Below, one piece after another: positions 1 through 64,000 of a DNA stretch of 64,000 nt. Origin of the DNA: Hydrocarboniclastica marina (GTDB lineage: Bacteria > Pseudomonadota > Gammaproteobacteria > Pseudomonadales > Oleiphilaceae); assembly GCF_004851605.1 (NCBI RefSeq), contig NZ_CP031093.1, positions 2,790,692 to 2,854,691 of the forward strand. Reading direction: 5' to 3'. The notes under the pieces are model-generated. The model had not been told where the DNA came from. It ran no database searches and saw only the letters and a program-made list of their open reading frames with translations. The stretch's first letter is position 1, and the number at the start of each line of letters is the position of its first letter. A program made the position numbers and the translations under genes.

Positions 1-726
<726 letters not shown>

Positions 727-729
727 TCA

Positions 730-1530
730 ATGCCCGAACGCGTCACTGTATCCATAGAGAACCAGATTGCCATCGTCACCCTGAACCGGCCCGAAAAGTA
801 CAACGGCCTGGACATGCCGATGTTCGAAGGCATCACAGCGGCGGCGAAGCAATTGCGTAAGGACCGCACAGTCCGGGCAATTATTCTGAAGGGCGAGGGT
901 AAGGCGTTCTGCAGCGGCCTGGATGTGAAAACAGTGTCAGCCAATCCGTTGAATTTCGCACGCCTGCTAATCAAGCCAGGCCGCAAGATCTCGAACCTGG
1001 CTCAGGACGTCGGCTATTTATGGCGCGAAGTACCGGCCCCGGTTATCGCCGTTACCCACGGCGTCTGTTTCGGTGGAGGTTTCCAGATCGCCCTGGGCGC
1101 GGATTTCAGATTTTCCACCGCCGACTGCGAGTTCTCGATCATGGAATCGAAGTGGGGGCTGATACCTGATATGAGCCTGACCGTGACGCTGCGCGAACTG
1201 ACGCGGATCGATGTTGCGAAAGAGCTGACCATGACCGGCCGGCGGTTCGACGGCCGCGAAGCCGAAAAGCTGGGCCTCGTCACCCGCGTTTGCCAGGACC
1301 CAATGGCGGAAGCTCTGGCTTTTGCGGAAGAGCTCAAAGGACGCTCACCCGATGCGGTCGCGGCGAGCAAGCTGCTGTTTAATCGGGCCTGGGCTGCAGA
1401 TGACAAGACCGCACTGGGCTGGGAAACCAAACTGCAGAAGAAAGTGATCGGCCGGTACAATCAGCGCGCCGCTGTCGCTCGCAACGGCGAGGACAAAGAT
1501 AAACCTTACCGGGACCGTCGCGGGTTCTGA
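730..1530 (+). CDS. Enoyl-CoA hydratase/isomerase (crotonase) family protein
   Basis: A 266-residue crotonase-fold protein. Visible family features are the N-terminal IAIVTLNRPEKYNGLD segment, the oxyanion-hole region GKAFCSGLDV around residues 57-66, and a second oxyanion segment VCFGGGFQIALGADFR around residues 114-129. Glu at SIMESKWGLIPD is a plausible active-site acid. Crotonases hydrate or isomerise enoyl-CoA thioesters; which acyl-CoA is used cannot be read from the sequence. GAGG lies about 9 nt before the ATG. It sits divergently from the fadH-like gene, suggesting shared control of fatty-acid catabolism, though no operator was recognised in the 168-nt gap. Confidence 0.9.
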   Translation: MPERVTVSIENQIAIVTLNRPEKYNGLDMPMFEGITAAAKQLRKDRTVRAIILKGEGKAFCSGLDVKTVSANPLNFARLLIKPGRKISNLAQDVGYLWREVPAPVIAVTHGVCFGGGFQIALGADFRFSTADCEFSIMESKWGLIPDMSLTVTLRELTRIDVAKELTMTGRRFDGREAEKLGLVTRVCQDPMAEALAFAEELKGRSPDAVAASKLLFNRAWAADDKTALGWETKLQKKVIGRYNQRAAVARNGEDKDKPYRDRRGF

Positions 1531-1578
1531 AGCCCGAACCGGGAAAAGAGCCGGGGCCAGGACCAGCCAGCCCCGTGA

Positions 1579-2082
1579 TCAGAGCGCGGCAATGATGAAA
1601 ATAAGCGACAACGCGCCCAGGCCAGCCAGGACCCAGACCCATGGACTAAGGCCCTTGCCGGTCTCGTCGGGCTTTATCTGGCTTTGGGTGTAGTTGCGCA
1701 ACAACGCTACATTGCGCGTATTGGCCTTGAACGCAAAGTCGAGGGCATCCCCGGCAATTGGCACCAGGCCCACCAGGAAATCCAAACCTACGTTGACGCC
1801 CATGCGTCGCACGACCGAAGCCGGCGCTCCGATCTTCAGTGCTTCGCCAATAAGATAGAGCGAAAGCACTGTCGTAATGGCATCACCGGCGACCGGTATC
1901 AACCCCACCAGTCCGTCAAAGCCGAAACGCAGCCGGGTCCCCGGCAAGCGAAAGCGGTTGTCCATGGCGCTTGAGAATCGATCAATACGGGTAAGCAACG
2001 CTTCGTGGCGCGCACGGTCAGCCTCACTCATGCTCTTGGGCGACTGCACATGCGTTGAATGCGTTGGAGACGGGTCGTCCAT
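1579..2082 (-). CDS. DUF4112 domain membrane protein
   Basis: A 167-residue protein of the DUF4112 family, whose function is unknown. The core carries the family's twin glycine/proline motifs FGFDGLVGLIPVAGDA and VGLDFLVGLVPIAGDALD, each followed by a hydrophobic stretch. A C-terminal membrane span (WVWVLAGLGALSLIFIIAAL) ends the protein. The open frame extends to 2268, but the ATG at 2082 has a clear AGGAG 8 nt upstream (TACAGGAGATTCTCATG), so the shorter start is chosen. It is convergent with the crotonase gene. An inverted/direct repeat rich in CTATAGAGGG lies about 65-100 nt upstream of the start. Confidence 0.8.
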   Translation of the reverse strand: MDDPSPTHSTHVQSPKSMSEADRARHEALLTRIDRFSSAMDNRFRLPGTRLRFGFDGLVGLIPVAGDAITTVLSLYLIGEALKIGAPASVVRRMGVNVGLDFLVGLVPIAGDALDFAFKANTRNVALLRNYTQSQIKPDETGKGLSPWVWVLAGLGALSLIFIIAAL

Positions 2083-2790
2083 GAGAATCTCCTGTAAGGT
2101 TTCGCCCGGTGCTTTGTCGAACCGTCTATAGAGGCTCACGATAAATAGAGGGCTCTCTATAAAACCCTCTATAGAGCCCTCTTTAGAACTCTGTATCACA
2201 CTATCGAATGCCACAGCTGCCGAACACCGCAGCCTGGCAAGCCGGTACCGGGAGGTTAACGCTAGCATTCTGCGCCAGCCATCTCTACCCCGAACGAGCG
2301 CCTTGTTAATCTATTCATCAGTTGTGCTAAAATTCGCGCCAGTTCGATATCCCGGTTTCAACAGCCGGGAAAGATTCCGAAATATCGCTGACCCAACGGC
2401 GGGTCTGCTGGCTGTCTCAACAGCCGCTCATCCGCCGGAACCGGTTCGACTAAAGCAGAACCTCGACTGGCCAACCCGGCCAGCACTTCAGCGGCGCTAT
2501 CCACCGGAACACAGGACGCACACATGGAGATATTGCCAGCAGATCAGGCAGGGAGCATGCCGAGTATGGGCGCTATTTGCCAACTGGCGGCCAGCAATAT
2601 TGCCATCCTGCGCCGCTCGCCGTTTTTCCCCGACCCACCATACTGATACGCTACCTGACTTTATCCGCTGAGCCCGGTTCAGCCGCGCTTGGCCGGAGAA
2701 CCGGTGCGCTCATGCGCAAGCCTCGTTAGTAGGCAGTGACCTGAGTATCCATTGGTGGTGTTGCTACCCGGGACGGAGACCGCGCCCTTC
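2083..2790. other. Intergenic region before the Mrp operon
   Basis: This 708-nt stretch separates the leftward DUF4112 gene from mrpA and must contain both promoters. It holds the inverted repeat at 2147-2182. A 40-codon reading frame at 2524-2646 starts with ATG about 10 nt after AGGAC, but has no recognisable family and is not called as a gene. Several GC-rich palindromic bits such as CCGGAGAACCGG around 2694-2705 could fold in an mrpA leader. No known riboswitch was recognised by eye. Confidence 0.5.
2147..2182. repeat. Inverted repeat upstream of DUF4112 gene
   Basis: AGAGGGCTCTCTAT at 2147-2160 is mirrored by ATAGAGCCCTCT at 2171-2182, with a short AT-rich loop. A further CTATAGAGG copy is at 2126-2134. 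There is no clean T-run, so an operator or 5'-UTR hairpin of the leftward DUF4112 gene is more likely than a terminator. The role is not known. Confidence 0.5.
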
Positions 2791-5589
2791 ATGACGCTAG
2801 CCCTTATCGTTTTTCTGCCATTTCTGACGGCTATCCTGCCGCCCCTGGCCAGGCCCGCAGGGCGCAGTCTCTGCGCATTCGCGGCCGGTGTTGGCCCGAT
2901 TGCCAGCCTCGTATTGGCCCTGAACCATCTTGATACCGTGCTCAGCGGCGGACTCGTTCAGCAGAGCTGGTCCTGGATTCCGGGCCTGGGTATGGACCTG
3001 GCGTTTCGCCTTGACGGCCTCAGCATGATGTTTGTCATTCTGATTCTCGGCATCGGGCTGCTGGTTATTCTCTACGCTCGCTACTACCTGTCCGCAAAGG
3101 AAAATAACGGCCGCTTTTATGCCCTGCTATTGATATTCATGGGGGCCATGCTGGGCATAGTGACGGCAGATAACCTGCTGATGCTGATCGTTTTCTGGGA
3201 AGCGACGAGTATATCCTCATTCCTCCTGATTGGTTTCTGGTCCCACAAAACTGACGCACGCAAAGGCGCCAGGATGGCGCTTGCGATCACCGGCGGAGGC
3301 GGCCTGGCCCTGATGGCCGCAGTACTGCTCATGGGCCACGTGGTCGGGAGTTATGCACTAGGCGATGTGCTCGCCGCCGGCGACCAGATCCGTGCCCATG
3401 CCCTCTACCCCCTGATACTGGTGCTTTTTCTGCTAGGCGTGTTTACCAAGTCCGCCCAGTTTCCGTTCCATTTCTGGCTGCCCCACGCCATGGCCGCACC
3501 CACGCCGGTGTCGGCATACCTGCACTCGGCCACGATGGTCAAGGCCGGCATATTTCTGCTGGCGCGGTTCTACCCGGCACTCTCAGGCACAGAACTCTGG
3601 TTCTACATTGTTACGTTCACGGGTGCGACGACTTTGTTGGTGGGCGCCTACATCGCGCTGTTCAAGCACGACATCAAGGCGCTGCTGGCTTACTCCACCA
3701 TCAGTCATCTGGGTCTGATCACCTTTCTTTTCGGGCTCGACACGCGCCTTGCCACGGTTGCTGCGGTTTTCCACATCATCAACCACGCCATATTCAAGGC
3801 ATCACTGTTTATGGCTGCAGGCATTATCGACCACGAGACCGGCACCCGGGACATGCGGCAGATTAACGGGCTGTGGCGTTTCATGCCTCACACGACGTTC
3901 CTTGCACTGGTAGCGGCCTCTTCAATGGCCGGTGTTCCCTTGCTCAACGGTTTTCTCAGCAAGGAGATGTTTTTTGCTGAGACGCTCGAGAGCGACCTTT
4001 TGGGCGGCTTCAGCTGGACACTACCGGTGATAGCGACGCTCGCCGGGGTTTTTTCCGTCGCTTACTCAATCCGCTTCGCCCACGACGTATTCTTCAACGG
4101 CAGACCCAATAACCTGCCAAAGTATCCACCCCACGAACCGCCCCGGTACATGAAAATCCCGGTGGAGATTCTGGCAGCGCTCTGTCTCGTGGTGGGGGTC
4201 CTCCCCGCCTGGTCGATCGGGCCAATACTGGCGTCAGCTGCGGCAAGTACCCTGGGGGGCGCTCTACCGGACTATAGCCTCGCCATAGTCCACGGCTTCA
4301 ATCTACCGCTATTGATGAGTGCCACTGCGTTGTCCGGTGGACTGGTGGTCTATCTGATGCGTCACAAGCTCTTCGCCATCCATGACAGCTGGCCGGAAAT
4401 TGACGAGAAAGTCATCTTCGACAACGCGGTACGTACCTTAGCGGGTTGGTCGGGGCGGGCCATACGCTTGCTCGAGAATGGCTCCCTGCAGCGTTACAAT
4501 CTTCTGCTTTTGCTTTCTGTGCTGGCCGTGGGGTTAACTGCCCTGTGGCCCATGGATTTCAGCTCACTTTGGGCGCGGGACCTGGCGCCCGTTGACCCGG
4601 GCACCGCAGTCGGTGCAGGGATTCTGATCGTTACATCTATACTCACTGCGGCGATTCACCGCCGGCGCCTGTTTGCACTGGTCGCGCTGGGCACTGCCGG
4701 GCTGATGGTAGCACTCGGATTTGCCCGCTTTTCGGCTCCAGACCTGGCCATGACGCAATTATCCGTAGAGGTTGTAACCGTCGTACTACTGATGCTCGCG
4801 CTCTTTTTCCTGCCCCAGTCTTCACCCGCCGAGACACCGTTGCTGCACCGGGCGAGGGATCTGGCGATCGCCGCCGCATCCGGTATAGGCATGACGTTTC
4901 TCACCTGGACAATACTGACCCAGCCTTATAGCACTATCGCCGACTTCTTTCTGGAGCAGAGCGTTCCCGCCGGCGGCGGCACCAACGTGGTCAACGTCAT
5001 TCTGGTGGACTTCCGCGGCTTCGACACCCTGGGCGAAATCACTGTACTGGCCATTGCAGCGCTTGGGGTTTTTGCCATGCTTGACGGCTTGAAAATCCGC
5101 GCACCTTCGCGTGACTATACCGGCCATCGCTGGTCCAGCGACCCCTTCCCCATCATGCTGCAGCAACTGTCGCGGCCGTTGCTGCCGATGGCTTTGCTAG
5201 TCGCCATCTTTGTTCTGTTCAGAGGCCACCAGCTACCGGGCGGCGGCTTCATCGCCGGTCTGATAACAGCTGTCGCGCTGATTTTGCAGTACGTCGCCAA
5301 CGGCGTGAACTGGACGCAGGAACGCATGCCGGTGGCCTACCGCCCCGTCATCGCGACGGGCCTGACGCTGGCCGTAGGCACCGGCGTGGGCAGCTGGTTT
5401 TTTGGTGCGCCGTTCCTGACTTCGTGGCACGGGTATGTGCACATTCCCCTATTGGGCAAGACAGAACTGGCCACGGCGATGGTCTTCGACATCGGCGTCT
5501 ATCTCACCGTTGTCGGCGCGACGCTGCTCATACTGGCCAAGCTGGGGCGCCTGTCGACTATCGATGAAACCGGCCAGGAGGTTAGCTGA
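2791..5589 (+). CDS. mrpA: Mrp Na+/H+ antiporter subunit A fused to subunit B
   Basis: A 932-residue polytopic protein, the large subunit of the cation/proton antiporter-3 (Mrp/Mnh/Sha/Pha) complex. Residues 1 to about 500 are complex I ND5-like: a Glu-containing helix (LLIVFWEATSISSF, Glu near 137) and a Lys helix (FTKSAQFPFHFWLPHAMAAPTP, Lys near 220) are conserved proton-path elements. A DUF4040-like part follows near 600-770. From about 785 on the protein is MrpB-like (LFRGHQLPGGGFIAGL), giving the A-B fusion known from Pseudomonas ShaA. The frame begins at a TTG at 2752, but ATG 2791 with GGAG 12 nt upstream fits the family start. It opens a six-gene operon for Na+ export and alkali or pH homeostasis. 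Confidence 0.93.
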   Translation: MTLALIVFLPFLTAILPPLARPAGRSLCAFAAGVGPIASLVLALNHLDTVLSGGLVQQSWSWIPGLGMDLAFRLDGLSMMFVILILGIGLLVILYARYYLSAKENNGRFYALLLIFMGAMLGIVTADNLLMLIVFWEATSISSFLLIGFWSHKTDARKGARMALAITGGGGLALMAAVLLMGHVVGSYALGDVLAAGDQIRAHALYPLILVLFLLGVFTKSAQFPFHFWLPHAMAAPTPVSAYLHSATMVKAGIFLLARFYPALSGTELWFYIVTFTGATTLLVGAYIALFKHDIKALLAYSTISHLGLITFLFGLDTRLATVAAVFHIINHAIFKASLFMAAGIIDHETGTRDMRQINGLWRFMPHTTFLALVAASSMAGVPLLNGFLSKEMFFAETLESDLLGGFSWTLPVIATLAGVFSVAYSIRFAHDVFFNGRPNNLPKYPPHEPPRYMKIPVEILAALCLVVGVLPAWSIGPILASAAASTLGGALPDYSLAIVHGFNLPLLMSATALSGGLVVYLMRHKLFAIHDSWPEIDEKVIFDNAVRTLAGWSGRAIRLLENGSLQRYNLLLLLSVLAVGLTALWPMDFSSLWARDLAPVDPGTAVGAGILIVTSILTAAIHRRRLFALVALGTAGLMVALGFARFSAPDLAMTQLSVEVVTVVLLMLALFFLPQSSPAETPLLHRARDLAIAAASGIGMTFLTWTILTQPYSTIADFFLEQSVPAGGGTNVVNVILVDFRGFDTLGEITVLAIAALGVFAMLDGLKIRAPSRDYTGHRWSSDPFPIMLQQLSRPLLPMALLVAIFVLFRGHQLPGGGFIAGLITAVALILQYVANGVNWTQERMPVAYRPVIATGLTLAVGTGVGSWFFGAPFLTSWHGYVHIPLLGKTELATAMVFDIGVYLTVVGATLLILAKLGRLSTIDETGQEVS

Positions 5590-5590
5590 C

Positions 5591-5920
5591 ATGGAACTGC
5601 TGTTTTCGATAGTGCTGGGCTGCCTGACCACATCGGGGGTGTATCTCATGCTCCGGGGCCGTACCTTTCCGGTTGTAGTGGGATTGACGCTGCTCTCCTA
5701 CGCTATCAATTACTTTCTGTTCGCCATGGGCCGGCTGCATACAGATAAAGCGCCCATAATCGGCACCAGCGAAAGCTACGCTGACCCTCTGCCTCAGGCC
5801 CTGGTACTCACGGCTATCGTTATCAGCTTCGCCATGACGGCGTTTAGCCTGATTCTCGCCCTTCGTCTGCGCGCCGACAGCGGCACCGACCACGCCGATG
5901 GTCGGGAGGACGATGCATGA
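5591..5920 (+). CDS. mrpC: Mrp Na+/H+ antiporter subunit C
   Basis: 109 residues with three hydrophobic helices, homologous to NuoK of complex I. The segment DPLPQALVLTAIVISFAMTAF is the family hallmark (shown here as a 21-residue region around 60-82). The start at 5591 follows AGGAGG by about 8 nt and lies one base after the mrpA stop, so translation is coupled. The 3' end overlaps mrpD by ATGA. A longer upstream frame from 5435 is inside mrpA and is not used. Confidence 0.92.
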   Translation: MELLFSIVLGCLTTSGVYLMLRGRTFPVVVGLTLLSYAINYFLFAMGRLHTDKAPIIGTSESYADPLPQALVLTAIVISFAMTAFSLILALRLRADSGTDHADGREDDA

Positions 5921-7461
5921 GGGACCACCTGTTGATACTGCCAGTGGTGCTGCCGCTGGTAACGGCAATCGTTCTGCTCTTTGCCGCGCGCCGCAGCACC
6001 TGGCTCCACCGCGGTATCGGTCTTGGCTCAACCGCTCTTCTGGTTGGCATTAGCCTTTGGCTGGTGGCGATCGCCGGCGATGGTGGCCACGAAGTCTATG
6101 TGCTCGGGGATTGGTCGCCGCCGTTCGGTATCGTGCTGGTGCTGGATCGCCTCAGCGCCGCGATGATGGCGGTCATGTCGGTACTGGCGCTTTTCTCGCT
6201 GCTGTACGCCTCCGGCGGAGAAGATCGCGGCCCGTATTTCCCCGCCCTTTTCCAGTTCCAGCTAATGGGGCTCAGCGGGGCCTTCCTCACGGGCGACCTG
6301 TTCAATCTGTTCGTGTTTTTTGAGGTCTTGCTGATAGCCTCTTACTCACTGCTGATGAACAGCGGCGGCCTGGCCCGAAGCCGCGCCGGGTTTCACTATG
6401 TTGTCCTGAATCTGGTGGGGTCGCTGCTGTTCCTGCTCGGGGCAGGCATCCTCTATGGCGCCTCAGGGACGCTCAACATGGCCGATCTCGCCGTGCAGGT
6501 CAGCCAGGCAACTCCGGCGAACCAGGCACTGTTGGCTGCTGGTGGCCTGGTGCTCCTGGTCGTTTTCGGATTGAAGGCGGCACTGCTGCCGCTCTTGTTC
6601 TGGTTACCCCGGACTTACAGCGCGGCGTCCCCCGCTGTGGCTGCGTTGTTTGCGGTGATGACCAAAGTCGGCGTTTACGCGATGCTGCGCACTTTCCCCC
6701 TGGTCTACGGGCCGCTTGCGGGGGATCTCGAAGGGCTGGTGTGGGACTGGCTCTGGCCCCTGAGCCTGGCCACCATGGTACTGGCACTGATCGGAACGCT
6801 GGGCGCACAGACCTTGAGCACCCTGGTAAGCTGGCAGATCGTGCTCTCGATGGGCACGCTGATGACGATAATGTCTCTGGGACAGGCCCATGCCTACGGC
6901 GCTCTGATTTTTTACCTGATCCATACTACCTGGATCACCGGTGGGCTTTTCCTGGTCGCAGGACTGGTCAAATCCCAACGGGGCACTGCCGGTGATGTGC
7001 TCAGTGCGGCACCGAAAATGCAAAGCAGCACCGCGATCTCTGTGCTCTTCCTGATTGGCGCGATGGGCGTGGCTGGCCTTCCGCCCATGAGTGGTTTTCC
7101 AGCCAAACTTGCGCTGCTGCAAAGCACGGGGCTGAGTGACGGCTGGACCTGGATCTGGGCACTCGTCGTTGGTGGCGGGCTGATATCCCTGATTGCTCTC
7201 AGCCGGGCTGCTACCCACCTCTTCTGGGGACATTCCGAAGGCCAGTTTAACGAGAAGCGTAAGCTCCATCCCTGTTGCTACATCGGCGCCATGGCGCTGG
7301 TGCTTGCTAGCCCGCTTTTATCTCTGGGGGCTCAGCCTGCGCTGGACTTCACCCGGGCGGCGGGAGAGCAGCTTGCGGCGCCACAGTTTTACATCGACGC
7401 GGTGCTGGGCCGGGAATCGGTCTCCGCCCTGCCTGCACCGGTGGAGGGGCGAGTGCCATGA
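5917..7461 (+). CDS. mrpD: Mrp Na+/H+ antiporter subunit D
   Basis: A 514-residue ND2/ND4-like membrane subunit. The helix NLFVFFEVLLIASYSLLM places a Glu at about residue 136 and FGLKAALLPLLFWLP a Lys at about 220. These match the Glu/Lys pair needed for proton transfer in MrpD. A second Lys is in AVMTKVGVYAML. The gene overlaps mrpC by ATGA at 5917-5920 and mrpE by ATGA at 7458-7461. With MrpA it forms the antiporter's two proton-channel-like subunits. Confidence 0.93.
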   Translation: MRDHLLILPVVLPLVTAIVLLFAARRSTWLHRGIGLGSTALLVGISLWLVAIAGDGGHEVYVLGDWSPPFGIVLVLDRLSAAMMAVMSVLALFSLLYASGGEDRGPYFPALFQFQLMGLSGAFLTGDLFNLFVFFEVLLIASYSLLMNSGGLARSRAGFHYVVLNLVGSLLFLLGAGILYGASGTLNMADLAVQVSQATPANQALLAAGGLVLLVVFGLKAALLPLLFWLPRTYSAASPAVAALFAVMTKVGVYAMLRTFPLVYGPLAGDLEGLVWDWLWPLSLATMVLALIGTLGAQTLSTLVSWQIVLSMGTLMTIMSLGQAHAYGALIFYLIHTTWITGGLFLVAGLVKSQRGTAGDVLSAAPKMQSSTAISVLFLIGAMGVAGLPPMSGFPAKLALLQSTGLSDGWTWIWALVVGGGLISLIALSRAATHLFWGHSEGQFNEKRKLHPCCYIGAMALVLASPLLSLGAQPALDFTRAAGEQLAAPQFYIDAVLGRESVSALPAPVEGRVP

Positions 7462-7952
7462 CTATGACAAGGAGATTACTTCCCAGGCCGCGCCTGAGTC
7501 TGTTCCTGTTTCTGATCTGGCTGCTGCTTTCGAATAGCGTGTCAGCGTCGTCGGTTTTTTTCGGCGCGCTTCTGGGCTGGTTGATACCAATGCTTAGCCA
7601 TCGGTTCTGGCCGGATCATACTCATTCAGCGCACCCGCTTCTGATGGCGCGTTACCTTATGGTGGTGCTGATGGATATCGCCGTGGCAAATCTCAATGTG
7701 GCCCGCCTGATACTGGGATCGCCGAAAAAACTCCGGCCGGCATTCGTGACCTATCCCCTGGAGTTGGACAATGATTTCGCTATCACGGTGCTCGCCAGTA
7801 CGATATCGCTGACGCCGGGTACGGTATCCTCTCAGATTAGTGACGACCGACGGTATCTGCTGATACATGCGCTCGACATGGACTCCGAAGAAGAACTGAT
7901 CCGGGGAATAAAGCGGCGTTACGAAAAACCCCTGATGGAGATTTTTCAATGA
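7458..7952 (+). CDS. mrpE: Mrp Na+/H+ antiporter subunit E
   Basis: 164 residues with two N-terminal membrane spans, then a soluble part with the family motif ANDFAITVLASTISLTPGT (seen as LDNDFAITVLASTISLTPGT). The C-terminal LLIHALDMDSEEEL is also typical. ATGA overlaps with mrpD and mrpF indicate tight coupling; an alternative ATG six bases downstream (7464) exists. Its role is structural within the Mrp complex. Confidence 0.92.
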   Translation: MTMTRRLLPRPRLSLFLFLIWLLLSNSVSASSVFFGALLGWLIPMLSHRFWPDHTHSAHPLLMARYLMVVLMDIAVANLNVARLILGSPKKLRPAFVTYPLELDNDFAITVLASTISLTPGTVSSQISDDRRYLLIHALDMDSEEELIRGIKRRYEKPLMEIFQ

Positions 7953-8218
7953 TCACCTGGGCCATCAATATTGGGCTTGCGCTCACCTCGCTGGCACTGC
8001 TGCTGAATCTCTACCGCTTGGTCATCGGCCCCGACACGCCCAACCGGATACTGGCGCTCGATACCATGTATATCAACGCTATCGCCACTATCATCCTGCT
8101 CGGCATGAAGCTGCAGTCCACTCTCCTGTTCGAAGCGGCACTGCTTATTGCAGTCATGGGCTTCGTTGGGACAGTGGCCATGTCCAAGTTTCTCACCCGC
8201 GGCGATATTATCGAATAA
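7949..8218 (+). CDS. mrpF: Mrp Na+/H+ antiporter subunit F
   Basis: An 89-residue protein of three transmembrane helices. The conserved RLVIGPDTPNRILALDT motif lies near residues 25-41 and its Asp is implicated in cation exchange in this family. It overlaps mrpE by ATGA at 7949-7952 and is followed by mrpG after 10 nt. Confidence 0.92.
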   Translation: MITWAINIGLALTSLALLLNLYRLVIGPDTPNRILALDTMYINAIATIILLGMKLQSTLLFEAALLIAVMGFVGTVAMSKFLTRGDIIE

Positions 8219-8228
8219 GGGCCCTGCC

Positions 8229-8579
8229 ATGGATCAACTATTACAAGCTCTCGTCGCGCTGGCAATCATCGTAGGCGCCGGGTTTACGCTTATCGGTTCG
8301 GTCGGCCTGGCACGCTTGCCTGACTTCTACATGCGGCTCCACGCCCCGACCAAAGCTACGACTCTTGGTGTCGGCGCCATCCTGTTCGGGTCGGTCCTGT
8401 ACACAATGGTAACGCTCGGCTCGTTCAGTCTGCACGAGATCCTGATTACAGTTTTTCTCTTCTTTACCGCCCCCGTCAGCGCTCACATGATGATCAGGTC
8501 CGCCCTACATCTGGAGCTCAAGCAGAGCAGTGCCACCCGAGGTAAACCCTGGCCCCATGGACGGCCGGGCGAGCGCTAG
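8229..8579 (+). CDS. mrpG: Mrp Na+/H+ antiporter subunit G
   Basis: 116 residues, three membrane helices. GLARLPDFYMRLHAPTKATT is the diagnostic MrpG segment. The ATG at 8229 follows AAGGG (overlapping the mrpF stop) at good spacing; a longer frame from 8148 lies inside mrpF and is rejected. This is the last gene of the operon; no T-rich terminator hairpin was found before the convergent gene ending at 8633. Confidence 0.92.
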   Translation: MDQLLQALVALAIIVGAGFTLIGSVGLARLPDFYMRLHAPTKATTLGVGAILFGSVLYTMVTLGSFSLHEILITVFLFFTAPVSAHMMIRSALHLELKQSSATRGKPWPHGRPGER

Positions 8580-8632
8580 AAGTGCCTCGGCTGAAATGCT
8601 GACTCCCGTTACCACTGCCCTTAAGCCCCGCC

Positions 8633-9154
8633 TTACTGAGACCGGACCCGAGGGTTGCATTGCTGGAGCGCCGCCACGAAACGCGACCCGTCTTCCGGCG
8701 AGATCGCAACAACGAGATCCCCAAATTGCAACACCAGCGCTTGGCCCGGATCAGTAACCCATGCTCGGAAGGGTCCCCTGGCCGGATGCTTGAACAATCC
8801 CATGAAACCGAAGAAGCCGGAATTGCCGAGAACGCTACGGGCCTGTTGCATCAGCATTGGGTCCGACTGGACCGATTGAAGGTGGGACAGGTCAAACCGG
8901 GTATTCCACAATAACCGCTCAATAACGAGTTCGCCTTTTTCTACCCGGTAACCACGCACAGCAAAGAGAGCTGCAGCGACGACAATAAAGACGGGTAACA
9001 GTCCGCCCCAGAAGTGCATACTGGCAGGGCCATGCGCCTGGATCACCGGCCAGAGAAATGCGGTCAGTGTCAGGCAGACCAGCGAAATGAGTACCGTGAC
9101 CAGGCGCAGCGTGCGGTCCCAGGGCGCGGCGAACAGATTTTCTGTCTTGGGCAT
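8633..9154 (-). CDS. Two-helix membrane protein with PH-like C-terminal domain, unknown function
   Basis: 173 residues. Two hydrophobic helices lie at about 16-35 and 47-65, followed by a soluble domain (VEKGELVIERLLWNTRFDLS onward). The pattern, a membrane hairpin then a beta-rich segment starting with Y/G-R-V-x-x-G-x-L-x-I-x-R, resembles bacterial PH-domain proteins. This is a fold-level guess from the pattern only. It lies 12 nt downstream of the next leftward gene and is probably cotranscribed with it. Confidence 0.65.
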   Translation of the reverse strand: MPKTENLFAAPWDRTLRLVTVLISLVCLTLTAFLWPVIQAHGPASMHFWGGLLPVFIVVAAALFAVRGYRVEKGELVIERLLWNTRFDLSHLQSVQSDPMLMQQARSVLGNSGFFGFMGLFKHPARGPFRAWVTDPGQALVLQFGDLVVAISPEDGSRFVAALQQCNPRVRSQ

Positions 9155-9166
9155 AGCGATGTACCT

Positions 9167-9556
9167 TTACTGAGACGCCGGGTCAACGGCCCCGGACCCT
9201 CTGACGACCTTCACAACCAGCGCGCCACTCGGCTCCAGCCGGATATAAAGCCGCTGCCCCGCTTCAAGTGACGGAACCGTTGCCTCAGGCATAGCCAGTG
9301 GCAACCCCGCTTTCAGGAGCAACTGAACAGATACCGGCGTGGCTTCCTCGGTGTTAAGAGAAATAAGCGCTGACTGGCCAGACACAACGCCAGGCCACTC
9401 CGTTTCACCGTCGCCTTTCTGTACGAGAATGTGTTCTATGGTTCGCCCTGACTGATTGTCCACCTCGATTAACATTGGCGCCGGGGACTGGCCCAGACCA
9501 TAAGCGATCAGTATCAGGATGAGACCAACAACCCCAGCGATAAAAACCGGTCGCAT
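9167..9556 (-). CDS. Membrane-anchored small periplasmic protein, unknown function
   Basis: 129 residues with one N-terminal hydrophobic segment (VFIAGVVGLILILIAYGLG), then a soluble domain predicted to be periplasmic. A short beta pattern, IEVDNQSGRTIEHILVQKGDG, is followed by further beta-like repeats. No family recognised. ATG 9556 is preferred to a TTG one codon upstream; no clear ribosome site is seen. It leads a two-gene unit with the PH-like membrane protein. Confidence 0.6.
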   Translation of the reverse strand: MRPVFIAGVVGLILILIAYGLGQSPAPMLIEVDNQSGRTIEHILVQKGDGETEWPGVVSGQSALISLNTEEATPVSVQLLLKAGLPLAMPEATVPSLEAGQRLYIRLEPSGALVVKVVRGSGAVDPASQ

Positions 9557-9688
9557 CAAGCGAGACTTCGCAGCTTCACCGATAATTCAGCCCTACCCCT
9601 ATTATGTTGTCGGATAAATTTACAGATCGGCAATGTAATAAAACAGCCCGCGAGCGCAACCCGATGTCGACTAACGAAAAACTAGGAA

Positions 9689-9704
9689 TGGCACCTATAT
9701 TGCT
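9689..9704 (+). promoter_or_regulatory. Sigma-54 (RpoN) promoter of the PEP-CTERM gene
   Basis: TGGCAC-N5-TTGCT matches the -24/-12 consensus in all conserved positions (GG at 9690-9691, GC at 9702-9703). The predicted start of transcription is about 12 nt downstream, leaving a leader of roughly 35-40 nt before the ATG at 9753. PEP-CTERM genes in other Gram-negative bacteria are controlled by PrsK/PrsR with RpoN, so the context fits. Confidence 0.75.
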
Positions 9705-9752
9705 ATCCATTAACCATCCGCAATATCACGTGTTTAATGGAGTAGTACACAA

Positions 9753-10490
9753 ATGTCTTTCATAAGAAAACTCATTCTAGCAGCCGCTGCAAGCGTAACC
9801 TCAAGCTTGGCCTTTGCTCTGCCTGTGACGCTCAACGCACTGGACGCTAACTGGACTGGCCACACAGGCGGTGCCAACGTTCAGTATCTTGACAGCGACT
9901 ACAACGGTTCGCAGGACAAGATAATCTGGGGCGACCATCGGGGCTGGAGCGGCTACCGTTTCAAGAACAGTAATCTGCCGGCGGTCGTTAACACCGGCGA
10001 AACCTTCGTTCTCGGCGAGTTTACGCACTGGAATAACGACATAACGTCTAACACCGCTATTTCCTCTGCAGAACTGACCCTGAGCACCGAGTTGGACATC
10101 CTGGGTACCAGCCTTACCGATGGCCCCTACAATTTCACCTTTGGCCATGACGAAACACTGAATGGTCACCACGGCCAGAAATGCGGCTGGTTCATTTTCT
10201 GGCACTGCAAAAACGTGTTCTACGAATATGATGTCGATGACATCGTGACGCTTGAAAATGTTGTTACCAGTCAGAGCTTCCAGATCGACAACTACATTTT
10301 TTCCATGGAAATACTGGGCTTTACCGGTTACCAGTCCCAGTTCTACACCCCGGAAAACAAGAAAACCTCCGCTAACATTCTGGCCCGCCTGAACGTGATT
10401 GAAATAGTCAGCGTTCCTGAGCCCGGTACCCTTGCCCTGTTTGGCCTCGCACTCGTGGGCCTGGGCGTCAGTCGCCGACTGCGTAGCTAA
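9753..10490 (+). CDS. THxN-family PEP-CTERM sorting-domain protein
   Basis: A 245-residue exported protein. The N-terminus is a signal peptide (KLILAAAASVTSSLAFA, cut near 23). The C-terminus has the tripartite sorting signal: VPEPG, a hydrophobic helix, and a basic end (SRRLRS). The segment GEFTHWNNDI near residue 90 is the THxN signature of one PEP-CTERM family. Such proteins are processed by exosortase and are tied to exopolysaccharide and biofilm matrix. Exosortase itself is not in this window. GGAG lies about 10 nt before the ATG, behind a sigma-54 promoter, with a strong terminator after the stop. It is monocistronic. Confidence 0.9.
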   Translation: MSFIRKLILAAAASVTSSLAFALPVTLNALDANWTGHTGGANVQYLDSDYNGSQDKIIWGDHRGWSGYRFKNSNLPAVVNTGETFVLGEFTHWNNDITSNTAISSAELTLSTELDILGTSLTDGPYNFTFGHDETLNGHHGQKCGWFIFWHCKNVFYEYDVDDIVTLENVVTSQSFQIDNYIFSMEILGFTGYQSQFYTPENKKTSANILARLNVIEIVSVPEPGTLALFGLALVGLGVSRRLRS

Positions 10491-10498
10491 GTCCTGAG

Positions 10499-10527
10499 CC
10501 CGGGGCGCGACACTGCGCCCCGGGTTT
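10499..10527 (+). terminator. Rho-independent terminator after the PEP-CTERM gene
   Basis: A perfect 10-bp stem (CCCGGGGCGC and GCGCCCCGGG) with a six-base loop is followed by TTT, 8 nt after the PEP-CTERM stop codon. The stem is very GC-rich but the T-run is short. Confidence 0.75.
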
Positions 10528-10617
10528 CCTCGCACAACCCTCTGCCTTGCTGTCTCATTGCTTCTCTCCTAGCGTAAGATGCGGGATTTACCACTCCGCA
10601 TGCTTAAGCAGATTCAG

Positions 10618-11775
10618 ATGCCTGCCTACACTATAAAGATTCTTGATACCCTGAGCCCCGTTTACCCTGCCACCTGGAACACTATCAGCGGCACGCACAA
10701 TCCGTTCACCCGTTTCGAGTTTCTGCATGCGCTGGAAACCGAAGGCTGCACGACGTCAGCCCAGGGATGGCAACCTCATCACCTGGCTTTCACCGACGCG
10801 GCCGGATCAACCGTTGCCCTCTTACCCGCCTATATAAAGACGCACTCCATGGGTGAGTACGTGTTCGACTGGGGCTGGGCAGATGCCTATCAACGCCACG
10901 GTCTGGCCTATTATCCCAAGCTGCTCAGTGCTGTGCCCTTTACCCCATCCATCGGCCCGCGACTACTCTATCCCCCGGGCTCGGACCCGGCGACCGTGAT
11001 GCAACTTCACCACGACGCCGCGCAGGCACTGACCTCTGAAGCGATCAATATGCAGGCCTCGTCCTGGCACCTGTTGTTTGCAAACGAGGACAGCGTCTCT
11101 CTTCTCGGCGGAGAAGAGAACGTGATGGTGCGCTCGGGCTGCCAGTTCCGTTGGAAAAACAACGGCTACAGCATCTTTGAAGATTTCACCGACGCGCTGG
11201 TGTCGCGCAAGCGCAAGATGATACGCAAGGAAAGAAAAGCGATCGCCGACCAGGGCATCAGTTTCCGCCACTTGCCGGGCACCGACATTACCCAGGCTGA
11301 TCTCGACACTTTCTTCGTGTTTTACCAGGCCACGTATCTGAAACGAGGCCAGGCGCCCTACCTTACCCGGGGCTTTTTCCAGAGAATCTGTGAAACCATG
11401 CCCGAACAGTTGCATCTGGTCATCGCGGAACACAATGGCAACGATGTCGCCGCCGCACTTTTCTTTGTCAACGAGGACACCCTGTTTGGCCGCTACTGGG
11501 GTTGCCTGGAAGAATACGACCGGCTCCACTTCGAGACCTGCTACTACCAGGGCATTGAGCTGTGCATTAGCCGCAACCTGAGGGACTTTGACGCGGGCGC
11601 CCAAGGCGAGCATAAAATTCTCCGCGGCTTCGAACCGATCATTACCCGCTCCTGCCACTGGATCGCCCACCCTTCGTTCCGCGCTGCCATTGCCGGGTTT
11701 CTTGAGTCTGAGACTCAGAACGTCGTGGCTTACGCCGATGAAGCCCGGTCCCTCCTGCCCTATCGCGACTACTGA
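10618..11775 (+). CDS. FemAB/GNAT-fold N-acyltransferase (DUF482, PF04339-like)
   Basis: About 385 residues of the family annotated 'peptidogalycan biosynthesis protein', a double GNAT fold related to FemAB aminoacyl transferases. Family-like segments are NPFTRFEFLHALE near the N-terminus, the central RKRKMIRKERKAI, and FGRYWGCLEEYDRLHFETCYYQGIE toward the end. Substrate is unknown for the family. Starts at 10579 and 10600 are in frame; 10618 matches where relatives usually begin, but none has a convincing ribosome site. It lies alone between a terminator and the convergent yigZ-like gene. Confidence 0.8.
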   Translation: MPAYTIKILDTLSPVYPATWNTISGTHNPFTRFEFLHALETEGCTTSAQGWQPHHLAFTDAAGSTVALLPAYIKTHSMGEYVFDWGWADAYQRHGLAYYPKLLSAVPFTPSIGPRLLYPPGSDPATVMQLHHDAAQALTSEAINMQASSWHLLFANEDSVSLLGGEENVMVRSGCQFRWKNNGYSIFEDFTDALVSRKRKMIRKERKAIADQGISFRHLPGTDITQADLDTFFVFYQATYLKRGQAPYLTRGFFQRICETMPEQLHLVIAEHNGNDVAAALFFVNEDTLFGRYWGCLEEYDRLHFETCYYQGIELCISRNLRDFDAGAQGEHKILRGFEPIITRSCHWIAHPSFRAAIAGFLESETQNVVAYADEARSLLPYRDY

Positions 11776-11797
11776 TAAACCGGTGAAATAGCCAGGC

Positions 11798-12400
11798 TCA
11801 ATCCCGGCTGATCACCAAGCCAGCGGCTCCGGCAAAGTCCCGCAGCGCCTCGAATGCCGCATCAGGTACGGTCAGGGTTACGTTTACCTGTGAGCCGTAT
11901 TCCACCGCATCGACATGCGCCCCATTCTGATCGGCCCAGTGCCGGAGAGGCTGCTCCTGGGCGAAATCAAGCGCTATTGAGCAGGTGGATTCTGGGGCAT
12001 GCTCCACAATCTCCAGTTGCGCGAGCACTTTCTCTGTAACGCCGGCGTAGGCGCGAACCAGCCCGCCCGCGCCAAGTTTGGTACCGCCAAAGTAGCGAAT
12101 GACGATGACCATGATATCGCCGATGCCTTTGTGGTGGATCACGTTGAGGATCGGTTTCCCGGCCGTGCCGGAGGGTTCGCCATCGTCGCCCATAGCCGCA
12201 CTGGTCGCTGCCCCGGGTTTGCCTATGACATAAGCGAAACAATGGTGGCGGGCGTCGGGGAAATCCGTCCGCGCCCGAGCCAGCTCACTCATTGCGGTTT
12301 CGCGTCCACCAACAGGCACGGCACGGGCTATAAACCGGCTCTTTTTGATGATGATCTCGGTTTCGGCCGAGCCCGCAGGCACAGGATAAGTCTGAGACAT
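11798..12400 (-). CDS. yigZ: YigZ/IMPACT family protein
   Basis: A 200-residue member of the UPF0029/IMPACT family. KKSRFIARA at the N-terminus, HHCFAYVIG, DDGEPSGTAGKPIL and YFGGTKLGAGGLVRAY are all classical family motifs. A C-terminal DUF1949-like domain (from about residue 140) completes the bacterial form. Its role is unclear; the eukaryotic relative modulates Gcn2 and ribosome binding is suspected. The long frame upstream to 12667 has no support, and the ATG at 12400 precedes the family's N-terminus. Confidence 0.88.
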   Translation of the reverse strand: MSQTYPVPAGSAETEIIIKKSRFIARAVPVGGRETAMSELARARTDFPDARHHCFAYVIGKPGAATSAAMGDDGEPSGTAGKPILNVIHHKGIGDIMVIVIRYFGGTKLGAGGLVRAYAGVTEKVLAQLEIVEHAPESTCSIALDFAQEQPLRHWADQNGAHVDAVEYGSQVNVTLTVPDAAFEALRDFAGAAGLVISRD

Positions 12401-12898
12401 CGATCTCTCATTGGCAGCAAATGCGCGTAGTCTACTATCCGCGAATTCGCGGACCCCTCCGTTTCTCGTGCCGCTATTATACCGGCCATACCGAACAGCG
12501 CTCCTGCTTGTGGCAACGCACTGGAACGATCTCGGGGTAGTCGGTTTTCGCACCCGGTAAGTAGATTCCACGAGTCGCCACAGGCGGTTCGCAGAGGCAA
12601 GGCTCCCGAACCCTTTGGGAGCAACGAAAGCGTGGGTACGCGTCTGTTGGCTACACGGCCCCAACAACTTATATCGCAGTTTTCGTTAGGTTGCTTCCCA
12701 AGGTCATGATACACTCCGTTCCGCGTTGTCTTACCTCCCCGCGCTCCGTCAGCTAACGACGGCAGCCGCTTGTTCAAGGTCAGTCTCCGCACGCTCATCG
12801 CGGACTGTATGATTCCAAGGCCTTTCCCGATCAGCTTTACCCCTTACCGGTATCCGACCGGAACTCCTATACGCCTTGGTACATACAGAGAGAAACGC
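12401..12898. other. Intergenic region between yigZ and rhlE
   Basis: A 498-nt divergent gap. Frames on both strands here look random in composition and are not called. CTCCCGAACCCTTTGGGAG at 12602-12620 can form a short hairpin (CTCCC/GGGAG). Long 5' leaders are common for cold-responsive DEAD-box helicase genes, so part of this may be an rhlE leader; that is inference only. Confidence 0.4.
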
Positions 12899-14197
12899 AT
12901 GTCGTTTGAATCACTCGACCTGCGCGCCGAATTGCTGCGCGCCGTACAAGATCAGAAGTACACGACTCCTACAGATATTCAGTCTCAGGCCATTCCCATT
13001 GTCATGGCAGGCCGGGACCTCATGGCCAGTGCCCAGACCGGCACCGGCAAAACCGCAGCCTTTACCCTGCCCCTGCTACACCGTCTGGCTGAGAAGCCGG
13101 TTAACGGCAAGCGCCAGGTGCGGGCACTGATCCTGACGCCAACCCGCGAACTTGCCCAGCAGGTCACAGACAACGTGGTCGCCTACAGCCGTCACCTGCG
13201 CATTCACAGCGCCGCAATCTACGGCGGTACCAGCATAGTCGGCCAGATGCGTAAGCTCGCCCGTGGGGTTGATATTCTGGTCGCCACACCCGGCCGCCTG
13301 ATCGACCATATGGATCGCGGCACCGTAGACCTGAGCCAGGTAGAAATGCTGGTTCTGGACGAAGCGGACCGTATGCTCGACATGGGTTTCATGCCCGCCA
13401 TCGAGCGTATCCTCAAGTCCGTGCCGGCGCAGCGTCAGACCCTGCTTTTCTCGGCGACCTTCTCCCCAACCATTACCCGGTTGGCCCAACGCTTCCTGAA
13501 GAACCCTGAAACCGTCACGACGGCCAAGGCCAACTCTACAGCTGATTCGATCACGCAGGTTGCCTATCGGGTGGATGGCAACCGCAAGCGCGAACTGCTG
13601 ACGCACCTGATCGGTACCAATAACTGGGCACAGGTCCTGGTGTTCACCCGCACAAAGCACGGGGCAGACCGGTTGGCGCGCCAACTGGAAGAGGACGGCA
13701 TATCCTCAGCAGCTATCCACGGTAATAAAAGCCAGGGAGCACGCACCAAGGCTCTGGCCCAGTTCAAGCGCAAAACGGTCAAGGCGCTGGTTGCCACAGA
13801 CGTTGCCGCTCGCGGTATCGATATCGACAACCTGCCGTTCGTGGTCAACTTTGACATGCCACAGAACCCGGAAGACTACGTCCACCGTATTGGCCGGACC
13901 GGTCGCGGTGGCCAGGAAGGTAACGCTGTGTCGCTGGTCTCTGGGGAAGAGAACGGCCAGTTGGCGGGCGTACGTCGCCTTGTTGGCTCCGAGCTTGGTG
14001 CCGAGATCGTAGAGGGCTTCGAGCCAACTCAGCGTGCGCGTCCCAAGCCCAGCAGTGATCGTCCTCGGGCAGCCCGGCCGCCACGCCGTCCCCATGGGTC
14101 AGATCGGCCTGCCAGTAAGCATGGCCGTCCAGGCGATCGGCCTGCGCATGCGAAGGTCACCCATAAGCCACGGGCACCGCGCACGGCTAATCGCTAA
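12899..14197 (+). CDS. rhlE: ATP-dependent RNA helicase, DEAD-box, RhlE type
   Basis: 432 residues with the complete DEAD-box set: Q motif region ([13 protein letters not shown]), [24 protein letters not shown] ([14 protein letters not shown]), SAT, and HRIGRTGR in the second RecA domain. A basic, Arg/Pro-rich tail after about residue 375 fits RhlE. It unwinds structured RNA and aids ribosome assembly or RNA turnover. The frame continues upstream to 12770, but ATG 12899 gives the standard start. A clear terminator follows at 14226. Confidence 0.92.
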
Positions 14198-14225
14198 TCA
14201 TTGACCGGCAGTTGCTGGAATAACG

Positions 14226-14256
14226 AAAAGGGTAGCTCTCAGGAGCTACCCTTTTT
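14226..14256 (+). terminator. Rho-independent terminator after rhlE
   Basis: GGGTAGCTC at 14230-14238 pairs with GAGCTACCC at 14243-14251 over a four-base loop. The stem is flanked by AAAA on the left and TTTTT on the right, so it could work in both directions. Confidence 0.9.
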
Positions 14257-14304
14257 CAATTGCAGCAGGGCAAGGTCCGGCTAAACCAGGTCGGATGCCC
14301 TACC

Positions 14305-14661
14305 TCAGCCACCGGCGCGTTTGACCTTCCAACCGCTGGCTTCCAGCAGGGGGATTAGCGCATCGCGATGGTCTCCCTGTATCTCAATAACACCGTCTTT
14401 GACCGTCCCGCCGCTACCACAACGCGCTTTCAGCTTCTTCGCCAGTTGAGATAACGCTTCGCCGGCTAGCGGCACCCCGGTAATCAGTGTGACGCCCTTG
14501 CCTTTTCTGCCTTTGGTTTCCCTGCTGACCCGCACGATGCCATCACCTGCCGTCACAGTCGCCGTACGGGAACAGCGGCAGTCTCCGACAGCCCTCTGGC
14601 AGCCCGGGCATGTGCGCCCCAGCTCGGTGGAATAGACCAGTCCGCCCTGCTTTTTTGTCAT
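14305..14661 (-). CDS. yciH: YciH, SUI1/eIF1-like translation factor
   Basis: 118 residues. An N-terminal CxxC...CxC element (TCPGCQRAVGDCRC) is followed by a SUI1/eIF1 domain: RKGKGVTLITGVPL, KKLKARCGSGGTVKDGVIEIQGDHRD. Bacterial YciH can influence initiation-complex fidelity in vitro. ATG 14661 lies after AGGCGAG; the longer frame from 14706 is less likely. It follows the DUF192 lipoprotein gene by 49 nt on the same strand. Confidence 0.9.
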   Translation of the reverse strand: MTKKQGGLVYSTELGRTCPGCQRAVGDCRCSRTATVTAGDGIVRVSRETKGRKGKGVTLITGVPLAGEALSQLAKKLKARCGSGGTVKDGVIEIQGDHRDALIPLLEASGWKVKRAGG

Positions 14662-14710
14662 CTCTCGCCTTTCTGATATCGCCGGTTGATGCCGCGTTGA
14701 CGCCACATAT

Positions 14711-15232
14711 TCAGCCCGGATTCAGTGTCTGGCGACACTGGCCGGGCGACATTTCCTTCACCGAGCCGCCCTTCTCGATCAAATGCTGGTCGAAGAACCC
14801 AGCGTTAGTCTCCAGGGCGGACCAGTAGCGTACGCCCGGTGAATAGGTCGGGCAATCCCGGCCAACCTCACGACAGGGCGCCATTGTCTGCACCGCAAGA
14901 ATTTCGCCGTCACGTCCCAGATAGGCAATATCCAGAGGGATAAGCGTTCCCTTCATCCAGAAACCCTGGTTGGCCGCCCGCTCGTCGTCATACAGAAAAA
15001 GCATGCCATGAGCTGGCTCAAGATGTTTCCGCCCCATCAGTCCGATCCGGCGCTCGCTCCACGAACGTGCAACTTCCGCATGGACGGGCACGGCACTTCC
15101 CTGGCTCATCACACATAAATCGATCGTCGTGAGCCCTGACTGTGCTTCAGGGGCCGCTGACAGGCCAGGAGACTTACAGGCCGCCAGCAATATCAACACC
15201 ACCAGGCTTGAACCAATCCGGAGCGACTTCAC
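14711..15232 (-). CDS. DUF192 lipoprotein
   Basis: With a GTG start at 15232 the protein has 173 residues and an ideal lipoprotein signal: positive MKSLR, hydrophobic core, lipobox LAAC. The DUF192 domain follows (SERRIGLMGRKHLEPAHGMLFLY, GFWMKGTLIPLDIAYL, then TMAPC). Function of DUF192 is unknown. The GTG overlaps the stop of the upstream glycosyltransferase as GTGA, so the two are translationally coupled; GAGAGG sits about 11 nt upstream. An ATG at 15274 in frame would add 14 residues and spoil the signal peptide. Confidence 0.85.
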   Translation of the reverse strand: MKSLRIGSSLVVLILLAACKSPGLSAAPEAQSGLTTIDLCVMSQGSAVPVHAEVARSWSERRIGLMGRKHLEPAHGMLFLYDDERAANQGFWMKGTLIPLDIAYLGRDGEILAVQTMAPCREVGRDCPTYSPGVRYWSALETNAGFFDQHLIEKGGSVKEMSPGQCRQTLNPG

Positions 15233-16533
15233 TCGCCCATCGCCTCTCTCAGACGCGCTTTTGTTTCGATCCATTTGCTCATATAGCGTGTGCTCTGGTG
15301 AAAGTGATGGCGCATCATCGCGCCGGTGAAATCAGCGGCGCGTATTTCCTGCAGGTGCTGATGGCTCTGTTGAATTTTTTCGATCAGTTTCGGTTGATGC
15401 TCCAGAGCGTTGAAACGCTGCCTTAACAACGTTGCGCCGTCGAGCTGCGCCTGCCGCCAGCGGCCGGGGTCACGATAGAGCGCGACGGCCTCAGCCACGA
15501 ATTCATCCGCTTGTCCGGCTACGGCGCCCGGCCAGGATAGACCCACTGCTGCCATCCCCTCCGAGCCTATAGGCGTGGTCACGCTGGGCGTACCCGCGGT
15601 CATGGCATCAGCCAGTTTACCTTTGATGCCTGCGCCGAACCGCAGCGGCGCCAGACAGACCCTCGACCGGGCCAGTACGGCATGAGCATCCGCGGCCCAA
15701 CCTTTAACCAGGAACCCATCACGGTGGCTATGCAATGCCGTTGCTTTCGGCGGAGGATAGGCCCCATAAACATGAAGTTCGGCTTCGGGCAATGCCGCCC
15801 TTATGGAAGGCCAGAGTCTTTCTCTCAACCACAGGACAGCGTCCCAGTTGGGTGCGTGCCTGAAGTTTCCGATACTGATGAAGTGCCGGCGTTGATCAAA
15901 AGCCGGCAGAGACACTTCGGCTGCCGTTAGCATGAACGGACAATAGTGAAGTTTGCCCGGCGGGATGTTGAACAACTCCACGAGCAACGCGACCTCGATA
16001 TCTGAAATCATCAGCGTGAGATCGCAGCGCTGAATAGAGGCAACTTCACGCAGAGTGATTTCTTCCGCGGCCATTTGCTTAAACAAGCTGAAAGGCGCCG
16101 CAGCCAGCAACCGGGCCACCGCTGCGTCGCGGCTGGGCTGAGAAGACGCGTTTTTCAGCCCGGCCTGGAGCGCAATCTGCCGGGCCTTACGCAAGCTGTG
16201 CAGATCCTCAGTATCCAGAACCCTCAGCGCGGCCGGACAGGCCGCCGCAACGCGCCATCCGAACTGTTCTTCGACCATGAAACGGTCAAAGACGACAATA
16301 TCCGGCTGTGTTTCTGCCACAAAGGCGTCGAAACAGTCGCTGTTAAGCGCGATAGTCCGGCACGCAACGCCCAGGCTTGCCAGGTCGGCCTGGCGCTCAG
16401 TCGCCTGGGCCGGGCTAGCGAAAGCGACCTGCCAGCCGGCAAGGCAGAAGGATTCGATTAGCCCCAACATACGCCCGCCCGCTGCTGACGAACAAGGCTC
16501 CGGCCACACTAACCCGATTATCAGCACCTGCAC
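15229..16533 (-). CDS. GT4-like glycosyltransferase
   Basis: About 434 residues. The N-terminal Rossmann half begins VLIIGLVWPEPCSSAAGGRM, the Gly-rich donor/acceptor loop. The C-terminal half has FISIGNFRHAPNWDAVLWL, LHVYGAYPP and VCLAPLRFGAGIKGKLADAM followed by GTPSVTTPIGSEGM, the usual GT-B nucleotide-sugar region. The sugar and acceptor are unknown. A GTG at 16533 with GGAG 7 nt upstream is preferred over the frame-opening GTG at 16569. It is coupled to the DUF192 lipoprotein gene. Confidence 0.8.
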   Translation of the reverse strand: MQVLIIGLVWPEPCSSAAGGRMLGLIESFCLAGWQVAFASPAQATERQADLASLGVACRTIALNSDCFDAFVAETQPDIVVFDRFMVEEQFGWRVAAACPAALRVLDTEDLHSLRKARQIALQAGLKNASSQPSRDAAVARLLAAAPFSLFKQMAAEEITLREVASIQRCDLTLMISDIEVALLVELFNIPPGKLHYCPFMLTAAEVSLPAFDQRRHFISIGNFRHAPNWDAVLWLRERLWPSIRAALPEAELHVYGAYPPPKATALHSHRDGFLVKGWAADAHAVLARSRVCLAPLRFGAGIKGKLADAMTAGTPSVTTPIGSEGMAAVGLSWPGAVAGQADEFVAEAVALYRDPGRWRQAQLDGATLLRQRFNALEHQPKLIEKIQQSHQHLQEIRAADFTGAMMRHHFHQSTRYMSKWIETKARLREAMGE

Positions 16534-16755
16534 TTCGCGTCTCCAGATTGGGCTCAAATGGTCCGGCACAATTGTACCGGCAACGGCGGGCTATCGCTGG
16601 CTAAAAAACCAAGGTTAAGCCCCCGCCGATTGGCGCCGTCTCAGCAGCGCTCATCACCGGCTTATTGGCTCAATCGGCACCCCGAATTTTAATTTCTAAT
16701 TTGATGCCAACCGCTTACGCAAAAGTTATCATGATCTGCTATAACTCAGTTAAGC

Positions 16756-16787
16756 CTAAAAGGGTGGCGCATGCGTCACCCTTTTAG
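16756..16787 (+). terminator. Symmetric terminator-like hairpin upstream of slt
   Basis: CTAAAAGGGTG at 16756-16766 pairs perfectly with CACCCTTTTAG at 16777-16787, and the loop can extend the stem. No coding gene ends here on either strand. It could end a short RNA, attenuate slt, or act in both directions. Confidence 0.55.
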
Positions 16788-16966
16788 CGCTTCCAGAACC
16801 TGAACAGACGCCTCCGGGCCTCTGCGGGTGGTGCCGCTCAGGTGCCCGGGTGTCGTCGCGCCGACCTTGAAGTCAGGGCAGCGGCACAGGGTGACCACCG
16901 GCCGTTGTCGCCTAAAACCCCGTGCGAAACTCACCAGGCTCGCCTGGAAACGCTATTTTCGTGTTC

Positions 16967-16988
16967 GGGAGCAAGACGCTCCCATTTT
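16967..16988 (+). terminator. Attenuator-like hairpin just before slt start
   Basis: GGGAGC, five-base loop, GCTCCC, then ATTTT ends 10 nt before the chosen slt ATG at 16999. This is terminator geometry in a place where the ribosome site should be, and no Shine-Dalgarno is visible. It may be a leader attenuator, or the slt start may lie elsewhere. Confidence 0.45.
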
Positions 16989-16998
16989 GGGCATCTTT

Positions 16999-19101
16999 AT
17001 GAAGACCTTCTTTCGCCAGCACATCACGACGGATTTAGACTCCGACTCCAGGCGCCGCAGCGTTCATTTGCGTGCTCTGGCGTTTACGGCCATGGTCCTA
17101 TCCGGACTGGCACCCGCGGCTGCCTATGCCAGCGTGCCCGAGATCAGCCCGTCTGATCAGCTTGTACTGGACCAACTGAACGCCCCGGCAATGCCGGCGG
17201 ATGTCAGGAAAACGGAGGGTCACGTTCGGGAGCGAGGCTGGTTTGAGCAGGCAGAGAAGGCGCTTCGGAACGGCCAGAAGGCGAAATACCGGGATCTGAA
17301 GGCGCGCCTGGCGGACTACCCGCTATACCCCTATCTTGAGCTCCAGGAGGTGCAAAACCGCTTTTACGTGGCGAGCCCGGAAGAAGTCCAGCATGTTGTG
17401 GATCAATACGCGGATGTGCCGCTTGCAGAGGTCGTCAAAACGCGGTGGCTGTATGAACTGGGGAGGCGAAAAGACTGGTCGGCCCTGTTAGAGGCTATCC
17501 CCCAGCCGGCCCCCGGCAATAACCTGCGCTGCCTTGAACTTCGGGCAAAGCTGGAGGTCGAGGGTGTCGAGGCCATCAGTAGCGATATGCCATCGCTATG
17601 GCTGACCGGACATTCCCTGCCCGACGCCTGCGATCCGGTGCTTGAAGCATGGCGCAAAGCCGACGGTCTGAGCCCCGACCTGCTGTGGCAGAGAGCTGCT
17701 CTGGCGATCAAGGCCGGCAATAGCGGTCTGGCCGATTACCTCAAGCGCTACATGAACGCGGACCTCAGGGCGGCTACAGACACCCTGTCCAAGGTTCACC
17801 GGGATCCCGCCCGTGTGGCTAAGGTTGAAAACTTCCCGCCCAGCCTGCCACGCGTAACAGAAATTGTTGCGCACGGCATGGTGCAATACAGCCGACGCGA
17901 GCCAGAACAGGCCACCGCGCTCTGGCCGGAGTATAAAAACACGCTCCCGTTCACTCCCGCGCAGACCTCGAGCGTCAATCGCAGTCTCGCCCTCATGATG
18001 GCCGTGCGTTACCTCCCCCAGGCGCCAGAACTACTGGCCGAAGCCCGCGCAGCCGACGCCGACCCCAACCTTTATGAGTGGCAGGCCCGGGTGTATTTAC
18101 GCACCGGTGACTGGAAAGCGGTGAAGACGACTATCGGTGGTTTCCCCGAGGATCTTCGAAACGAGTCACGCTGGCAGTACTGGCTGGCCCGGGCTGAAGC
18201 ACAGCTGGGTAGGCATGACAGCGCGCAGGCACGCTTCGCCGTGGCTGCAAGCGAGCGCAACTTCTACGGCTTCATGGCCGCAGACCGGCTGGGCGCGCCC
18301 TACCGTCTGAATCATCAGAGTCATCCATTCAACGAAGAGGATGTGCAGGCAATCCGCTCAATGCCAGCGGTCAGCCGCGCCCATGAGTTCTACCAGATGG
18401 GCAGACTCCGGGAAGCGCGGCAGGAATGGACGGGATTGCTGAGTCGGTTGGAACCCCACCAGGTGCTGGTTGCGTCGCACATGGCCCGAGCCTGGGGCTG
18501 GCATGAACAGGGTGTGCGCGGTGCCATTGTCGCGCAGCAGTGGGATGACCTGCAGATGCGATTCCCGCTGGCGCACCAGGAGCTTTTCACCAATCACGCC
18601 ACCTTACGCAAGCTGGATGTGAACTGGGTCTATGCCCTGGCCAGACAGGAAAGCGCGTTTATGCCGGATGCCCGGTCACCGGCCGGCGCACTGGGCCTGC
18701 TACAGCTTATGCCTGCCACCGCGAGGCAAACTGCGCAGGAGACGGGCCGTCCCCTGAAAAACAACCAGCAACTGTTACAGCCCGCCCGCAACATCGAGCT
18801 GGGCACAGCTCATCTCGCGGAACTGCTCACCCGGTTCAATAACAATCGAATTCTGGCGACGGCTGCTTATAACGCGGGTGCCCATCGGGTGACCGAATGG
18901 CTCAGAGAGGGTGGCGACCAACTGGAACCTGACGTCTGGATAGAAACCATGCCTTATTACGAAACACGGCAGTACGTACAGAATGTGCTCGCCTACACGG
19001 TCATTTATGGCTTCCGCCGCGGTGAACCGCCTGCGAACCTCCTGACAGAGCGCGAGCTGGCTTGCTTGTGTCTGGTAGACCCTTCGCTGGCGGCAGATTA
19101 G
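16999..19101 (+). CDS. slt: Soluble lytic murein transglycosylase (Slt70 type)
   Basis: 700 residues. A long N-region with a signal peptide ends AAAYAS near residue 40. An alpha-superhelical U/L region follows to about 530, then a C-terminal SLT domain: LARQESAFMPDARSPAGALG places the catalytic Glu near 551, with LLQLMPATA and TAAYNAGAHRV after it. It cleaves glycan strands of peptidoglycan with 1,6-anhydro formation in the periplasm. The start is uncertain: the frame is open to 16828. The downstream gene is convergent after 21 nt. Confidence 0.92.
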   Translation: MKTFFRQHITTDLDSDSRRRSVHLRALAFTAMVLSGLAPAAAYASVPEISPSDQLVLDQLNAPAMPADVRKTEGHVRERGWFEQAEKALRNGQKAKYRDLKARLADYPLYPYLELQEVQNRFYVASPEEVQHVVDQYADVPLAEVVKTRWLYELGRRKDWSALLEAIPQPAPGNNLRCLELRAKLEVEGVEAISSDMPSLWLTGHSLPDACDPVLEAWRKADGLSPDLLWQRAALAIKAGNSGLADYLKRYMNADLRAATDTLSKVHRDPARVAKVENFPPSLPRVTEIVAHGMVQYSRREPEQATALWPEYKNTLPFTPAQTSSVNRSLALMMAVRYLPQAPELLAEARAADADPNLYEWQARVYLRTGDWKAVKTTIGGFPEDLRNESRWQYWLARAEAQLGRHDSAQARFAVAASERNFYGFMAADRLGAPYRLNHQSHPFNEEDVQAIRSMPAVSRAHEFYQMGRLREARQEWTGLLSRLEPHQVLVASHMARAWGWHEQGVRGAIVAQQWDDLQMRFPLAHQELFTNHATLRKLDVNWVYALARQESAFMPDARSPAGALGLLQLMPATARQTAQETGRPLKNNQQLLQPARNIELGTAHLAELLTRFNNNRILATAAYNAGAHRVTEWLREGGDQLEPDVWIETMPYYETRQYVQNVLAYTVIYGFRRGEPPANLLTERELACLCLVDPSLAAD

Positions 19102-19122
19102 GCCGAAACGCAAATCCCGGCC

Positions 19123-19494
19123 TCAAAGCTGCAGCACCCTGTCGTCCGGCGTGATAGCGACTGTGTTGGTGAGGCCGAGCGGCAGGATCTGATCGGCGCA
19201 AAGCCATTGAACGCTCGCGTGCAGTTCCAATCTGCACTCAAGGTCGTTGACCTGGAAAACCTGGACACAGACCGCGAAGGCTTCACCTGCACTTGAGATC
19301 ACTTCTTTCTGGTGCAGCCGGTCCGTGTAGGACAGCAGCGTCTGAAAACCCAGCGCTGCGCAATGTCCCAGTTCTTCGGATAAAACCGCCCGCGCCTGCT
19401 CCAGAATAGCCTCAGTCACACACGATCGGTCTGAGGCCGCGCTGGGCTGACGCTTACGGTCAGGAACGCTGCCCTCCTGAGACCCACCCTTCAT
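19123..19494 (-). CDS. Small protein coupled to an acetyltransferase gene, unknown function
   Basis: 123 residues, no recognised family. The centre AILEQARAVLSEELGH and the beta-rich C-half (VQVFQVNDLECRLELHASV) faintly recall a Nudix-type fold. There is no Nudix box, so no function is assigned. Its ATG overlaps the stop of the acetyltransferase gene (ATGA, 19491-19494), which is the main reason to believe it is translated. Confidence 0.5.
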   Translation of the reverse strand: MKGGSQEGSVPDRKRQPSAASDRSCVTEAILEQARAVLSEELGHCAALGFQTLLSYTDRLHQKEVISSAGEAFAVCVQVFQVNDLECRLELHASVQWLCADQILPLGLTNTVAITPDDRVLQL

Positions 19495-20057
19495 ACCGAA
19501 TCTGAACCGGCATCAAGCGTTCGTATTACCTTACAGGGATTTCCTGCAGCTACGACGTTTGCAGGAACAGCTCGAGTGACCACGCTACCGGCCCCGATCA
19601 CGCTGCCTGCGCCAATGCTGACCCCCGGCAGGATTATGGCACCGCCGCCGATCCAGACATCGTTTCCGATGGACACGGGCTTCGCCGATTCCTGACCGGA
19701 CCGGCGTTCAACCGCAGCCAGAGGATGTACCGCTGTGTAAATGTGAACCCCAGGCCCGATAAAAACATTGTCGCCCAGCGTCACCGCTGCCGAATCGAGA
19801 ATGACGCAATTGAAGTTGATGAACACATTGCGCCCTACGTGTATCTGCGTGCCGTAGTCGCACTGGAACGGTGGCTCAATCCAGACCCGTTCCAAAGGCG
19901 GGCCCAGTAACTGCTTGAGTAGCCGGTTCCGCTCCTTGCCGGATTCCGCAAGCCTGAACGCCTCTGTCAGATCACGGGCCCTGCGGCGCGCGAGCACCAG
20001 CTCCCGGTCCAACGGATCATAACTCTCACCCTGAAGCATCCGCTGCTTCTCGCTCAT
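19491..20057 (-). CDS. Sugar O-acetyltransferase (Maa/LacA/NodL type)
   Basis: 188 residues. The N-terminal Mac domain (MLQGESYDPLDRELVLAR) precedes a left-handed beta-helix of hexapeptide repeats: NVFINFNCVILDS, VFIGPGVHIYTAVHPL (His probably catalytic), NDVWIGGGAIILPGVSIGAGSVIGAGSVV. These enzymes move acetyl from acetyl-CoA to sugar hydroxyls. The exact sugar is unknown. GAGAGG lies about 9 nt before the ATG. It is coupled to the small gene downstream. Confidence 0.9.
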   Translation of the reverse strand: MSEKQRMLQGESYDPLDRELVLARRRARDLTEAFRLAESGKERNRLLKQLLGPPLERVWIEPPFQCDYGTQIHVGRNVFINFNCVILDSAAVTLGDNVFIGPGVHIYTAVHPLAAVERRSGQESAKPVSIGNDVWIGGGAIILPGVSIGAGSVIGAGSVVTRAVPANVVAAGNPCKVIRTLDAGSDSV

Positions 20058-20341
20058 TAATGCGTTCCTCTCAGGATCGTCACCATTACATCGACGCCAT
20101 TCGTTGCGCTTTTTGCCCTTATCCGCCTATGGCGCATGAGATCAGCCTGCATCGGCAGCGCTCGATAGCCAGTTAACCCCAATTCACCCGGTTTTCATCC
20201 ACTTGGATACGTCGCCCCAACATACGTTAATGAGAACCACCGGACGAACGATTAATCTATACCTGAGCTTGGGGCACGACGCCAGCCGAGCTGAAGAGGA
20301 TGTTACCCGCTCCACGTGAGCGCACCCCAAGGAGACCATGA

Positions 20342-21139
20342 GTGCAACAAAGCTGCCTAGCGAAACATTTCCAACAGTTTGCTTTGCTAAGCCCCCAGGA
20401 CCTTCACTTTCTTGAATCCCTCGATGTTAAACCTGAATCCTGGCCCCGGAACGCCAATATCTGGCGCGAGGGTTCGGACGCCAGCCACTTTTATGTGCTG
20501 AATAGCGGGTGGGCCTATTCCTCTCGAATCCTGCAGGACGGAAGCCGACAGATACTCGACATCTTTGTGCCAGGCGACATCATTGGCTTGCGAGACCTGG
20601 CCTGCCGCCAGCGCCTCAATGCCGCTCATACAGTGACGGAAGTGGAGCTGTGCGCTTTTCCGCAGCACCATCTGCGCGCGTTATTCCAGAACTCAAGCGC
20701 CCTGGGTCAACTGTTTTTCTCGCTGGCCGCTCAGGGGCAGGCGTTGATGGCCGAACGGATCATCAACCTGGGCAGGCGTTCGGCCCGTCAACGGGTCGCC
20801 CATGTGCTTGCCGAGCTTTCCACGCGCCTGGAGGAGTCAACCGCCGAGAACGTGCAAAGGGATGTGGTTCCGTTATCTCAGACGCTGCTGGCCGACTTGC
20901 TGGGCCTGAGCGCTGTCCATATCAACCGAACAATCCGCGGGTTACGGGAAGACCGGCTGATCGACCTCCAGTATCAGTCCATCACCCTGCTCGACGTTGT
21001 CGGGCTGAAGGAAATTTCCGGGTTCAACCCCGCCTATCTCAGGCAGGAATTTGTGCCCCACCTGCCGGACGCAACCAATAATGCTGTCGCTATCGACAAA
21101 CCTGCCCTCAGTTTCCGGTCCGCGGACACCTCCGGCTAA
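20342..21139 (+). CDS. Crp/Fnr family transcriptional regulator
   Basis: 265 residues, starting with GTG 7 nt after AAGGAG. Residues about 20-130 form the cyclic-nucleotide-binding-type barrel (REGSDASHFYVLNSGWAYSS, ILDIFVPGDIIGL). The C-terminal helix-turn-helix is LSQTLLADLLGLSAVHINRTIRGLRED. There is no Cys cluster of the FNR 4Fe-4S type at the N-terminus, and the cAMP-contact residues are not obvious, so the signal is unknown. The C-tail after about 235 is an extension. It stands alone in the 284-nt gap context; no target site is recognised. Confidence 0.88.
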   Translation: MQQSCLAKHFQQFALLSPQDLHFLESLDVKPESWPRNANIWREGSDASHFYVLNSGWAYSSRILQDGSRQILDIFVPGDIIGLRDLACRQRLNAAHTVTEVELCAFPQHHLRALFQNSSALGQLFFSLAAQGQALMAERIINLGRRSARQRVAHVLAELSTRLEESTAENVQRDVVPLSQTLLADLLGLSAVHINRTIRGLREDRLIDLQYQSITLLDVVGLKEISGFNPAYLRQEFVPHLPDATNNAVAIDKPALSFRSADTSG

Positions 21140-21186
21140 GCCGACCCTTCACCCGGGTAAGTTCGGGCCGGCTACCGGCACCGGAT

Positions 21187-22041
21187 TTAACCGTTAACGA
21201 CAACCCCACCATTGGGATGCAGGACCTGGCCGGTCATATACGAGCTTTCCCGGCTCGCCAGGAATACATAACAGGGCGCCACCTCCACGGGCTGGCCAGC
21301 TCGTCCCAAAGGCTTATCCTCGCCGAAACTGGCGACTTTCTCACCCGGGAACGAAGCTGGGATCAAGGGAGTCCATATCGGTCCCGGGGCGACCCCATTC
21401 ACTCTGATCTCATCACTGGCGAGTCGCTGGGACAGCGCCCGCGTATAGGCAAGAATCGCTCCCTTGGTCGACGAGTAATCGATAAGTTGCGGGTTACCCT
21501 GATAGGCCGTGATCGAGGTTGTATTGATAATACTGCTGCCGGGCTTGAGATGTGGCAGTGCCGCGCCGACGCAGTAGAACATCGAGAACACGTTGGTGCG
21601 GAAAATGCGGTCAAGATCCTCATAGTGGATGTCGGCAAGGTCGTCACGCACATGTTGCTCCGCTGCATTGTTGACCAGGATGTCCAGTTTGCCGAAATGC
21701 TCCACGCACCGTGTAATGCTGTCCTTACAGAAGGCCTCGTCGCCCACGTCGCCCGCAATGTTCAGACAGCGCCGGCCATACTCCTGTTCCACGACCCGCC
21801 GGGTCTCTTCGGCATCGTCGCCCTCTTCCAGGTAAACAATGGCGACGTCTGCACCCTCCCTGGCGAAAGCCACAGCGACAGCCCGGCCAATACCGCTGTC
21901 CCCGCCGGTGATAAACGCCACCTTATCCCGCAGTCTGTCGGCACCCTTGAGTGTCGGATCGTCATAGATGGGCTGGGGCTGCATTTCCGACTCGCGCCCG
22001 GGCTGATCCTGTTCCTGTTCTGGACGAACCTTCTCGGCCAT
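21187..22041 (-). CDS. Short-chain dehydrogenase/reductase, general-stress type
   Basis: 284 residues with an N-terminal Gln/Glu-rich tail, then the SDR fold: TGGDSGIGRAVAVAFA (NAD(P) binding), LDILVNNAAEQH, catalytic Ser in INTTSITAYQG, and Tyr-x3-Lys in YSSTKGA. The NGGVVVNG end is typical of the YhdF/YhxC group of glucose-1-dehydrogenase-like proteins. The substrate is unknown. ATG 22041 follows GGAGG by 6 nt; the frame upstream to 22095 is not needed. It is convergent with the Crp/Fnr gene. Confidence 0.88.
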   Translation of the reverse strand: MAEKVRPEQEQDQPGRESEMQPQPIYDDPTLKGADRLRDKVAFITGGDSGIGRAVAVAFAREGADVAIVYLEEGDDAEETRRVVEQEYGRRCLNIAGDVGDEAFCKDSITRCVEHFGKLDILVNNAAEQHVRDDLADIHYEDLDRIFRTNVFSMFYCVGAALPHLKPGSSIINTTSITAYQGNPQLIDYSSTKGAILAYTRALSQRLASDEIRVNGVAPGPIWTPLIPASFPGEKVASFGEDKPLGRAGQPVEVAPCYVFLASRESSYMTGQVLHPNGGVVVNG

Positions 22042-22266
22042 GATTACCTCCATGTATTCAAACCGCTCCTGCGCCTCTGCAAGAGGTTGTGACAAGACAC
22101 AAACACCTCAGATAACTTTAGGCCCTGGCCGAGGTGTCTTTCAATGGCTTTGAGACCCTGGGAGAGGCCGGACTGCCATTGTTAATGGCCGGTCCATGAT
22201 CGCACCGGGGCAAGCGTCGGCGGAGCTCGTCAGAAGTGTAAAGTCAGAAGTCTAAAGGTGGAGGCA

Positions 22267-22770
22267 ATGACCACTACAGGACCGGCGTTCTGCGCTCTAG
22301 CACCACTGCGTTTTATCTGCGATGAAATGCTCAGGGGCGTCGGCGGCTGGCTGCGCGTCGCCGGGTACGACACACTCCTGCCGGCACAGGGGGAGGCAGA
22401 CGCCACTTTGCTGGCCCGGGCGCGGCAGGAGGACCGATGGCTGATCACCCGGGACCGCAAACTGATGGAACACGCCGGCGCCACGGCTTATGTTGTCCTG
22501 CTTGAGAGTGATACCCTGCAGGGCAATTTGCTGGAACTCACCTTGCGTATGGACATTGACTGGCTCAGTCGGGCGTTCTCGCGGTGCAAGCGCTGTAACA
22601 ATGTTTTGCTAGAAAGTGCCGAACCATCGCCTCGCCATGGGGTCCCGCCGGACATCATCAAACAGCGAATCAGTCTGCTTTTTTGTCCGGCATGCGATCA
22701 GTTCTTCTGGCATGGAAGTCATGCGGACAGGATGCAAAGACGACTGGCAGAACTCAACCGTAAACGATAG
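22267..22770 (+). CDS. Mut7-C domain (PIN-like ribonuclease fold) protein
   Basis: About 167 residues of the Mut7-C family. The N-half has the acidic PIN-like residues (FICDEMLRGVGGWLRVAGYDT, EADATLLARA, LITRDRKLM). The C-half carries a zinc ribbon, CKRC near 115 and CPAC near 147. Members of this group are putative RNases. A GTG at 22258 could also start it; ATG 22267 after AAGGTGG is preferred. It is transcribed alone. Confidence 0.85.
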   Translation: MTTTGPAFCALAPLRFICDEMLRGVGGWLRVAGYDTLLPAQGEADATLLARARQEDRWLITRDRKLMEHAGATAYVVLLESDTLQGNLLELTLRMDIDWLSRAFSRCKRCNNVLLESAEPSPRHGVPPDIIKQRISLLFCPACDQFFWHGSHADRMQRRLAELNRKR

Positions 22771-23037
22771 TGGAATGAGAATGTGTAGCGTTCTATCTTT
22801 TGGTATAGTCGCCCAGCTGAACAGAACGATTTATTGCGAAATGCTGACCGCCCCTTGGAAGCTGTAACCGTAAAGTGATAAGGAATAGCGCTGCATTGGG
22901 GTGCTATCTGCTTTTTCACCCGGAGCCGCCGCAGAATTGAGCCGGCCTCTCCAGCCAGACAGTTGTTAATCGGCATCAGGCCAAACACGTAAACCCCGAG
23001 CATACGTTTCAAACGACTCGCCAGGAAAAGATAGACT

Positions 23038-24192
23038 ATGCGTACCGCGTCCCGATTCGTTGTTGTGATCCTGTTTCTCGTCCTGATTCTGGGCGGCATA
23101 TTTGGCTACAAGTTCTATCAGATCGGCCAGATGAAAGAGCAGTTCTCCCAGCCGCAGCCGCCGGCGGTTGTTGCCGCCACGACAGCTGAAACGATGAGCT
23201 GGCAGCCATCGCAAAAGTCAGTTGGCAGCATTACCGCCATCAATGGGGTAGAAGTCGCCAATGAGGTGCCGGGCACCATTGTGGAAATAGGGTTTGAGTC
23301 CGGCCAGAACGTCAAAGCCGGCGATATGCTGGTACGGCTCGATAGCGCAGTCGATGAATCGGCAGTCAGCACCCGCCGGGCCGAAGCCAGGCTCGCAGCG
23401 CGCGAATTCAGCCGCCTGGAAGAGCTGCTCCCGCGCCGCGCGGTGTCCCAGGCCGAGTACGACCAGGCCCAGGCCAACCTCGAGGCAGCTCAGGCTCGGG
23501 TGAAAGAGGCCGAAGCACAGCTCGGCAAGAAAACACTACGCGCGCCCTTCGCCGGTACACTCGGCCTGCGCCAGGTGGACCTTGGCCAGTATCTGCCCGC
23601 CGGCAGCCCGATCGTCGAGATCAATATGCTCGATCCGGTCTATGTGGACTATACCCTGCCCGAACGGGAACTCTCGCGGGTCAGCGTCGGTAACACCGTT
23701 GAGGTGACTGTAGCCGCACAACCCGACGCTCTCTTTACGGGCACGGTCAGCGCCATCAACAGTTCCGTAAACCCCCAGACCCGCACCGTCCGGGTGCGGG
23801 CGACCCTGCCCAATGAGGACCTTACCCTGCGTCCCGGCATGTTTGCCACGGTGCGCACGCTACGCCCTGCAGAACGCGACGTGATTGCCGTTCCGCGTAC
23901 CGCTATCTCCTACAACACCTATGGCGATTTCGTCTTTGTACTGGCCGAGAACGGCGACGGGCAGCTGGTCACGGAACGTCGCAGTGTCCAGACAGGCGAA
24001 ACTCGGGATGGCATGGTCGAAATAGTCAGCGGCCTGGAAGCAGGGGATCGCATCGTCGAGACCGGGCTGTTACGCCTTCGTGCTGACCAGCGGGTAGAAA
24101 TCCAGACAGAAAAGGAGAGCCAGTCTGGAGGACAGACCGAATCCCAAGGTACAGGACAATCTCCCCAGGCTAGCGGGGAGGCAGCCAGCTGA
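23038..24192 (+). CDS. RND efflux periplasmic adaptor (membrane fusion protein)
   Basis: 384 residues with an N-terminal membrane anchor (VVVILFLVLILGGIFGYKF), a coiled-coil hairpin around 115-170 (REFSRLEELL, AQANLEAAQARVKEAEAQLG), lipoyl halves (GTIVEIGFESGQNVKAGDML; LRAPFAGTLGLRQVDLGQYL) and beta-barrel/membrane-proximal domains. The Gln/Ser/Gly tail is low complexity. It pairs with the next gene through a TGATG overlap. AGGAAAAG lies upstream of the ATG. No outer-membrane channel or regulator gene is adjacent, so a shared TolC-like channel is inferred. Confidence 0.92.
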   Translation: MRTASRFVVVILFLVLILGGIFGYKFYQIGQMKEQFSQPQPPAVVAATTAETMSWQPSQKSVGSITAINGVEVANEVPGTIVEIGFESGQNVKAGDMLVRLDSAVDESAVSTRRAEARLAAREFSRLEELLPRRAVSQAEYDQAQANLEAAQARVKEAEAQLGKKTLRAPFAGTLGLRQVDLGQYLPAGSPIVEINMLDPVYVDYTLPERELSRVSVGNTVEVTVAAQPDALFTGTVSAINSSVNPQTRTVRVRATLPNEDLTLRPGMFATVRTLRPAERDVIAVPRTAISYNTYGDFVFVLAENGDGQLVTERRSVQTGETRDGMVEIVSGLEAGDRIVETGLLRLRADQRVEIQTEKESQSGGQTESQGTGQSPQASGEAAS

Positions 24193-27100
24193 TGAACTTT
24201 ACCGACATTTTTGTCAAACGCCCCGTCCTCGCGACGGTCGTAAGCCTGCTGATCCTGCTGGTGGGCGTCCGCGCCGCGATGGAAATGGAGATCCGCCAGT
24301 ACCCCTTGCTCGAGAGCACAACGGTAACCGTAACCACGGCTTATCCTGGTGCCAGCTCTGATCTGGTAAAGGGGTTCGTCACCACACCATTGCAACAGGC
24401 TATTGCGGAAGCCAGTGGTATAGATTACCTGACGTCCACGAGCTCTCAGGGTGTTTCGACCATCGAAGCTCACATGGAGCTCAACTACGACGCCAACGCT
24501 GCTCTGGCCGAGATCCAGGCTAAAGTCGCCAGCCAGCGCAACGTGCTGCCACAGGAGTCGCAGGATCCGGTCATTTCGTCCACAACGGGCGACAGTACTG
24601 CTCTGATGTATATCGCGTTTTTCAGCGATACATTGCCTGTTCCGCAGATAACGGATTACCTGACCCGTGTGGTTCAGCCCAAATTGCAGGCACTACCGGG
24701 CGTGGGCAAAGCGGATTTGCTGGGGCGCACGTTTGCCTTGCGGGTCTGGCTCGACCCTCAGCGACTGGCAGCAGTCGACCTGACCCCGCCCGAGATTGTC
24801 GAGATGCTCCGTCAGAACAACTACCAGGCGGCGGTCGGCAACACCAAGGCGGACATGGTTGCGATCAGCCTTACCAGTGACACCGACGTTGGCAGTGTTG
24901 AGCAGTTTGAAGATCTCATCGTCAAAGAAGACGATGGCACCCTGATTCGCCTGAGCGACATTGCCCGGGTCGAACTGGGCTCGCAGTCCTACGAGAATCT
25001 CGCACTTTACAAAGGACTCCCGGCGACTTACGTGGCCATTGAACTGTCACCGGGGGCGAACCCTCTGACAGTAGCCGCCCTGGTAAAAGACGCCCTGCCC
25101 GAGATAGAGAGCCAGCTGCCGTCCGGCTTATCGGTCGAGGTGCCCTACGACGCTTCGGAATTCATAGACGACTCGATCAATGAAGTAATCACCACGTTGA
25201 TCGAAGCCGTCGTTATCGTTCTGGTTGTCGTGTTTCTGAGCCTTGGCTCGCTGCGCGCCGCGATTGTGCCATCGGTTGCTGTACCGCTGTCATTGATCGG
25301 CGGTGCCTTTGTCATGCTGATTATGGGCTTCTCGCTGAACCTGCTGACGCTGCTGTCGATGGTGCTGGCGATAGGCCTGGTGGTGGACGATGCCATTATC
25401 ATGGTCGAGAACGTCCACCGTCATATCGAGGCAGGTGAATCCCGCTACCAGGCGGCACTGCATGGCGCCCGGGAAATGGCTGGCCCTATCATCGCAATGA
25501 CCACAACCCTGGTGGCCGTGTATGCGCCAATCGGTTTCATGGGCGGCCTGGTTGGCTCGCTCTTCACCGAGTTTGCGTTCACGCTCGCCGGGACCGTCGT
25601 CATCTCTGGCGTTATCGCGCTGACACTCTCACCGATGCTCTCGGGCAAGGTGCTGAAGCCGCATGGCACTGCGTCAGGCTTTGAGTCCTTCGTCGAGCGC
25701 ACCTTCAACGGACTTGCGGCCAAGTACAAATCGGCACTCACCTCATCGATGCAGACCATCTCTGTGGTGATCTTTTTCGCCGTGGTTGTTCTGGTCTCGA
25801 TTCCGTTCATGGTGATGTTCAGCCAGAACGAACTGGCGCCCACGGAAGACCAGGGCATTTTGCTCTACCAGGGACTGGCACCTCAGACCGCGACCCTGGA
25901 CTATCTCCAGAAATACGGCGAGGAGATGCAGGATCGGTTCGAAACACTGCCGGGCTACGACGAGACCTTTATGCTTTTGGGGGTCACCAGTCCCAACGCC
26001 GTGTTTGGCGGCTTCAAGATGAAGCCCTGGAGCGAGCGCGAGGTCGGCCAGTCCGAGGTCCAGCCTCTGTTACAGCAGGAGCTTTCAAAGGTCACCGGGC
26101 TTCGTACTGCGGTGTTCCCCATACCGTCCCTGCCGGGCTCCAGTGGTGGCCTGCCCCTGCAGTTCGTCATTACCACCGGCAGTGATTACGAACAGCTGAA
26201 TACCGTGGCAGACGAATTGCTGGGCAAGGCCATGGCCAGCGGCAATTTCATGTTCCTGCAGAAGTCCATCGACTTTGACCGGCCCGTCACCCGCATTCAC
26301 GTCGACCGGGACCGCGTCGCGGACCTCGGGCTGTCGATGCAGGATGTCGGCCAGGCCATGGCCAGCATGCTCGGGGGCGGCTATATCAACCGCTTCAACA
26401 TGGAAGGCCGCTCCTACCAGGTTATCCCCCAGGTGGAACGCGCTGCCCGCGCTGACGCAGATGATCTGAACGAATACTACGTGCGGGCCGACAACGGCGA
26501 ACTGGTCCCCCTGGGCTCGGTTGTCAGCTTCGAACATGGGGTCGAACCGTCCAAACGGACCCAGTTCAACCAGCTCAATTCGCTTACGCTTGAGGGCATT
26601 CCGATGCCTGGGGTGGCGTTGGGTGACGCGATCGCCTTCCTTAAGGACAGTGCCGCTGAAATCTTCCCGCAGGGTTTCACTTACAACTTCATGGGACAGT
26701 CGAGGCAGCTTGAGAACCAGGGCAGTGCCCTGATGGTGACTTTCTTCCTGGCGCTCCTGGTTATCTATCTGGTGCTTGCGGCGCAGTTTGAGAGCTGGCG
26801 TGACCCCATCATCATCCTGGTGTCGGTGCCCATGTCGGTCGCCGGGGCAATGGCATTCATTGCCCTGGGATTCGCGTCGATGAATATCTACACGCAGGTG
26901 GGTCTGATTACATTGATCGGCGTGGTGTCCAAAAACGGCATCCTCATCGTTGAGTTCGCCAATCAGTTGCAGGAACAGCGTAAGCTCAACAAGCGCGAAG
27001 CCGTGATCGAAGCCGCGGCAATCCGCCTGCGCCCGATCATCATGACTTCGGTCGCGCTGATTGTGGCGATGGTCCCGCTGCTTGTCGCGGCGGGACCTGG

Positions 27101-27254
27101 CGCGGTAAGCCGGTTTGCCATCGGCCTGACCATCGCGACCGGTCTGGGCATTGGCACGCTGTTTACGCTTTTCGTGCTGCCGGCTTTCTATATCCTGTTG
27201 GCAAAGCAGCACAAGCACGAAGCAACCGATCCTGATACTGTGCAGTCTGCTTAA
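24192..27254 (+). CDS. RND efflux permease (HAE1-like)
   Basis: 1020 residues with the RND architecture: two repeats of six helices and large periplasmic loops (about 30-330 and 560-860). GLVVDDAIIMVENVHRH (Asp pair near 398) is the proton-relay motif; a matching helix near 925-945 includes GVVSKNGILIVEFANQLQ with the essential Lys. It exports lipophilic compounds with the adaptor encoded just upstream; relatives include MexI, MexF and VexD-type pumps. Substrates cannot be read from the sequence. It starts in the TGATG overlap. Confidence 0.93.
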   Translation: MNFTDIFVKRPVLATVVSLLILLVGVRAAMEMEIRQYPLLESTTVTVTTAYPGASSDLVKGFVTTPLQQAIAEASGIDYLTSTSSQGVSTIEAHMELNYDANAALAEIQAKVASQRNVLPQESQDPVISSTTGDSTALMYIAFFSDTLPVPQITDYLTRVVQPKLQALPGVGKADLLGRTFALRVWLDPQRLAAVDLTPPEIVEMLRQNNYQAAVGNTKADMVAISLTSDTDVGSVEQFEDLIVKEDDGTLIRLSDIARVELGSQSYENLALYKGLPATYVAIELSPGANPLTVAALVKDALPEIESQLPSGLSVEVPYDASEFIDDSINEVITTLIEAVVIVLVVVFLSLGSLRAAIVPSVAVPLSLIGGAFVMLIMGFSLNLLTLLSMVLAIGLVVDDAIIMVENVHRHIEAGESRYQAALHGAREMAGPIIAMTTTLVAVYAPIGFMGGLVGSLFTEFAFTLAGTVVISGVIALTLSPMLSGKVLKPHGTASGFESFVERTFNGLAAKYKSALTSSMQTISVVIFFAVVVLVSIPFMVMFSQNELAPTEDQGILLYQGLAPQTATLDYLQKYGEEMQDRFETLPGYDETFMLLGVTSPNAVFGGFKMKPWSEREVGQSEVQPLLQQELSKVTGLRTAVFPIPSLPGSSGGLPLQFVITTGSDYEQLNTVADELLGKAMASGNFMFLQKSIDFDRPVTRIHVDRDRVADLGLSMQDVGQAMASMLGGGYINRFNMEGRSYQVIPQVERAARADADDLNEYYVRADNGELVPLGSVVSFEHGVEPSKRTQFNQLNSLTLEGIPMPGVALGDAIAFLKDSAAEIFPQGFTYNFMGQSRQLENQGSALMVTFFLALLVIYLVLAAQFESWRDPIIILVSVPMSVAGAMAFIALGFASMNIYTQVGLITLIGVVSKNGILIVEFANQLQEQRKLNKREAVIEAAAIRLRPIIMTSVALIVAMVPLLVAAGPGAVSRFAIGLTIATGLGIGTLFTLFVLPAFYILLAKQHKHEATDPDTVQSA

Positions 27255-27343
27255 ACCATTCCGCCGGCCGCCTGGTCGGCGGGATTAACAACTGACCCGG
27301 CTCACCGCCGGCGTCATAAATCTTCAGAAACGGAGTTCTGTTC

Positions 27344-27730
27344 ATGGTGACTTACATCTACTGGGCCTTTGTTATATTTCTTGCCCTGGGCTCGCTATAC
27401 CTGATTGGCTACCAACTCGGCAAATGGGTGCCCGCGCTTGTGGTGTCCGGTGTCATTCTGGTGGTCTGCGGGTTGTTCTACTATTTCTATCTGGAACAGA
27501 TGTTCGTGAAACGGTGGGGCGGGACCATGACTATCGAGTTGCCTGAAGGCCAGCGGCACATTGCGGCGACCTGGAAGCAGGATAACCTCTGGATCCAGAA
27601 CTACGACCCGGAGACCAACACGTGCATATTCGCCGAATACTCCCGCGGGAACGTGCTTGAGGGTCGGGTCAAGATCCGCGACTGCAACCCGGTCCAGATT
27701 CGCGATCTGCAGCCTCAAACTGCGCCCTGA
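27344..27730 (+). CDS. Two-helix inner-membrane protein, unknown function
   Basis: 128 residues: two membrane spans (about 5-22 and 30-50), then a soluble domain with WGGTMTIELPEGQRHIAATWKQDNLW and Cys residues in NTCIFAEY and RDCNPVQIRDL. No family recognised. GGAG lies 8 nt before the ATG. It follows the RND permease by 90 nt and could belong to the same transcript, but a GC-rich hairpin (CCGCCG/CGGCGG at 27261-27282) lies between. Confidence 0.65.
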   Translation: MVTYIYWAFVIFLALGSLYLIGYQLGKWVPALVVSGVILVVCGLFYYFYLEQMFVKRWGGTMTIELPEGQRHIAATWKQDNLWIQNYDPETNTCIFAEYSRGNVLEGRVKIRDCNPVQIRDLQPQTAP

Positions 27731-27769
27731 AGCTGCTCTGCCAGGGAGCATGCAGACGCCTGCGGCCCG

Positions 27770-28279
27770 CTAGCCGGGCTTCCGGCTGATCGCCTCGAAT
27801 CGGTGAGCCTGCACATTCTTGCGGGCCTCACGGGGATCGAAAAGCCGGCCATTCATGGCGAGATAAACGCCGGCCTGCAGGACCTGCACCGCCGCCACGG
27901 CGAAGCCGAGGTTGAACATGGCGTCGCTTCGGCGCATACGCGATGGCTGCATTGCGCCTGTTATCACTATGGTTTTTCCGCCCAGCTTTGCCCTCTCATC
28001 CGCCAGCAGCAGCTGCGCCGTCTGCACCATCGTATCCGTGCCGTGGGTTATGAGCACCCTCGTTTCCGGCACCTTCGCGACCCGCTCGTAGAGAATCTGC
28101 CGATCCTCGTCCGTGAGCTCCAGGCTGTCTTTACGCAGAACCGATTCGACCGCAATATCAAAAGTAACGTTCGCTTCCCGCAACATCTCCGGGATTTCTG
28201 AGTCGCCTATCTGGAACTCGCTGTTGGCGTCAAAATAGACCTTGTCGAACGTGCCGCCCGTGGTAAATATCCGGAGCAT
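27770..28279 (-). CDS. One-domain asparaginase-like protein
   Basis: 169 residues covering only the N-terminal domain of type I/II asparaginases. FTTGGTFDK holds the first catalytic Thr region and ITHGTDTMVQTAQLL the second Thr-Asp pair; VITGAMQPSRMRRSDAMFN matches the next conserved block. The C-terminal domain of about 140 residues is absent, and the protein ends cleanly with a stop after FEAISRKPG. Short stand-alone forms occur in related bacteria, so this may be a real subfamily. GAGGAAA lies before ATG 28279. Activity on asparagine is uncertain. Confidence 0.8.
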   Translation of the reverse strand: MLRIFTTGGTFDKVYFDANSEFQIGDSEIPEMLREANVTFDIAVESVLRKDSLELTDEDRQILYERVAKVPETRVLITHGTDTMVQTAQLLLADERAKLGGKTIVITGAMQPSRMRRSDAMFNLGFAVAAVQVLQAGVYLAMNGRLFDPREARKNVQAHRFEAISRKPG

Positions 28280-28683
28280 TTCGCTGTTTCCTCGAAGTGG
28301 ATGAGACGATCCCGCGTCCATCAGGTTGGGGCCACCCTCATGTTGAGAATGCCGCAGTAATGTTGGCCATGCCGCTGTCACGATGGCCGTCATGATGGCC
28401 GTTATGATGAAAGCGCCGTGCGTCTGGTCGTCCAAAATAGCCAAGGCATCCGAATCGGGCAAGCGTGGTGAAATAAAAAGGTCTGCAGTTTCAGCTTTGT
28501 AATTGTCGCCCCTGCCCCGGCATTGATACCGTGGACCTATGTTGAACGGTTAGGCTGAATGCTTAGGCCGAAGGATTGGAAAGCCCCGAAGCACACAAAC
28601 CGGGCTCCGGGTGGGACACGACACATGACAGGGACGAATCGCAATGCAATCGTCCAGCTGGAGGAACGTCAGGAGTGACGGAT
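28280..28683. other. Divergent gap between asparaginase-like and phosphoribosyltransferase genes
   Basis: 404 nt. Contains a small cluster of near-direct repeats ATGGCCGTCATG/ATGGCCGTTATG around 28382-28408. The upstream asparaginase frame to 28462 and the phosphoribosyltransferase frame from 28576 are open but lack start signals. No promoter is assigned with confidence. Confidence 0.4.
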
Positions 28684-29379
28684 GTGAGCCGTGACGACTG
28701 TTCAATGCTGCCTTATAAAAACCGGACTGAAGCCGGAGAGGTTCTGGCCGAACAGTTAGCCGCAGACCGCTTTGGGCCAGAGCGGGATAGAGAGCAGGAA
28801 AACCGGCCGATCGTGCTGGCGCTCCCGCGCGGCGGGGTGCCGGTCGCGGCGGTTGTTGCCCGCAAGCTGCAGGCCGACCTAGACCTTATCCTCGTGCGCA
28901 AACTTGGCCTGCCGGGTCACGAAGAATTTGCCATGGGCGCAATCGCCAGCGGCGGTGTGCGCGTGCTCAACGACGAAGTGCTGAGCATGCACCGCGTGTC
29001 CGCCGAGGCCATTGATCAGGTTGCCCGGAAGGAAGGCGACGAGCTCAAACGCCGCGAAAGTGCCTACCGCGGCGACCGACCGTCACCAAAACTGCAGGGG
29101 CGGCACGTCATCCTGGTGGACGACGGCCTGGCAACGGGCGCGACCATGCGGGCAGCCATTGAGGTGGTCAGACGGGCATCCCCCGCGAGCATCACGCTGG
29201 CCGTGCCCCTGGCGCCAGCATCGACGCTGGCGGAAATGAAAACGGATGTTGATGACATCGTCTGCCCCGCAACCCCGAAGCCCTTTCGGGCCATTGGCTG
29301 CTGGTATAGCGATTTCGGCCAGACCACTGACAAAGAAGTTCAGGATCTGCTCAGCGAGGCCTGGCAGCAGAATCACTAA
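28684..29379 (+). CDS. Phosphoribosyltransferase-domain protein
   Basis: 231 residues of the stand-alone PRTase family. ALPRGGVPVAAVVARKL precedes the PRPP-binding loop VILVDDGLATGATMRAA (around 140-156). VRKLGLPGHEEFAMGAIASGG and the final domain with FRAIGCWYSDFGQTTDKEV are typical of this widespread group, whose substrate is unknown; it is not a pyrimidine-operon or hypoxanthine enzyme by sequence. GTG 28684 has AGGAG 8 nt upstream, better than the ATG at 28705 which lacks a ribosome site. Confidence 0.85.
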   Translation: MSRDDCSMLPYKNRTEAGEVLAEQLAADRFGPERDREQENRPIVLALPRGGVPVAAVVARKLQADLDLILVRKLGLPGHEEFAMGAIASGGVRVLNDEVLSMHRVSAEAIDQVARKEGDELKRRESAYRGDRPSPKLQGRHVILVDDGLATGATMRAAIEVVRRASPASITLAVPLAPASTLAEMKTDVDDIVCPATPKPFRAIGCWYSDFGQTTDKEVQDLLSEAWQQNH

Positions 29380-29414
29380 CGCAAACGTTCGACAAAAGAA
29401 GGAAATACCGCATC

Positions 29415-29852
29415 ATGGATGATCAGAGCACCCGAGCCGGCACCCTCAGCGCCGTGCAGGAAAGCACCCAGGTAGCGAAAGAGCACTGGCCAGGCTTCTG
29501 TCTTGGTTTCAGTACCGGCCACATGGGCTGGGCGTTGGAAGTTCGGGAAGTGGAAAGCGACGAACTTGACCACGATCCGATCCCGACCCGAAAAAGCGCG
29601 GCCCCAGCCCTCGACGGCGCATTTATCCGTCAGATCGGCTACCAGCCGGACCAGAACCTCATATGGTTCAGCTACTACCATGAAGGCTACGAGAAAGAGT
29701 GGACGCTGGAGCAACCGCAAAAGCTCAACTATGAGCGCGTGCGCGGCGATGCGAAAGAGCTGCGCATTGATCTGGCGAACGGTAGATCCGCGCTGATTCA
29801 GCTCAAGCTGGTCGATATCCCAGAACGCGTGGGCGACGATAACCGGCCTTGA
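29415..29852 (+). CDS. Small soluble protein, DUF5335-like, unknown function
   Basis: 145 residues. The pattern IGYQPDQNLIWFSYYHEGYEKEW and the acid-basic alternation after it resemble DUF5335 proteins (low confidence; pattern match only). AAGGAA precedes the ATG, 35 nt after the phosphoribosyltransferase stop, so the two are probably cotranscribed. An antisense frame (29376-30050) is longer but has random-looking content and is rejected. Confidence 0.6.
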   Translation: MDDQSTRAGTLSAVQESTQVAKEHWPGFCLGFSTGHMGWALEVREVESDELDHDPIPTRKSAAPALDGAFIRQIGYQPDQNLIWFSYYHEGYEKEWTLEQPQKLNYERVRGDAKELRIDLANGRSALIQLKLVDIPERVGDDNRP

Positions 29853-30462
29853 TCCCAGGCGGCGACTGTACAGCGTTGTGGTCCTATGTCTTCTGATTCT
29901 CGTGGATGGCTGTGCCGCTCGTGGCAGCGTGGAGGTGTAACCGTGGCGAAACATAGGTACCTCGTCTTCTTGCTGGTGCAACGTTCGCCGCTGCAGCTCT
30001 GGCACAGCGCCGCACCTGAAACTGACAAATGTTGTGCCGGCTGATCTCAACGGGTCCCCTAAAACACGAAAGAATGTTACATCTTTCTATCGCTGCAAAC
30101 GGCAGGCAACCAGCGCCCTCCAGACCCGTCCCACGCAGAGTTCCAGCGCGCGCTTTACGGATATGCAGATCGAGCCGGGTAAAACCGGGATTCAACCGGA
30201 AAAGCTCGCGTAGGGCTTCTATTTCAGCGGTTCTGCAAGCAGCGATGACACTACTCTGGAATCATTGCGATCGGGAGATGCGGGTTTTGGGGATATCAGG
30301 CCTCGATATCATTTACTCCTCTGCTCCTCTCCGTCTCGACCTAGGATGCTGTTGACGTAGCGCGGTTTGCGGCATAGGTTTACCGAAAGTTAATGGAAAT
30401 TATACGATTGTCGGGATGTGGGCATTGGCGGATCGTATACAACTGTTAGGCAGAGAAAGTGC
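29853..30462. other. Gene-poor stretch entering the accessory region
   Basis: 610 nt without a confident gene. At about 29856-29941 a frame encodes a lipoprotein-signal-like peptide (LYSVVVLCLLILVDGCAARG) that stops a few codons later and has no good start: a possible gene remnant. From about 30360 the composition turns AT-rich. Near the end lie the inverted repeat TATACGAT/ATCGTATA (30401-30439) and GTTAGGC (30445-30451). Confidence 0.45.
30401..30451. repeat. Inverted repeat plus GTTAGGC core before the HEPN gene
   Basis: TATACGAT at 30401-30408 and ATCGTATA at 30432-30439 are perfect complements over a 23-nt loop. They are followed directly by CAACT and GTTAGGC, 11 nt before the ATG at 30463. 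GTTAGGC equals the integron cassette core GTTRRRY. Whether this is a true attC/attI end, an operator or chance is not settled. Confidence 0.4.
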
Positions 30463-31119
30463 ATGAGCAGTGTTCAAGGAGAGATCCAAGCTTTTGAAGA
30501 GAAAATGGGGCTTCCCAAAGATTTTTATATGTCGCTTCTATCAGAGGGCGATTGGAGCTTTTTGATAAAACTCCACGCTCTTTTTGAAGCAGCTGCATCT
30601 CACATACTTACGATTAGGCTAGGCAACGGAAGGCTAGAAGGTCCTTTTTCTTATCTGGAGCTTAGCAATAAGAATTACGGCAAGGCCACGCTTCTCAAAG
30701 AGCTTGGAGCGATTACTGGCGATCAGAAAAAATTTATTCAAGCACTCTCAGAACTTCGCAACCAGCTCGTCCATAAAATAGGCAACGTGGCGTTCTCTCT
30801 TGATGAGCATGTCGAAAGAATGAATAAAGATCAGCTGAAGTCCTTTGCCTCGAAATTTGGGCATACCTTCGACGATCCAATGAGTATCCAAGGCCAATCT
30901 GTATCCCGAGTGAAATTTGTTAAGGAAAATCCTAAATTAGCCATTTGGGTTACGGCAAGTGACGTTCTCGCATGCATACTCGTGGAAGAGACATTTGCAG
31001 AGGTCGAAAAGGCAAAGAGGGAGCTGCTTGAGCGCCAGGCCCATATGTCGACCAAGATTTTTGAGTCGCTTAGTCTATTCAAAAGCACCGTTCAGACCGA
31101 AAACGAGCCTAACCGATAG
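30463..31119 (+). CDS. HEPN-domain protein (RX4H motif), candidate RNase
   Basis: 218 residues, mostly helical. SELRNQLVHKIG at about 97-108 holds Arg99 and His104 in the RX4H arrangement of HEPN ribonucleases. Preceding helices (FLIKLHALFEAAASHIL) fit the HEPN four-helix bundle. Many HEPN proteins are toxins or defence RNases; no MNT antitoxin gene is adjacent, so the role is open. The AT-rich codon use differs from both flanks, suggesting recent acquisition. The ATG at 30463 has AGAGAAAG upstream. GCCTAAC overlaps the end of the gene at 31107-31113. Confidence 0.7.
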   Translation: MSSVQGEIQAFEEKMGLPKDFYMSLLSEGDWSFLIKLHALFEAAASHILTIRLGNGRLEGPFSYLELSNKNYGKATLLKELGAITGDQKKFIQALSELRNQLVHKIGNVAFSLDEHVERMNKDQLKSFASKFGHTFDDPMSIQGQSVSRVKFVKENPKLAIWVTASDVLACILVEETFAEVEKAKRELLERQAHMSTKIFESLSLFKSTVQTENEPNR

Positions 31120-31160
31120 TTGCAGTTCATTCCGGGCCCGACGGCCCTCCACCGAACAGC

Positions 31161-31253
31161 CTTGTCGCCGCTTCGCTCTGCCAAGGCTGCCACTGAACAA
31201 CGGCGTTGCGGCTGTAGAAAAATCCCAGAAGTGCCAGTCGGGCTCTGTTAGAT
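31161..31253. repeat. Dispersed repeat, copy A (attC-like)
   Basis: Contains TCGCCGCTTCGC and CGTTGCGGCTGTAGAAAAA, then TCCCAGAAGTGCCAGTCGGG and CTGTTAGAT. The first part can fold (CAGCCTTG at 31158-31165 with CAAGGCTG at 31182-31189, perfect 8 bp). It shares most of these blocks with copy B at 32168-32260, and the two bracket the antitoxin-like and DinB genes. GCCTAAC (31107) and GTTAGAT (31247) could be outer core boxes of a long palindrome, but spacing is not canonical for attC. Confidence 0.5.
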
Positions 31254-31293
31254 TTTCCTCGGGCTGGTCGAAAAATTTATGAAAGGTTCCATC

Positions 31294-31563
31294 ATGCGTG
31301 ATCACTACGATTTCACTGACTCCAAGCCCAATCCTTACGCCGCGAAGCTCAAAAAGCAGGTAACCATCAGGCTGGACGAGGACACAGTCGAGTATTTCAA
31401 GCAAATGTCCGAGCGCAAAGGGATTCCCTATCAGAGCTTGCTTAACCTGTATCTTCGAGACTGTGCGGCCAATCAGGGTTCTCAAACTGCAGTGGCAGTG
31501 ATAGTTCACCAAGCAGGGCACGACGACGGCTACTACATTTGCGGCTTCGCCTCCATTCCGTAG
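31294..31563 (+). CDS. CopG/BrnA-like antitoxin, orphan
   Basis: 89 residues. DSKPNPYAAKLKKQVTIRLD, then TVEYFKQMSERKGIPYQSLLNLYLRDC, is the ribbon-helix-helix form of BrnA/CopG-type antitoxins. After RDCAANQ the usual short end is replaced by about 27 residues (AVAVIVHQAGHDDGYYICGF) not seen in typical members. ATG 31294 has AAGG at good spacing; the frame-opening ATG is 31279. No BrnT-like toxin gene flanks it. It would bind DNA as a dimer; the partner is unknown. Confidence 0.7.
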   Translation: MRDHYDFTDSKPNPYAAKLKKQVTIRLDEDTVEYFKQMSERKGIPYQSLLNLYLRDCAANQGSQTAVAVIVHQAGHDDGYYICGFASIP

Positions 31564-31604
31564 CCGCGCGTTCTGGCGGATGCTAGACCTGAGAAGGACC
31601 TCTG

Positions 31605-32147
31605 ATGAGCCTGAGAGATCACTTTGAATTGCTGGCTACCTACAATCAGAGAATGAACGCAAAGGTTTATGACGCCGCAGGTCACCTCTCTTCCACCGAT
31701 TTAGTCAAAGACCGTGGTGCCTTCTTCGGTTCCATCTTGGGAACCCTGAATCATATCCTTGTTGGTGACACTATCTGGCTCAAGCGGTTTGCTACCCATC
31801 CCTCTTGCGTTACCTCGTTGCGCGAGGTTGCTCACCTCCCAAAACCGACCAGCCTGGATCAGATAGTCTTCGACGATTTTGGACGTCTGTCTGAACACAG
31901 GATCTGGTTAGACCAGAAGATTATGGACTGGATATCTGGGCTTTCTGGCGGTGACCTGGATTTCGTTCTCAGCTATCACAACAGCAAAGGGATGCCTGCC
32001 AACAAAAGGTATTCGAGCCTGGTTCTTCATTTCTTTAATCATCAGACCCACCACCGGGGTCAGGTTTCGGCCTTGTTGTCTCAGGCGGGTATAGATATCG
32101 GGATCACTGACCTGTTGGCTCAGATTCCGGAGGAGACTCATGTATAA
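31605..32147 (+). CDS. DinB family protein
   Basis: 180 residues. The four-helix DinB/YfiT-type bundle is suggested by LLATYNQRMNAKVYDAAGHL, GTLNHILVGDTIWLKRF (His50) and the C-terminal HFFNHQTHHRGQVSALLSQAG, which supplies the second and third metal-binding His residues. Such proteins are metal-dependent transferases or hydrolases of mostly unknown substrate. AAGGA precedes the ATG. It is 41 nt downstream of the antitoxin-like gene and may be cotranscribed with it. Confidence 0.85.
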   Translation: MSLRDHFELLATYNQRMNAKVYDAAGHLSSTDLVKDRGAFFGSILGTLNHILVGDTIWLKRFATHPSCVTSLREVAHLPKPTSLDQIVFDDFGRLSEHRIWLDQKIMDWISGLSGGDLDFVLSYHNSKGMPANKRYSSLVLHFFNHQTHHRGQVSALLSQAGIDIGITDLLAQIPEETHV

Positions 32148-32167
32148 CCAGTGGCTTTTCCTGGACA

Positions 32168-32260
32168 ACTTCTTCGCCGCTTCGCGGCTACAAAATTGCC
32201 GCCAAGCTCTACGTTGGCTGTAGAAAAAGTTCCGAAACGACCAGCCGGGCGCTGTTAACC
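32168..32260. repeat. Dispersed repeat, copy B (attC-like)
   Basis: Contains TTCTTCGCCGCTTCGCGGC with the internal hairpin GCCGC-TTC-GCGGC, ACGTTGGCTGTAGAAAAAG, and CCAGCCGGGCGCTGTTAAC. Most blocks match copy A at 31161-31253 with small gaps. It begins about 20 nt after the DinB stop. Confidence 0.5.
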
Positions 32261-32326
32261 TCAAGTGCCCTGCCCTGATCCCTGACCGCTCGACCAAGCC
32301 CCATCCTGGTGCGCATATCTCATGCC

Positions 32327-32341
32327 GCACTCTTTTCGTGC
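32327..32341. promoter_or_regulatory. NtrC-type binding site upstream of urease genes
   Basis: GCAC-N7-GTGC, the dyad core of NtrC sites such as those at glnA. It lies about 85 nt upstream of the sigma-54-like -24 element and about 110 nt upstream of the inferred transcription start, a usual enhancer distance. Confidence 0.55.
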
Positions 32342-32418
32342 ACGCTCTTCGGGCTGTTGCGCAACGCATGCCTACCAAACCCCGCCGCTGTCCCCGATTT
32401 CAGGCAACTGCCCTGCTC

Positions 32419-32434
32419 TGGCACAGGTTTCGCT
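32419..32434 (+). promoter_or_regulatory. Sigma-54-like promoter of the urease operon
   Basis: TGGCAC-N5-TCGCT. All -24 bases match and the -12 GC is in register; only TT->TC differs from the consensus. Predicted transcription starts near 32445, giving a leader of about 45 nt before ureD. Confidence 0.55.
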
Positions 32435-32491
32435 AAAGGTTTAACCATACCCTTTTGAAACGCCCGATCAGCACAGGCTTATGCCCCAAAA

Positions 32492-33352
32492 ATGAGCGCG
32501 CTTGAGAAACAACCAGATCATCGCCACTGGCCGGCAAGCCTGCACCTTGAGCTGGCGCTGCGATCAGGCTGCACCCGGCTGGTGCGTAACCGCCACCTGG
32601 GGCCGCTGCGTATACAGCGCCCATTTCATCCTGAGGCCAGCGACTGCGCCCATCTCTATGTCTTGCACCCGCCAGGGGGACTGGTATCCGGCGATGACCT
32701 GCGCCTGACCGTGGACGCCGGTGTCTCCACCCGAAGCCTGATCACCACACCCTCGGCCGGGAAGATATACCACGTGGCCAGCACCGGTGAGCGGCAGCGA
32801 CAGACCACTCACATTACCCTGGCCAAGGGGAGCCAGCTTGAATGGCTGCCCCAGGACAATATCGTGTTTGATGGCGCGCTGGGCGAACTGGGGCTGCGGG
32901 TCGATCTCGCTTCAGATAGCCGCTTTTTCGGTTGGGAGATAACCTGCCTTGGGCGCGCGGCCGGTGACAAACCCTTCCGAAAAGGCGCGCTCCTGCAGCG
33001 GCTGGAACTTTATCGCAATGGTAAGCCCTGGCTGCTGGAGCGGACGCCGTTGCGCGCAACGGCCGATATTCTCAACAGCCCCTGGGGCCTTCGCGGCCAG
33101 ACTGTATTCGCGACAGCCATAGCGACCTTGACACATTTGGGCCCCGACCAGCAGAAGCATGCCCTGGAACTCGCCCGCGAGCAGCTGGGGCAGACCTGTG
33201 CCGGTGTGACACTAACCCGGGAACTGTTGATCGCCAGACTACTGGGCGACGACAGCGAAACCGTTCGTAACCAGTTGATCCGATTTTGGTGGGCGCTTCG
33301 TCCCCTGGTTTTTGATCGGCCCGCTTGCGCACCGCGCATATGGGCGACCTGA
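32492..33352 (+). CDS. ureD: Urease accessory protein UreD
   Basis: 286 residues. HLGPLRIQRPFHPE, HLYVLHPPGGLVSGDDL and TTPSAGKIYH are UreD motifs; WLPQDNIVFDGA follows. It acts with UreF and UreG in carbamylating and nickel-loading the urease active site. It is the first gene of ureDABCEFG-hupE. The ATG at 32492 has no strong ribosome site. The C-terminal WWALRPLVFDRPACAPRIWAT is normal. Confidence 0.92.
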   Translation: MSALEKQPDHRHWPASLHLELALRSGCTRLVRNRHLGPLRIQRPFHPEASDCAHLYVLHPPGGLVSGDDLRLTVDAGVSTRSLITTPSAGKIYHVASTGERQRQTTHITLAKGSQLEWLPQDNIVFDGALGELGLRVDLASDSRFFGWEITCLGRAAGDKPFRKGALLQRLELYRNGKPWLLERTPLRATADILNSPWGLRGQTVFATAIATLTHLGPDQQKHALELAREQLGQTCAGVTLTRELLIARLLGDDSETVRNQLIRFWWALRPLVFDRPACAPRIWAT

Positions 33353-33389
33353 GCCGATCATTTCCTCATTTTCTTAAAAGAGGTTCGCT

Positions 33390-33692
33390 ATGGAACTGAA
33401 TCCCCGAGAGAAGGACAAGTTGCTGCTTTTTACTGCAGCCCTGCTCGCCGAGCGCCGCAAGGCCCGGGGCGTCAAGCTCAACTATCCGGAGTCTGTCGCC
33501 TACATTTCGGCGGCCATTATGGAGGGCGCGCGGGATGGCAGAACCGTCGCGGAAATGATGGATTACGGGCGCACCCTGCTGAGCCGTGAAGATGTCATGG
33601 AGGGCATCCCGGAGCTTATTCCAGAGGTACAGGTAGAGGCCACATTCCCGGACGGCACCAAGCTCGTTACCGTTCACCAGCCCATTCCATAA
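33390..33692 (+). CDS. ureA: Urease gamma subunit
   Basis: 100 residues, the small structural subunit. [21 protein letters not shown] and [22 protein letters not shown] are near-invariant. AAGAGG lies about 6 nt upstream of the ATG, 37 nt after ureD. Confidence 0.95.
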
Positions 33693-33749
33693 GCAGGATC
33701 GGTGGTAGCGCAGCAAATGCCAGCCGCGCACCCACTGGAGGAGAAGCAG

Positions 33750-34064
33750 ATGATTCCCGGAGAAATCGAAGTGGCCCCCGGCGAGCTCGAAATCAATGCC
33801 GGCCTCGACACCGTGACGCTGAAAGTGGCCAATAGCGGTGATCGGCCCATACAGGTGGGTTCCCACTATCACTTTGCCGAAACCAACCCCGCCCTCCAGT
33901 TCGACCGCGGGCAGGCCCGGGGCTGTCGGCTCGACATCGCGGCTGGGACCGCGGTGAGGTTCGAGCCCGGCCAGACCCGCACAGTTGACCTGGTTGCCCT
34001 TGCCGGAGAGCGCAGGGTTTTCGGGTTTCGCGGTGATGTCATGGGTTCGCTCGAGAAGGAATAA
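33750..34064 (+). CDS. ureB: Urease beta subunit
   Basis: 104 residues: [63 protein letters not shown] 33750 follows GGAGGAG. A GTG-initiated frame from 33702 is longer but breaks the family start. It precedes ureC by 5 nt. Confidence 0.95.
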
Positions 34065-34069
34065 ACACG

Positions 34070-35753
<1,684 letters not shown>

Positions 35754-35773
<20 letters not shown>

Positions 35774-35825
35774 AGCGGTAGTTTTTATTCTGAAGCGGTA
35801 CTTTCTAATTTAAAGCGGCCCTTTT
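35754..35825 (+). repeat. 20-bp tandem repeat across the ureC stop codon
   Basis: The unit AGCGGTACTTTTTATTCTGA occurs at 35754-35773 (last codons and stop of ureC), 35774-35793 (one change) and 35794-35813 (several changes), with a partial copy to 35825. It fills the space between ureC and the ribosome site of ureE. Confidence 0.9.
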
Positions 35826-35834
35826 GGAGAACAG

Positions 35835-36398
35835 ATGCTGCAACTGACTGAAAGACTCGAACACTGGCAAAACAAGGACGCGCACGAGCCCATCGACGAA
35901 CTCTGCCTGCCCTTTGAGCTGCGCAAGCGGGGCCGATTGCGGGCGAAGACGCAGAGCGGACGCGAAGTTGGCCTGTTCCTTAACCGTGGCCAGGTCCTGG
36001 TGACCGGCGATCTGCTCCGGGCGGCAAGCGGCGAACTGATTCGGGTCGTGTCCGCGCCAGAGACCGTGGTGACGGCGCTGGCTGGGGATCCCCTGCAATT
36101 TGCCAAGGTCTGCTATCACCTCGGCAATCGCCATGTTCCGCTCCAGATCGGGCCGCAGTGGCTCCGGCTCCAGCCAGATCACGTACTGGAAGCCCTGATC
36201 GAGCGTTTCGGGCTGAAACTGGTGCGCGAGGAAGCCCCGTTCGAACCTGAGAACGGGGCCTATGGCGGCCAGGGCCATTCCGGCCAGCACAGCCATAGCC
36301 ATAGCCATAGCCATAGCCATAGCCATAGCCATGCTGGCGCTCATAGCCACAGCCACGAACCGGACAGCGGAACAGACCATGCTGGTCACAGCCATTAA
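35835..36398 (+). CDS. ureE: Urease accessory nickel-binding protein UreE
   Basis: 187 residues. The N-terminal peptide-binding domain is followed by the metal-binding domain with VCYHLGNRHVPLQI. The tail after about 145 is a His-rich stretch of alternating His-Ser (seven or more pairs) and further His, typical of nickel-storing UreE. GGAGA lies before ATG 35835. The His-Ser tract is coded by a 6-bp microsatellite. The 3' end overlaps ureF. Confidence 0.93.
   Translation: MLQLTERLEHWQNKDAHEPIDELCLPFELRKRGRLRAKTQSGREVGLFLNRGQVLVTGDLLRAASGELIRVVSAPETVVTALAGDPLQFAKVCYHLGNRHVPLQIGPQWLRLQPDHVLEALIERFGLKLVREEAPFEPENGAYGGQGHSGQHSHSHSHSHSHSHSHAGAHSHSHEPDSGTDHAGHSH
36291..36332 (+). repeat. Hexanucleotide microsatellite in ureE
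   Basis: Seven perfect copies of AGCCAT (42 nt) code for the His-Ser tract of UreE. In-frame copy changes would alter tail length without frameshift. Confidence 0.95.
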
Positions 36399-37113
36399 TC
36401 AGGCGACTGCTGGCGTGGGTGAGCCGGGGATTCAGGCCGCGCCCGGGCTTACCGACCTCGCCTTACTCCAGCTCCTGAGACTGGTCAGCCCGTCCCTGCC
36501 CATAGGTGGGTTCGCCTGGTCCCAGGGCCTTGAGTACGCCATCGATAGCGGCGTGCTCACCGGGGCGGAGCAAATCGGCAACTGGCTCGAAGGGGTTATG
36601 AGAAACAATCTGACCCACCTGGACCTGCCGCTGATCTTGCGATTGCACCAGGCGGCCGAGGATGGGGAGCGGGCGAAGCTGGAGCACTGGAATGACTTTA
36701 TCCTCGCCTGCCGGGAAACCCACGAGCTTTACCAGGAGGACATTCAGCTCGGTGCGGCACTTTACCGGCTGCTCGCCAGTCTGGACAGCCCGACGCTGGG
36801 CAGCGGTTTCCGGCCGGTGAGCATGCTCTGCGGGTTCGCCGAAACCGGTGCCGGGCACAACATACCGGCTGAGACTTGCGCCTTGGGCTGGCTCTGGAGC
36901 TGGCTTGAGAACCAGCTGACAGTGGCAAGCAAAACCCTGCCGCTGGGTCAGACCGATGTACAGAAACTACTTCAGCGGCTGATTCCTGCCTTACCGGGCT
37001 GCGTGGCCGTCGCCAAAGGTGTTGCGGATGAGGATCTGGGGACGTCGTTTCCCGGCTTCACAATGAACAGCGCCTGGCACGAAACACAGTATTCGAGGCT
37101 CTTTCGCTCGTAG
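36379..37113 (+). CDS. ureF: Urease accessory protein UreF
   Basis: 244 residues. LLRLVSPSLPIGGFAWSQGLEYAID is the UreF N-terminal core, and MNSAWHETQYSRLFRS the conserved end. ATG 36379 overlaps the last 20 nt of ureE. The frame is open further to 36262, but there it reads as Ala-Ile repeats out of the microsatellite, so that part is not coding. Stop codon lies in the left arm of a long hairpin. Confidence 0.93.
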   Translation: MLVTAINQATAGVGEPGIQAAPGLTDLALLQLLRLVSPSLPIGGFAWSQGLEYAIDSGVLTGAEQIGNWLEGVMRNNLTHLDLPLILRLHQAAEDGERAKLEHWNDFILACRETHELYQEDIQLGAALYRLLASLDSPTLGSGFRPVSMLCGFAETGAGHNIPAETCALGWLWSWLENQLTVASKTLPLGQTDVQKLLQRLIPALPGCVAVAKGVADEDLGTSFPGFTMNSAWHETQYSRLFRS

Positions 37114-37151
37114 CTATCTCGTCCCCCTAGCCGGGACGGGATAGCTACGAG
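37107..37151 (+). promoter_or_regulatory. Strong stem-loop between ureF and ureG
   Basis: CTCGTAGCTATC..GTCCC pairs with GGGAC..GATAGCTACGAG: a 19-bp stem with one G-T-type change and a 7-nt loop. The ureF stop TAG (37111-37113) is inside. No T-run follows, so it is more likely an RNA processing or stability element than a terminator. Confidence 0.75.
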
Positions 37152-37194
37152 CCACCACTTGAACTCAGTCAACAGATCAGTAAGAGGCAGCACT

Positions 37195-37833
37195 ATGACT
37201 AAATCACCCCTACGAGTCGGCATAGGCGGACCGGTCGGCTCCGGCAAGACCGCCCTTACCCTGGCACTCTGCGGCGCCCTCCGCGAACGCTTCAATCTGG
37301 CCGTAGTAACTAACGATATCTACACCCAGGAAGATGCCCAGTTCCTGCAACGCCATCAGGCCCTCAGCGAAGACCGCATCATGGGCGTCGAGACCGGCGG
37401 TTGCCCTCATACGGCCATTCGCGAAGACGCCTCAATGAACCTCGCCGCAATTGCGGAGCTGGAGCAGCGTCATCCTGGCCTTCAGCTGGTTTTTGTAGAG
37501 AGTGGCGGCGACAACCTCAGCGCGACCTTCAGCCCGGAACTATCGGACCTCACCCTGTACGTCATCGATACCTCAGCGGGCGACAAGATTCCCCGCAAAG
37601 GCGGCCCCGGCATTACCAAGTCTGACCTGCTGATAATCAATAAAACGGACATAGCGCCGCTTGTGGGCGCATCGCTTGAAGTCATGGACCGAGACGCGCG
37701 CAAGATGCGTGGAGAGCGACCGTTCGTGTTCAGCAATATGAAAAGCGGTGATGGCCTTCAGCAGATCATCGATTTCATCATCCGCGAAGGCATGCTGGAT
37801 CAGCCAGCCCCCGCTATCGCCGCGGCCCCGTAA
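37195..37833 (+). CDS. ureG: Urease accessory GTPase UreG
   Basis: 212 residues. P-loop [17 protein letters not shown], then the conserved CPH metal site in [33 protein letters not shown] and INKTDIAP. It hydrolyses GTP to drive nickel insertion. AGAGG precedes ATG 37195; the earlier frame start is not used. It lies 81 nt after ureF, across the stem-loop. Confidence 0.96.
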
Positions 37834-37871
37834 CACAGCATTAGTTGCCCTTTGCTACCAAGGAGTGTTCC

Positions 37872-38462
37872 ATGATCCCTTCCCGGAAAAAACTGATGGC
37901 CGGCCTGGCCCTTTCGGCCGCAGCCCTGCCCGCGCTTGCTCATACCGGCCATGAGGCCCACCAGATGAGCGCGTTACTGAGCGGATTCGCTCACCCCTTC
38001 ACCGGCGTTGACCATCTGCTGGCGATGCTCGCCGTGGGCTTTGTTGCGGCCCAGATGAAGCAGGCCGTGGTAAAACTTTCGCTCAGCTTCGTCGGCTTAA
38101 TGCTGCTCGGCGGATTACTGGGTCTGAGTGGGGTGGGGCTGCCCCACGTGGAGACGGGTATCGCGCTATCCGTGCTGGTGCTCGGCGGTGTGCTCCTGTT
38201 CGCCCGCCATCTTCCAACTCCGGCAGGTATGGCCCTGGTGGGTTTCTTCGCCGTCTTTCACGGCCATGCCCACGGCTCGGAAATGGCCGCCGGGATGAGC
38301 GTTGCGCTCTACTTTGCGGGGTTTGCAGTCGGCACGCTGGCGCTGCACCTGGCGGGTTTCGCGTGCGGCCATCTGCTTCAGTCGAAAGCCGCCAGCTGGT
38401 GGCCAGGCATGATAGGCGCCGGCACCGCCGGCGCGGGAGCGATGCTGCTGATGGGCGGCTGA
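37872..38462 (+). CDS. ureJ: HupE/UreJ family nickel permease
   Basis: 196 residues. A signal-like N-terminus ends in ALPALAHTGHE, then HPFTGVDHLLAMLAVG, the HupE/UreJ hallmark, and FHGHAHGSEM in the second half. About six membrane helices. Position 39 nt after ureG supports nickel uptake for urease. AGGAG precedes ATG 37872. Confidence 0.92.
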   Translation: MIPSRKKLMAGLALSAAALPALAHTGHEAHQMSALLSGFAHPFTGVDHLLAMLAVGFVAAQMKQAVVKLSLSFVGLMLLGGLLGLSGVGLPHVETGIALSVLVLGGVLLFARHLPTPAGMALVGFFAVFHGHAHGSEMAAGMSVALYFAGFAVGTLALHLAGFACGHLLQSKAASWWPGMIGAGTAGAGAMLLMGG

Positions 38463-38537
38463 TATCACGCGCCGGCCTGCTGTAAAAACCCTCCGTTTAG
38501 TGGCTATGATGGGGCTTCCGTCGACGCGGGAGGTCCC

Positions 38538-39614
38538 ATGCCCAGATGCAGTATCCGCCGTAAAACCGGCTTCAATCCCGGCCCGAAGCCTTGCTCAAAG
38601 CGTTTTCCCGGGTTCCGCGGGTTGTGGCTGGGCCTGCTGTTATCGGGTCAACTGCTCGCAACGGTCCATGCGGCTGCGCCCGAGGCACCCATCGATAAAC
38701 TGGGGTGGGCTGATCTCACCGAGGCCGCGGCCCAACTGGACCGTCTGCATGCCCTGGTCGTTGCCGTCGACGGAGAGATAATCTACGGACGTGCATTCCG
38801 CGGACCTTCCCTGCGTCAGCCCGTCAATATCAAGTCACTCTCCAAGACTGTGCTGTCTGCGGTTGTAGGCGCAGCCATAGACCGGAATGTGCTTGAAAGC
38901 ACCGATCAGCCGATTACAGATATCCTCGAGGCGCCTGCCGGTGCCAGTCCGCGCTTGCGGGAAGTCACCATTGGCAACCTGCTCTCACTTCAGGCCGGGC
39001 TAGAGCGCACCTCGGGACCCAATTACGGCCCGTCGGTCAACAGCGACAATTGGGTCGACTATGCGCTCAGCCGTCCTTTCAAGGCGGAGCCCGGCGGTCG
39101 TATGCTGTACTCAACGGGCAGCACCCATCTTCTGTCCGCAGCACTTACAAAGGCCTCCGGACGCAGCACGCTTGAGCTGACGCGGGATTGGCTGGGTCAA
39201 CCGCTGGACATCCGTATACCATCCTGGCCCCAGGACCCTCAGGGTATTCACTTCGGCGGAAACGATATGCGCTTGTCGCCGCTGGCGCTGGTGCAGATCG
39301 GTGAGCTTTACCGCAACGGCGGACAAATGGATGGCGTGCAGGTGATACCCAAGGACTGGGTCAGACAGTCGTGGCAGCCCCGGGGGCAATCGCGCTACAC
39401 CAGCGATGGCTACGGCTATGGCTGGTTCATCACGCGGCTGGCTGGCCACCGCACCTACTACGGCCGCGGTTTTGGCGGGCAGATGCTTTACGTCATACCC
39501 GACATAGGCGTCACCGCTGTAATAACTGCTGACCCGACGCCGCCCTCCCGGCCATACTTTATGCGTAAACTGGACCGGCTACTGGTGGACTTCGTTATAC
39601 CCGCGCTGGAATGA
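38538..39614 (+). CDS. Serine hydrolase, beta-lactamase/NylB fold
   Basis: 358 residues with a signal peptide (LWLGLLLSGQLLATVHAA). SLSKT near residue 95 is the nucleophile SxxK. The Tyr motif is YSTGSTHLL (as in 6-aminohexanoate hydrolase-like members, not the classical YAN of AmpC). GYGYGWFI and FGGQMLYVIPDIG occur further on. It probably hydrolyses an ester or amide in the periplasm; the substrate is unknown. GGGAGG is 5 nt before the ATG. Confidence 0.88.
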   Translation: MPRCSIRRKTGFNPGPKPCSKRFPGFRGLWLGLLLSGQLLATVHAAAPEAPIDKLGWADLTEAAAQLDRLHALVVAVDGEIIYGRAFRGPSLRQPVNIKSLSKTVLSAVVGAAIDRNVLESTDQPITDILEAPAGASPRLREVTIGNLLSLQAGLERTSGPNYGPSVNSDNWVDYALSRPFKAEPGGRMLYSTGSTHLLSAALTKASGRSTLELTRDWLGQPLDIRIPSWPQDPQGIHFGGNDMRLSPLALVQIGELYRNGGQMDGVQVIPKDWVRQSWQPRGQSRYTSDGYGYGWFITRLAGHRTYYGRGFGGQMLYVIPDIGVTAVITADPTPPSRPYFMRKLDRLLVDFVIPALE

Positions 39615-39711
39615 CGCCTGTTCATGCGCCACGGGGGCAGCCGGTGGTTCAGCAGACTCAACCTGCCCAACGCTCATTTTCGCCGCTCGCTCTGCAAGAG
39701 AACACAGCCCC

Positions 39712-41208
39712 ATGACCGACTTCACGCCCAGATTCTCGACCCGGCGCCCCTACAACCGAACAGGATCGGACAAAGACGCCAGCGACTTCTCGCTGGCGAT
39801 CACCGGGATCGGCCGGCTTGAAGATCAACTCGAAAGTGACCGCGGGCGCATCATAAATTCCGCCGCAATCAGACGCCTGCAGCAAAAAACCCAGGTGTTT
39901 CCGCTCGAGAGAAACGCGGCCGTTCGCAGCAGGCTGACACACTCCCTGGAAGTGCAACAGACCGGACGCTTCATTACGCGGACGGTATTCAAGAAGCTGG
40001 GCAACCGTGCAGCTGAAGTTGGTCTTGCCGGGCTTGAACGGGTAGTCGAAACCCAGGTTGAGATGGCCTGCCTGATGCACGACATAGGCAACCCACCGTT
40101 CGGGCACTTTGGCGAGGCGGCAATCTCGAAGTGGTTTGAGGATCACCTGCAGGAACTTGCGCCATTCTCTGCGCACCTTGCGAGCGGTTCCCTGGCTGAA
40201 CAGTTGCGACTGGAATTGCAGAATTTTGAGGGCAACGCCCAGGCGATCCGTCTTATCAGCAGCCTGCTAAAGCTGAATCTCACCTATTGCCAGACTGCCA
40301 CCGTATTCAAGTACACCCGGTGCGCCACCGAGCCGAGGCCAGCTGGAAACACGGCCTGGTCTTACCTCCAGAAGAAGCCAGGCTTCTACTATTCAGAACG
40401 GCGTTTCGTCGCTGAAATGCAGAAAGCCGTCGGCATGGCGCCGGGCCATCGATACCCTTTTACCTACCTGATGGAGGCCGCTGATGACATTTCCTATTGT
40501 CTGGCCGACATGGAAGACGGTGTCGACAAAGGCTTGCTGACGTATACCGCCCTTGCCGCGCTATTGATAGAGGCGTACGAGCAGCGGCACCCGGATGACA
40601 AGGACATCGGTTACTTCAAGGGGATGTCTTTTCGGGAGGTCGTGAACTTCGCAAGCGGCCGGGCGGCGCAGGAGCAGATCAACAAGGAACACGAATTTTT
40701 TGTCTGGCGTCGTGTGAAGCTCATCCATCCATTGGTAGAGCATGCCGCAGACGTTTTCATAGAGAACCTGGACGATGTCTGCGAGGGCCGGCTGAACCGG
40801 GCGCTACTGGAAGACAACTCTCCCTGTCATAGCGTCATCGAAGTCTTCAAGGCGGTGGCGATCCGGCACATATTTTCTGTAGCCGAGGTAGAAACGCTTG
40901 AGCTCCAGGGCTACCGGATAATCACGGGCCTGCTGGATCTGTTCAAGCCAGTGCTTCTGTTGCCCAAGGACGATTTTGAGAGACTGATTGATGGGCATCA
41001 GAAGGGCATGATGCTTGAGAGCCGGTTATTACGACGGCTGCCCAACAAGCATGTGAGAGCGTACCTTGCGCTTCGCGATCAGGTTGAAGGCGAGCCTGAA
41101 GTCTGGGAGCGCTACTGTCGGTGTCGGCTGATACAGGACATGGTGAGTGGTATGACCGATCAGTTCGCCCTTGATGAGTTTCACCGGCTATCGGTAACTG
41201 GTCTTTAG
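39712..41208 (+). CDS. dgt: Deoxyguanosinetriphosphate triphosphohydrolase (dGTPase)
   Basis: 498 residues, close to the 505 of E. coli Dgt. RLTHSLEVQQTGR gives the first His; LMHDIGNPPFGHFGEAA holds the HD pair near 123-124. YLMEAADDISYCLADMEDGVDKG supplies the later Asp. It cleaves dGTP to deoxyguanosine and triphosphate. The N-terminal KDASDFSLAITGIGRLEDQ fits the Dgt-I class. Confidence 0.93.
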   Translation: MTDFTPRFSTRRPYNRTGSDKDASDFSLAITGIGRLEDQLESDRGRIINSAAIRRLQQKTQVFPLERNAAVRSRLTHSLEVQQTGRFITRTVFKKLGNRAAEVGLAGLERVVETQVEMACLMHDIGNPPFGHFGEAAISKWFEDHLQELAPFSAHLASGSLAEQLRLELQNFEGNAQAIRLISSLLKLNLTYCQTATVFKYTRCATEPRPAGNTAWSYLQKKPGFYYSERRFVAEMQKAVGMAPGHRYPFTYLMEAADDISYCLADMEDGVDKGLLTYTALAALLIEAYEQRHPDDKDIGYFKGMSFREVVNFASGRAAQEQINKEHEFFVWRRVKLIHPLVEHAADVFIENLDDVCEGRLNRALLEDNSPCHSVIEVFKAVAIRHIFSVAEVETLELQGYRIITGLLDLFKPVLLLPKDDFERLIDGHQKGMMLESRLLRRLPNKHVRAYLALRDQVEGEPEVWERYCRCRLIQDMVSGMTDQFALDEFHRLSVTGL

Positions 41209-41272
41209 TGCACTTTCGCTGGTCTATCCAGGGTTGGAATTGCCTGATGCAGGCATGCCATGCAATACGCCC

Positions 41273-41836
41273 TTACCGTTGCCCGAAGGTAAACCGATCG
41301 CTTACCAGCACCTCACCTTGCGCTCGTTCAGCAAAAGAGTAGCCCGGTGGTCTGCCTTCTGGCGCAACCAGCGGCGAGAGCACAAAACCAGTGTTTTGGA
41401 CCCGCTTGAAGGGGGCACCATACTCCGCGCTTATTGTCGACCAGTTCACATCTGCAAACGTCTGGGCCCTATGCTTCGGCTCGTTGAATGGGCTGCGCCA
41501 ATCGAGGCTGGAAGCCGTCACACTCAGGTCGGCATGCGGGGCAAGCCTATCAACAAACCGCGAAGGCCCACCTTGGAGAGGCTTGGCTTGGTGCATCTGA
41601 AACGACGGGCTAACAGGGTAAAAAAGCTGGTTTACGGGACGAACATCAATCAATGACAGGAACCTGGCCTGTGTTTGCGTTGCGCGAGCAGTATCATCCG
41701 CGTCTTTAGGTAATTTTGCTGTCCCGACCGAAAAAACAGTCGCGCCACTGACCACGACGCCGCAGACGAAAAGACCGATGGCGGCGGCCATCAGCAAAAG
41801 CTGTCGCTGGACTAATTTTTCTGGGTCTTTAGCCAT
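41273..41836 (-). CDS. Membrane-anchored protein, unknown function
   Basis: About 187 residues. One N-terminal membrane helix (LLLMAAAIGLFVCGVVVSGA) and then a soluble domain, predicted periplasmic, without recognised motifs. ATG 41836 or 41854 may start it. It is convergent with dgt. The plus-strand frame over the same DNA (41234-41656) lacks protein-like composition. Confidence 0.5.
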   Translation of the reverse strand: MAKDPEKLVQRQLLLMAAAIGLFVCGVVVSGATVFSVGTAKLPKDADDTARATQTQARFLSLIDVRPVNQLFYPVSPSFQMHQAKPLQGGPSRFVDRLAPHADLSVTASSLDWRSPFNEPKHRAQTFADVNWSTISAEYGAPFKRVQNTGFVLSPLVAPEGRPPGYSFAERAQGEVLVSDRFTFGQR

Positions 41837-42471
41837 TGATCCCGCCCGTTCCATTCATTCCATTCGGTAATTCCCAGGAGCAGCCGACCAGGCCTCTAGC
41901 CCGACGACACTCCCCGCGCTGCCCCTGCTACCGGGCTTTCAGCCCGGTCAGTCCTGCATGGCATCCTGACGCTCCAAAGCGCACTGCCAACAAGCTAACA
42001 AGCATGCGACGTGCCATAACAGAAGCATTGGGCTTCGACTTGCCTCACCCACGGGCGGACTTGTTGATCCAGGTTATGAACTAACTAGGATTCTACAATC
42101 AGCGCCGTTTCAATATAGGTGCTTTCCCTTACCATGTTGGTGAAGCCAACATCGCGCTTTCGCTCACCAACCACGTTAAGGGTATTTTCGTGGGAATTTA
42201 AGCCCAAAGCACGTGAAGGTTCCGTAGGGCCAGGTTCATGAACTGCAGAAGAAGCCTACCGCTGATTTATTACACTTCTGCCTGTGTCCGGTCCCTTCCC
42301 GCTGCCAATTATGGTTGACCGAACCCGTCTGGGGCGTTTGCGCGCTTCTTGCAGTTCCCATAGAGATCGGCCGTTATCCGATAAAAAAGAGGAGGCGCAT
42401 TACGTTCTGGGCATTTCCCTTGCTAAACTTGCGCCCGCGTTTTCTGAGCAAACGACCAGATAGGTGAGAAC
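41837..42471. other. Gene-free stretch with an attC-like palindrome
   Basis: 635 nt between the convergent-side hypothetical and the kinase gene. No coding sequence is convincing. It contains the 57-bp two-box palindrome at 42126-42182. The region after about 42085 has lower GC than its neighbours. Confidence 0.45.
42126..42182. repeat. 57-bp two-box palindrome (attC-like)
   Basis: Outer boxes CCCTTA/TAAGGG and inner boxes GTTGGTGA/TCACCAAC are perfect complements, with 4-5 unpaired bases between them and a 20-nt centre. This is the shape of short integron attC sites. The right core reads CGTTAAGGG, one base off GTTRRRY. Confidence 0.45.
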
Positions 42472-43032
42472 TTGAATCCGGACCCCCTGTTCCCTGCTGC
42501 CCCGGGCCCGCTGGACCTGACACGAGCCCCGTCCATACTGTTTTTTTTTGGTCTCTCCGGTAGCGGGAAGTCCTACGTTGGCGACATTATTGGTCGTTAT
42601 GGGGGATGGGAGGTGTACCACGCGGACGACGACATCACCCCGGAGATGCGGTCGGCGCTTTCCCGTGCCGAGCCCTTTACCGACAAGATGCGGGCCGCTT
42701 ATATCTCCGCGTTGATAGACAAGATACGTGAACGACGTCTCTCGGCCCCCCGACTGGTCGTCACCCAGGGCGTATATAAGCAACGTCACCGCGACCATCT
42801 GTTGGCAAGCGCACCTGATATGGAACTCATCTGGGTGACGGCTCCGGACACACTGATCAATGAACGCATTGCGAGGCGGTCTTCGGGCATCGCGATCGAA
42901 AGTGCAGCCGCGCTAAAGGCGGACTTTGAGGTCCCCCCGCCTGGAATCAAAACGATCAGGAACGATGCGGATGACTTGAATATCATCGATCAGCTGAACC
43001 GTTTTTTTTCTGCTGAGGCGCCACCAGGCTGA
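42472..43032 (+). CDS. Small P-loop kinase (gluconokinase/shikimate-kinase-like)
   Basis: 186 residues. GLSGSGKSYVGD at about 27-38 is Walker A; YHADDDITPEM follows as the second acidic site. A short lid with RIARRSSG is present. It resembles the gluconate/shikimate kinase superfamily, but no substrate-specific motif is clear. A TTG at 42472 with AGGTGAG upstream is the only good start. Confidence 0.75.
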   Translation: MNPDPLFPAAPGPLDLTRAPSILFFFGLSGSGKSYVGDIIGRYGGWEVYHADDDITPEMRSALSRAEPFTDKMRAAYISALIDKIRERRLSAPRLVVTQGVYKQRHRDHLLASAPDMELIWVTAPDTLINERIARRSSGIAIESAAALKADFEVPPPGIKTIRNDADDLNIIDQLNRFFSAEAPPG

Positions 43033-43586
43033 AAATTCTCCAGACATACGCGGGGTCCAAACGACATCGACCAAAGTGCCGCTCCGCCTGCCACTCAGCC
43101 CGCTACAGCGCTGCCCCGCTTTGACCAGCGCACCAACTGCGTGCGGAAACGGCGGATGAAGCTCTGCCAGGGCGCACATTCGTCGCTGGAATCGCGCGTC
43201 CGGGTCAGCGCTCATTGAGGCTGATCTATTCCCGACGCATACCCGAAGATAGCCACTGAATAACACCGGACTGCACGGAATTAATCCGAATCGAAGCGTT
43301 GCAGGGAGAGCTGTCAAGTTGCACCGGACGCAACAGTTGTCATTACGGACAACCTGTCCGTTATCTTACCCAGCCACACCTCGCCCTATCCGGCTGTAAC
43401 CCTGCGCCAGCCGCAGGTTGCCTTCGACCTGCAGCGGAGACGCTTTCATGCCTGGGCCCTTACTCCGTATCATGGCCGTCGGACTGAGGCAGGTGGCTCC
43501 ATAGAGCACACGCTTACCCTCGCCCGGGTTCTGCCCGGGGGGGTACGGTCATTGAACTGTCAACTCACAAAAATAAAGGGGGCCGA
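43033..43586. other. Gap between the kinase and transporter genes
   Basis: 554 nt; frames on both strands look random. A CCCGGG-TTCTG-CCCGGG hairpin lies near 43528-43545, and GCAGGT/ACCTGC near 43414-43433. No T-run follows either. Nothing else recognised. Confidence 0.4.
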
Positions 43587-44489
43587 ATGAGCGGCGAAGA
43601 GCTAGCCGGCATTATCAAAGTCCAGGTGATCCCCTGGTCTCTCTTTCTGATTATGCTGGGTATGGGACTGTCTCTGATTCCCGACGATTTCCGGCGCGTA
43701 CTGAAGTATCCGCGGGCGGTAGTGGTCGGCCTGGGTTGCCAGCTTCTGCTTTTGCCGATCATTGGTTTCGCGCTGGCGAACCTGATGCCGCTATCCCCGG
43801 AGCTTGCAGTCGGCGTTATGCTGCTAGCGGTTTGTCCGGGCGGAACAACATCCAATCTGTTTGCCCATCTGGGCCGTGGCGACGTCGCCCTGTCCGTAAC
43901 CTTAACCGCAGTCGCAAGTATCATCACTGTTTTTACCATTCCCTTTATCGTCAATGCGTCGCTCCTCTACTTCCTGGGCGAAACGTCCACCCTGACCTTG
44001 CCGGTAGGTCGGACCATACTGACGCTGGTGCTACTGACCATTGTGCCTATTTCCCTGGGCATGCTGATTCGCAACTGGCGCCCCGCTTTTGCGATTCGGG
44101 CGGAACCCCACGTGAAGCGCTTTGCGATCCTGGTCCTGGCGGGACTGATTGCCCTGATCATCTTCCAACAGAGGGATGTCGTCATTGATCACCTGATCGC
44201 CGCGGGGCCCGTGTCTCTGGTGCTGAACATATCAACCATGGCTGCCGGGTTCGTGATTGCGCGCTGGCTCAGACTGAACCGGGCCCAGAGCCTGTCGGTG
44301 ACGTTTGAGGTGGGCCTTCAGAATAGCTCGCTGGCCATCCTGCTCGCGGTGAGTTTGTTGCAGAGCTACGAAATGTCCACGACCCCGGCGATCTATTCAA
44401 TGGTCATGTTTGCGACTGCGGGGCTGCTGGTTTACTGGCTGAATCGCAAAGGGGATACCCCGGACGCCACAGGCAGTCAAGCGCAGTAG
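43587..44489 (+). CDS. Bile acid:sodium symporter (BASS) family transporter
   Basis: 300 residues, about ten helices. IMLGMGLSLIPDDFRRVLKYPRAV, MLLAVCPGGTTSNLFAHLGRGDVALSV and FEVGLQNSSLAILLAVS are BASS signature segments: the middle one lines the Na+ site and the last the second unwound helix. The solute is unknown in bacteria with this type. AGGGGG precedes the ATG. Confidence 0.9.
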   Translation: MSGEELAGIIKVQVIPWSLFLIMLGMGLSLIPDDFRRVLKYPRAVVVGLGCQLLLLPIIGFALANLMPLSPELAVGVMLLAVCPGGTTSNLFAHLGRGDVALSVTLTAVASIITVFTIPFIVNASLLYFLGETSTLTLPVGRTILTLVLLTIVPISLGMLIRNWRPAFAIRAEPHVKRFAILVLAGLIALIIFQQRDVVIDHLIAAGPVSLVLNISTMAAGFVIARWLRLNRAQSLSVTFEVGLQNSSLAILLAVSLLQSYEMSTTPAIYSMVMFATAGLLVYWLNRKGDTPDATGSQAQ

Positions 44490-44647
44490 ACAGATCCAAT
44501 CCGGGCGACCTTGAGTGTGCCCGGCAACAAATCGCCACAACTATCGATGGTGGCTGCCCCGGCTTCGCCGAACCCCTTCCCGGAGCAAAAGCCGGCCGCC
44601 TGATACTTTCGAGACCGCTATTCTTCCGTTCTGTCGGCGATGCTTCC

Positions 44648-44674
44648 TAAAGTTTTTTGCGTGATCGCCGCTAT
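44648..44674 (+). promoter_or_regulatory. Sigma-28 (FliA) promoter of the chemoreceptor gene
   Basis: TAAAGTTT-N11-GCCGCTAT: the -35 is perfect and the -10 matches 6 of 8 of GCCGATAA at the exact consensus spacing. Transcription would start near 44682, about 38 nt before the ATG. FliA controls many chemoreceptor genes. Confidence 0.75.
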
Positions 44675-44719
44675 GCCTATAGCGGTTGCAGAAGCCATCT
44701 AATGTAGGAAGTCAAATTC

Positions 44720-46291
44720 ATGTTCAAAACCCTGCTCGAAAATCTTGCGGTTGCTAAAAAGCTGGCGATTGGGTTTGGCATTCTCCTTGTGCTTCTGCTT
44801 ACCGTCTCCACAGTCAGCCTTTTTTCACTGACAGAGTACAACCACCGGGTAAAAATCGTTGAGCAGGCTAACGCCGCAGAAATTGCACTGCTCGACGCAG
44901 AGAGGGATCAGAAGAACTTTCAGATTGAAGGCGATGAGCGTTTTCTCAACCACGCTGTTGAGCTTGTGGATAAGTCAGTCAGCATACTTGGCCCGATGGC
45001 TCTCATGATTGCGGAAGTCGGAGACCGGCAGCTGGTGGAGCAGATCGTTGCCGACCTCAAGGCCTATAAGGCGCTCCTGAGGCAGTATGGGATCACTAAC
45101 GCCTCACAACAGGACCTCATCGCGTCGATTGAAGAGCAAATGGGGGTCGCCGCTAACAGCGCCATTGAAAAAGCCGAGATGCTGAAAAAGCGCGAGCAAT
45201 CACTGATGGCGGAGCGCTACGACCTTACCGTGGCGGAGATAATTTCCGTAACCGCTATCGCCATTTCAATCGCGGTCTTTATCGCGTGGGGGCTCACCAG
45301 GTCCATTACGGGCCCCATAAAAGAGTCGGTTGAGATTGCCACCAAGGTGGCCTCCGGTGATCTTACTCTGCAAATCAGTAGCAAACGTCGTGACGAGTTC
45401 GGCCTGCTGCTTACCGCGTTCGCAACCATGACCACGAACCTAAGGGCGCTGGTCCGCGAAATCGACAACGGGGCGGTCAGCATAGCTTCAGCGTCGGAGG
45501 AGCTTTCCATCGTAACCAACGAAACCAGCAGAGGCGTGGCTGAACAGCAGTCGCAGACCGATCAGGTTTCCACCGCCATGAACGAGATGGTCGCCACCGT
45601 GAGTGAAGTAGCGAAAAGTGCGGAAGCCGCCTTCCAGGCGGCAAACCGCGCCAGCGAAAAATCGGGTAACGGCGAGAAAGCCGTGAAGGAGACGCTACAA
45701 TTCGTCGCAGAACTGAACACCCAGATCGTCAATGTGATGAAGCAGCTCAGCGGCCTGCAATCCGAGACGAATAATATCGGTACGGTCCTGGACGTCATCA
45801 AGTCAGTTGCGGAGCAGACTAATCTGCTTGCGCTGAATGCCGCGATAGAGGCAGCGCGGGCTGGCGAACAGGGCCGGGGCTTTGCGGTGGTGGCTGATGA
45901 GGTACGGTCCCTGGCTCAGCGCACCCAAACTTCAGCGAAAGAGATTGAGGCCCTGATCGGCACCCTTGTGGACAGTGCTGAATCATCTGTCGCCAGTATG
46001 GAAGTCGGCCACAAGCTCTCAGAGCAGACACTGGAGCGGGCGGAGCTCGCCGGGACCGCTATACAGGAGGTATCCGGAGCGGTTGAAGAAATTCGGCAGC
46101 ACAACAGCCAGATCGCTACCGCGGCTGAACAGCAGAGCTCGGTGGCGGAAGATATCAACCACAACATTACTCAAATTCGGGATGTCGGCAATCAGTCTGC
46201 AGCTTCAACCGAAGAAGTCTCTGCCGCGAGCGCGGAACTGGCGCGGCTTGCCGAAGGACTCCGAACGCAGGTGGCACGGTTCACCGTCTGA
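44720..46291 (+). CDS. Methyl-accepting chemotaxis protein
   Basis: 523 residues. Helix 1 ([20 protein letters not shown]), a helical periplasmic ligand domain to about 175, helix 2 ([19 protein letters not shown]), HAMP to about 245, and a cytoplasmic coiled coil with the signalling tip [20 protein letters not shown] (near 365-385). The sensory domain type (small helical bundle) is not specific. GGAAG lies 9 nt before the ATG. No CheA-binding pentapeptide was noted at the end. Confidence 0.93.
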
Positions 46292-46387
46292 ATCAAACGC
46301 AACGGAAGTTCGGTAGTTACGGTGGTTAGCTGTAATAGATAGCGCCGGGCTTTTCCCGAATTTAAGCGTCGTCATCCAACTCGCACA

Positions 46388-46413
46388 GGGCTGTTTACCA
46401 GCCCATCTTTTTT
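46388..46413 (+). terminator. Terminator-like hairpin after the chemoreceptor gene
   Basis: GGGCTG, five-base loop, CAGCCC, then ATCTTTTTT. It overlaps the 3' end of the convergent hrpB gene (the Ts are its Lys codons), so it may be partly fortuitous. Confidence 0.45.
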
Positions 46414-48872
46414 GTGCCCCTCTTCGGCTCCGCGGCAATGGGGTCTTCTGGCCAGGGGTGCTTCGGGTAACGCCCGCGCTGCTCTTTTCGAACCTCGTGG
46501 TAACCAACTCGCCAGAAACTTGCGAGGTCAGAGGTTATGGCCAGGGGGCGTTTTGCCGGCGACAACAGGTGAACCGTGATCGGTATCCGGCCGCTCGCCA
46601 CATGCGGGGTTTCTTGCCAACCAAACAGGGCCTGCAGTTTAACCGCAAGCACGGGACCGTTTTCGGCCATATAATCCAGCCTTACGGACTCACCCGTGGG
46701 AATGGTCAAGCGCGAGGGCATTTCAGTACTGAGCAACTGTTGCCGGGAATACTCCAACTGGGATTCCAGCGCAGTAAGCAGGCTCACTTGCTGCAATCCT
46801 CGCCAGTCGCTCACACCCGCCAGAAAAGGACCCAGCCAGATCTCAAGGCGCTGTAACAGAGCCTGATCACTGACGTCGGGCCAGCGCTCAGGTTCCAGCG
46901 CATGCATGTGTCGCACGCGGGCGCACCACTGGTGTGCCATGTCGGTCCACGGCAAACTCTGGAGCCCCCTCTCCCGAACAGCGGCGATGAGTGCCCGCTC
47001 AACCTGCTCGGGCTTCGGTCCAGCCAGGGGTGTCCGTTCCAGCACATGGGCACCCAGCCGCTTTACTCGAGCAGCAGTGACCGTTCCGCGGGCCTCGTCC
47101 CACTGGCTCTCATCCGTGACGGTGAGCTGATGTGCCAGATCGGCTTCCAGATCAGTCCGGTCAAGCTCAGCGGCAAGGTAGATCAGGGACTCGCGGGCGC
47201 GTCCGTCAAGATCTGCGGCAACCAGCCACTCATGCTGGCCCAAGCCATCTTCCTCGCGCAGCGTGGCGCCCCGGCCGTTGCTGAGCAGATAACGATGATG
47301 GCTGCCCCGGCGACGCCGGGCGATACGGTCCGGATATGCCTGGGCCAGCAGGCGACCTAGTGGCGCCGTTTGGTCCAGATCTTTCGCGGCAAGGGAGGGC
47401 AGCAGCTTCTGGCTGTCCCGGTGCAGGCCCTGCAAGCGGAACCTGTCGAGGCCGGGAGCCTGGTACTCTCCGGCAAGTGCCTGCAAACGGTAACTGATAT
47501 TGGCCCCCGCCCGGGGGCCGAGTAGGTCGCGATCACCCAGTAGCGCCGCGAGCCGCGCTGCAGTCACCGGGTAGCCCATCTCGCGCCCCCGTATCACCAT
47601 GTGAGCCAGACGCGGATGGATCCCAAGTTCGCGGGCCGCCCGACCATGATCAGTAATGGCTCCCTTCTGATCCAGCAGTCCCAGCCATTGGAGCGTCTTC
47701 ACCGCTTGCGTCCAGTTTGCGGGCGGAGGCGGGTCGAGCCACATCAGGTCGCCCGGGTCGCGCGCCCCCCATTGCGCCAGCTCCAGCGCCACCGGCGCAA
47801 GGTCGGCCTCAAGGATCTGCGGCGCAGTGAACGGCGCCAGCCCCTGCTGCTCCGACTCACTCCACAAGCGATAGCACACGCCGGGCTCGGTGCGGCCTGC
47901 CCGCCCTTTACGTTGGTCAGCAGCAGCTTTTGATACACGCCCGGTGGTTAACCGCTGCATGCCACTGTTAGGGTCGAACAATGCCCGCCGGGCCAGGCCC
48001 GAATCAATCACAACCCGCACGCCTTCGATGGTCAGGCTGGTTTCAGCGATGGCGGTAGCTAGCACAACCTTGCGTTCGCCGGGCGCTGCGGGCCGGATCG
48101 CTCGGTCCTGGTCGTCGCCTTTCAGGGTTCCGTATAGCGGTGCCAGACAGGTGCCCGGTGCCAGGCCAGGACGCAGCATTCGCTCAACCCGCCGAATCTC
48201 CCCCGCACCGGGCAAAAACACAAGCACGGAGCCCGGCTCCTGGCTCAACACCTCGCGGATCGCCGCGACAACGTGCTCCAGCTTGTGGCCAACGCCGGAA
48301 TTGACTGGTGCGGGACGGTAACGGACCTCCACCGGGTAGGCCCGCCCCTCGCTCGTTAAAACCGGAGCACAGAGCAGCTCGGCCAGAGGGGCGGTGTCCA
48401 GGGTGGCTGACATGACCAGGATGCGCAGGTCTTCACGTAATACCTGCTGGGATTCACGCACCAGCGCCAGGCCCAAATCTGCCTGTAGCGAACGCTCATG
48501 GAATTCGTCGAACACTACAGCCGCATAGGCGTCCAGCGCGGGTTCCTGTTGGATCAGCCGGGTCAGAACGCCCTCCGTCACCACTTCGAGCCGCGTCTCG
48601 CGGGATACCTTTGTGTCCAGGCGGGTGCGATACCCGACCGTCTGACCAGGTCGCTCGCCGAGTTGCCTGGCCATGTAGGCAGCAGCGGCACGGGCCGCAA
48701 TGCGGCGCGGTTCAAGCATCAGGATGCGCTGTTTTCCGGCCCAACGGCTTCGCAGCAAAGCGAGGGGAACGCCAGTCGTCTTGCCGGCGCCCGGCGGCGC
48801 TTGCAGGAGCACGGTGGTGCTGCTTTCGAGGGTGGCAAGCAGTTCTGGAAGCAGGTCATCAATGGGCAGCAT
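46395..48872 (-). CDS. hrpB: ATP-dependent RNA helicase HrpB
   Basis: 825 residues, the normal HrpB length. Walker A PPGAGKTTGVP near 26-36, DEFHER near 121, SATLD, QRKGRAGR in the second RecA domain; then the HA2/OB-like and HrpB_C regions. DEAH-type RNA helicase linked to mRNA processing or adhesion in some bacteria. ATG 48872 begins MLPIDDLLPELL, as in relatives; the frame upstream to 49013 is not needed. Confidence 0.92.
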   Translation of the reverse strand: MLPIDDLLPELLATLESSTTVLLQAPPGAGKTTGVPLALLRSRWAGKQRILMLEPRRIAARAAAAYMARQLGERPGQTVGYRTRLDTKVSRETRLEVVTEGVLTRLIQQEPALDAYAAVVFDEFHERSLQADLGLALVRESQQVLREDLRILVMSATLDTAPLAELLCAPVLTSEGRAYPVEVRYRPAPVNSGVGHKLEHVVAAIREVLSQEPGSVLVFLPGAGEIRRVERMLRPGLAPGTCLAPLYGTLKGDDQDRAIRPAAPGERKVVLATAIAETSLTIEGVRVVIDSGLARRALFDPNSGMQRLTTGRVSKAAADQRKGRAGRTEPGVCYRLWSESEQQGLAPFTAPQILEADLAPVALELAQWGARDPGDLMWLDPPPPANWTQAVKTLQWLGLLDQKGAITDHGRAARELGIHPRLAHMVIRGREMGYPVTAARLAALLGDRDLLGPRAGANISYRLQALAGEYQAPGLDRFRLQGLHRDSQKLLPSLAAKDLDQTAPLGRLLAQAYPDRIARRRRGSHHRYLLSNGRGATLREEDGLGQHEWLVAADLDGRARESLIYLAAELDRTDLEADLAHQLTVTDESQWDEARGTVTAARVKRLGAHVLERTPLAGPKPEQVERALIAAVRERGLQSLPWTDMAHQWCARVRHMHALEPERWPDVSDQALLQRLEIWLGPFLAGVSDWRGLQQVSLLTALESQLEYSRQQLLSTEMPSRLTIPTGESVRLDYMAENGPVLAVKLQALFGWQETPHVASGRIPITVHLLSPAKRPLAITSDLASFWRVGYHEVRKEQRGRYPKHPWPEDPIAAEPKRGTKKMGW

Positions 48873-48990
48873 GGGCGCGATTATGCCCGAATCCGCTGCA
48901 TCAGTATGCTGCATTGATGATGTCGGGTCGTCGATTGAGCTGGCCCTGGCCTTTGCGCGCAGAGAAGGGCTAGCCCTCTCTGCCGGGCTT

Positions 48991-49305
48991 TTACCTGTCA
49001 GGCGGCGTAACAACCCACTCCGGATCCTCGAATTCGCCGATCACCCGGATGTCGCAGAACGGCGCCGCGCTGCGAATGATCTCCGCAACCCTGGGGTCGT
49101 GTTTGCCCTCCATGGCGTCGCGTTCGGCCTTGCTTTCCCAACTGGCGATTGCGACAAGGACGTTGGGGTCGCCGATCTTCCGGTGCAGCTCCGTTCCGCG
49201 CGCGCCCGGTGCGCTTTGGATAATTTCGCTGGCCCGAACCCAGGCATCTGCATAGTCTTCCGCCGTATGGCCATCCTTGATGTGGACTTCAAACAGGAAT
49301 TTCAT
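48991..49305 (-). CDS. Antibiotic biosynthesis monooxygenase (ABM)-like domain protein
   Basis: 104 residues of ferredoxin-like fold type: MKFLFEVHIKDG, SEIIQSAPGARGTELHRK, VLVAIASWESKAERDAME. The pattern resembles ABM/DUF4286-like small proteins. GAGGG lies 5 nt before the ATG. It lies 118 nt upstream of hrpB and may be cotranscribed. Specific function is unknown. Confidence 0.7.
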   Translation of the reverse strand: MKFLFEVHIKDGHTAEDYADAWVRASEIIQSAPGARGTELHRKIGDPNVLVAIASWESKAERDAMEGKHDPRVAEIIRSAAPFCDIRVIGEFEDPEWVVTPPDR

Positions 49306-49320
49306 GGTGCCCTCGGTTTT

Positions 49321-49362
49321 GCATCAGTTATGCATCAGTTATGCATCAGTTATGCATCAGTT
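49321..49362. repeat. 11-bp tandem repeat upstream of the ABM gene
   Basis: GCATCAGTTAT is repeated 3.8 times without mismatch, about 16 nt before the ABM start on the minus strand. On that strand the unit reads ATAACTGATGC. Confidence 0.95.
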
Positions 49363-49433
49363 TTATAGATAAGGTACACGGCCTGTGCAGAAGTGCTCTC
49401 CGTTTAACCAAGGCCAGTTTTGCCCAAGCGGTC

Positions 49434-50948
49434 TCAGGTTCCGCAGAAGGTATTGGCAACCACCTGTTCTGGTCGCGGTGGTGATGCCAGCCGCGCATCG
49501 GCGGCGTCGTAGCGGTAGGGCTGGCCCAACCTGTCCACCAGCCGGTGAAATGGCTCGAGATCGCCCGAGTCAACGGCAGCACGGATGACTTCCTCTACCA
49601 GGTGGTTGCGGGGGATAAACGCAGGATTAATTTCCAGCATACCCCGGCTGACCTCAACCGGATCGCGCCCGTCCCGCTCGAGGCGTTCCCGCCATTGCTC
49701 AAGCCAGGACTCAAAGCTTTCCGGTAACTGATAGAGCGAAGCAACGCTATCAGAAGCGCCACCTTCGCCCGCAGTCTCTGGCTCGGCCGGATGGGTTGCC
49801 GCGACCTCGGCCAGGCGGCGAAAAGTCAACGTGTAGTCAGCTTCAGAGTCCGCCATCAGCGTCAATAAGGTGGAAGCCAGCTTTTCACTTTCGGCATCGT
49901 GCTGATTCAGGCCCAGTTTTCTGCGCATCAGCTCACCGTACGCCGCCTCGTAGCTGCGGACAAAACCATCGAGTGCCTGTTGCGCGGCTTTAACAGCGGC
50001 GTCCTGGTCCTCATCCAGCAATGGCAGCAGCACCCGTGCCAGCCAGGCGAGGTTCCACTGGGCAATACCGGGCTGGTTTGCAAAGGCATAGCGCCCGTTG
50101 ACATCGATCGAGCTAAAGACCGTATCGGGCTGGTAATTATCGATAAAAGCGCAGGGACCATAATCAATGGTTTCGCCAGACACCAGCATGTTGTCCGTGT
50201 TCATGACGCCATGGATGAAACCCAGTTGCTGCCACTGGGCGATGAGCTTGGCCTGCCGGTCAAAAACCGCTTCCAGCAACGCAACATAGGGCCGAGCGGC
50301 CCCGGCCGTTGCAGGATAATGCCGCTGAATCACATGGTCGGCCAGCGTACGAATGGCTTCAAGATCGCCCTGGCCCGCGAAATACTGGAACGTACCAATA
50401 CGGATATGACTGCTTGCGACCCGCGTGAGTATGCCACCCTGCAGTGGCCGTTCACGCATCACCGACTCACCGGTCGTCACAGCGGCCAGACTACGGGAGG
50501 TGGGCACGCCCAGTTGCGCCATGGCCTCGCTAACGATGTATTCGCGCAGTACCGGACCCAGGGGTGAGCGTCCATCTCCGCCACGGGCGTAGGGCGTACG
50601 TCCGGCACCTTTAAGCTGGATATCATAGCGGCGCCCTTTCGCATCAAGGACTTCCCCCAGAAGGACCGCACGGCCGTCCCCCAGTCTCGGATTCCAGCCG
50701 CCAAACTGGTGGCCGGCATAAACCGTAGCGATAGGGTCGGAACCCGCGGCGAGGCGATTGCCCGCCAGCACCTGAAGCCCGTCCTCAGATTCGAGCCAGG
50801 CGACCGAAATCCCAAGCTGCTCGGCCAGGCCCCGATTGATCCGGATCAGTGCAGGCGCTTTCACCGGCGTTGGCACTTGAGCGGAGAAAAACCGGTCCGG
50901 CAAACGACGGTAGCTGTTGTCGAATTTTGGGCCGTTTGCTTGTGTCAT
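49434..50948 (-). CDS. selO: Protein adenylyltransferase SelO
   Basis: 504 residues of the YdiU/SelO pseudokinase family. YAGHQFGGWNPRLGDGRAVLLGE, LKGAGRTPYARGGDGRS and FIHGVMNTDNM are the family's main motifs; the last two belong to the inverted nucleotide pocket. It ends in FCGT, with the conserved Cys near the terminus (Sec in some eukaryotes). It transfers AMP to proteins in redox stress. The ATG follows GGAGT at about 8 nt. Confidence 0.95.
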   Translation of the reverse strand: MTQANGPKFDNSYRRLPDRFFSAQVPTPVKAPALIRINRGLAEQLGISVAWLESEDGLQVLAGNRLAAGSDPIATVYAGHQFGGWNPRLGDGRAVLLGEVLDAKGRRYDIQLKGAGRTPYARGGDGRSPLGPVLREYIVSEAMAQLGVPTSRSLAAVTTGESVMRERPLQGGILTRVASSHIRIGTFQYFAGQGDLEAIRTLADHVIQRHYPATAGAARPYVALLEAVFDRQAKLIAQWQQLGFIHGVMNTDNMLVSGETIDYGPCAFIDNYQPDTVFSSIDVNGRYAFANQPGIAQWNLAWLARVLLPLLDEDQDAAVKAAQQALDGFVRSYEAAYGELMRRKLGLNQHDAESEKLASTLLTLMADSEADYTLTFRRLAEVAATHPAEPETAGEGGASDSVASLYQLPESFESWLEQWRERLERDGRDPVEVSRGMLEINPAFIPRNHLVEEVIRAAVDSGDLEPFHRLVDRLGQPYRYDAADARLASPPRPEQVVANTFCGT

Positions 50949-51472
50949 GAATACTCCGGTATCGGTTAGGAAGCTGTCCGGTAAATAACCTCTCCAATAC
51001 GAGACGCTCAGTCAACAGAAAAGACGTCGATGCGTGACACTCTGCTTCGGCGGTCAACCATTCGCTTAATCATCATATACGAACATATGTAAAGAGACCG
51101 GAATTCGGCGCGAACAGCGCCTTTTGCAACGGACGTTCAATTCATAATAAAAACCCATCGCCAGCCCAGCATTTCCGATAATTAATTTAATAGAAAGCGA
51201 ATCAGTTAGCACATATGTTAAAAATCCGAAACATAACCGTATATGTTTCCAAGCCTCGGATGAAACTCAGTTTTTCAGAACAACCACAGTCACTATCAGT
51301 GCCGGTGCATGGTCTTGAGTTAGACTAGTCCGGGCTTTGCCTTTATGGTTGTTATTGATGAGTCGAGTTAGCTGATAGATGAATCAAACCAATGGATTTA
51401 TATTGGCAATAAGTAGTTCACGCAAAACGCGCTCAAACGGCGCTTACGAATGAACACGCTAATAAAAACATC
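50949..51472. other. AT-rich intergenic region before the glycan locus
   Basis: 524 nt, clearly lower in GC than its flanks. The octamer ACATATGT occurs at 51083-51090 and 51211-51218, and a related TATATGTT at about 51241-51247. No coding sequence. Probably the promoter region of the glycosyltransferase cluster, possibly with a DNA-binding protein site. Confidence 0.5.
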
Positions 51473-52747
51473 ATGGGGAAGATGGTGGCACATTCTCAAC
51501 AGAGCGTTGCCGCGGCGAAGCGCAACCAGCTCAGGTCCGCAGCCGGCCGGTCGTGGGACGCGACTACCGGGAAAATCAGATCCGCCCTTGGTCGCGTAGC
51601 ATCCGCTGCTGTCGCCCGCGAGGTGAACCCAGCCTGGTTCGGCTACCGGCGAATCCTTCACGAGACGGTGCCCGACTACTTTAAGCGTCGGGGCGAAAAT
51701 GCCCAGGCAGGTAGTTTCACAACGGTACACCGGGAAAACGTAGCCCGGCATCCCCTACCCCGCAATTTCAGCTCACGGGATGAACTGCCGGATGACCAGG
51801 GCTGGTGGGGTTACTCTTTCTGGGACGTTCCGCAACGCAGGAGCAGTGAGACGTTTATTGCCACCTTGCCGGATTGCCTGATCACCTGGTACCGGGACCC
51901 GAGTAAGGCCGACGACTTCTATCCCGCCATTTTGAACCAGGATCGCCGCGCTTTGATGATGCGCGAGGTACGCTTCCGCCCATTACATGCCGAGACCCTG
52001 CGGAGCGCACCCAGACCCGTGCGTCTGAAACGCGCCACCTGGTTTATTGAGCGGGTCTACCACAACCACTCCCATTGGCTCACGGCCCACCTGCCCAAAC
52101 TGCTCCTACTGCGCGAACGCGGCATGCTGGGCCAGGTGCTGCTGCCGCCCGACCGCAGTCCAGCCATCGACGGGTCGTTGCGTATGCTGGGCCTCGCGCC
52201 GGAAGACTTCCAGACCTACGACAGCTCCCGCCCGCTTGCCGTCGATGAGCTGACGATTGTCGGAACCGATCGCTTTCGTCCCGAGCTGCTGCGCCTGATC
52301 CCGGAAGCCTACGGCGTTAACGAAGCAGCACAGCCTCACCGAAAGGTTTTCATCAGTCGCCTTAAAGCAGCGCGGCGGCGCCTCGTCAACGAAAACGAAG
52401 TCTGGCCCCTGCTGGAGCCGCTTGGGTTCGAACGTGTGTTCATGGAGGAGTTGTCGTTCGAAGCGCAGGTCCAGCTCATGCGGGAAACTGCGGTACTGGT
52501 GGCTCCCCACGGTGCGGGCCTGACCAATATGGTGTTCTGTCCAGAAGGTGCCCGAATCGTCGAGATTGCAGACCTCGGCTTTCCCAACCCCAACTTCTAT
52601 GCGGTGGCTTCAGCGATGGGGCACAACTACTGGCTGGTTCAGGCTGAGTCAGAAGGTGACGTCCATCCCCTGGAGAAAGACCTGCGGGTCGACCCGGCGG
52701 CGGTCGCAGAGATACTGCCTCAACTTACAGGGTCCCAGAAGGCATGA
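51473..52747 (+). CDS. Glycosyltransferase family 61-like protein (DUF563)
   Basis: 424 residues. VFISRLKAARRRLVNENEVW followed by VAPHGAGLTNMVFCPEGARIVEI is the GT61/DUF563 C-terminal core. The N-terminal 100 residues are less conserved. Start 51473 (or 51482) lacks a clear ribosome site. It leads four codirectional glycan genes. Donor and acceptor sugars are unknown; bacterial members transfer pentoses or similar in capsule and LPS assembly. Confidence 0.8.
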   Translation: MGKMVAHSQQSVAAAKRNQLRSAAGRSWDATTGKIRSALGRVASAAVAREVNPAWFGYRRILHETVPDYFKRRGENAQAGSFTTVHRENVARHPLPRNFSSRDELPDDQGWWGYSFWDVPQRRSSETFIATLPDCLITWYRDPSKADDFYPAILNQDRRALMMREVRFRPLHAETLRSAPRPVRLKRATWFIERVYHNHSHWLTAHLPKLLLLRERGMLGQVLLPPDRSPAIDGSLRMLGLAPEDFQTYDSSRPLAVDELTIVGTDRFRPELLRLIPEAYGVNEAAQPHRKVFISRLKAARRRLVNENEVWPLLEPLGFERVFMEELSFEAQVQLMRETAVLVAPHGAGLTNMVFCPEGARIVEIADLGFPNPNFYAVASAMGHNYWLVQAESEGDVHPLEKDLRVDPAAVAEILPQLTGSQKA

Positions 52748-52796
52748 GCAGGACGTCTCCTGGGACCATTCACTTAACTGTTGCGATGAGTTGACC

Positions 52797-53741
52797 ATGC
52801 GCGAATTAACACAACAGCCCGGCATCAACCTGCTACGTCAGGCTTACCGCACGCTGCGACGCGTCAAGCAGTGGCCAGCGACCCAACGCAACCCCTACAA
52901 CGTGCTACGGACCTATGGCGGCTATAGCGCAATCGGTGCAGCGCTACGTATTCTGAGAACCCGGCTCTGGCCGAGAGGCACGGTACTCTTTTACCCGGGT
53001 ACGCCCAGCCATTACCAGATCATCTACAAGCTATGCACCCTTTACGGTTACCGGATGCACTCCACACCCGATCGTCCATACGATCTGGTGTTCGCGCACG
53101 AGGGCTCAACGGTTTTCCCGCAAAAGCTGTTCGATGACTTTGGCTCGGCCAAGGTGATTAACCGCAACGCAAAGGACATTTCAAAAAAACAGGTGGAGCA
53201 GGCGTTCGGCGAAGTCTTCGGTTACAGCATTGGTATAGATCCTGCGACACACGAAGGCCTGGCGCTTCGCAAATCCAATGACAACTACACCCACGATGGT
53301 GAGATCGTTAGCTGTCCCTGCGAGCCAGAGGAGGACAGCCGGATCACTTACCAGCGCTACATCGACACGGCAACGGGAGACGGCTTTTTCGCCGAGCTGC
53401 GAGTGTCCGTCTACCAGGACGTGATACCGGTTGTCTGCCCCAAGTTCCGCGCAGATAGCCCCGAACGTTTCAAAGTGGTGGCACGCTCGGAAGTCGCGGA
53501 CCCGGGCGACCACCTTTCCACCGACGAACAGGACAAGATTCTGCAGTTGGCTCGGAAGATGGGCGTCGACTACGGCGAGATGGACGTGATGCGGGACAAC
53601 AATGATGGCCGCATTTACGTTGTGGATGTAAACCGGACGCCAGCGGGGCCGGTATCCGGCCTGACCCCTAAACAGACCCGGGAAGCGCTGGGCCGTATGC
53701 GTCCTGCGTTCGAGCGACTGGTCAGGTCGGCCACAAAATGA
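52797..53741 (+). CDS. ATP-grasp-like protein of the glycan locus
   Basis: 314 residues. The C-terminal half has a pattern of an ATP-grasp ligase: MGVDYGEMDVMRDNNDGRIYVVDVNRTPAGP supplies acidic and Asn metal ligands (here given as key residues Glu in GEMD, Asp and Asn in VDVNRTP). The N-half contains VLFYPGTPSHYQIIYKLC and a middle YDLVFAHEGSTVFP. ATP-grasp enzymes join carboxylates to amines or thiols, so an amino-acid or peptide modification of a surface glycan is possible. The open frame extends upstream inside the GT61 gene; ATG 52797 is the first sensible start. Confidence 0.65.
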   Translation: MRELTQQPGINLLRQAYRTLRRVKQWPATQRNPYNVLRTYGGYSAIGAALRILRTRLWPRGTVLFYPGTPSHYQIIYKLCTLYGYRMHSTPDRPYDLVFAHEGSTVFPQKLFDDFGSAKVINRNAKDISKKQVEQAFGEVFGYSIGIDPATHEGLALRKSNDNYTHDGEIVSCPCEPEEDSRITYQRYIDTATGDGFFAELRVSVYQDVIPVVCPKFRADSPERFKVVARSEVADPGDHLSTDEQDKILQLARKMGVDYGEMDVMRDNNDGRIYVVDVNRTPAGPVSGLTPKQTREALGRMRPAFERLVRSATK

Positions 53742-53826
53742 TCGCGGGCGTGCCTCACGAAAACCCTCCAGGGATTGGAGGTGCGGCCCAGGGTAGCGGG
53801 GCGCTGTTTTGAATCGGGGAGAAACC

Positions 53827-55908
53827 ATGGAATCTACGGATCGCAGTATTTCGGTCGTCATACCCTGCCATAACGCCGGCCCGTACCTGGCTCAAACGCT
53901 GGGCTCGCTGCTCGACCAGAGCCGGCGGCCCGACGAGATAATCATTGTCGAAGACAGCTCCACCGATGACAGCCTGGAAATCGCACGTCAGTTTGAGGCT
54001 GCATTTCCGGACCGGATCCGGGTTCACTCAGAGCGCTCCGGTAACGCGCCGCGCACCCGCAATATTGGCGCCGCCCTGGCCGCTGGCGACAGCCTGATGT
54101 TTCTGGATGCCGACGATATTCTCGCGCCAGATACGCTGGAGTCTCTGCTATCAGCAATGGCCGATGTTCCCGATGCGGGCATTGTCACGTGCCCGTGGCG
54201 ACGGCTCGAGCTGAAGGGTAACGCCTGGATCAGCCGACCGGCTTCGTGCGCACCACGTCGCCCTGACCAGGATGCGCTGAGCGCCTGGCTTTGTGGATGG
54301 TATTACCCGCCCTGCTCTGTGCTCTGGTCAAGGGAAGCCTTCTTTGGTCTTGGCGGGTGGGATGAAGAAGCGACTCTGAATCAGGACGGTGACCTTGTTA
54401 TGAGGGCGCTCGCCCAGGACGTACGCCTGCATGAGCACCACACGGGGACAGCCTACTACCGCAGAATGCCCGAAGGCGAGACGTCCCTTAGCGGCAAGCG
54501 TTTCACCTACAGCGGTATTGCCGGGCGCATCCGCGTGCTGACCAAGATTGCGCACCTTCTGCAGGAGCGCAGCAAGCTGGAGCCTTACCGCGAGGCACTC
54601 GGGTTTGCGTTCGATCTTATCGCCGCTGACGCTACCGGCCGTTTTGCCGGCCTGTTCCAGCAGGCCAGGATGCTTAGCCGTCAATACGGCCCACCCTTGC
54701 GAGAGCGTGCGCTTAAAAGAGCTGGTCTCAAGAGCTCTGTTCTTGCGGGAACTCGACCGACGGCAGCGGCGCCCCGAAATCAGGAAGAAGAGATCAGTTT
54801 CGGCATTCAGCAGGGGGCGGCGGTTGTTGCAAAAGCCCCGCCGCAGGCGCGCAAACAGGTCGAAAAAAGGACAGACCACAATACTGTCGATAAGCGTCCT
54901 GCCGACTCACGGTCGGTTAACCTGCAACCGACAGTCAGCGTAGTCATCCCCGTATATAACCGTGCGCATCTGCTCAAAAGGACCCTGGCCGGTGTTCTCG
55001 CACAGACCTTCGACGATTTCGAAGTGCTGGTGGTTGACGATTTCTCGTCCGATAACCCGGCCGATGTCGTGGCCAGTTTTGAAGACAGCCGTATACGCTA
55101 TCTCCGGCAGGCCGAAAACCGCGGTGTAGCGGCTGCGCGCAACCGCGGTCTGCGCGAAGCCCGCGCCCCGTTCATTGCGTTTCTTGACGACGACGACGAG
55201 TGGTTCCCGGAAAAGCTGGCCCGGCAGGTCGAGCTGTTCCGTCAGTCTCCGCCCGACGTAGGCTTAATCTACACCGGCGTTGAGACCGTTCTGGACGATG
55301 GTAGCAGTTGGCTCTACCAGCCCTGCGCCCGGGGCAATCTGTATAACGAGCTGCTTGTCAAAAACATTCTTCACGGCGTTCCCGCGAGCGGCATGATCCG
55401 CCGCAATGTAATCACGTCTGTAGGCTTCTTTGATGAAGACCTGCCCGCCATAGAAGACTACGACTACTGGCTGCGGATCTGCCGGCATTACCGGGTCGAC
55501 TGCATCCGCGACCCCCTGGTGCGATACAACGACCTGCGCGGTGCCGCGGAGGGCGCCGAAGCGGAGGTTCGCCGGTCACTTAATATCAAAGCCAACCTTG
55601 AAGCAAGGGCCCAGTTCTACCAGAAGCACGGTGAAGAAATGCGCAGCGCCGGGCTCGCGCACCTGTTTCTTGTAGACAGTGCGCAACGCCATATGGTGCC
55701 GGAGTGGCATGACATGAACGGGGCGCGTCGACTTGCCGTGGAAGCGTTCCGGCTCTCACCGGCAGCATGGCAGACCCGGAAACTGCTGCTGCAGGTATTC
55801 ATGCCGTGGAAATTACGAAAGACCCTGGGCAAGGGACGCCGATACGTCGCAGGTCTTGCGAAAGCCAGCAAAGGGAAGCGCAAGCTGCACATAAACCAGG
55901 AAGGTTAA
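53827..55908 (+). CDS. Tandem two-domain GT2 glycosyltransferase
   Basis: 693 residues carrying two GT-A family 2 domains. Domain 1 (about 7-250): SVVIPCHNAGPYLAQTLGSLLDQ, DEIIIVEDSSTDDS, LMFLDADD (DxD). A linker around 300-365 is rich in Ala/Arg/Lys. Domain 2 starts near 368: SVVIPVYNRAHLLKRTLAGVL, VLVVDDFSSDN, IAFLDDDDEW. Two catalytic sites could add sugars alternately, as in some polymer synthases. ATG 53827 follows GGGGAG; the TTG at 53809 is less likely. Confidence 0.88.
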   Translation: MESTDRSISVVIPCHNAGPYLAQTLGSLLDQSRRPDEIIIVEDSSTDDSLEIARQFEAAFPDRIRVHSERSGNAPRTRNIGAALAAGDSLMFLDADDILAPDTLESLLSAMADVPDAGIVTCPWRRLELKGNAWISRPASCAPRRPDQDALSAWLCGWYYPPCSVLWSREAFFGLGGWDEEATLNQDGDLVMRALAQDVRLHEHHTGTAYYRRMPEGETSLSGKRFTYSGIAGRIRVLTKIAHLLQERSKLEPYREALGFAFDLIAADATGRFAGLFQQARMLSRQYGPPLRERALKRAGLKSSVLAGTRPTAAAPRNQEEEISFGIQQGAAVVAKAPPQARKQVEKRTDHNTVDKRPADSRSVNLQPTVSVVIPVYNRAHLLKRTLAGVLAQTFDDFEVLVVDDFSSDNPADVVASFEDSRIRYLRQAENRGVAAARNRGLREARAPFIAFLDDDDEWFPEKLARQVELFRQSPPDVGLIYTGVETVLDDGSSWLYQPCARGNLYNELLVKNILHGVPASGMIRRNVITSVGFFDEDLPAIEDYDYWLRICRHYRVDCIRDPLVRYNDLRGAAEGAEAEVRRSLNIKANLEARAQFYQKHGEEMRSAGLAHLFLVDSAQRHMVPEWHDMNGARRLAVEAFRLSPAAWQTRKLLLQVFMPWKLRKTLGKGRRYVAGLAKASKGKRKLHINQEG

Positions 55909-55912
55909 CATC

Positions 55913-56911
55913 ATGATCAGCGACCAGAAGAAGCACATTCGACCCCCTCTGAAACGCGTGCTACTCGTGGGCGACCATACGGTGCCTTCAGCGCCGATAC
56001 TGACCCTCGGTCGAGAGTTGAATAAATTGGGGGTCGAGACGTTATTTTCGGGCAATTCCGTTTTCTCAGACACCAAGACATGGGTCAAACTGGCGCTGCG
56101 TTGCCGGGTGCTCATTTTCGTACAGTACCGCTACGGCGGCCCTTTCTTCGAGCGGCAACTTCAGCGGGCCAGAATGATGGGGTGTCAGGTCGTCCGCTGG
56201 TGGGTCGGGTCAGACGTCATGCTGAGCGCCAAGGACAGCGAAGCGGTCAGCAATGCGCGTTCTCTGGACTCGGTTGTGGATATGAACATCGCCGTTTCAC
56301 CCCATTTGGTGGAGGAACTGGATGAGATCGGCATCAAGGCCGACTACCTGCCCTCGCCCTGTGATCTTTCGGCGTTGCAAAGCAAGCCCCCCAGAAACCT
56401 GCCCGGCGGGGTCCTGACCTATCTGCCAACGGATCGACGGCAATTCTACGGCGAAAAAGTGCTGATTGATGCGATCGAGGCAAACCCGGATCTCGACTTC
56501 TACATTGTCAGCGACGAATCCCATTCACTACGGCGCTACCCCAACGTCAGGAGTCTTGGTTGGGTCAAGGACATGGAAAAGGTCTGGCCCAAGATCGGCG
56601 TACTGCTGCGCGTCACCGAGCATGACGGGATGCCAAGAATGGTTCTTGAGGCCCTTGCCCGTGGGCGCTACGTGATCTATTCGGAAAGATTCGAGGGGTG
56701 TTGGTTTGCCCGGACGAGCGAGCAAGTGAACGAGTACTTGCAGCGGTTCAGGGAACTGCAGCAGCCCAATAAGTCTGGGCCTGAGGTGGTGCAAACCGTC
56801 GCTGGCGATACTGCATCGCTTTACCTTCAGACAATCCGTGATCATTGCGTGTCGGCAATGCCCGGCAATCGTTTGTATACCATGCTTTCGGCCGCGCTCC
56901 ATTATCGATGA
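55913..56911 (+). CDS. GT4-like glycosyltransferase, putative
   Basis: 332 residues. VLLVGDHTVPSAPILTLGREL opens a Rossmann half; VRWWVGSDVMLSAKD and GVLLRVTEHDGMPRMVLEALARGRYVIYS form a GT-B-type C-half with an E-x7-E-like pattern. No closer family assigned. It starts 5 nt after the previous gene, preceded by AAGG, and is the last rightward gene of the locus. Confidence 0.75.
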   Translation: MISDQKKHIRPPLKRVLLVGDHTVPSAPILTLGRELNKLGVETLFSGNSVFSDTKTWVKLALRCRVLIFVQYRYGGPFFERQLQRARMMGCQVVRWWVGSDVMLSAKDSEAVSNARSLDSVVDMNIAVSPHLVEELDEIGIKADYLPSPCDLSALQSKPPRNLPGGVLTYLPTDRRQFYGEKVLIDAIEANPDLDFYIVSDESHSLRRYPNVRSLGWVKDMEKVWPKIGVLLRVTEHDGMPRMVLEALARGRYVIYSERFEGCWFARTSEQVNEYLQRFRELQQPNKSGPEVVQTVAGDTASLYLQTIRDHCVSAMPGNRLYTMLSAALHYR

Positions 56912-57046
56912 GCGCACGTGAAACGTTACCGCCGGATCGATGAGAGTTAAACGCAGGAGCCCCGAAGCAGGGCCTCTGTTTCAAGAAGAATCGCTTCAGA
57001 AGATGACGCCACCGCCAGGTGCCTGCGGACCTGAACGCGCGCAGTA

Positions 57047-57078
57047 GCCCTGCCCGGGCGGTAACGCCTGGACAGGGC
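57047..57078. repeat. Stem-loop between the convergent glycan genes
   Basis: GCCCTG..CGGGCG-GTAA-CGCCTGG.CAGGGC forms a long stem with two unpaired bases. It sits just beyond the stop of the leftward wzt gene (57083) and 136 nt after the rightward gene. No T-run on either strand; a factor-dependent end or RNA stabiliser is possible. Confidence 0.5.
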
Positions 57079-57082
57079 ACGT

Positions 57083-58408
57083 TCAGTTCGAGCCCTGTCT
57101 TAGCTCCGCCGTTTCAGCCTCGGGTGCCTCGACCACGACTTCACCGTCAACAGTGTGCTCCATATCCTGCCTTGTCAGTGCGTTGCAGTAGCGCCCATTC
57201 ACTGTCTCAAGGTGCTTGTACGCGCTCAACAGGAAGATTTCAAAGCTGAAGGCGTTGGGGATCACATCCTGCCCACCGTTTGTCTCCCGAAGTTTCACTT
57301 CGGCGGTGTATTTGCCGATCGGCAGCGGCGTATCCTTCAGGGTAAACCTTACGGTACCCGACTTGCCTAGCATGATAGGCTCAGGCGTTTTCAGCTGGGT
57401 GATTACGATGTTCTGTTGGTTGTGAATGAACACCACAATCATCGCTTTCGTGCCCTCCCGGGCATCGGTATAGTCCAGCTCAAAAGTCGTTGGCTCGCCC
57501 GCGCAGGGATTTGACGTCTCGTTACCCTTGGCATCGAGGAGCCGTCCGGTGCTCAACCTTGCCGTTGATGAGGTTTTACGTGTGTCGTTGTTAAGGAAAC
57601 CGCTGGACGCTTCGCCGCGAAAGCGCTCGAGATAATCCTCGATCACTGCATCGGTGGGGCCATCGTTGCACACCTGCCCCTGAATAAGACTGATCGCTCT
57701 GCCGCAAAGGTTCTGGATCGCAGACATGTTATGGCTGACGAACAGGACTGTTCTGCCGCCCCCGGCAACATCTTCCATTTTACCCAGGCATTTCTTCTGG
57801 AACTCGGCATCCCCAACCGCCAGCACTTCGTCAATGATCAGTATCTCGGGCTCAAGATGGGCCGCCACCGCAAACGCCAATCTGACCTTCATGCCGGAAC
57901 TGTAGCGTTTGACCGGCGTATCGAGAAAACGCTCAACACCGGAGAAATCGACGATCTCATCGAATTTGCGATCGATCTCTGCCTTCTTCATGCCGAGAAT
58001 AGTCCCGTTCATGTAGACATTTTCGCGACCGGACAGTTCTGGATGGAAACCCGTACCCACTTCCAGCAGGCTCGAAACCCGACCCCGTATTTCGATACGG
58101 CCGGTAGTGGGCTCGGTGATCCTGGACAGGATCTTCAGCAGTGTGGATTTGCCCGCACCGTTACGGCCAACAAAACCGACGACTTCGCCACGCTGGATGT
58201 CAAAAGAGACGTCGTTGAGTGCCCACAGGATGTCGTCGGCATCACGATCAGTCGAAAATGTGTCCAGGTTGCGCAGCCTGCGATAGTTCCGTACGGGTGC
58301 TTTAAGCATGTTGAACCCGGCCTGAACCAGCGTCTCGGGCCGCTCTGCCATGCTTCCCAGCCGGTAGGCTTTGCCCAGGTTTTCCACCTTGATTGCGATA
58401 TCGCTCAT
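57083..58408 (-). CDS. wzt: ABC transporter ATP-binding protein with C-terminal Wzt domain
   Basis: 441 residues. Walker A GRNGAGKST (81-89), ABC signature YSSGM (169-173), Walker B ILIIDEV (189-195). After about 250 comes a beta-sandwich with TFELDYTDAREGTKAMIV, the Wzt carbohydrate-recognition type, which selects the O-antigen's terminal cap. It pairs with the permease encoded 20 nt upstream. Its C-end is acidic. Confidence 0.9.
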   Translation of the reverse strand: MSDIAIKVENLGKAYRLGSMAERPETLVQAGFNMLKAPVRNYRRLRNLDTFSTDRDADDILWALNDVSFDIQRGEVVGFVGRNGAGKSTLLKILSRITEPTTGRIEIRGRVSSLLEVGTGFHPELSGRENVYMNGTILGMKKAEIDRKFDEIVDFSGVERFLDTPVKRYSSGMKVRLAFAVAAHLEPEILIIDEVLAVGDAEFQKKCLGKMEDVAGGGRTVLFVSHNMSAIQNLCGRAISLIQGQVCNDGPTDAVIEDYLERFRGEASSGFLNNDTRKTSSTARLSTGRLLDAKGNETSNPCAGEPTTFELDYTDAREGTKAMIVVFIHNQQNIVITQLKTPEPIMLGKSGTVRFTLKDTPLPIGKYTAEVKLRETNGGQDVIPNAFSFEIFLLSAYKHLETVNGRYCNALTRQDMEHTVDGEVVVEAPEAETAELRQGSN

Positions 58409-58428
58409 GGGAGTCAGGTTCCTTATAG

Positions 58429-59280
58429 TCAGGCCACGTCGGCAAAGATGTGTTCTTTGCGACGGAAATACAGCGTACCGCTGACAAACAACAGAAGAGA
58501 GACCAAACCGCCGATGGCGATAAAATCCCAGGGCATATCACGCGTGCCCAGCAATCCGGCGCGGAAGCCCTCAATAACCCCGACCATGGGGTTCAGCGCG
58601 TACAACAACTGCCACCGCTCGGGTATCAGGCTGGCGGGATAGACCACCGGTCCGGCGTACATCAGAAGCTGGACACCGAAAGTCATACCATAACTGACGT
58701 CGCGGTACTGGATGGCCAGGGCGGTCAGCCACAAGCCCAGCCCGGCAGCGCTCAGGGTAAGAATCAGTACCAGAAACGGCAGCATCAGTATGCCTATATT
58801 CGGCAGGATGCCCGAGAAGAGCATAAGACAGCCAAGAATGACCATGGAAATCATGAAATCGACCATGCGAGCGCCGATAATGGCGAGGGGCATGATCAAC
58901 CGGGGAAAGTAGATCTTACTGATCATCCCCGAGTTACTGACCATGCTGGACGCCCCTTCGGTCAGGCTGTTGGCAAAGTAGGTCCAGGGCACCAAAGCGA
59001 CAAAGGTAAAGACGCCGTAGGGCGCACCGTCGGTTTCGACACCCACCAGGTTGCCGAAGATCACAGTGAACACCACCATTGACGCCAGCGGTTGCAGGAC
59101 AGCCCAGCCAACACCTATTGCACTCTGGGCGTAGCGAACCTTGATATTGCGCCAGATGAGAAAAAAGAAGAGGTCCTTGTACTCCCGAAGCTCTCTCCAA
59201 TCCACGCTGCGCCATCCGGTATGGGGTTCAATCACTATCACCGGTACATCTTGGGCCGAACGCGTAGGTTCCTTGGACAT
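58429..59280 (-). CDS. wzm: ABC-2 type polysaccharide export permease Wzm
   Basis: 283 residues with the six-helix ABC-2 fold: IWRNIKVRYAQSAIGVGWAVLQPL at the interface, FANSLTEGASSMVSNSGMISKIYFPR, and NPMVGVIEGFRAGLLG. It forms the pore of an O-antigen/capsule exporter with Wzt. ATG 59280 with GAGG 11 nt upstream is chosen; an upstream GTG at 59307 is possible. Confidence 0.9.
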   Translation of the reverse strand: MSKEPTRSAQDVPVIVIEPHTGWRSVDWRELREYKDLFFFLIWRNIKVRYAQSAIGVGWAVLQPLASMVVFTVIFGNLVGVETDGAPYGVFTFVALVPWTYFANSLTEGASSMVSNSGMISKIYFPRLIMPLAIIGARMVDFMISMVILGCLMLFSGILPNIGILMLPFLVLILTLSAAGLGLWLTALAIQYRDVSYGMTFGVQLLMYAGPVVYPASLIPERWQLLYALNPMVGVIEGFRAGLLGTRDMPWDFIAIGGLVSLLLFVSGTLYFRRKEHIFADVA

Positions 59281-59741
59281 CTGAATGGAAGCCTCATGGT
59301 TAGTCACAGAACAGTCACGACAAATTCCCTGTTACGCTGGCCATCAGCCTTCATCCATCGGCAACGGCAGCTGTCGTGACGCGTGCCCGCATAATGCGGG
59401 GAATCGTTAAACTCAGCTCGACCGGAATTCTATCAGTTTGGCTAAGAGCGGCAAAAACTGAACCCGGGCTTTGTTAACTATCCGAAAGTTGAACTCAACG
59501 GGCTCAGCTGTCGTCAATTAAACAATGACTAAACCTGAACACGAGGGGTTCTGGTTATTGGGCTAGTGGAATCGCATACATAACGTTTTCCATCAGAGCC
59601 CACGAGTGGCCCTCCCCCTATAAAAGCACGCCGCATCAATGGCGAACATTAATGCCGCATTAACATAAGGCAGCTGTATCGTCATAATTGCAGCTGTCCA
59701 GCTTGGGAACAGGCCGAATCTTCAGCATACAGCCGGAAAGC
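59281..59741. other. Gap between wzm and ybhN
   Basis: 461 nt. Holds the wzm promoter region (no clear -10/-35 assigned) and, near 59640-59700, small palindromic bits (ATTAATGCCGCATTAA; CAGCTG at 59672 and 59691). No gene recognised. Confidence 0.4.
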
Positions 59742-60731
59742 TTACCCGACGCTGGCACGTCTTTTCCTGATGACTTCCAGGCTGACATAGGCGAGCACCG
59801 CAACAGAAAGCGGCCAGAGATAAAACACCGCTCGGTAGGCGATCAGGGCTGCAACGAGATCCGACGACGGCACCTGATCGCCAAGCAGCGCCACAAAGAC
59901 CGCTTCCAGCACCCCGAGGGCGCTTGGCACGTGCGCTATCACGCCAGCGATACCGCTTATCAGCAGCACCCCCAGCAAGGTGAAGTAATTCACCTGGTCG
60001 TGTAGAAATACATAGACAACGGCGCCCATCAGCATCCAGTGCGCGTGCGAGGCAAGCAACTGCAGGACAGCGATTTTAACGGTTGGCAAGGTGATCTGCT
60101 GCCCGCGAATAGTCCAGGACCGGTTCCTGGCAAAGTAGCACAGCAGGAAATAGGCCATGACCACGGTCACGAAAAGCCCGCCCAGCAGCCGCAGCGTCAG
60201 GCTGCTGATCGCCCAGTCTCCCGGCATAAGGACGTTGCCGGTCGCGAAGACCACGCCGGCGAGCATTATGTATCCCAGCCAGTTTGTGACCAGAGTCATC
60301 CCGATAATACGGGTTATGTTGCCCTTGCTCACGCCGCGCTGGGAATACATCTTGTAGCGAAAGCCGATGCTGCCAATAATCGCCCCAAGGTTAAGCGTGA
60401 ACGCGCAACAGATAAAAGCGATCAGCATGGTGCGGGGCTTGGAGATATCGTGTTTGACGTAATAGCGGCCGAAAAGGTCATATGACGCATAAGCGGTATA
60501 GGTACCGATCGCCAGGCAGGCGCCCAGAGCGATGGCCCACCATGAATAACCGGTGAGGACGCGCTGAACCTCCTGCCAGTTCACACCTTTCGCATAGTCC
60601 ACCAGTAACCAGAGCACTAACGCCAGAAAGACCAGCGTTACAAGATTTTTGAGCAATGGCAGTGCCCGTTTTGGCAGCGTTTTTGCTGAGGCTTTAGCGG
60701 TGTCTTTTCGGTCAGACTGTCCTGCATCCAT
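59742..60731 (-). CDS. ybhN: YbhN-like lysylphosphatidylglycerol-synthase-type membrane protein
   Basis: 329 residues, about eight helices of the UPF0104/LPG-synthase membrane domain family: YDLFGRYYVKHDISKPRTM, LNLGAIIGSIGFRYKMYSQRG, ALGVLEAVFVALLG. The soluble synthase part is absent. In E. coli ybhN lies after clsB, as here. A role in lipid movement is suspected but not shown by sequence. It starts 9 nt after clsB. Confidence 0.88.
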   Translation of the reverse strand: MDAGQSDRKDTAKASAKTLPKRALPLLKNLVTLVFLALVLWLLVDYAKGVNWQEVQRVLTGYSWWAIALGACLAIGTYTAYASYDLFGRYYVKHDISKPRTMLIAFICCAFTLNLGAIIGSIGFRYKMYSQRGVSKGNITRIIGMTLVTNWLGYIMLAGVVFATGNVLMPGDWAISSLTLRLLGGLFVTVVMAYFLLCYFARNRSWTIRGQQITLPTVKIAVLQLLASHAHWMLMGAVVYVFLHDQVNYFTLLGVLLISGIAGVIAHVPSALGVLEAVFVALLGDQVPSSDLVAALIAYRAVFYLWPLSVAVLAYVSLEVIRKRRASVG

Positions 60732-60739
60732 GCCATCTA

Positions 60740-61969
60740 CTACCTGTTGTGGGAGTCGCGCGCCTGAATCTGGTCGCGTAGCTCATTGATATGCGCTTTG
60801 GGATGAAGCCGCGGCAGCCACCCCGCTGCACCTGGAAAGTAACGGAGAAAATGGTACAGCAGGACACTTCTCAACCACTTGAGGAGCGTTCGCCGTCGCA
60901 ACCAGGACTGGTCAATTCGCCGCACGTCACTGTGTTCGATCAATTGCTGTACATGCGCATGAACAGCCCGGTTGACCTCTTTGTCCCTTACAAAAAGGTT
61001 CGCTTCGAGATTGAAACACAGACTGAACGGATCGAGATTGCTGGAGCCGATGGTCGCCCAGTCATCGTCTATTGCCGCGATCTTGCCATGGAGTTGATGC
61101 TCCCAATATTCGTACACCTCTATGTCTGATTCGACGAGAAAATCATACAAGGTTGCAGCGGCGTGCTTGGCCAGGGGTGACCCGGGCAGGCCCTGGATCA
61201 GAAGCTGCACCTGGACCCCGCGTCGGGCCGCATCGCGAAGCGCCCGCAGCAGTCGATAGCCGGGAAAGAAATAGGCGTTGGCAATGCTGACGCGGCGCTC
61301 GGCCTGTTGGATCCGTTCAATGTAATGATTTTCGATCGAGGTAAGGTTGTGATCATTGTCCCTTGTCAGAAAAAGTGCCTGTGCCTCACCTGCAGGCGGG
61401 ACAGCCCCATCAGAGACTGGGTCAACCATTGGTGAACCGGGACCGCTGACGTCCTTGCCGGCGCAAGCAGCAAAGGCGTTCCGGGTGAAGTTGCGAATCT
61501 CCGTAACGACGGGGCCTCGTACGCGGGCAGCATAGTCCTGCTTGAACTCGGGACCAAAGTCCGACTGATGGTTGTGGGCCAGGTTGATACCACCGATAAA
61601 GGCTGTCTCGCCATCGACCACGATCAACTTGCGGTGCATTCGTCTTAATATGTTGAGCCGGCTCCTGAGCCACTTGGGCCCGGGCTCGTAGAAATGAAAG
61701 TGGACACCGGCCCGACGCATCTCATCGACCATGTCCCGGGGCAGATAATAAGAACCCCACCCGTCCACCAGGGCCGAAACCCAAGCCCCGCGCTCGGCTG
61801 CGGCTATCAGCGCATCGCGAAACGCCTGCCCGATATCGTCGTTGCAGAAAATGAACGTCTCGAGCAGGACTTCTTTTTGGGCCTTTCCGATGGCCTCTAG
61901 CGCCTGCGGAAAGAAGTCATCGCCATTCTCGAGCACCTCTACGGAATGACCTGGATGCCATGCTGCCAT
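60740..61969 (-). CDS. clsB: Cardiolipin synthase B
   Basis: 409 residues with two HKD phospholipase-D motifs: His112-x-Lys114-x4-Asp119 (HRKLIVVDG) and His294-x-Lys296-x4-Asp301 (HGKIAAIDD). It condenses phospholipids to cardiolipin. ATG 61969 shares its A with the ybhP stop (TGATG), so the two are coupled; the longer frame to 62020 is inside ybhP. Confidence 0.93.
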   Translation of the reverse strand: MAAWHPGHSVEVLENGDDFFPQALEAIGKAQKEVLLETFIFCNDDIGQAFRDALIAAAERGAWVSALVDGWGSYYLPRDMVDEMRRAGVHFHFYEPGPKWLRSRLNILRRMHRKLIVVDGETAFIGGINLAHNHQSDFGPEFKQDYAARVRGPVVTEIRNFTRNAFAACAGKDVSGPGSPMVDPVSDGAVPPAGEAQALFLTRDNDHNLTSIENHYIERIQQAERRVSIANAYFFPGYRLLRALRDAARRGVQVQLLIQGLPGSPLAKHAAATLYDFLVESDIEVYEYWEHQLHGKIAAIDDDWATIGSSNLDPFSLCFNLEANLFVRDKEVNRAVHAHVQQLIEHSDVRRIDQSWLRRRTLLKWLRSVLLYHFLRYFPGAAGWLPRLHPKAHINELRDQIQARDSHNR

Positions 61970-62730
61970 CAGATGATAACCTCGGCAGCTAATGGCGCAT
62001 GGTCCGACAAGTGAGACCAAGGCCTGTTAGGCAACCTGATAGGGCTATAGGATCTGGCACCGCGAACGTAAATACGGTCCAGCCTGAGCAATGGGAAGCG
62101 GGCCGGGAAAGTTTTCGGGGCCGCGCCGAACTCGGCTTCGAACACGTCCGTGAGACCGCACTGCCTCAGTACCCCGTGGGCTTTACCACGCCAGTCATTG
62201 AAGTCCCCCGCGACTATGATGGGCTCGTGTGCGGGAACGGAACCTACAAGTTCGCATAGTAGCGTCAGCTGTTGTTGGCGGTGGCTTTCGCGTAAGCCGA
62301 GGTGAACACATACCGCGTGGAGTACAGATGGGTTATTGGGTCTTTCGATACGGCAGTGAAGCAGGCCACGTTTCTCGACGGTGCCTATAGAGACGTCCAC
62401 ATTCTCGTACTCGAGCACAGGAAAACGACTCATCAGGGCATTGCCGTGGTGCCCATCAGGGTAAACGGCGTTTCGACCGTAGGCGTAATCGTGCCAGATA
62501 GAGTCAGCCAGGAACTCGTAGTGGGGGGTGTCCGGCCAGTTTTGTGAGTGCCGACGGGCCAGTTTTTCGTGGGCACCAAGGACTTCCTGCATAAAAACAA
62601 CATCCGCAGATACCGCACGCACAGCATCCCGTAGCTCTGGCAGCACGAACCTCCGGTTGAAGTGGGTGAAGCCTTTGTGCGTGTTGACCGTTAACACCCT
62701 GAGTTTAAGCTGGTCGCTTTTTTTGAACAT
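61969..62730 (-). CDS. ybhP: Endonuclease/exonuclease/phosphatase family protein YbhP
   Basis: 253 residues of the EEP fold: VNTHKGF at the N-terminus, FMQEVLG (metal Glu), GDFNDWRGK and the final [10 protein letters not shown] with the catalytic Asp-His. Family members cut DNA, RNA or phospho-inositides or sphingomyelin; here the partner ClsB suggests a phospholipid-related role (inference). First gene of ybhP-clsB-ybhN. Confidence 0.9.
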
Positions 62731-63041
62731 AGGTTACGGGGGTCCACCTCCATGTCCGGGACTCGCGCTATTCGCCATCCATAGGCGTTCGTGCCCACCA
62801 TCACAAAGGTTGAGAAAAGTTTTGTCAACGCCGCATTCGTCAGCACAAAGATCTCACCGCGTGCCCGGCGCAATTCCATTACAGGCGGGAATAGGAAGCT
62901 CGTCGCGGTAGCGGCAACGCTCCAAGCACGAGCCGCAGCCATTTCGGCACACCGATGTGCCACTTACCCGCAGCGCGCTTGGGTCGGGGCTGCCAGTGCG
63001 GGCAATTTATGTTAGCTTTACGTAACATTCAGGAGAAAACC
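62731..63041. other. Gap between ybhP and the DUF4124 gene
   Basis: 311 nt divergent gap. ATGTTA at 63009-63014 and TAACAT at 63023-63028 form a perfect short dyad about 15 nt before the DUF4124 start and could be an operator. No gene recognised. Confidence 0.4.
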
Positions 63042-63473
63042 ATGCGATGGATCGTATTAGCATTGACCTTAACCCCAGGGTTAGCCTTGGGCGACATTTA
63101 TAGATGGGTAGACGGGAACGGCGCCGTTCACTATTCCGACACCCCCGGCTTAAGCACTGCTGAGCCGGTACAGCTGCATACGGTAGCGCCGGCAAAGCCG
63201 CGCACCGAGACCGCGGCTGCCCCTGCCCTTACCGACCGTGAAGCGGCAGACCGGCTGTGCCGCGACCGCCTAGCCCGGGAAGCCAAGGCGAGCCTGGCCG
63301 CCGAACGGGATCCCGCGCCTTCCCGCGACTGCACCAAGGCGCGCAATAAACTGGCTTTAACAAAAGCACAATGGGAGCGAAAGTCTCGGCGGGGCTATCG
63401 TCAGTCCGACAAGATCAAGTTCGAGAACCTGATCGCCGACTGGCAACTGCGGGCTCAGCAAAGCTGCAACTGA
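63042..63473 (+). CDS. DUF4124 domain periplasmic protein
   Basis: 143 residues. A signal peptide (WIVLALTLTPGLALG) precedes the DUF4124 core DIYRWVDGNGAVHYSDTPG. A Lys/Arg-rich helical part follows and there are Cys at RLCRDRL, SRDCTKA and the end. Function unknown for the family. CAGGAG precedes the ATG. Confidence 0.85.
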   Translation: MRWIVLALTLTPGLALGDIYRWVDGNGAVHYSDTPGLSTAEPVQLHTVAPAKPRTETAAAPALTDREAADRLCRDRLAREAKASLAAERDPAPSRDCTKARNKLALTKAQWERKSRRGYRQSDKIKFENLIADWQLRAQQSCN

Positions 63474-63631
63474 AGCCTGGAACGGGTCTTAGCCCAAGTA
63501 AAACCAGGCTGTAGCCGGTCGTTCGGCCCAGGTGCGCTCGTTTCTGCTGAGGAGTGACCCTTCTCGCGTGCCCTTGCGATGAGCCGTTAACGCCCCTAAG
63601 ATGACCGCCCTGAATTGGTGCAGAGGTCGTG

Positions 63632-64000
63632 ATGGGGTTGAGAAACGAGCGCTTAAGGTGGCAGCTGGCGTCCGGCTTCCTCCGACGAGTGCACCTGCAG
63701 AGATTGGCCGAACGGTATGACCATCGTACGGTCATGGCGGGGTTTAACTTCGTCAACGGCGGTCTCAGCATTGCGCTGGTCTCATTCCTGGCGCTGATGA
63801 CCCAGGAGGCGTTCATTTTTCCGTCGCTGGGCGCAACAGCCTTCATCCTCTTCTATGTGCCCATGGCGGAGCCAGCCTCTCCCCGAAACACCTTCTGCGG
63901 ACATCTCGCCGGTGCACTTTCGGGACTGGGTGCTATCTATCTGTTTGGCCTTCAGAACGAGCCTTCTGCCATGCTCGCAGGGGTAGACCTGGCAAGAGTC
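63632..64000 (+). CDS. HPP family membrane protein (5' part only)
   Basis: The first 123 codons before the right edge. After a basic N-terminus, helix NGGLSIALVSFLALM is followed by FIFPSLGATAFILFYVPMAEPASPRN, which holds the HPP-type SLGA/Pro pattern (PSLGATAFILF..P.A.PASPRN). HPP proteins include nitrite/ion-related transporters. ATG 63632 follows AGAGG; a GTG three bases upstream is less likely. The C-terminal part, including any CBS domains, is outside. Confidence 0.75.
   Translation, partial: MGLRNERLRWQLASGFLRRVHLQRLAERYDHRTVMAGFNFVNGGLSIALVSFLALMTQEAFIFPSLGATAFILFYVPMAEPASPRNTFCGHLAGALSGLGAIYLFGLQNEPSAMLAGVDLARV

Follow-up and report, generated by a model that had tools for sequence, protein, structure and literature searches.

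We find that the THxN family PEP-CTERM gene of the window (the whole 64-kb stretch of DNA that was analysed) has the two-box promoter pattern of the PrsK-PrsR-RpoN regulon and encodes a predicted exosortase-sorted protein whose mature part shares homology with the RTX-adhesin peptide-binding domain. Taken jointly, regulon membership, sorting class and domain homology are very likely, and membership in the PrsK-PrsR-RpoN regulon by itself is likelier still. This rests on observed sequence elements and gene content, on conservation and box spacing, and on homology in both fold and sequence (positions in Table 1). The original prediction, which had read a sigma-54 promoter in front of a lone biofilm-matrix protein, is corrected in three points: the key promoter element is a second box further upstream, the gene is part of a dispersed set, and a binding or adhesin-like role of the product is the likeliest.

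We infer PrsR occupancy, sigma-54 dependence and exosortase processing at the window gene and propose the following sequence of events. PrsK would phosphorylate PrsR, which would bind the 17-nt box at 9608-9624 and contact, through its AAA+ domain, sigma-54 polymerase at 9689-9704; the 64-nt spacer would hold PrsR on the right helix face, and transcription would begin near 9715. The product would be exported via its signal sequence, its PEP-CTERM tail would be processed by the only exosortase detected in the genome, near exopolysaccharide genes, and the mature domain would serve at the surface or in the matrix as a binding protein, recognising other proteins or cells. Such a role is the most likely one because the mature domain is homologous to the RTX-adhesin peptide-binding domain.

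Table 1. Positions in the window of the promoter elements, the gene, its protein domains and the downstream hairpin.
Feature	Position	Strand	Basis
Upstream 17-nt box TGTCGGATAAATTTACA (Haft 2006 motif 1), an imperfect dyad with YGT...ACR arms; predicted PrsR site	9608-9624	+	alignment, scoring
Sigma-54 -24/-12 promoter TGGCACCTATATTGCT	9689-9704	+	sequence read, consensus and pair scoring
Predicted transcription start	9715	+	inferred by distance from -24 GG
GGAG, likely ribosome-binding site	9739-9742	+	by eye
THxN family PEP-CTERM protein, 245 aa	9753-10490	+	NF038125 profile
Choice-of-anchor K domain, RTX-adhesin peptide-binding-domain fold, residues 20-217	9810-10403	+	profile, fold
Residues 221-244, PEP-CTERM sorting tail with PEP motif, hydrophobic helix and basic end	10413-10484	+	profiles, model
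G+C-rich hairpin directly 3' of the stop, terminator-like by fold	10496-10527	+	-29.3 kcal/mol, z -4.1

A predicted sorted protein with a homologue of the RTX-adhesin peptide-binding domain

The protein matches the THxN PEP-CTERM model NF038125 over nearly its full length (residues 8-242; 152.3 bits, cut-off 85). Five proteins of the genome pass this cut-off (the window protein, L012, L015, L016 and L017), of which the window protein diverges most from the model (152 bits, against 262-289 for the four others); L017 at 2.29 Mb and L012 at 2.32 Mb lie near the exosortase region. The full PEP-CTERM sorting tail is borne out by TIGR02595 and PF07589, both of which the C-terminus passes. With a signal sequence (by eye), this tail and an exosortase in the genome, the protein has the make-up of an exosortase substrate.

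The mature part passes the choice-of-anchor K model NF038131 (residues 44-210; 73.7 bits, cut-off 30). An AlphaFold2 model built from 26 aligned homologues (pLDDT 81.8, pTM 0.71) places a beta-sandwich at residues 24-217 and a C-terminal helix at 224-244. Residues 20-217 of this model match the MpAFP domain 5k8g with Z 21.9, 176 residues aligning at rmsd 1.9 and 28% identity; the FrhA domain gives Z 21.4, and among the best 50 structure matches the best chain of any other protein reaches Z 4.7. A polysaccharide-binding fold was considered and rejected: the unrelated chains among these 50, several carbohydrate enzymes included, have Z ≤4.7. The match to the adhesin domain is also found by sequence alone (E 2.4e-6) and by profile (E 3.2e-27), at an identity of 25-29% to the RTX-adhesin domains, and the MpAFP domain itself passes the choice-of-anchor K cut-off (81.2 bits). 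Across 26 family members, 24 columns show conservation of 85% or more, and at 17 of these the MpAFP domain has the same residue; these shared columns include the THxN and HxETxN residues, and the conserved polar residues in common are S66, H92, N94, H132, E134, T135, N137, D163, T199 and E201. Fold, profile homology and most of the conserved residues are thus held in common with MpAFP/MpIBP (5k8g, 6x5v, 6x5w, 6x6q) and FrhA (9y9w, 9ybq).

RTX adhesins are giant repeat proteins, very long, with extender and RTX repeats and type 1 secretion, whereas the window protein has 245 aa and a single domain on a PEP-CTERM tail and is not itself an RTX adhesin. Since it matches the RTX-adhesin peptide-binding domain in both fold and sequence, it looks like a small exosortase-sorted adhesin, as judged from sequence and a structure model. 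The RTX-adhesin domain is reported to bind C-terminal tripeptides, with -Tyr-Thr-Asp as the optimum (PMC12077191). By analogy the window protein may bind C-terminal peptides too, at a little under an even chance, a shared fold not proving a shared ligand.

The gene might be regulated as proposed and its domain still play a passive part in the matrix, structural or polysaccharide-associated, without binding any peptide, a reading we hold to be nearly an even bet. PEP-CTERM proteins have been tied to exopolysaccharide loci and to floc formation (PMC1569441, PMC9850573), and the identity to the adhesin domain, at 25-29%, is low. Against it stand the 17 of 24 conserved columns shared with the MpAFP domain, the polar set included, which is the pattern expected of a shared site. 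The original term 'biofilm-matrix protein' is backed only in part: the RpoN-dependent PEP-CTERM protein of Aquincola is reported to serve floc formation, but neither biofilm formation nor swarming was restored by it (PMC9850573), and the fold found here is that of a binding domain.

In the literature searched we found no link of PEP-CTERM proteins to an RTX adhesin or to a peptide-binding domain. The homology of THxN proteins and the adhesin domain is already implicit, since NCBIfam groups both under one model; the functional link from PEP-CTERM proteins to the adhesin peptide-binding domain is the part that we did not see stated in that literature. The roles of individual PEP-CTERM proteins are largely unknown, and the adhesin homology turns 'biofilm-matrix protein' into a binding assay.

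Transcription unit

A FemAB-like gene (10579-11775) follows on the same strand, 88 nt from the stop to its first listed start, and the two genes could be co-transcribed and act together. We consider this improbable, as a strong hairpin stands directly behind the stop and the neighbour is not of the XrtA-associated FemAB type (28 bits, cut-off 260). The terminator scan did not list this hairpin, whose T run is short and whose terminator-like character is read from its fold. A single-gene unit is the better reading. Upstream, a start of the divergent ORF at 9559 would leave an intergenic gap of 193 nt; in the set of Haft et al., more than 65% of the genes are reported as single-gene operons with more than 200 nt of non-coding DNA upstream (PMC1569441).

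The predicted promoter is a pair of boxes

The sigma-54 element TGGCAC-N5-TTGCT, claimed from the start to lie 48 nt before the ATG, is confirmed: TGGCAC occupies 9689-9694 and TTGCT 9700-9704, and the ATG follows at 9753. By a simple consensus score made for this analysis it is the top sigma-54 site of the window (0.97), followed by six further sites at 0.90-0.93. One of these six, TGGCACAGGTTTCGCT at 32419, lies 58 nt 5' of a UreD gene (32492-33352), in line with the urease-linked match of the original prediction. Taken alone, the sigma-54 box is weak evidence, near chance level: TGGCAC-N5-TTGC has 17 matches in the 4.26-Mb genome as against 10 for the reversed pattern, and eight window positions (four per strand) outscore the box by a weight matrix from the other regulon members.

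The decisive promoter element is the upstream 17-nt box, absent from the original prediction. Lining up the upstream regions of the PEP-CTERM genes revealed a YGTCRN6TTTACA-like box 5' of the sigma-54 site. In the window gene this box ends in TTTACA, as does motif 1 of Haft 2006, and ranks first by the 17-nt motif score of all window positions on both strands; the gap to the sigma-54 box, 64 nt, falls within the spacer range of Haft et al. (32-92). The box pair is far above chance. Scored leave-one-out, the pair of the window gene reaches 34.7, against 16.9 for the next best in 64 kb on both strands, and when the promoter region was dinucleotide-shuffled 2000 times, the highest score was 17.3, against 32.2 for the real one. 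Self-complementarity of the 17-nt box spans 6-12 of 17 positions and is consistent in the YGT/ACR arms only (palindrome test).

A clear pair precedes 14 of the 16 PEP-CTERM genes over cut-off in the genome (leave-one-out scores 23.0-39.3). These 14 sites were first chosen by eye, and each was then scored against a model from the other 13. The remaining two genes have a weak pair (L018, 16.1) and none (L024). At L012 and L016, one other pair per 3-kb locus scores slightly above the gene's own. For L012 this is an extra upstream copy of the 17-nt box (L078 ~3462, minus strand), 5' of its THxN gene; Haft et al. likewise reported extra box copies for other genes (PMC1569441). For L016 it is a second, divergent pair pointing away from the PEP-CTERM gene (L087:1501-1585, G000:C1:3212715-3212799), and the next listed ORFs on its strand are not PEP-CTERM proteins.

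Promoters of exactly this kind were described by Haft et al. 2006, who found that 99 of 167 proteobacterial PEP-CTERM genes are preceded by a sigma-54 motif and a 17-nt motif with TTTACA at its end, with a spacer of 62.8 (SD 10.6; range 32-92), and who named PrsK, PrsR and PrsT from a phylogenetic profile matching the motif (PMC1569441). The regulation predicted for the window gene thus adds a further case to a kind already known, with motif 1, the spacer range and the PrsK/PrsR/PrsT genes all matched. In Aquincola tertiaricarbonis, the start of pepA has been mapped to a -24/-12 promoter and is rpoN1-dependent (PMC9850573). Like the window gene with its predicted promoter and terminator-like hairpin, pepA is a PEP-CTERM gene with a -24/-12 promoter (TGGCAC/CTGCTT), a stem-loop terminator and a predicted enhancer upstream (PMC9850573); PepA is a different protein, the window protein scoring 37.8 on the PepA model (cut-off 80).

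Regulators, sorting genes and conservation

The PEP-CTERM model matches 18 places in the genome, 16 of them over cut-off; L025 and L026 fall below it and are excluded from our counts. The window gene is the sole match inside the window, so the epithet 'lone' holds for the window and fails for the genome, with its 16 PEP-CTERM genes and five THxN proteins. The original prediction had the gene encoded away from its sorting machinery with no exosortase nearby, and this stands: no exosortase was found within the 64-kb window, and the single one of the genome (C1:2279342-2280094) lies in the exosortase/Prs region ~520 kb away. It passes the general model TIGR02602 (134.3 bits, cut-off 105.55) and stays below the XrtA model TIGR03109 (187.9, cut-off 208), so that it is not assigned to the XrtA subtype; its neighbours pass the XrtA-system models TIGR03007, TIGR03013, TIGR03027 and TIGR02917.

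One protein passes the PrsR cut-off (2272885-2274219; 685 bits, cut-off 502.6) and one the PrsK cut-off (2270295-2272310; 676 bits, cut-off 300); PrsT (439.5 bits, cut-off 312) adjoins the PrsK, PrsR and exosortase genes, and there is one RpoN. PrsK, PrsR, PrsT, the exosortase and the XrtA-type exopolysaccharide genes all lie within ~50 kb. The original prediction would have been refuted by a genome that lacked an exosortase or PrsR; both are present, as are PrsK and RpoN, which it also named, and PrsT. Together with the predicted activator box at the promoter, this supports regulation of the PrsK/PrsR/RpoN type, in which PrsR would exert the control.

Both boxes are retained in most relatives. 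Genomes of the same family gave 24 loci with a homologue of the window protein, of which 17 have a clear pair (score ≥20; L047 and L059 are examples), five a weaker one (14.7-18.4) and two none. Across 101 family genomes the strict pair occurs 366 times as against 38 for the reversed pattern, and it is present in 99 of them. In the -12 element of many relatives, L052-L059, L061 and L063 among them, AGC or GGC stands in place of TGC, with GG/GC kept. The protein of L146 (Vreelandella utahensis) ends in the same 32 residues as homologue L046. A search for close relatives by peptide patterns in named genomes gave 40 stretches that matched a pattern, none of which was confirmed; the homologues in named genomes were reached through the promoter pattern.

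PrsR is over cut-off in 95 of the 101 family genomes. Four of the six others are only 70-88% complete, and two (G124 and G138) are 99% complete; these two lack the exosortase as well, which was found in both control genomes. One in-phase pair still stands before a PEP-CTERM gene in each (L118, L125). We read these pairs as relics because the exosortase has been lost too, possibly a snapshot of regulon decay, or else the box there is read by another activator.

It might likewise be that the pair at the window gene is real but read by another sigma-54 activator, with PrsR merely correlated; this we judge quite improbable. The genome encodes seven further NtrC-like proteins (290-375 bits on the PrsR model), G124 and G138 keep one pair each without PrsR, and the pair also precedes genes that are not PEP-CTERM genes, which we count against PrsR control. 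One protein alone, however, passes the PrsR cut-off, PrsR is present in 95 of 101 family genomes, the pairs of G124 and G138 fit relics, and the phylogenetic profile of the motif in Haft et al. is reported to match PrsR, PrsK and PrsT (PMC1569441). A chance sigma-54 match in front of an ordinary sigma-70 promoter, an alternative already named in the original prediction and one to which the near-chance counts of the sigma-54 box lend some colour, is very improbable given an upstream box ranked first in the window, a pair at 14 of 16 PEP-CTERM genes and 17 of 24 homologue loci, and no sigma-70-like site in 9150-10700 by a simple scan (a weak test, as 0.7 are expected in shuffles).

Box spacing is helically phased

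In the genome of the window, the gap from the TTTACA end to the TGG measures 44, 52 (3 genes), 53, 61, 62 (3), 64 (5) and 74 nt in 15 genes, the weak L018 pair included. These gaps are phased at 10.5 bp with R = 0.81, a value that simulations with uniformly or normally distributed gaps reach about once in 10,000 runs. Among the 142 sites listed for the other genomes of the family, the gaps have their maxima at 42-45, 50-55 and 61-66, and R is 0.57 at 10.5 bp (99.9% point of the uniform null, 0.28); sites from related genomes are not independent. As the family R climbs slightly further up to 11.5 bp and the peaks are unevenly spaced, the data leave the exact period unfixed.

Named Proteobacteria genomes yielded at least 120 pair matches from 119 stretches. 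A crude pattern marked 63 of those listed as PEP-CTERM, L243 apparently in error, while several matches marked 'none' also have PEP-CTERM-like tails. The gaps of the 63 are 49-54 in 19, 60-65 in 42, 42-45 in 2 and 56-59 in 0, with R 0.78 at 10.5 bp. Sixty-two of the 63 fall inside phase windows that were set after the histograms were seen (55% expected if uniform), and the Rayleigh figures are independent of these windows. The gap-42/43 sites of the named-genome set belong largely to two recurrent non-PEP-CTERM groups, so the main support for the ~44 peak comes from the family set (9 of the 142 sites listed) and L009. Measured to the start codon, neither box shows phasing (R 0.05-0.17); the constraint therefore acts between the two boxes.

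Box spacing is thus helically phased across Proteobacteria, at ~44, 52 or 64 nt and rarely at 46-49 or 56-59. Where Haft et al. gave one mean spacer of 62.8 (SD 10.6), the distribution here is multi-peaked; a search of their text (PMC1569441) and of the titles and abstracts of the papers listed found no mention of helical phasing of the pair. The phasing offers a simple criterion by which true PrsR promoters can be found, and it allows the contact between PrsR and sigma-54 polymerase to be tested directly.

We offer one wider proposal, in our estimate rather unlikely. THxN PEP-CTERM proteins may be compact exosortase-sorted peptide-binding adhesins, in which a sorting tail carries the re-used ligand domain of megadalton RTX adhesins. 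They would be produced along with exopolysaccharide and recognise free protein C-termini on neighbour cells or in the matrix, possibly including the new C-termini that arise from exosortase processing of other PEP-CTERM proteins, and their common switch would be a PrsR enhancer on one helical face across Proteobacteria. If true, an enhancer on a single helical face implies a tight, phase-locked contact of PrsR and polymerase.

Box pairs before other genes

Pairs also precede genes of other kinds. In Acetobacteraceae and Asaia MAGs (L140, L179, L215) a gap-42 pair lies upstream of a gene for a protein of 134-147 aa whose N-terminus resembles a signal sequence; the one in L140 gave no Pfam match. 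In nine Sphingomonadales loci (L129, L136, L178, L182, L188, L201, L217, L225, L226) a strict pair with a gap of 43-44 precedes a protein of ~80-100 aa with the core KIGRLFVIKTRFEA..., which is not a PEP-CTERM protein (the L129 frame runs off the end). In several cases the pair directly follows a gene that resembles astB. The small Sphingomonadales protein is a candidate for a conserved non-PEP-CTERM target of PrsR.
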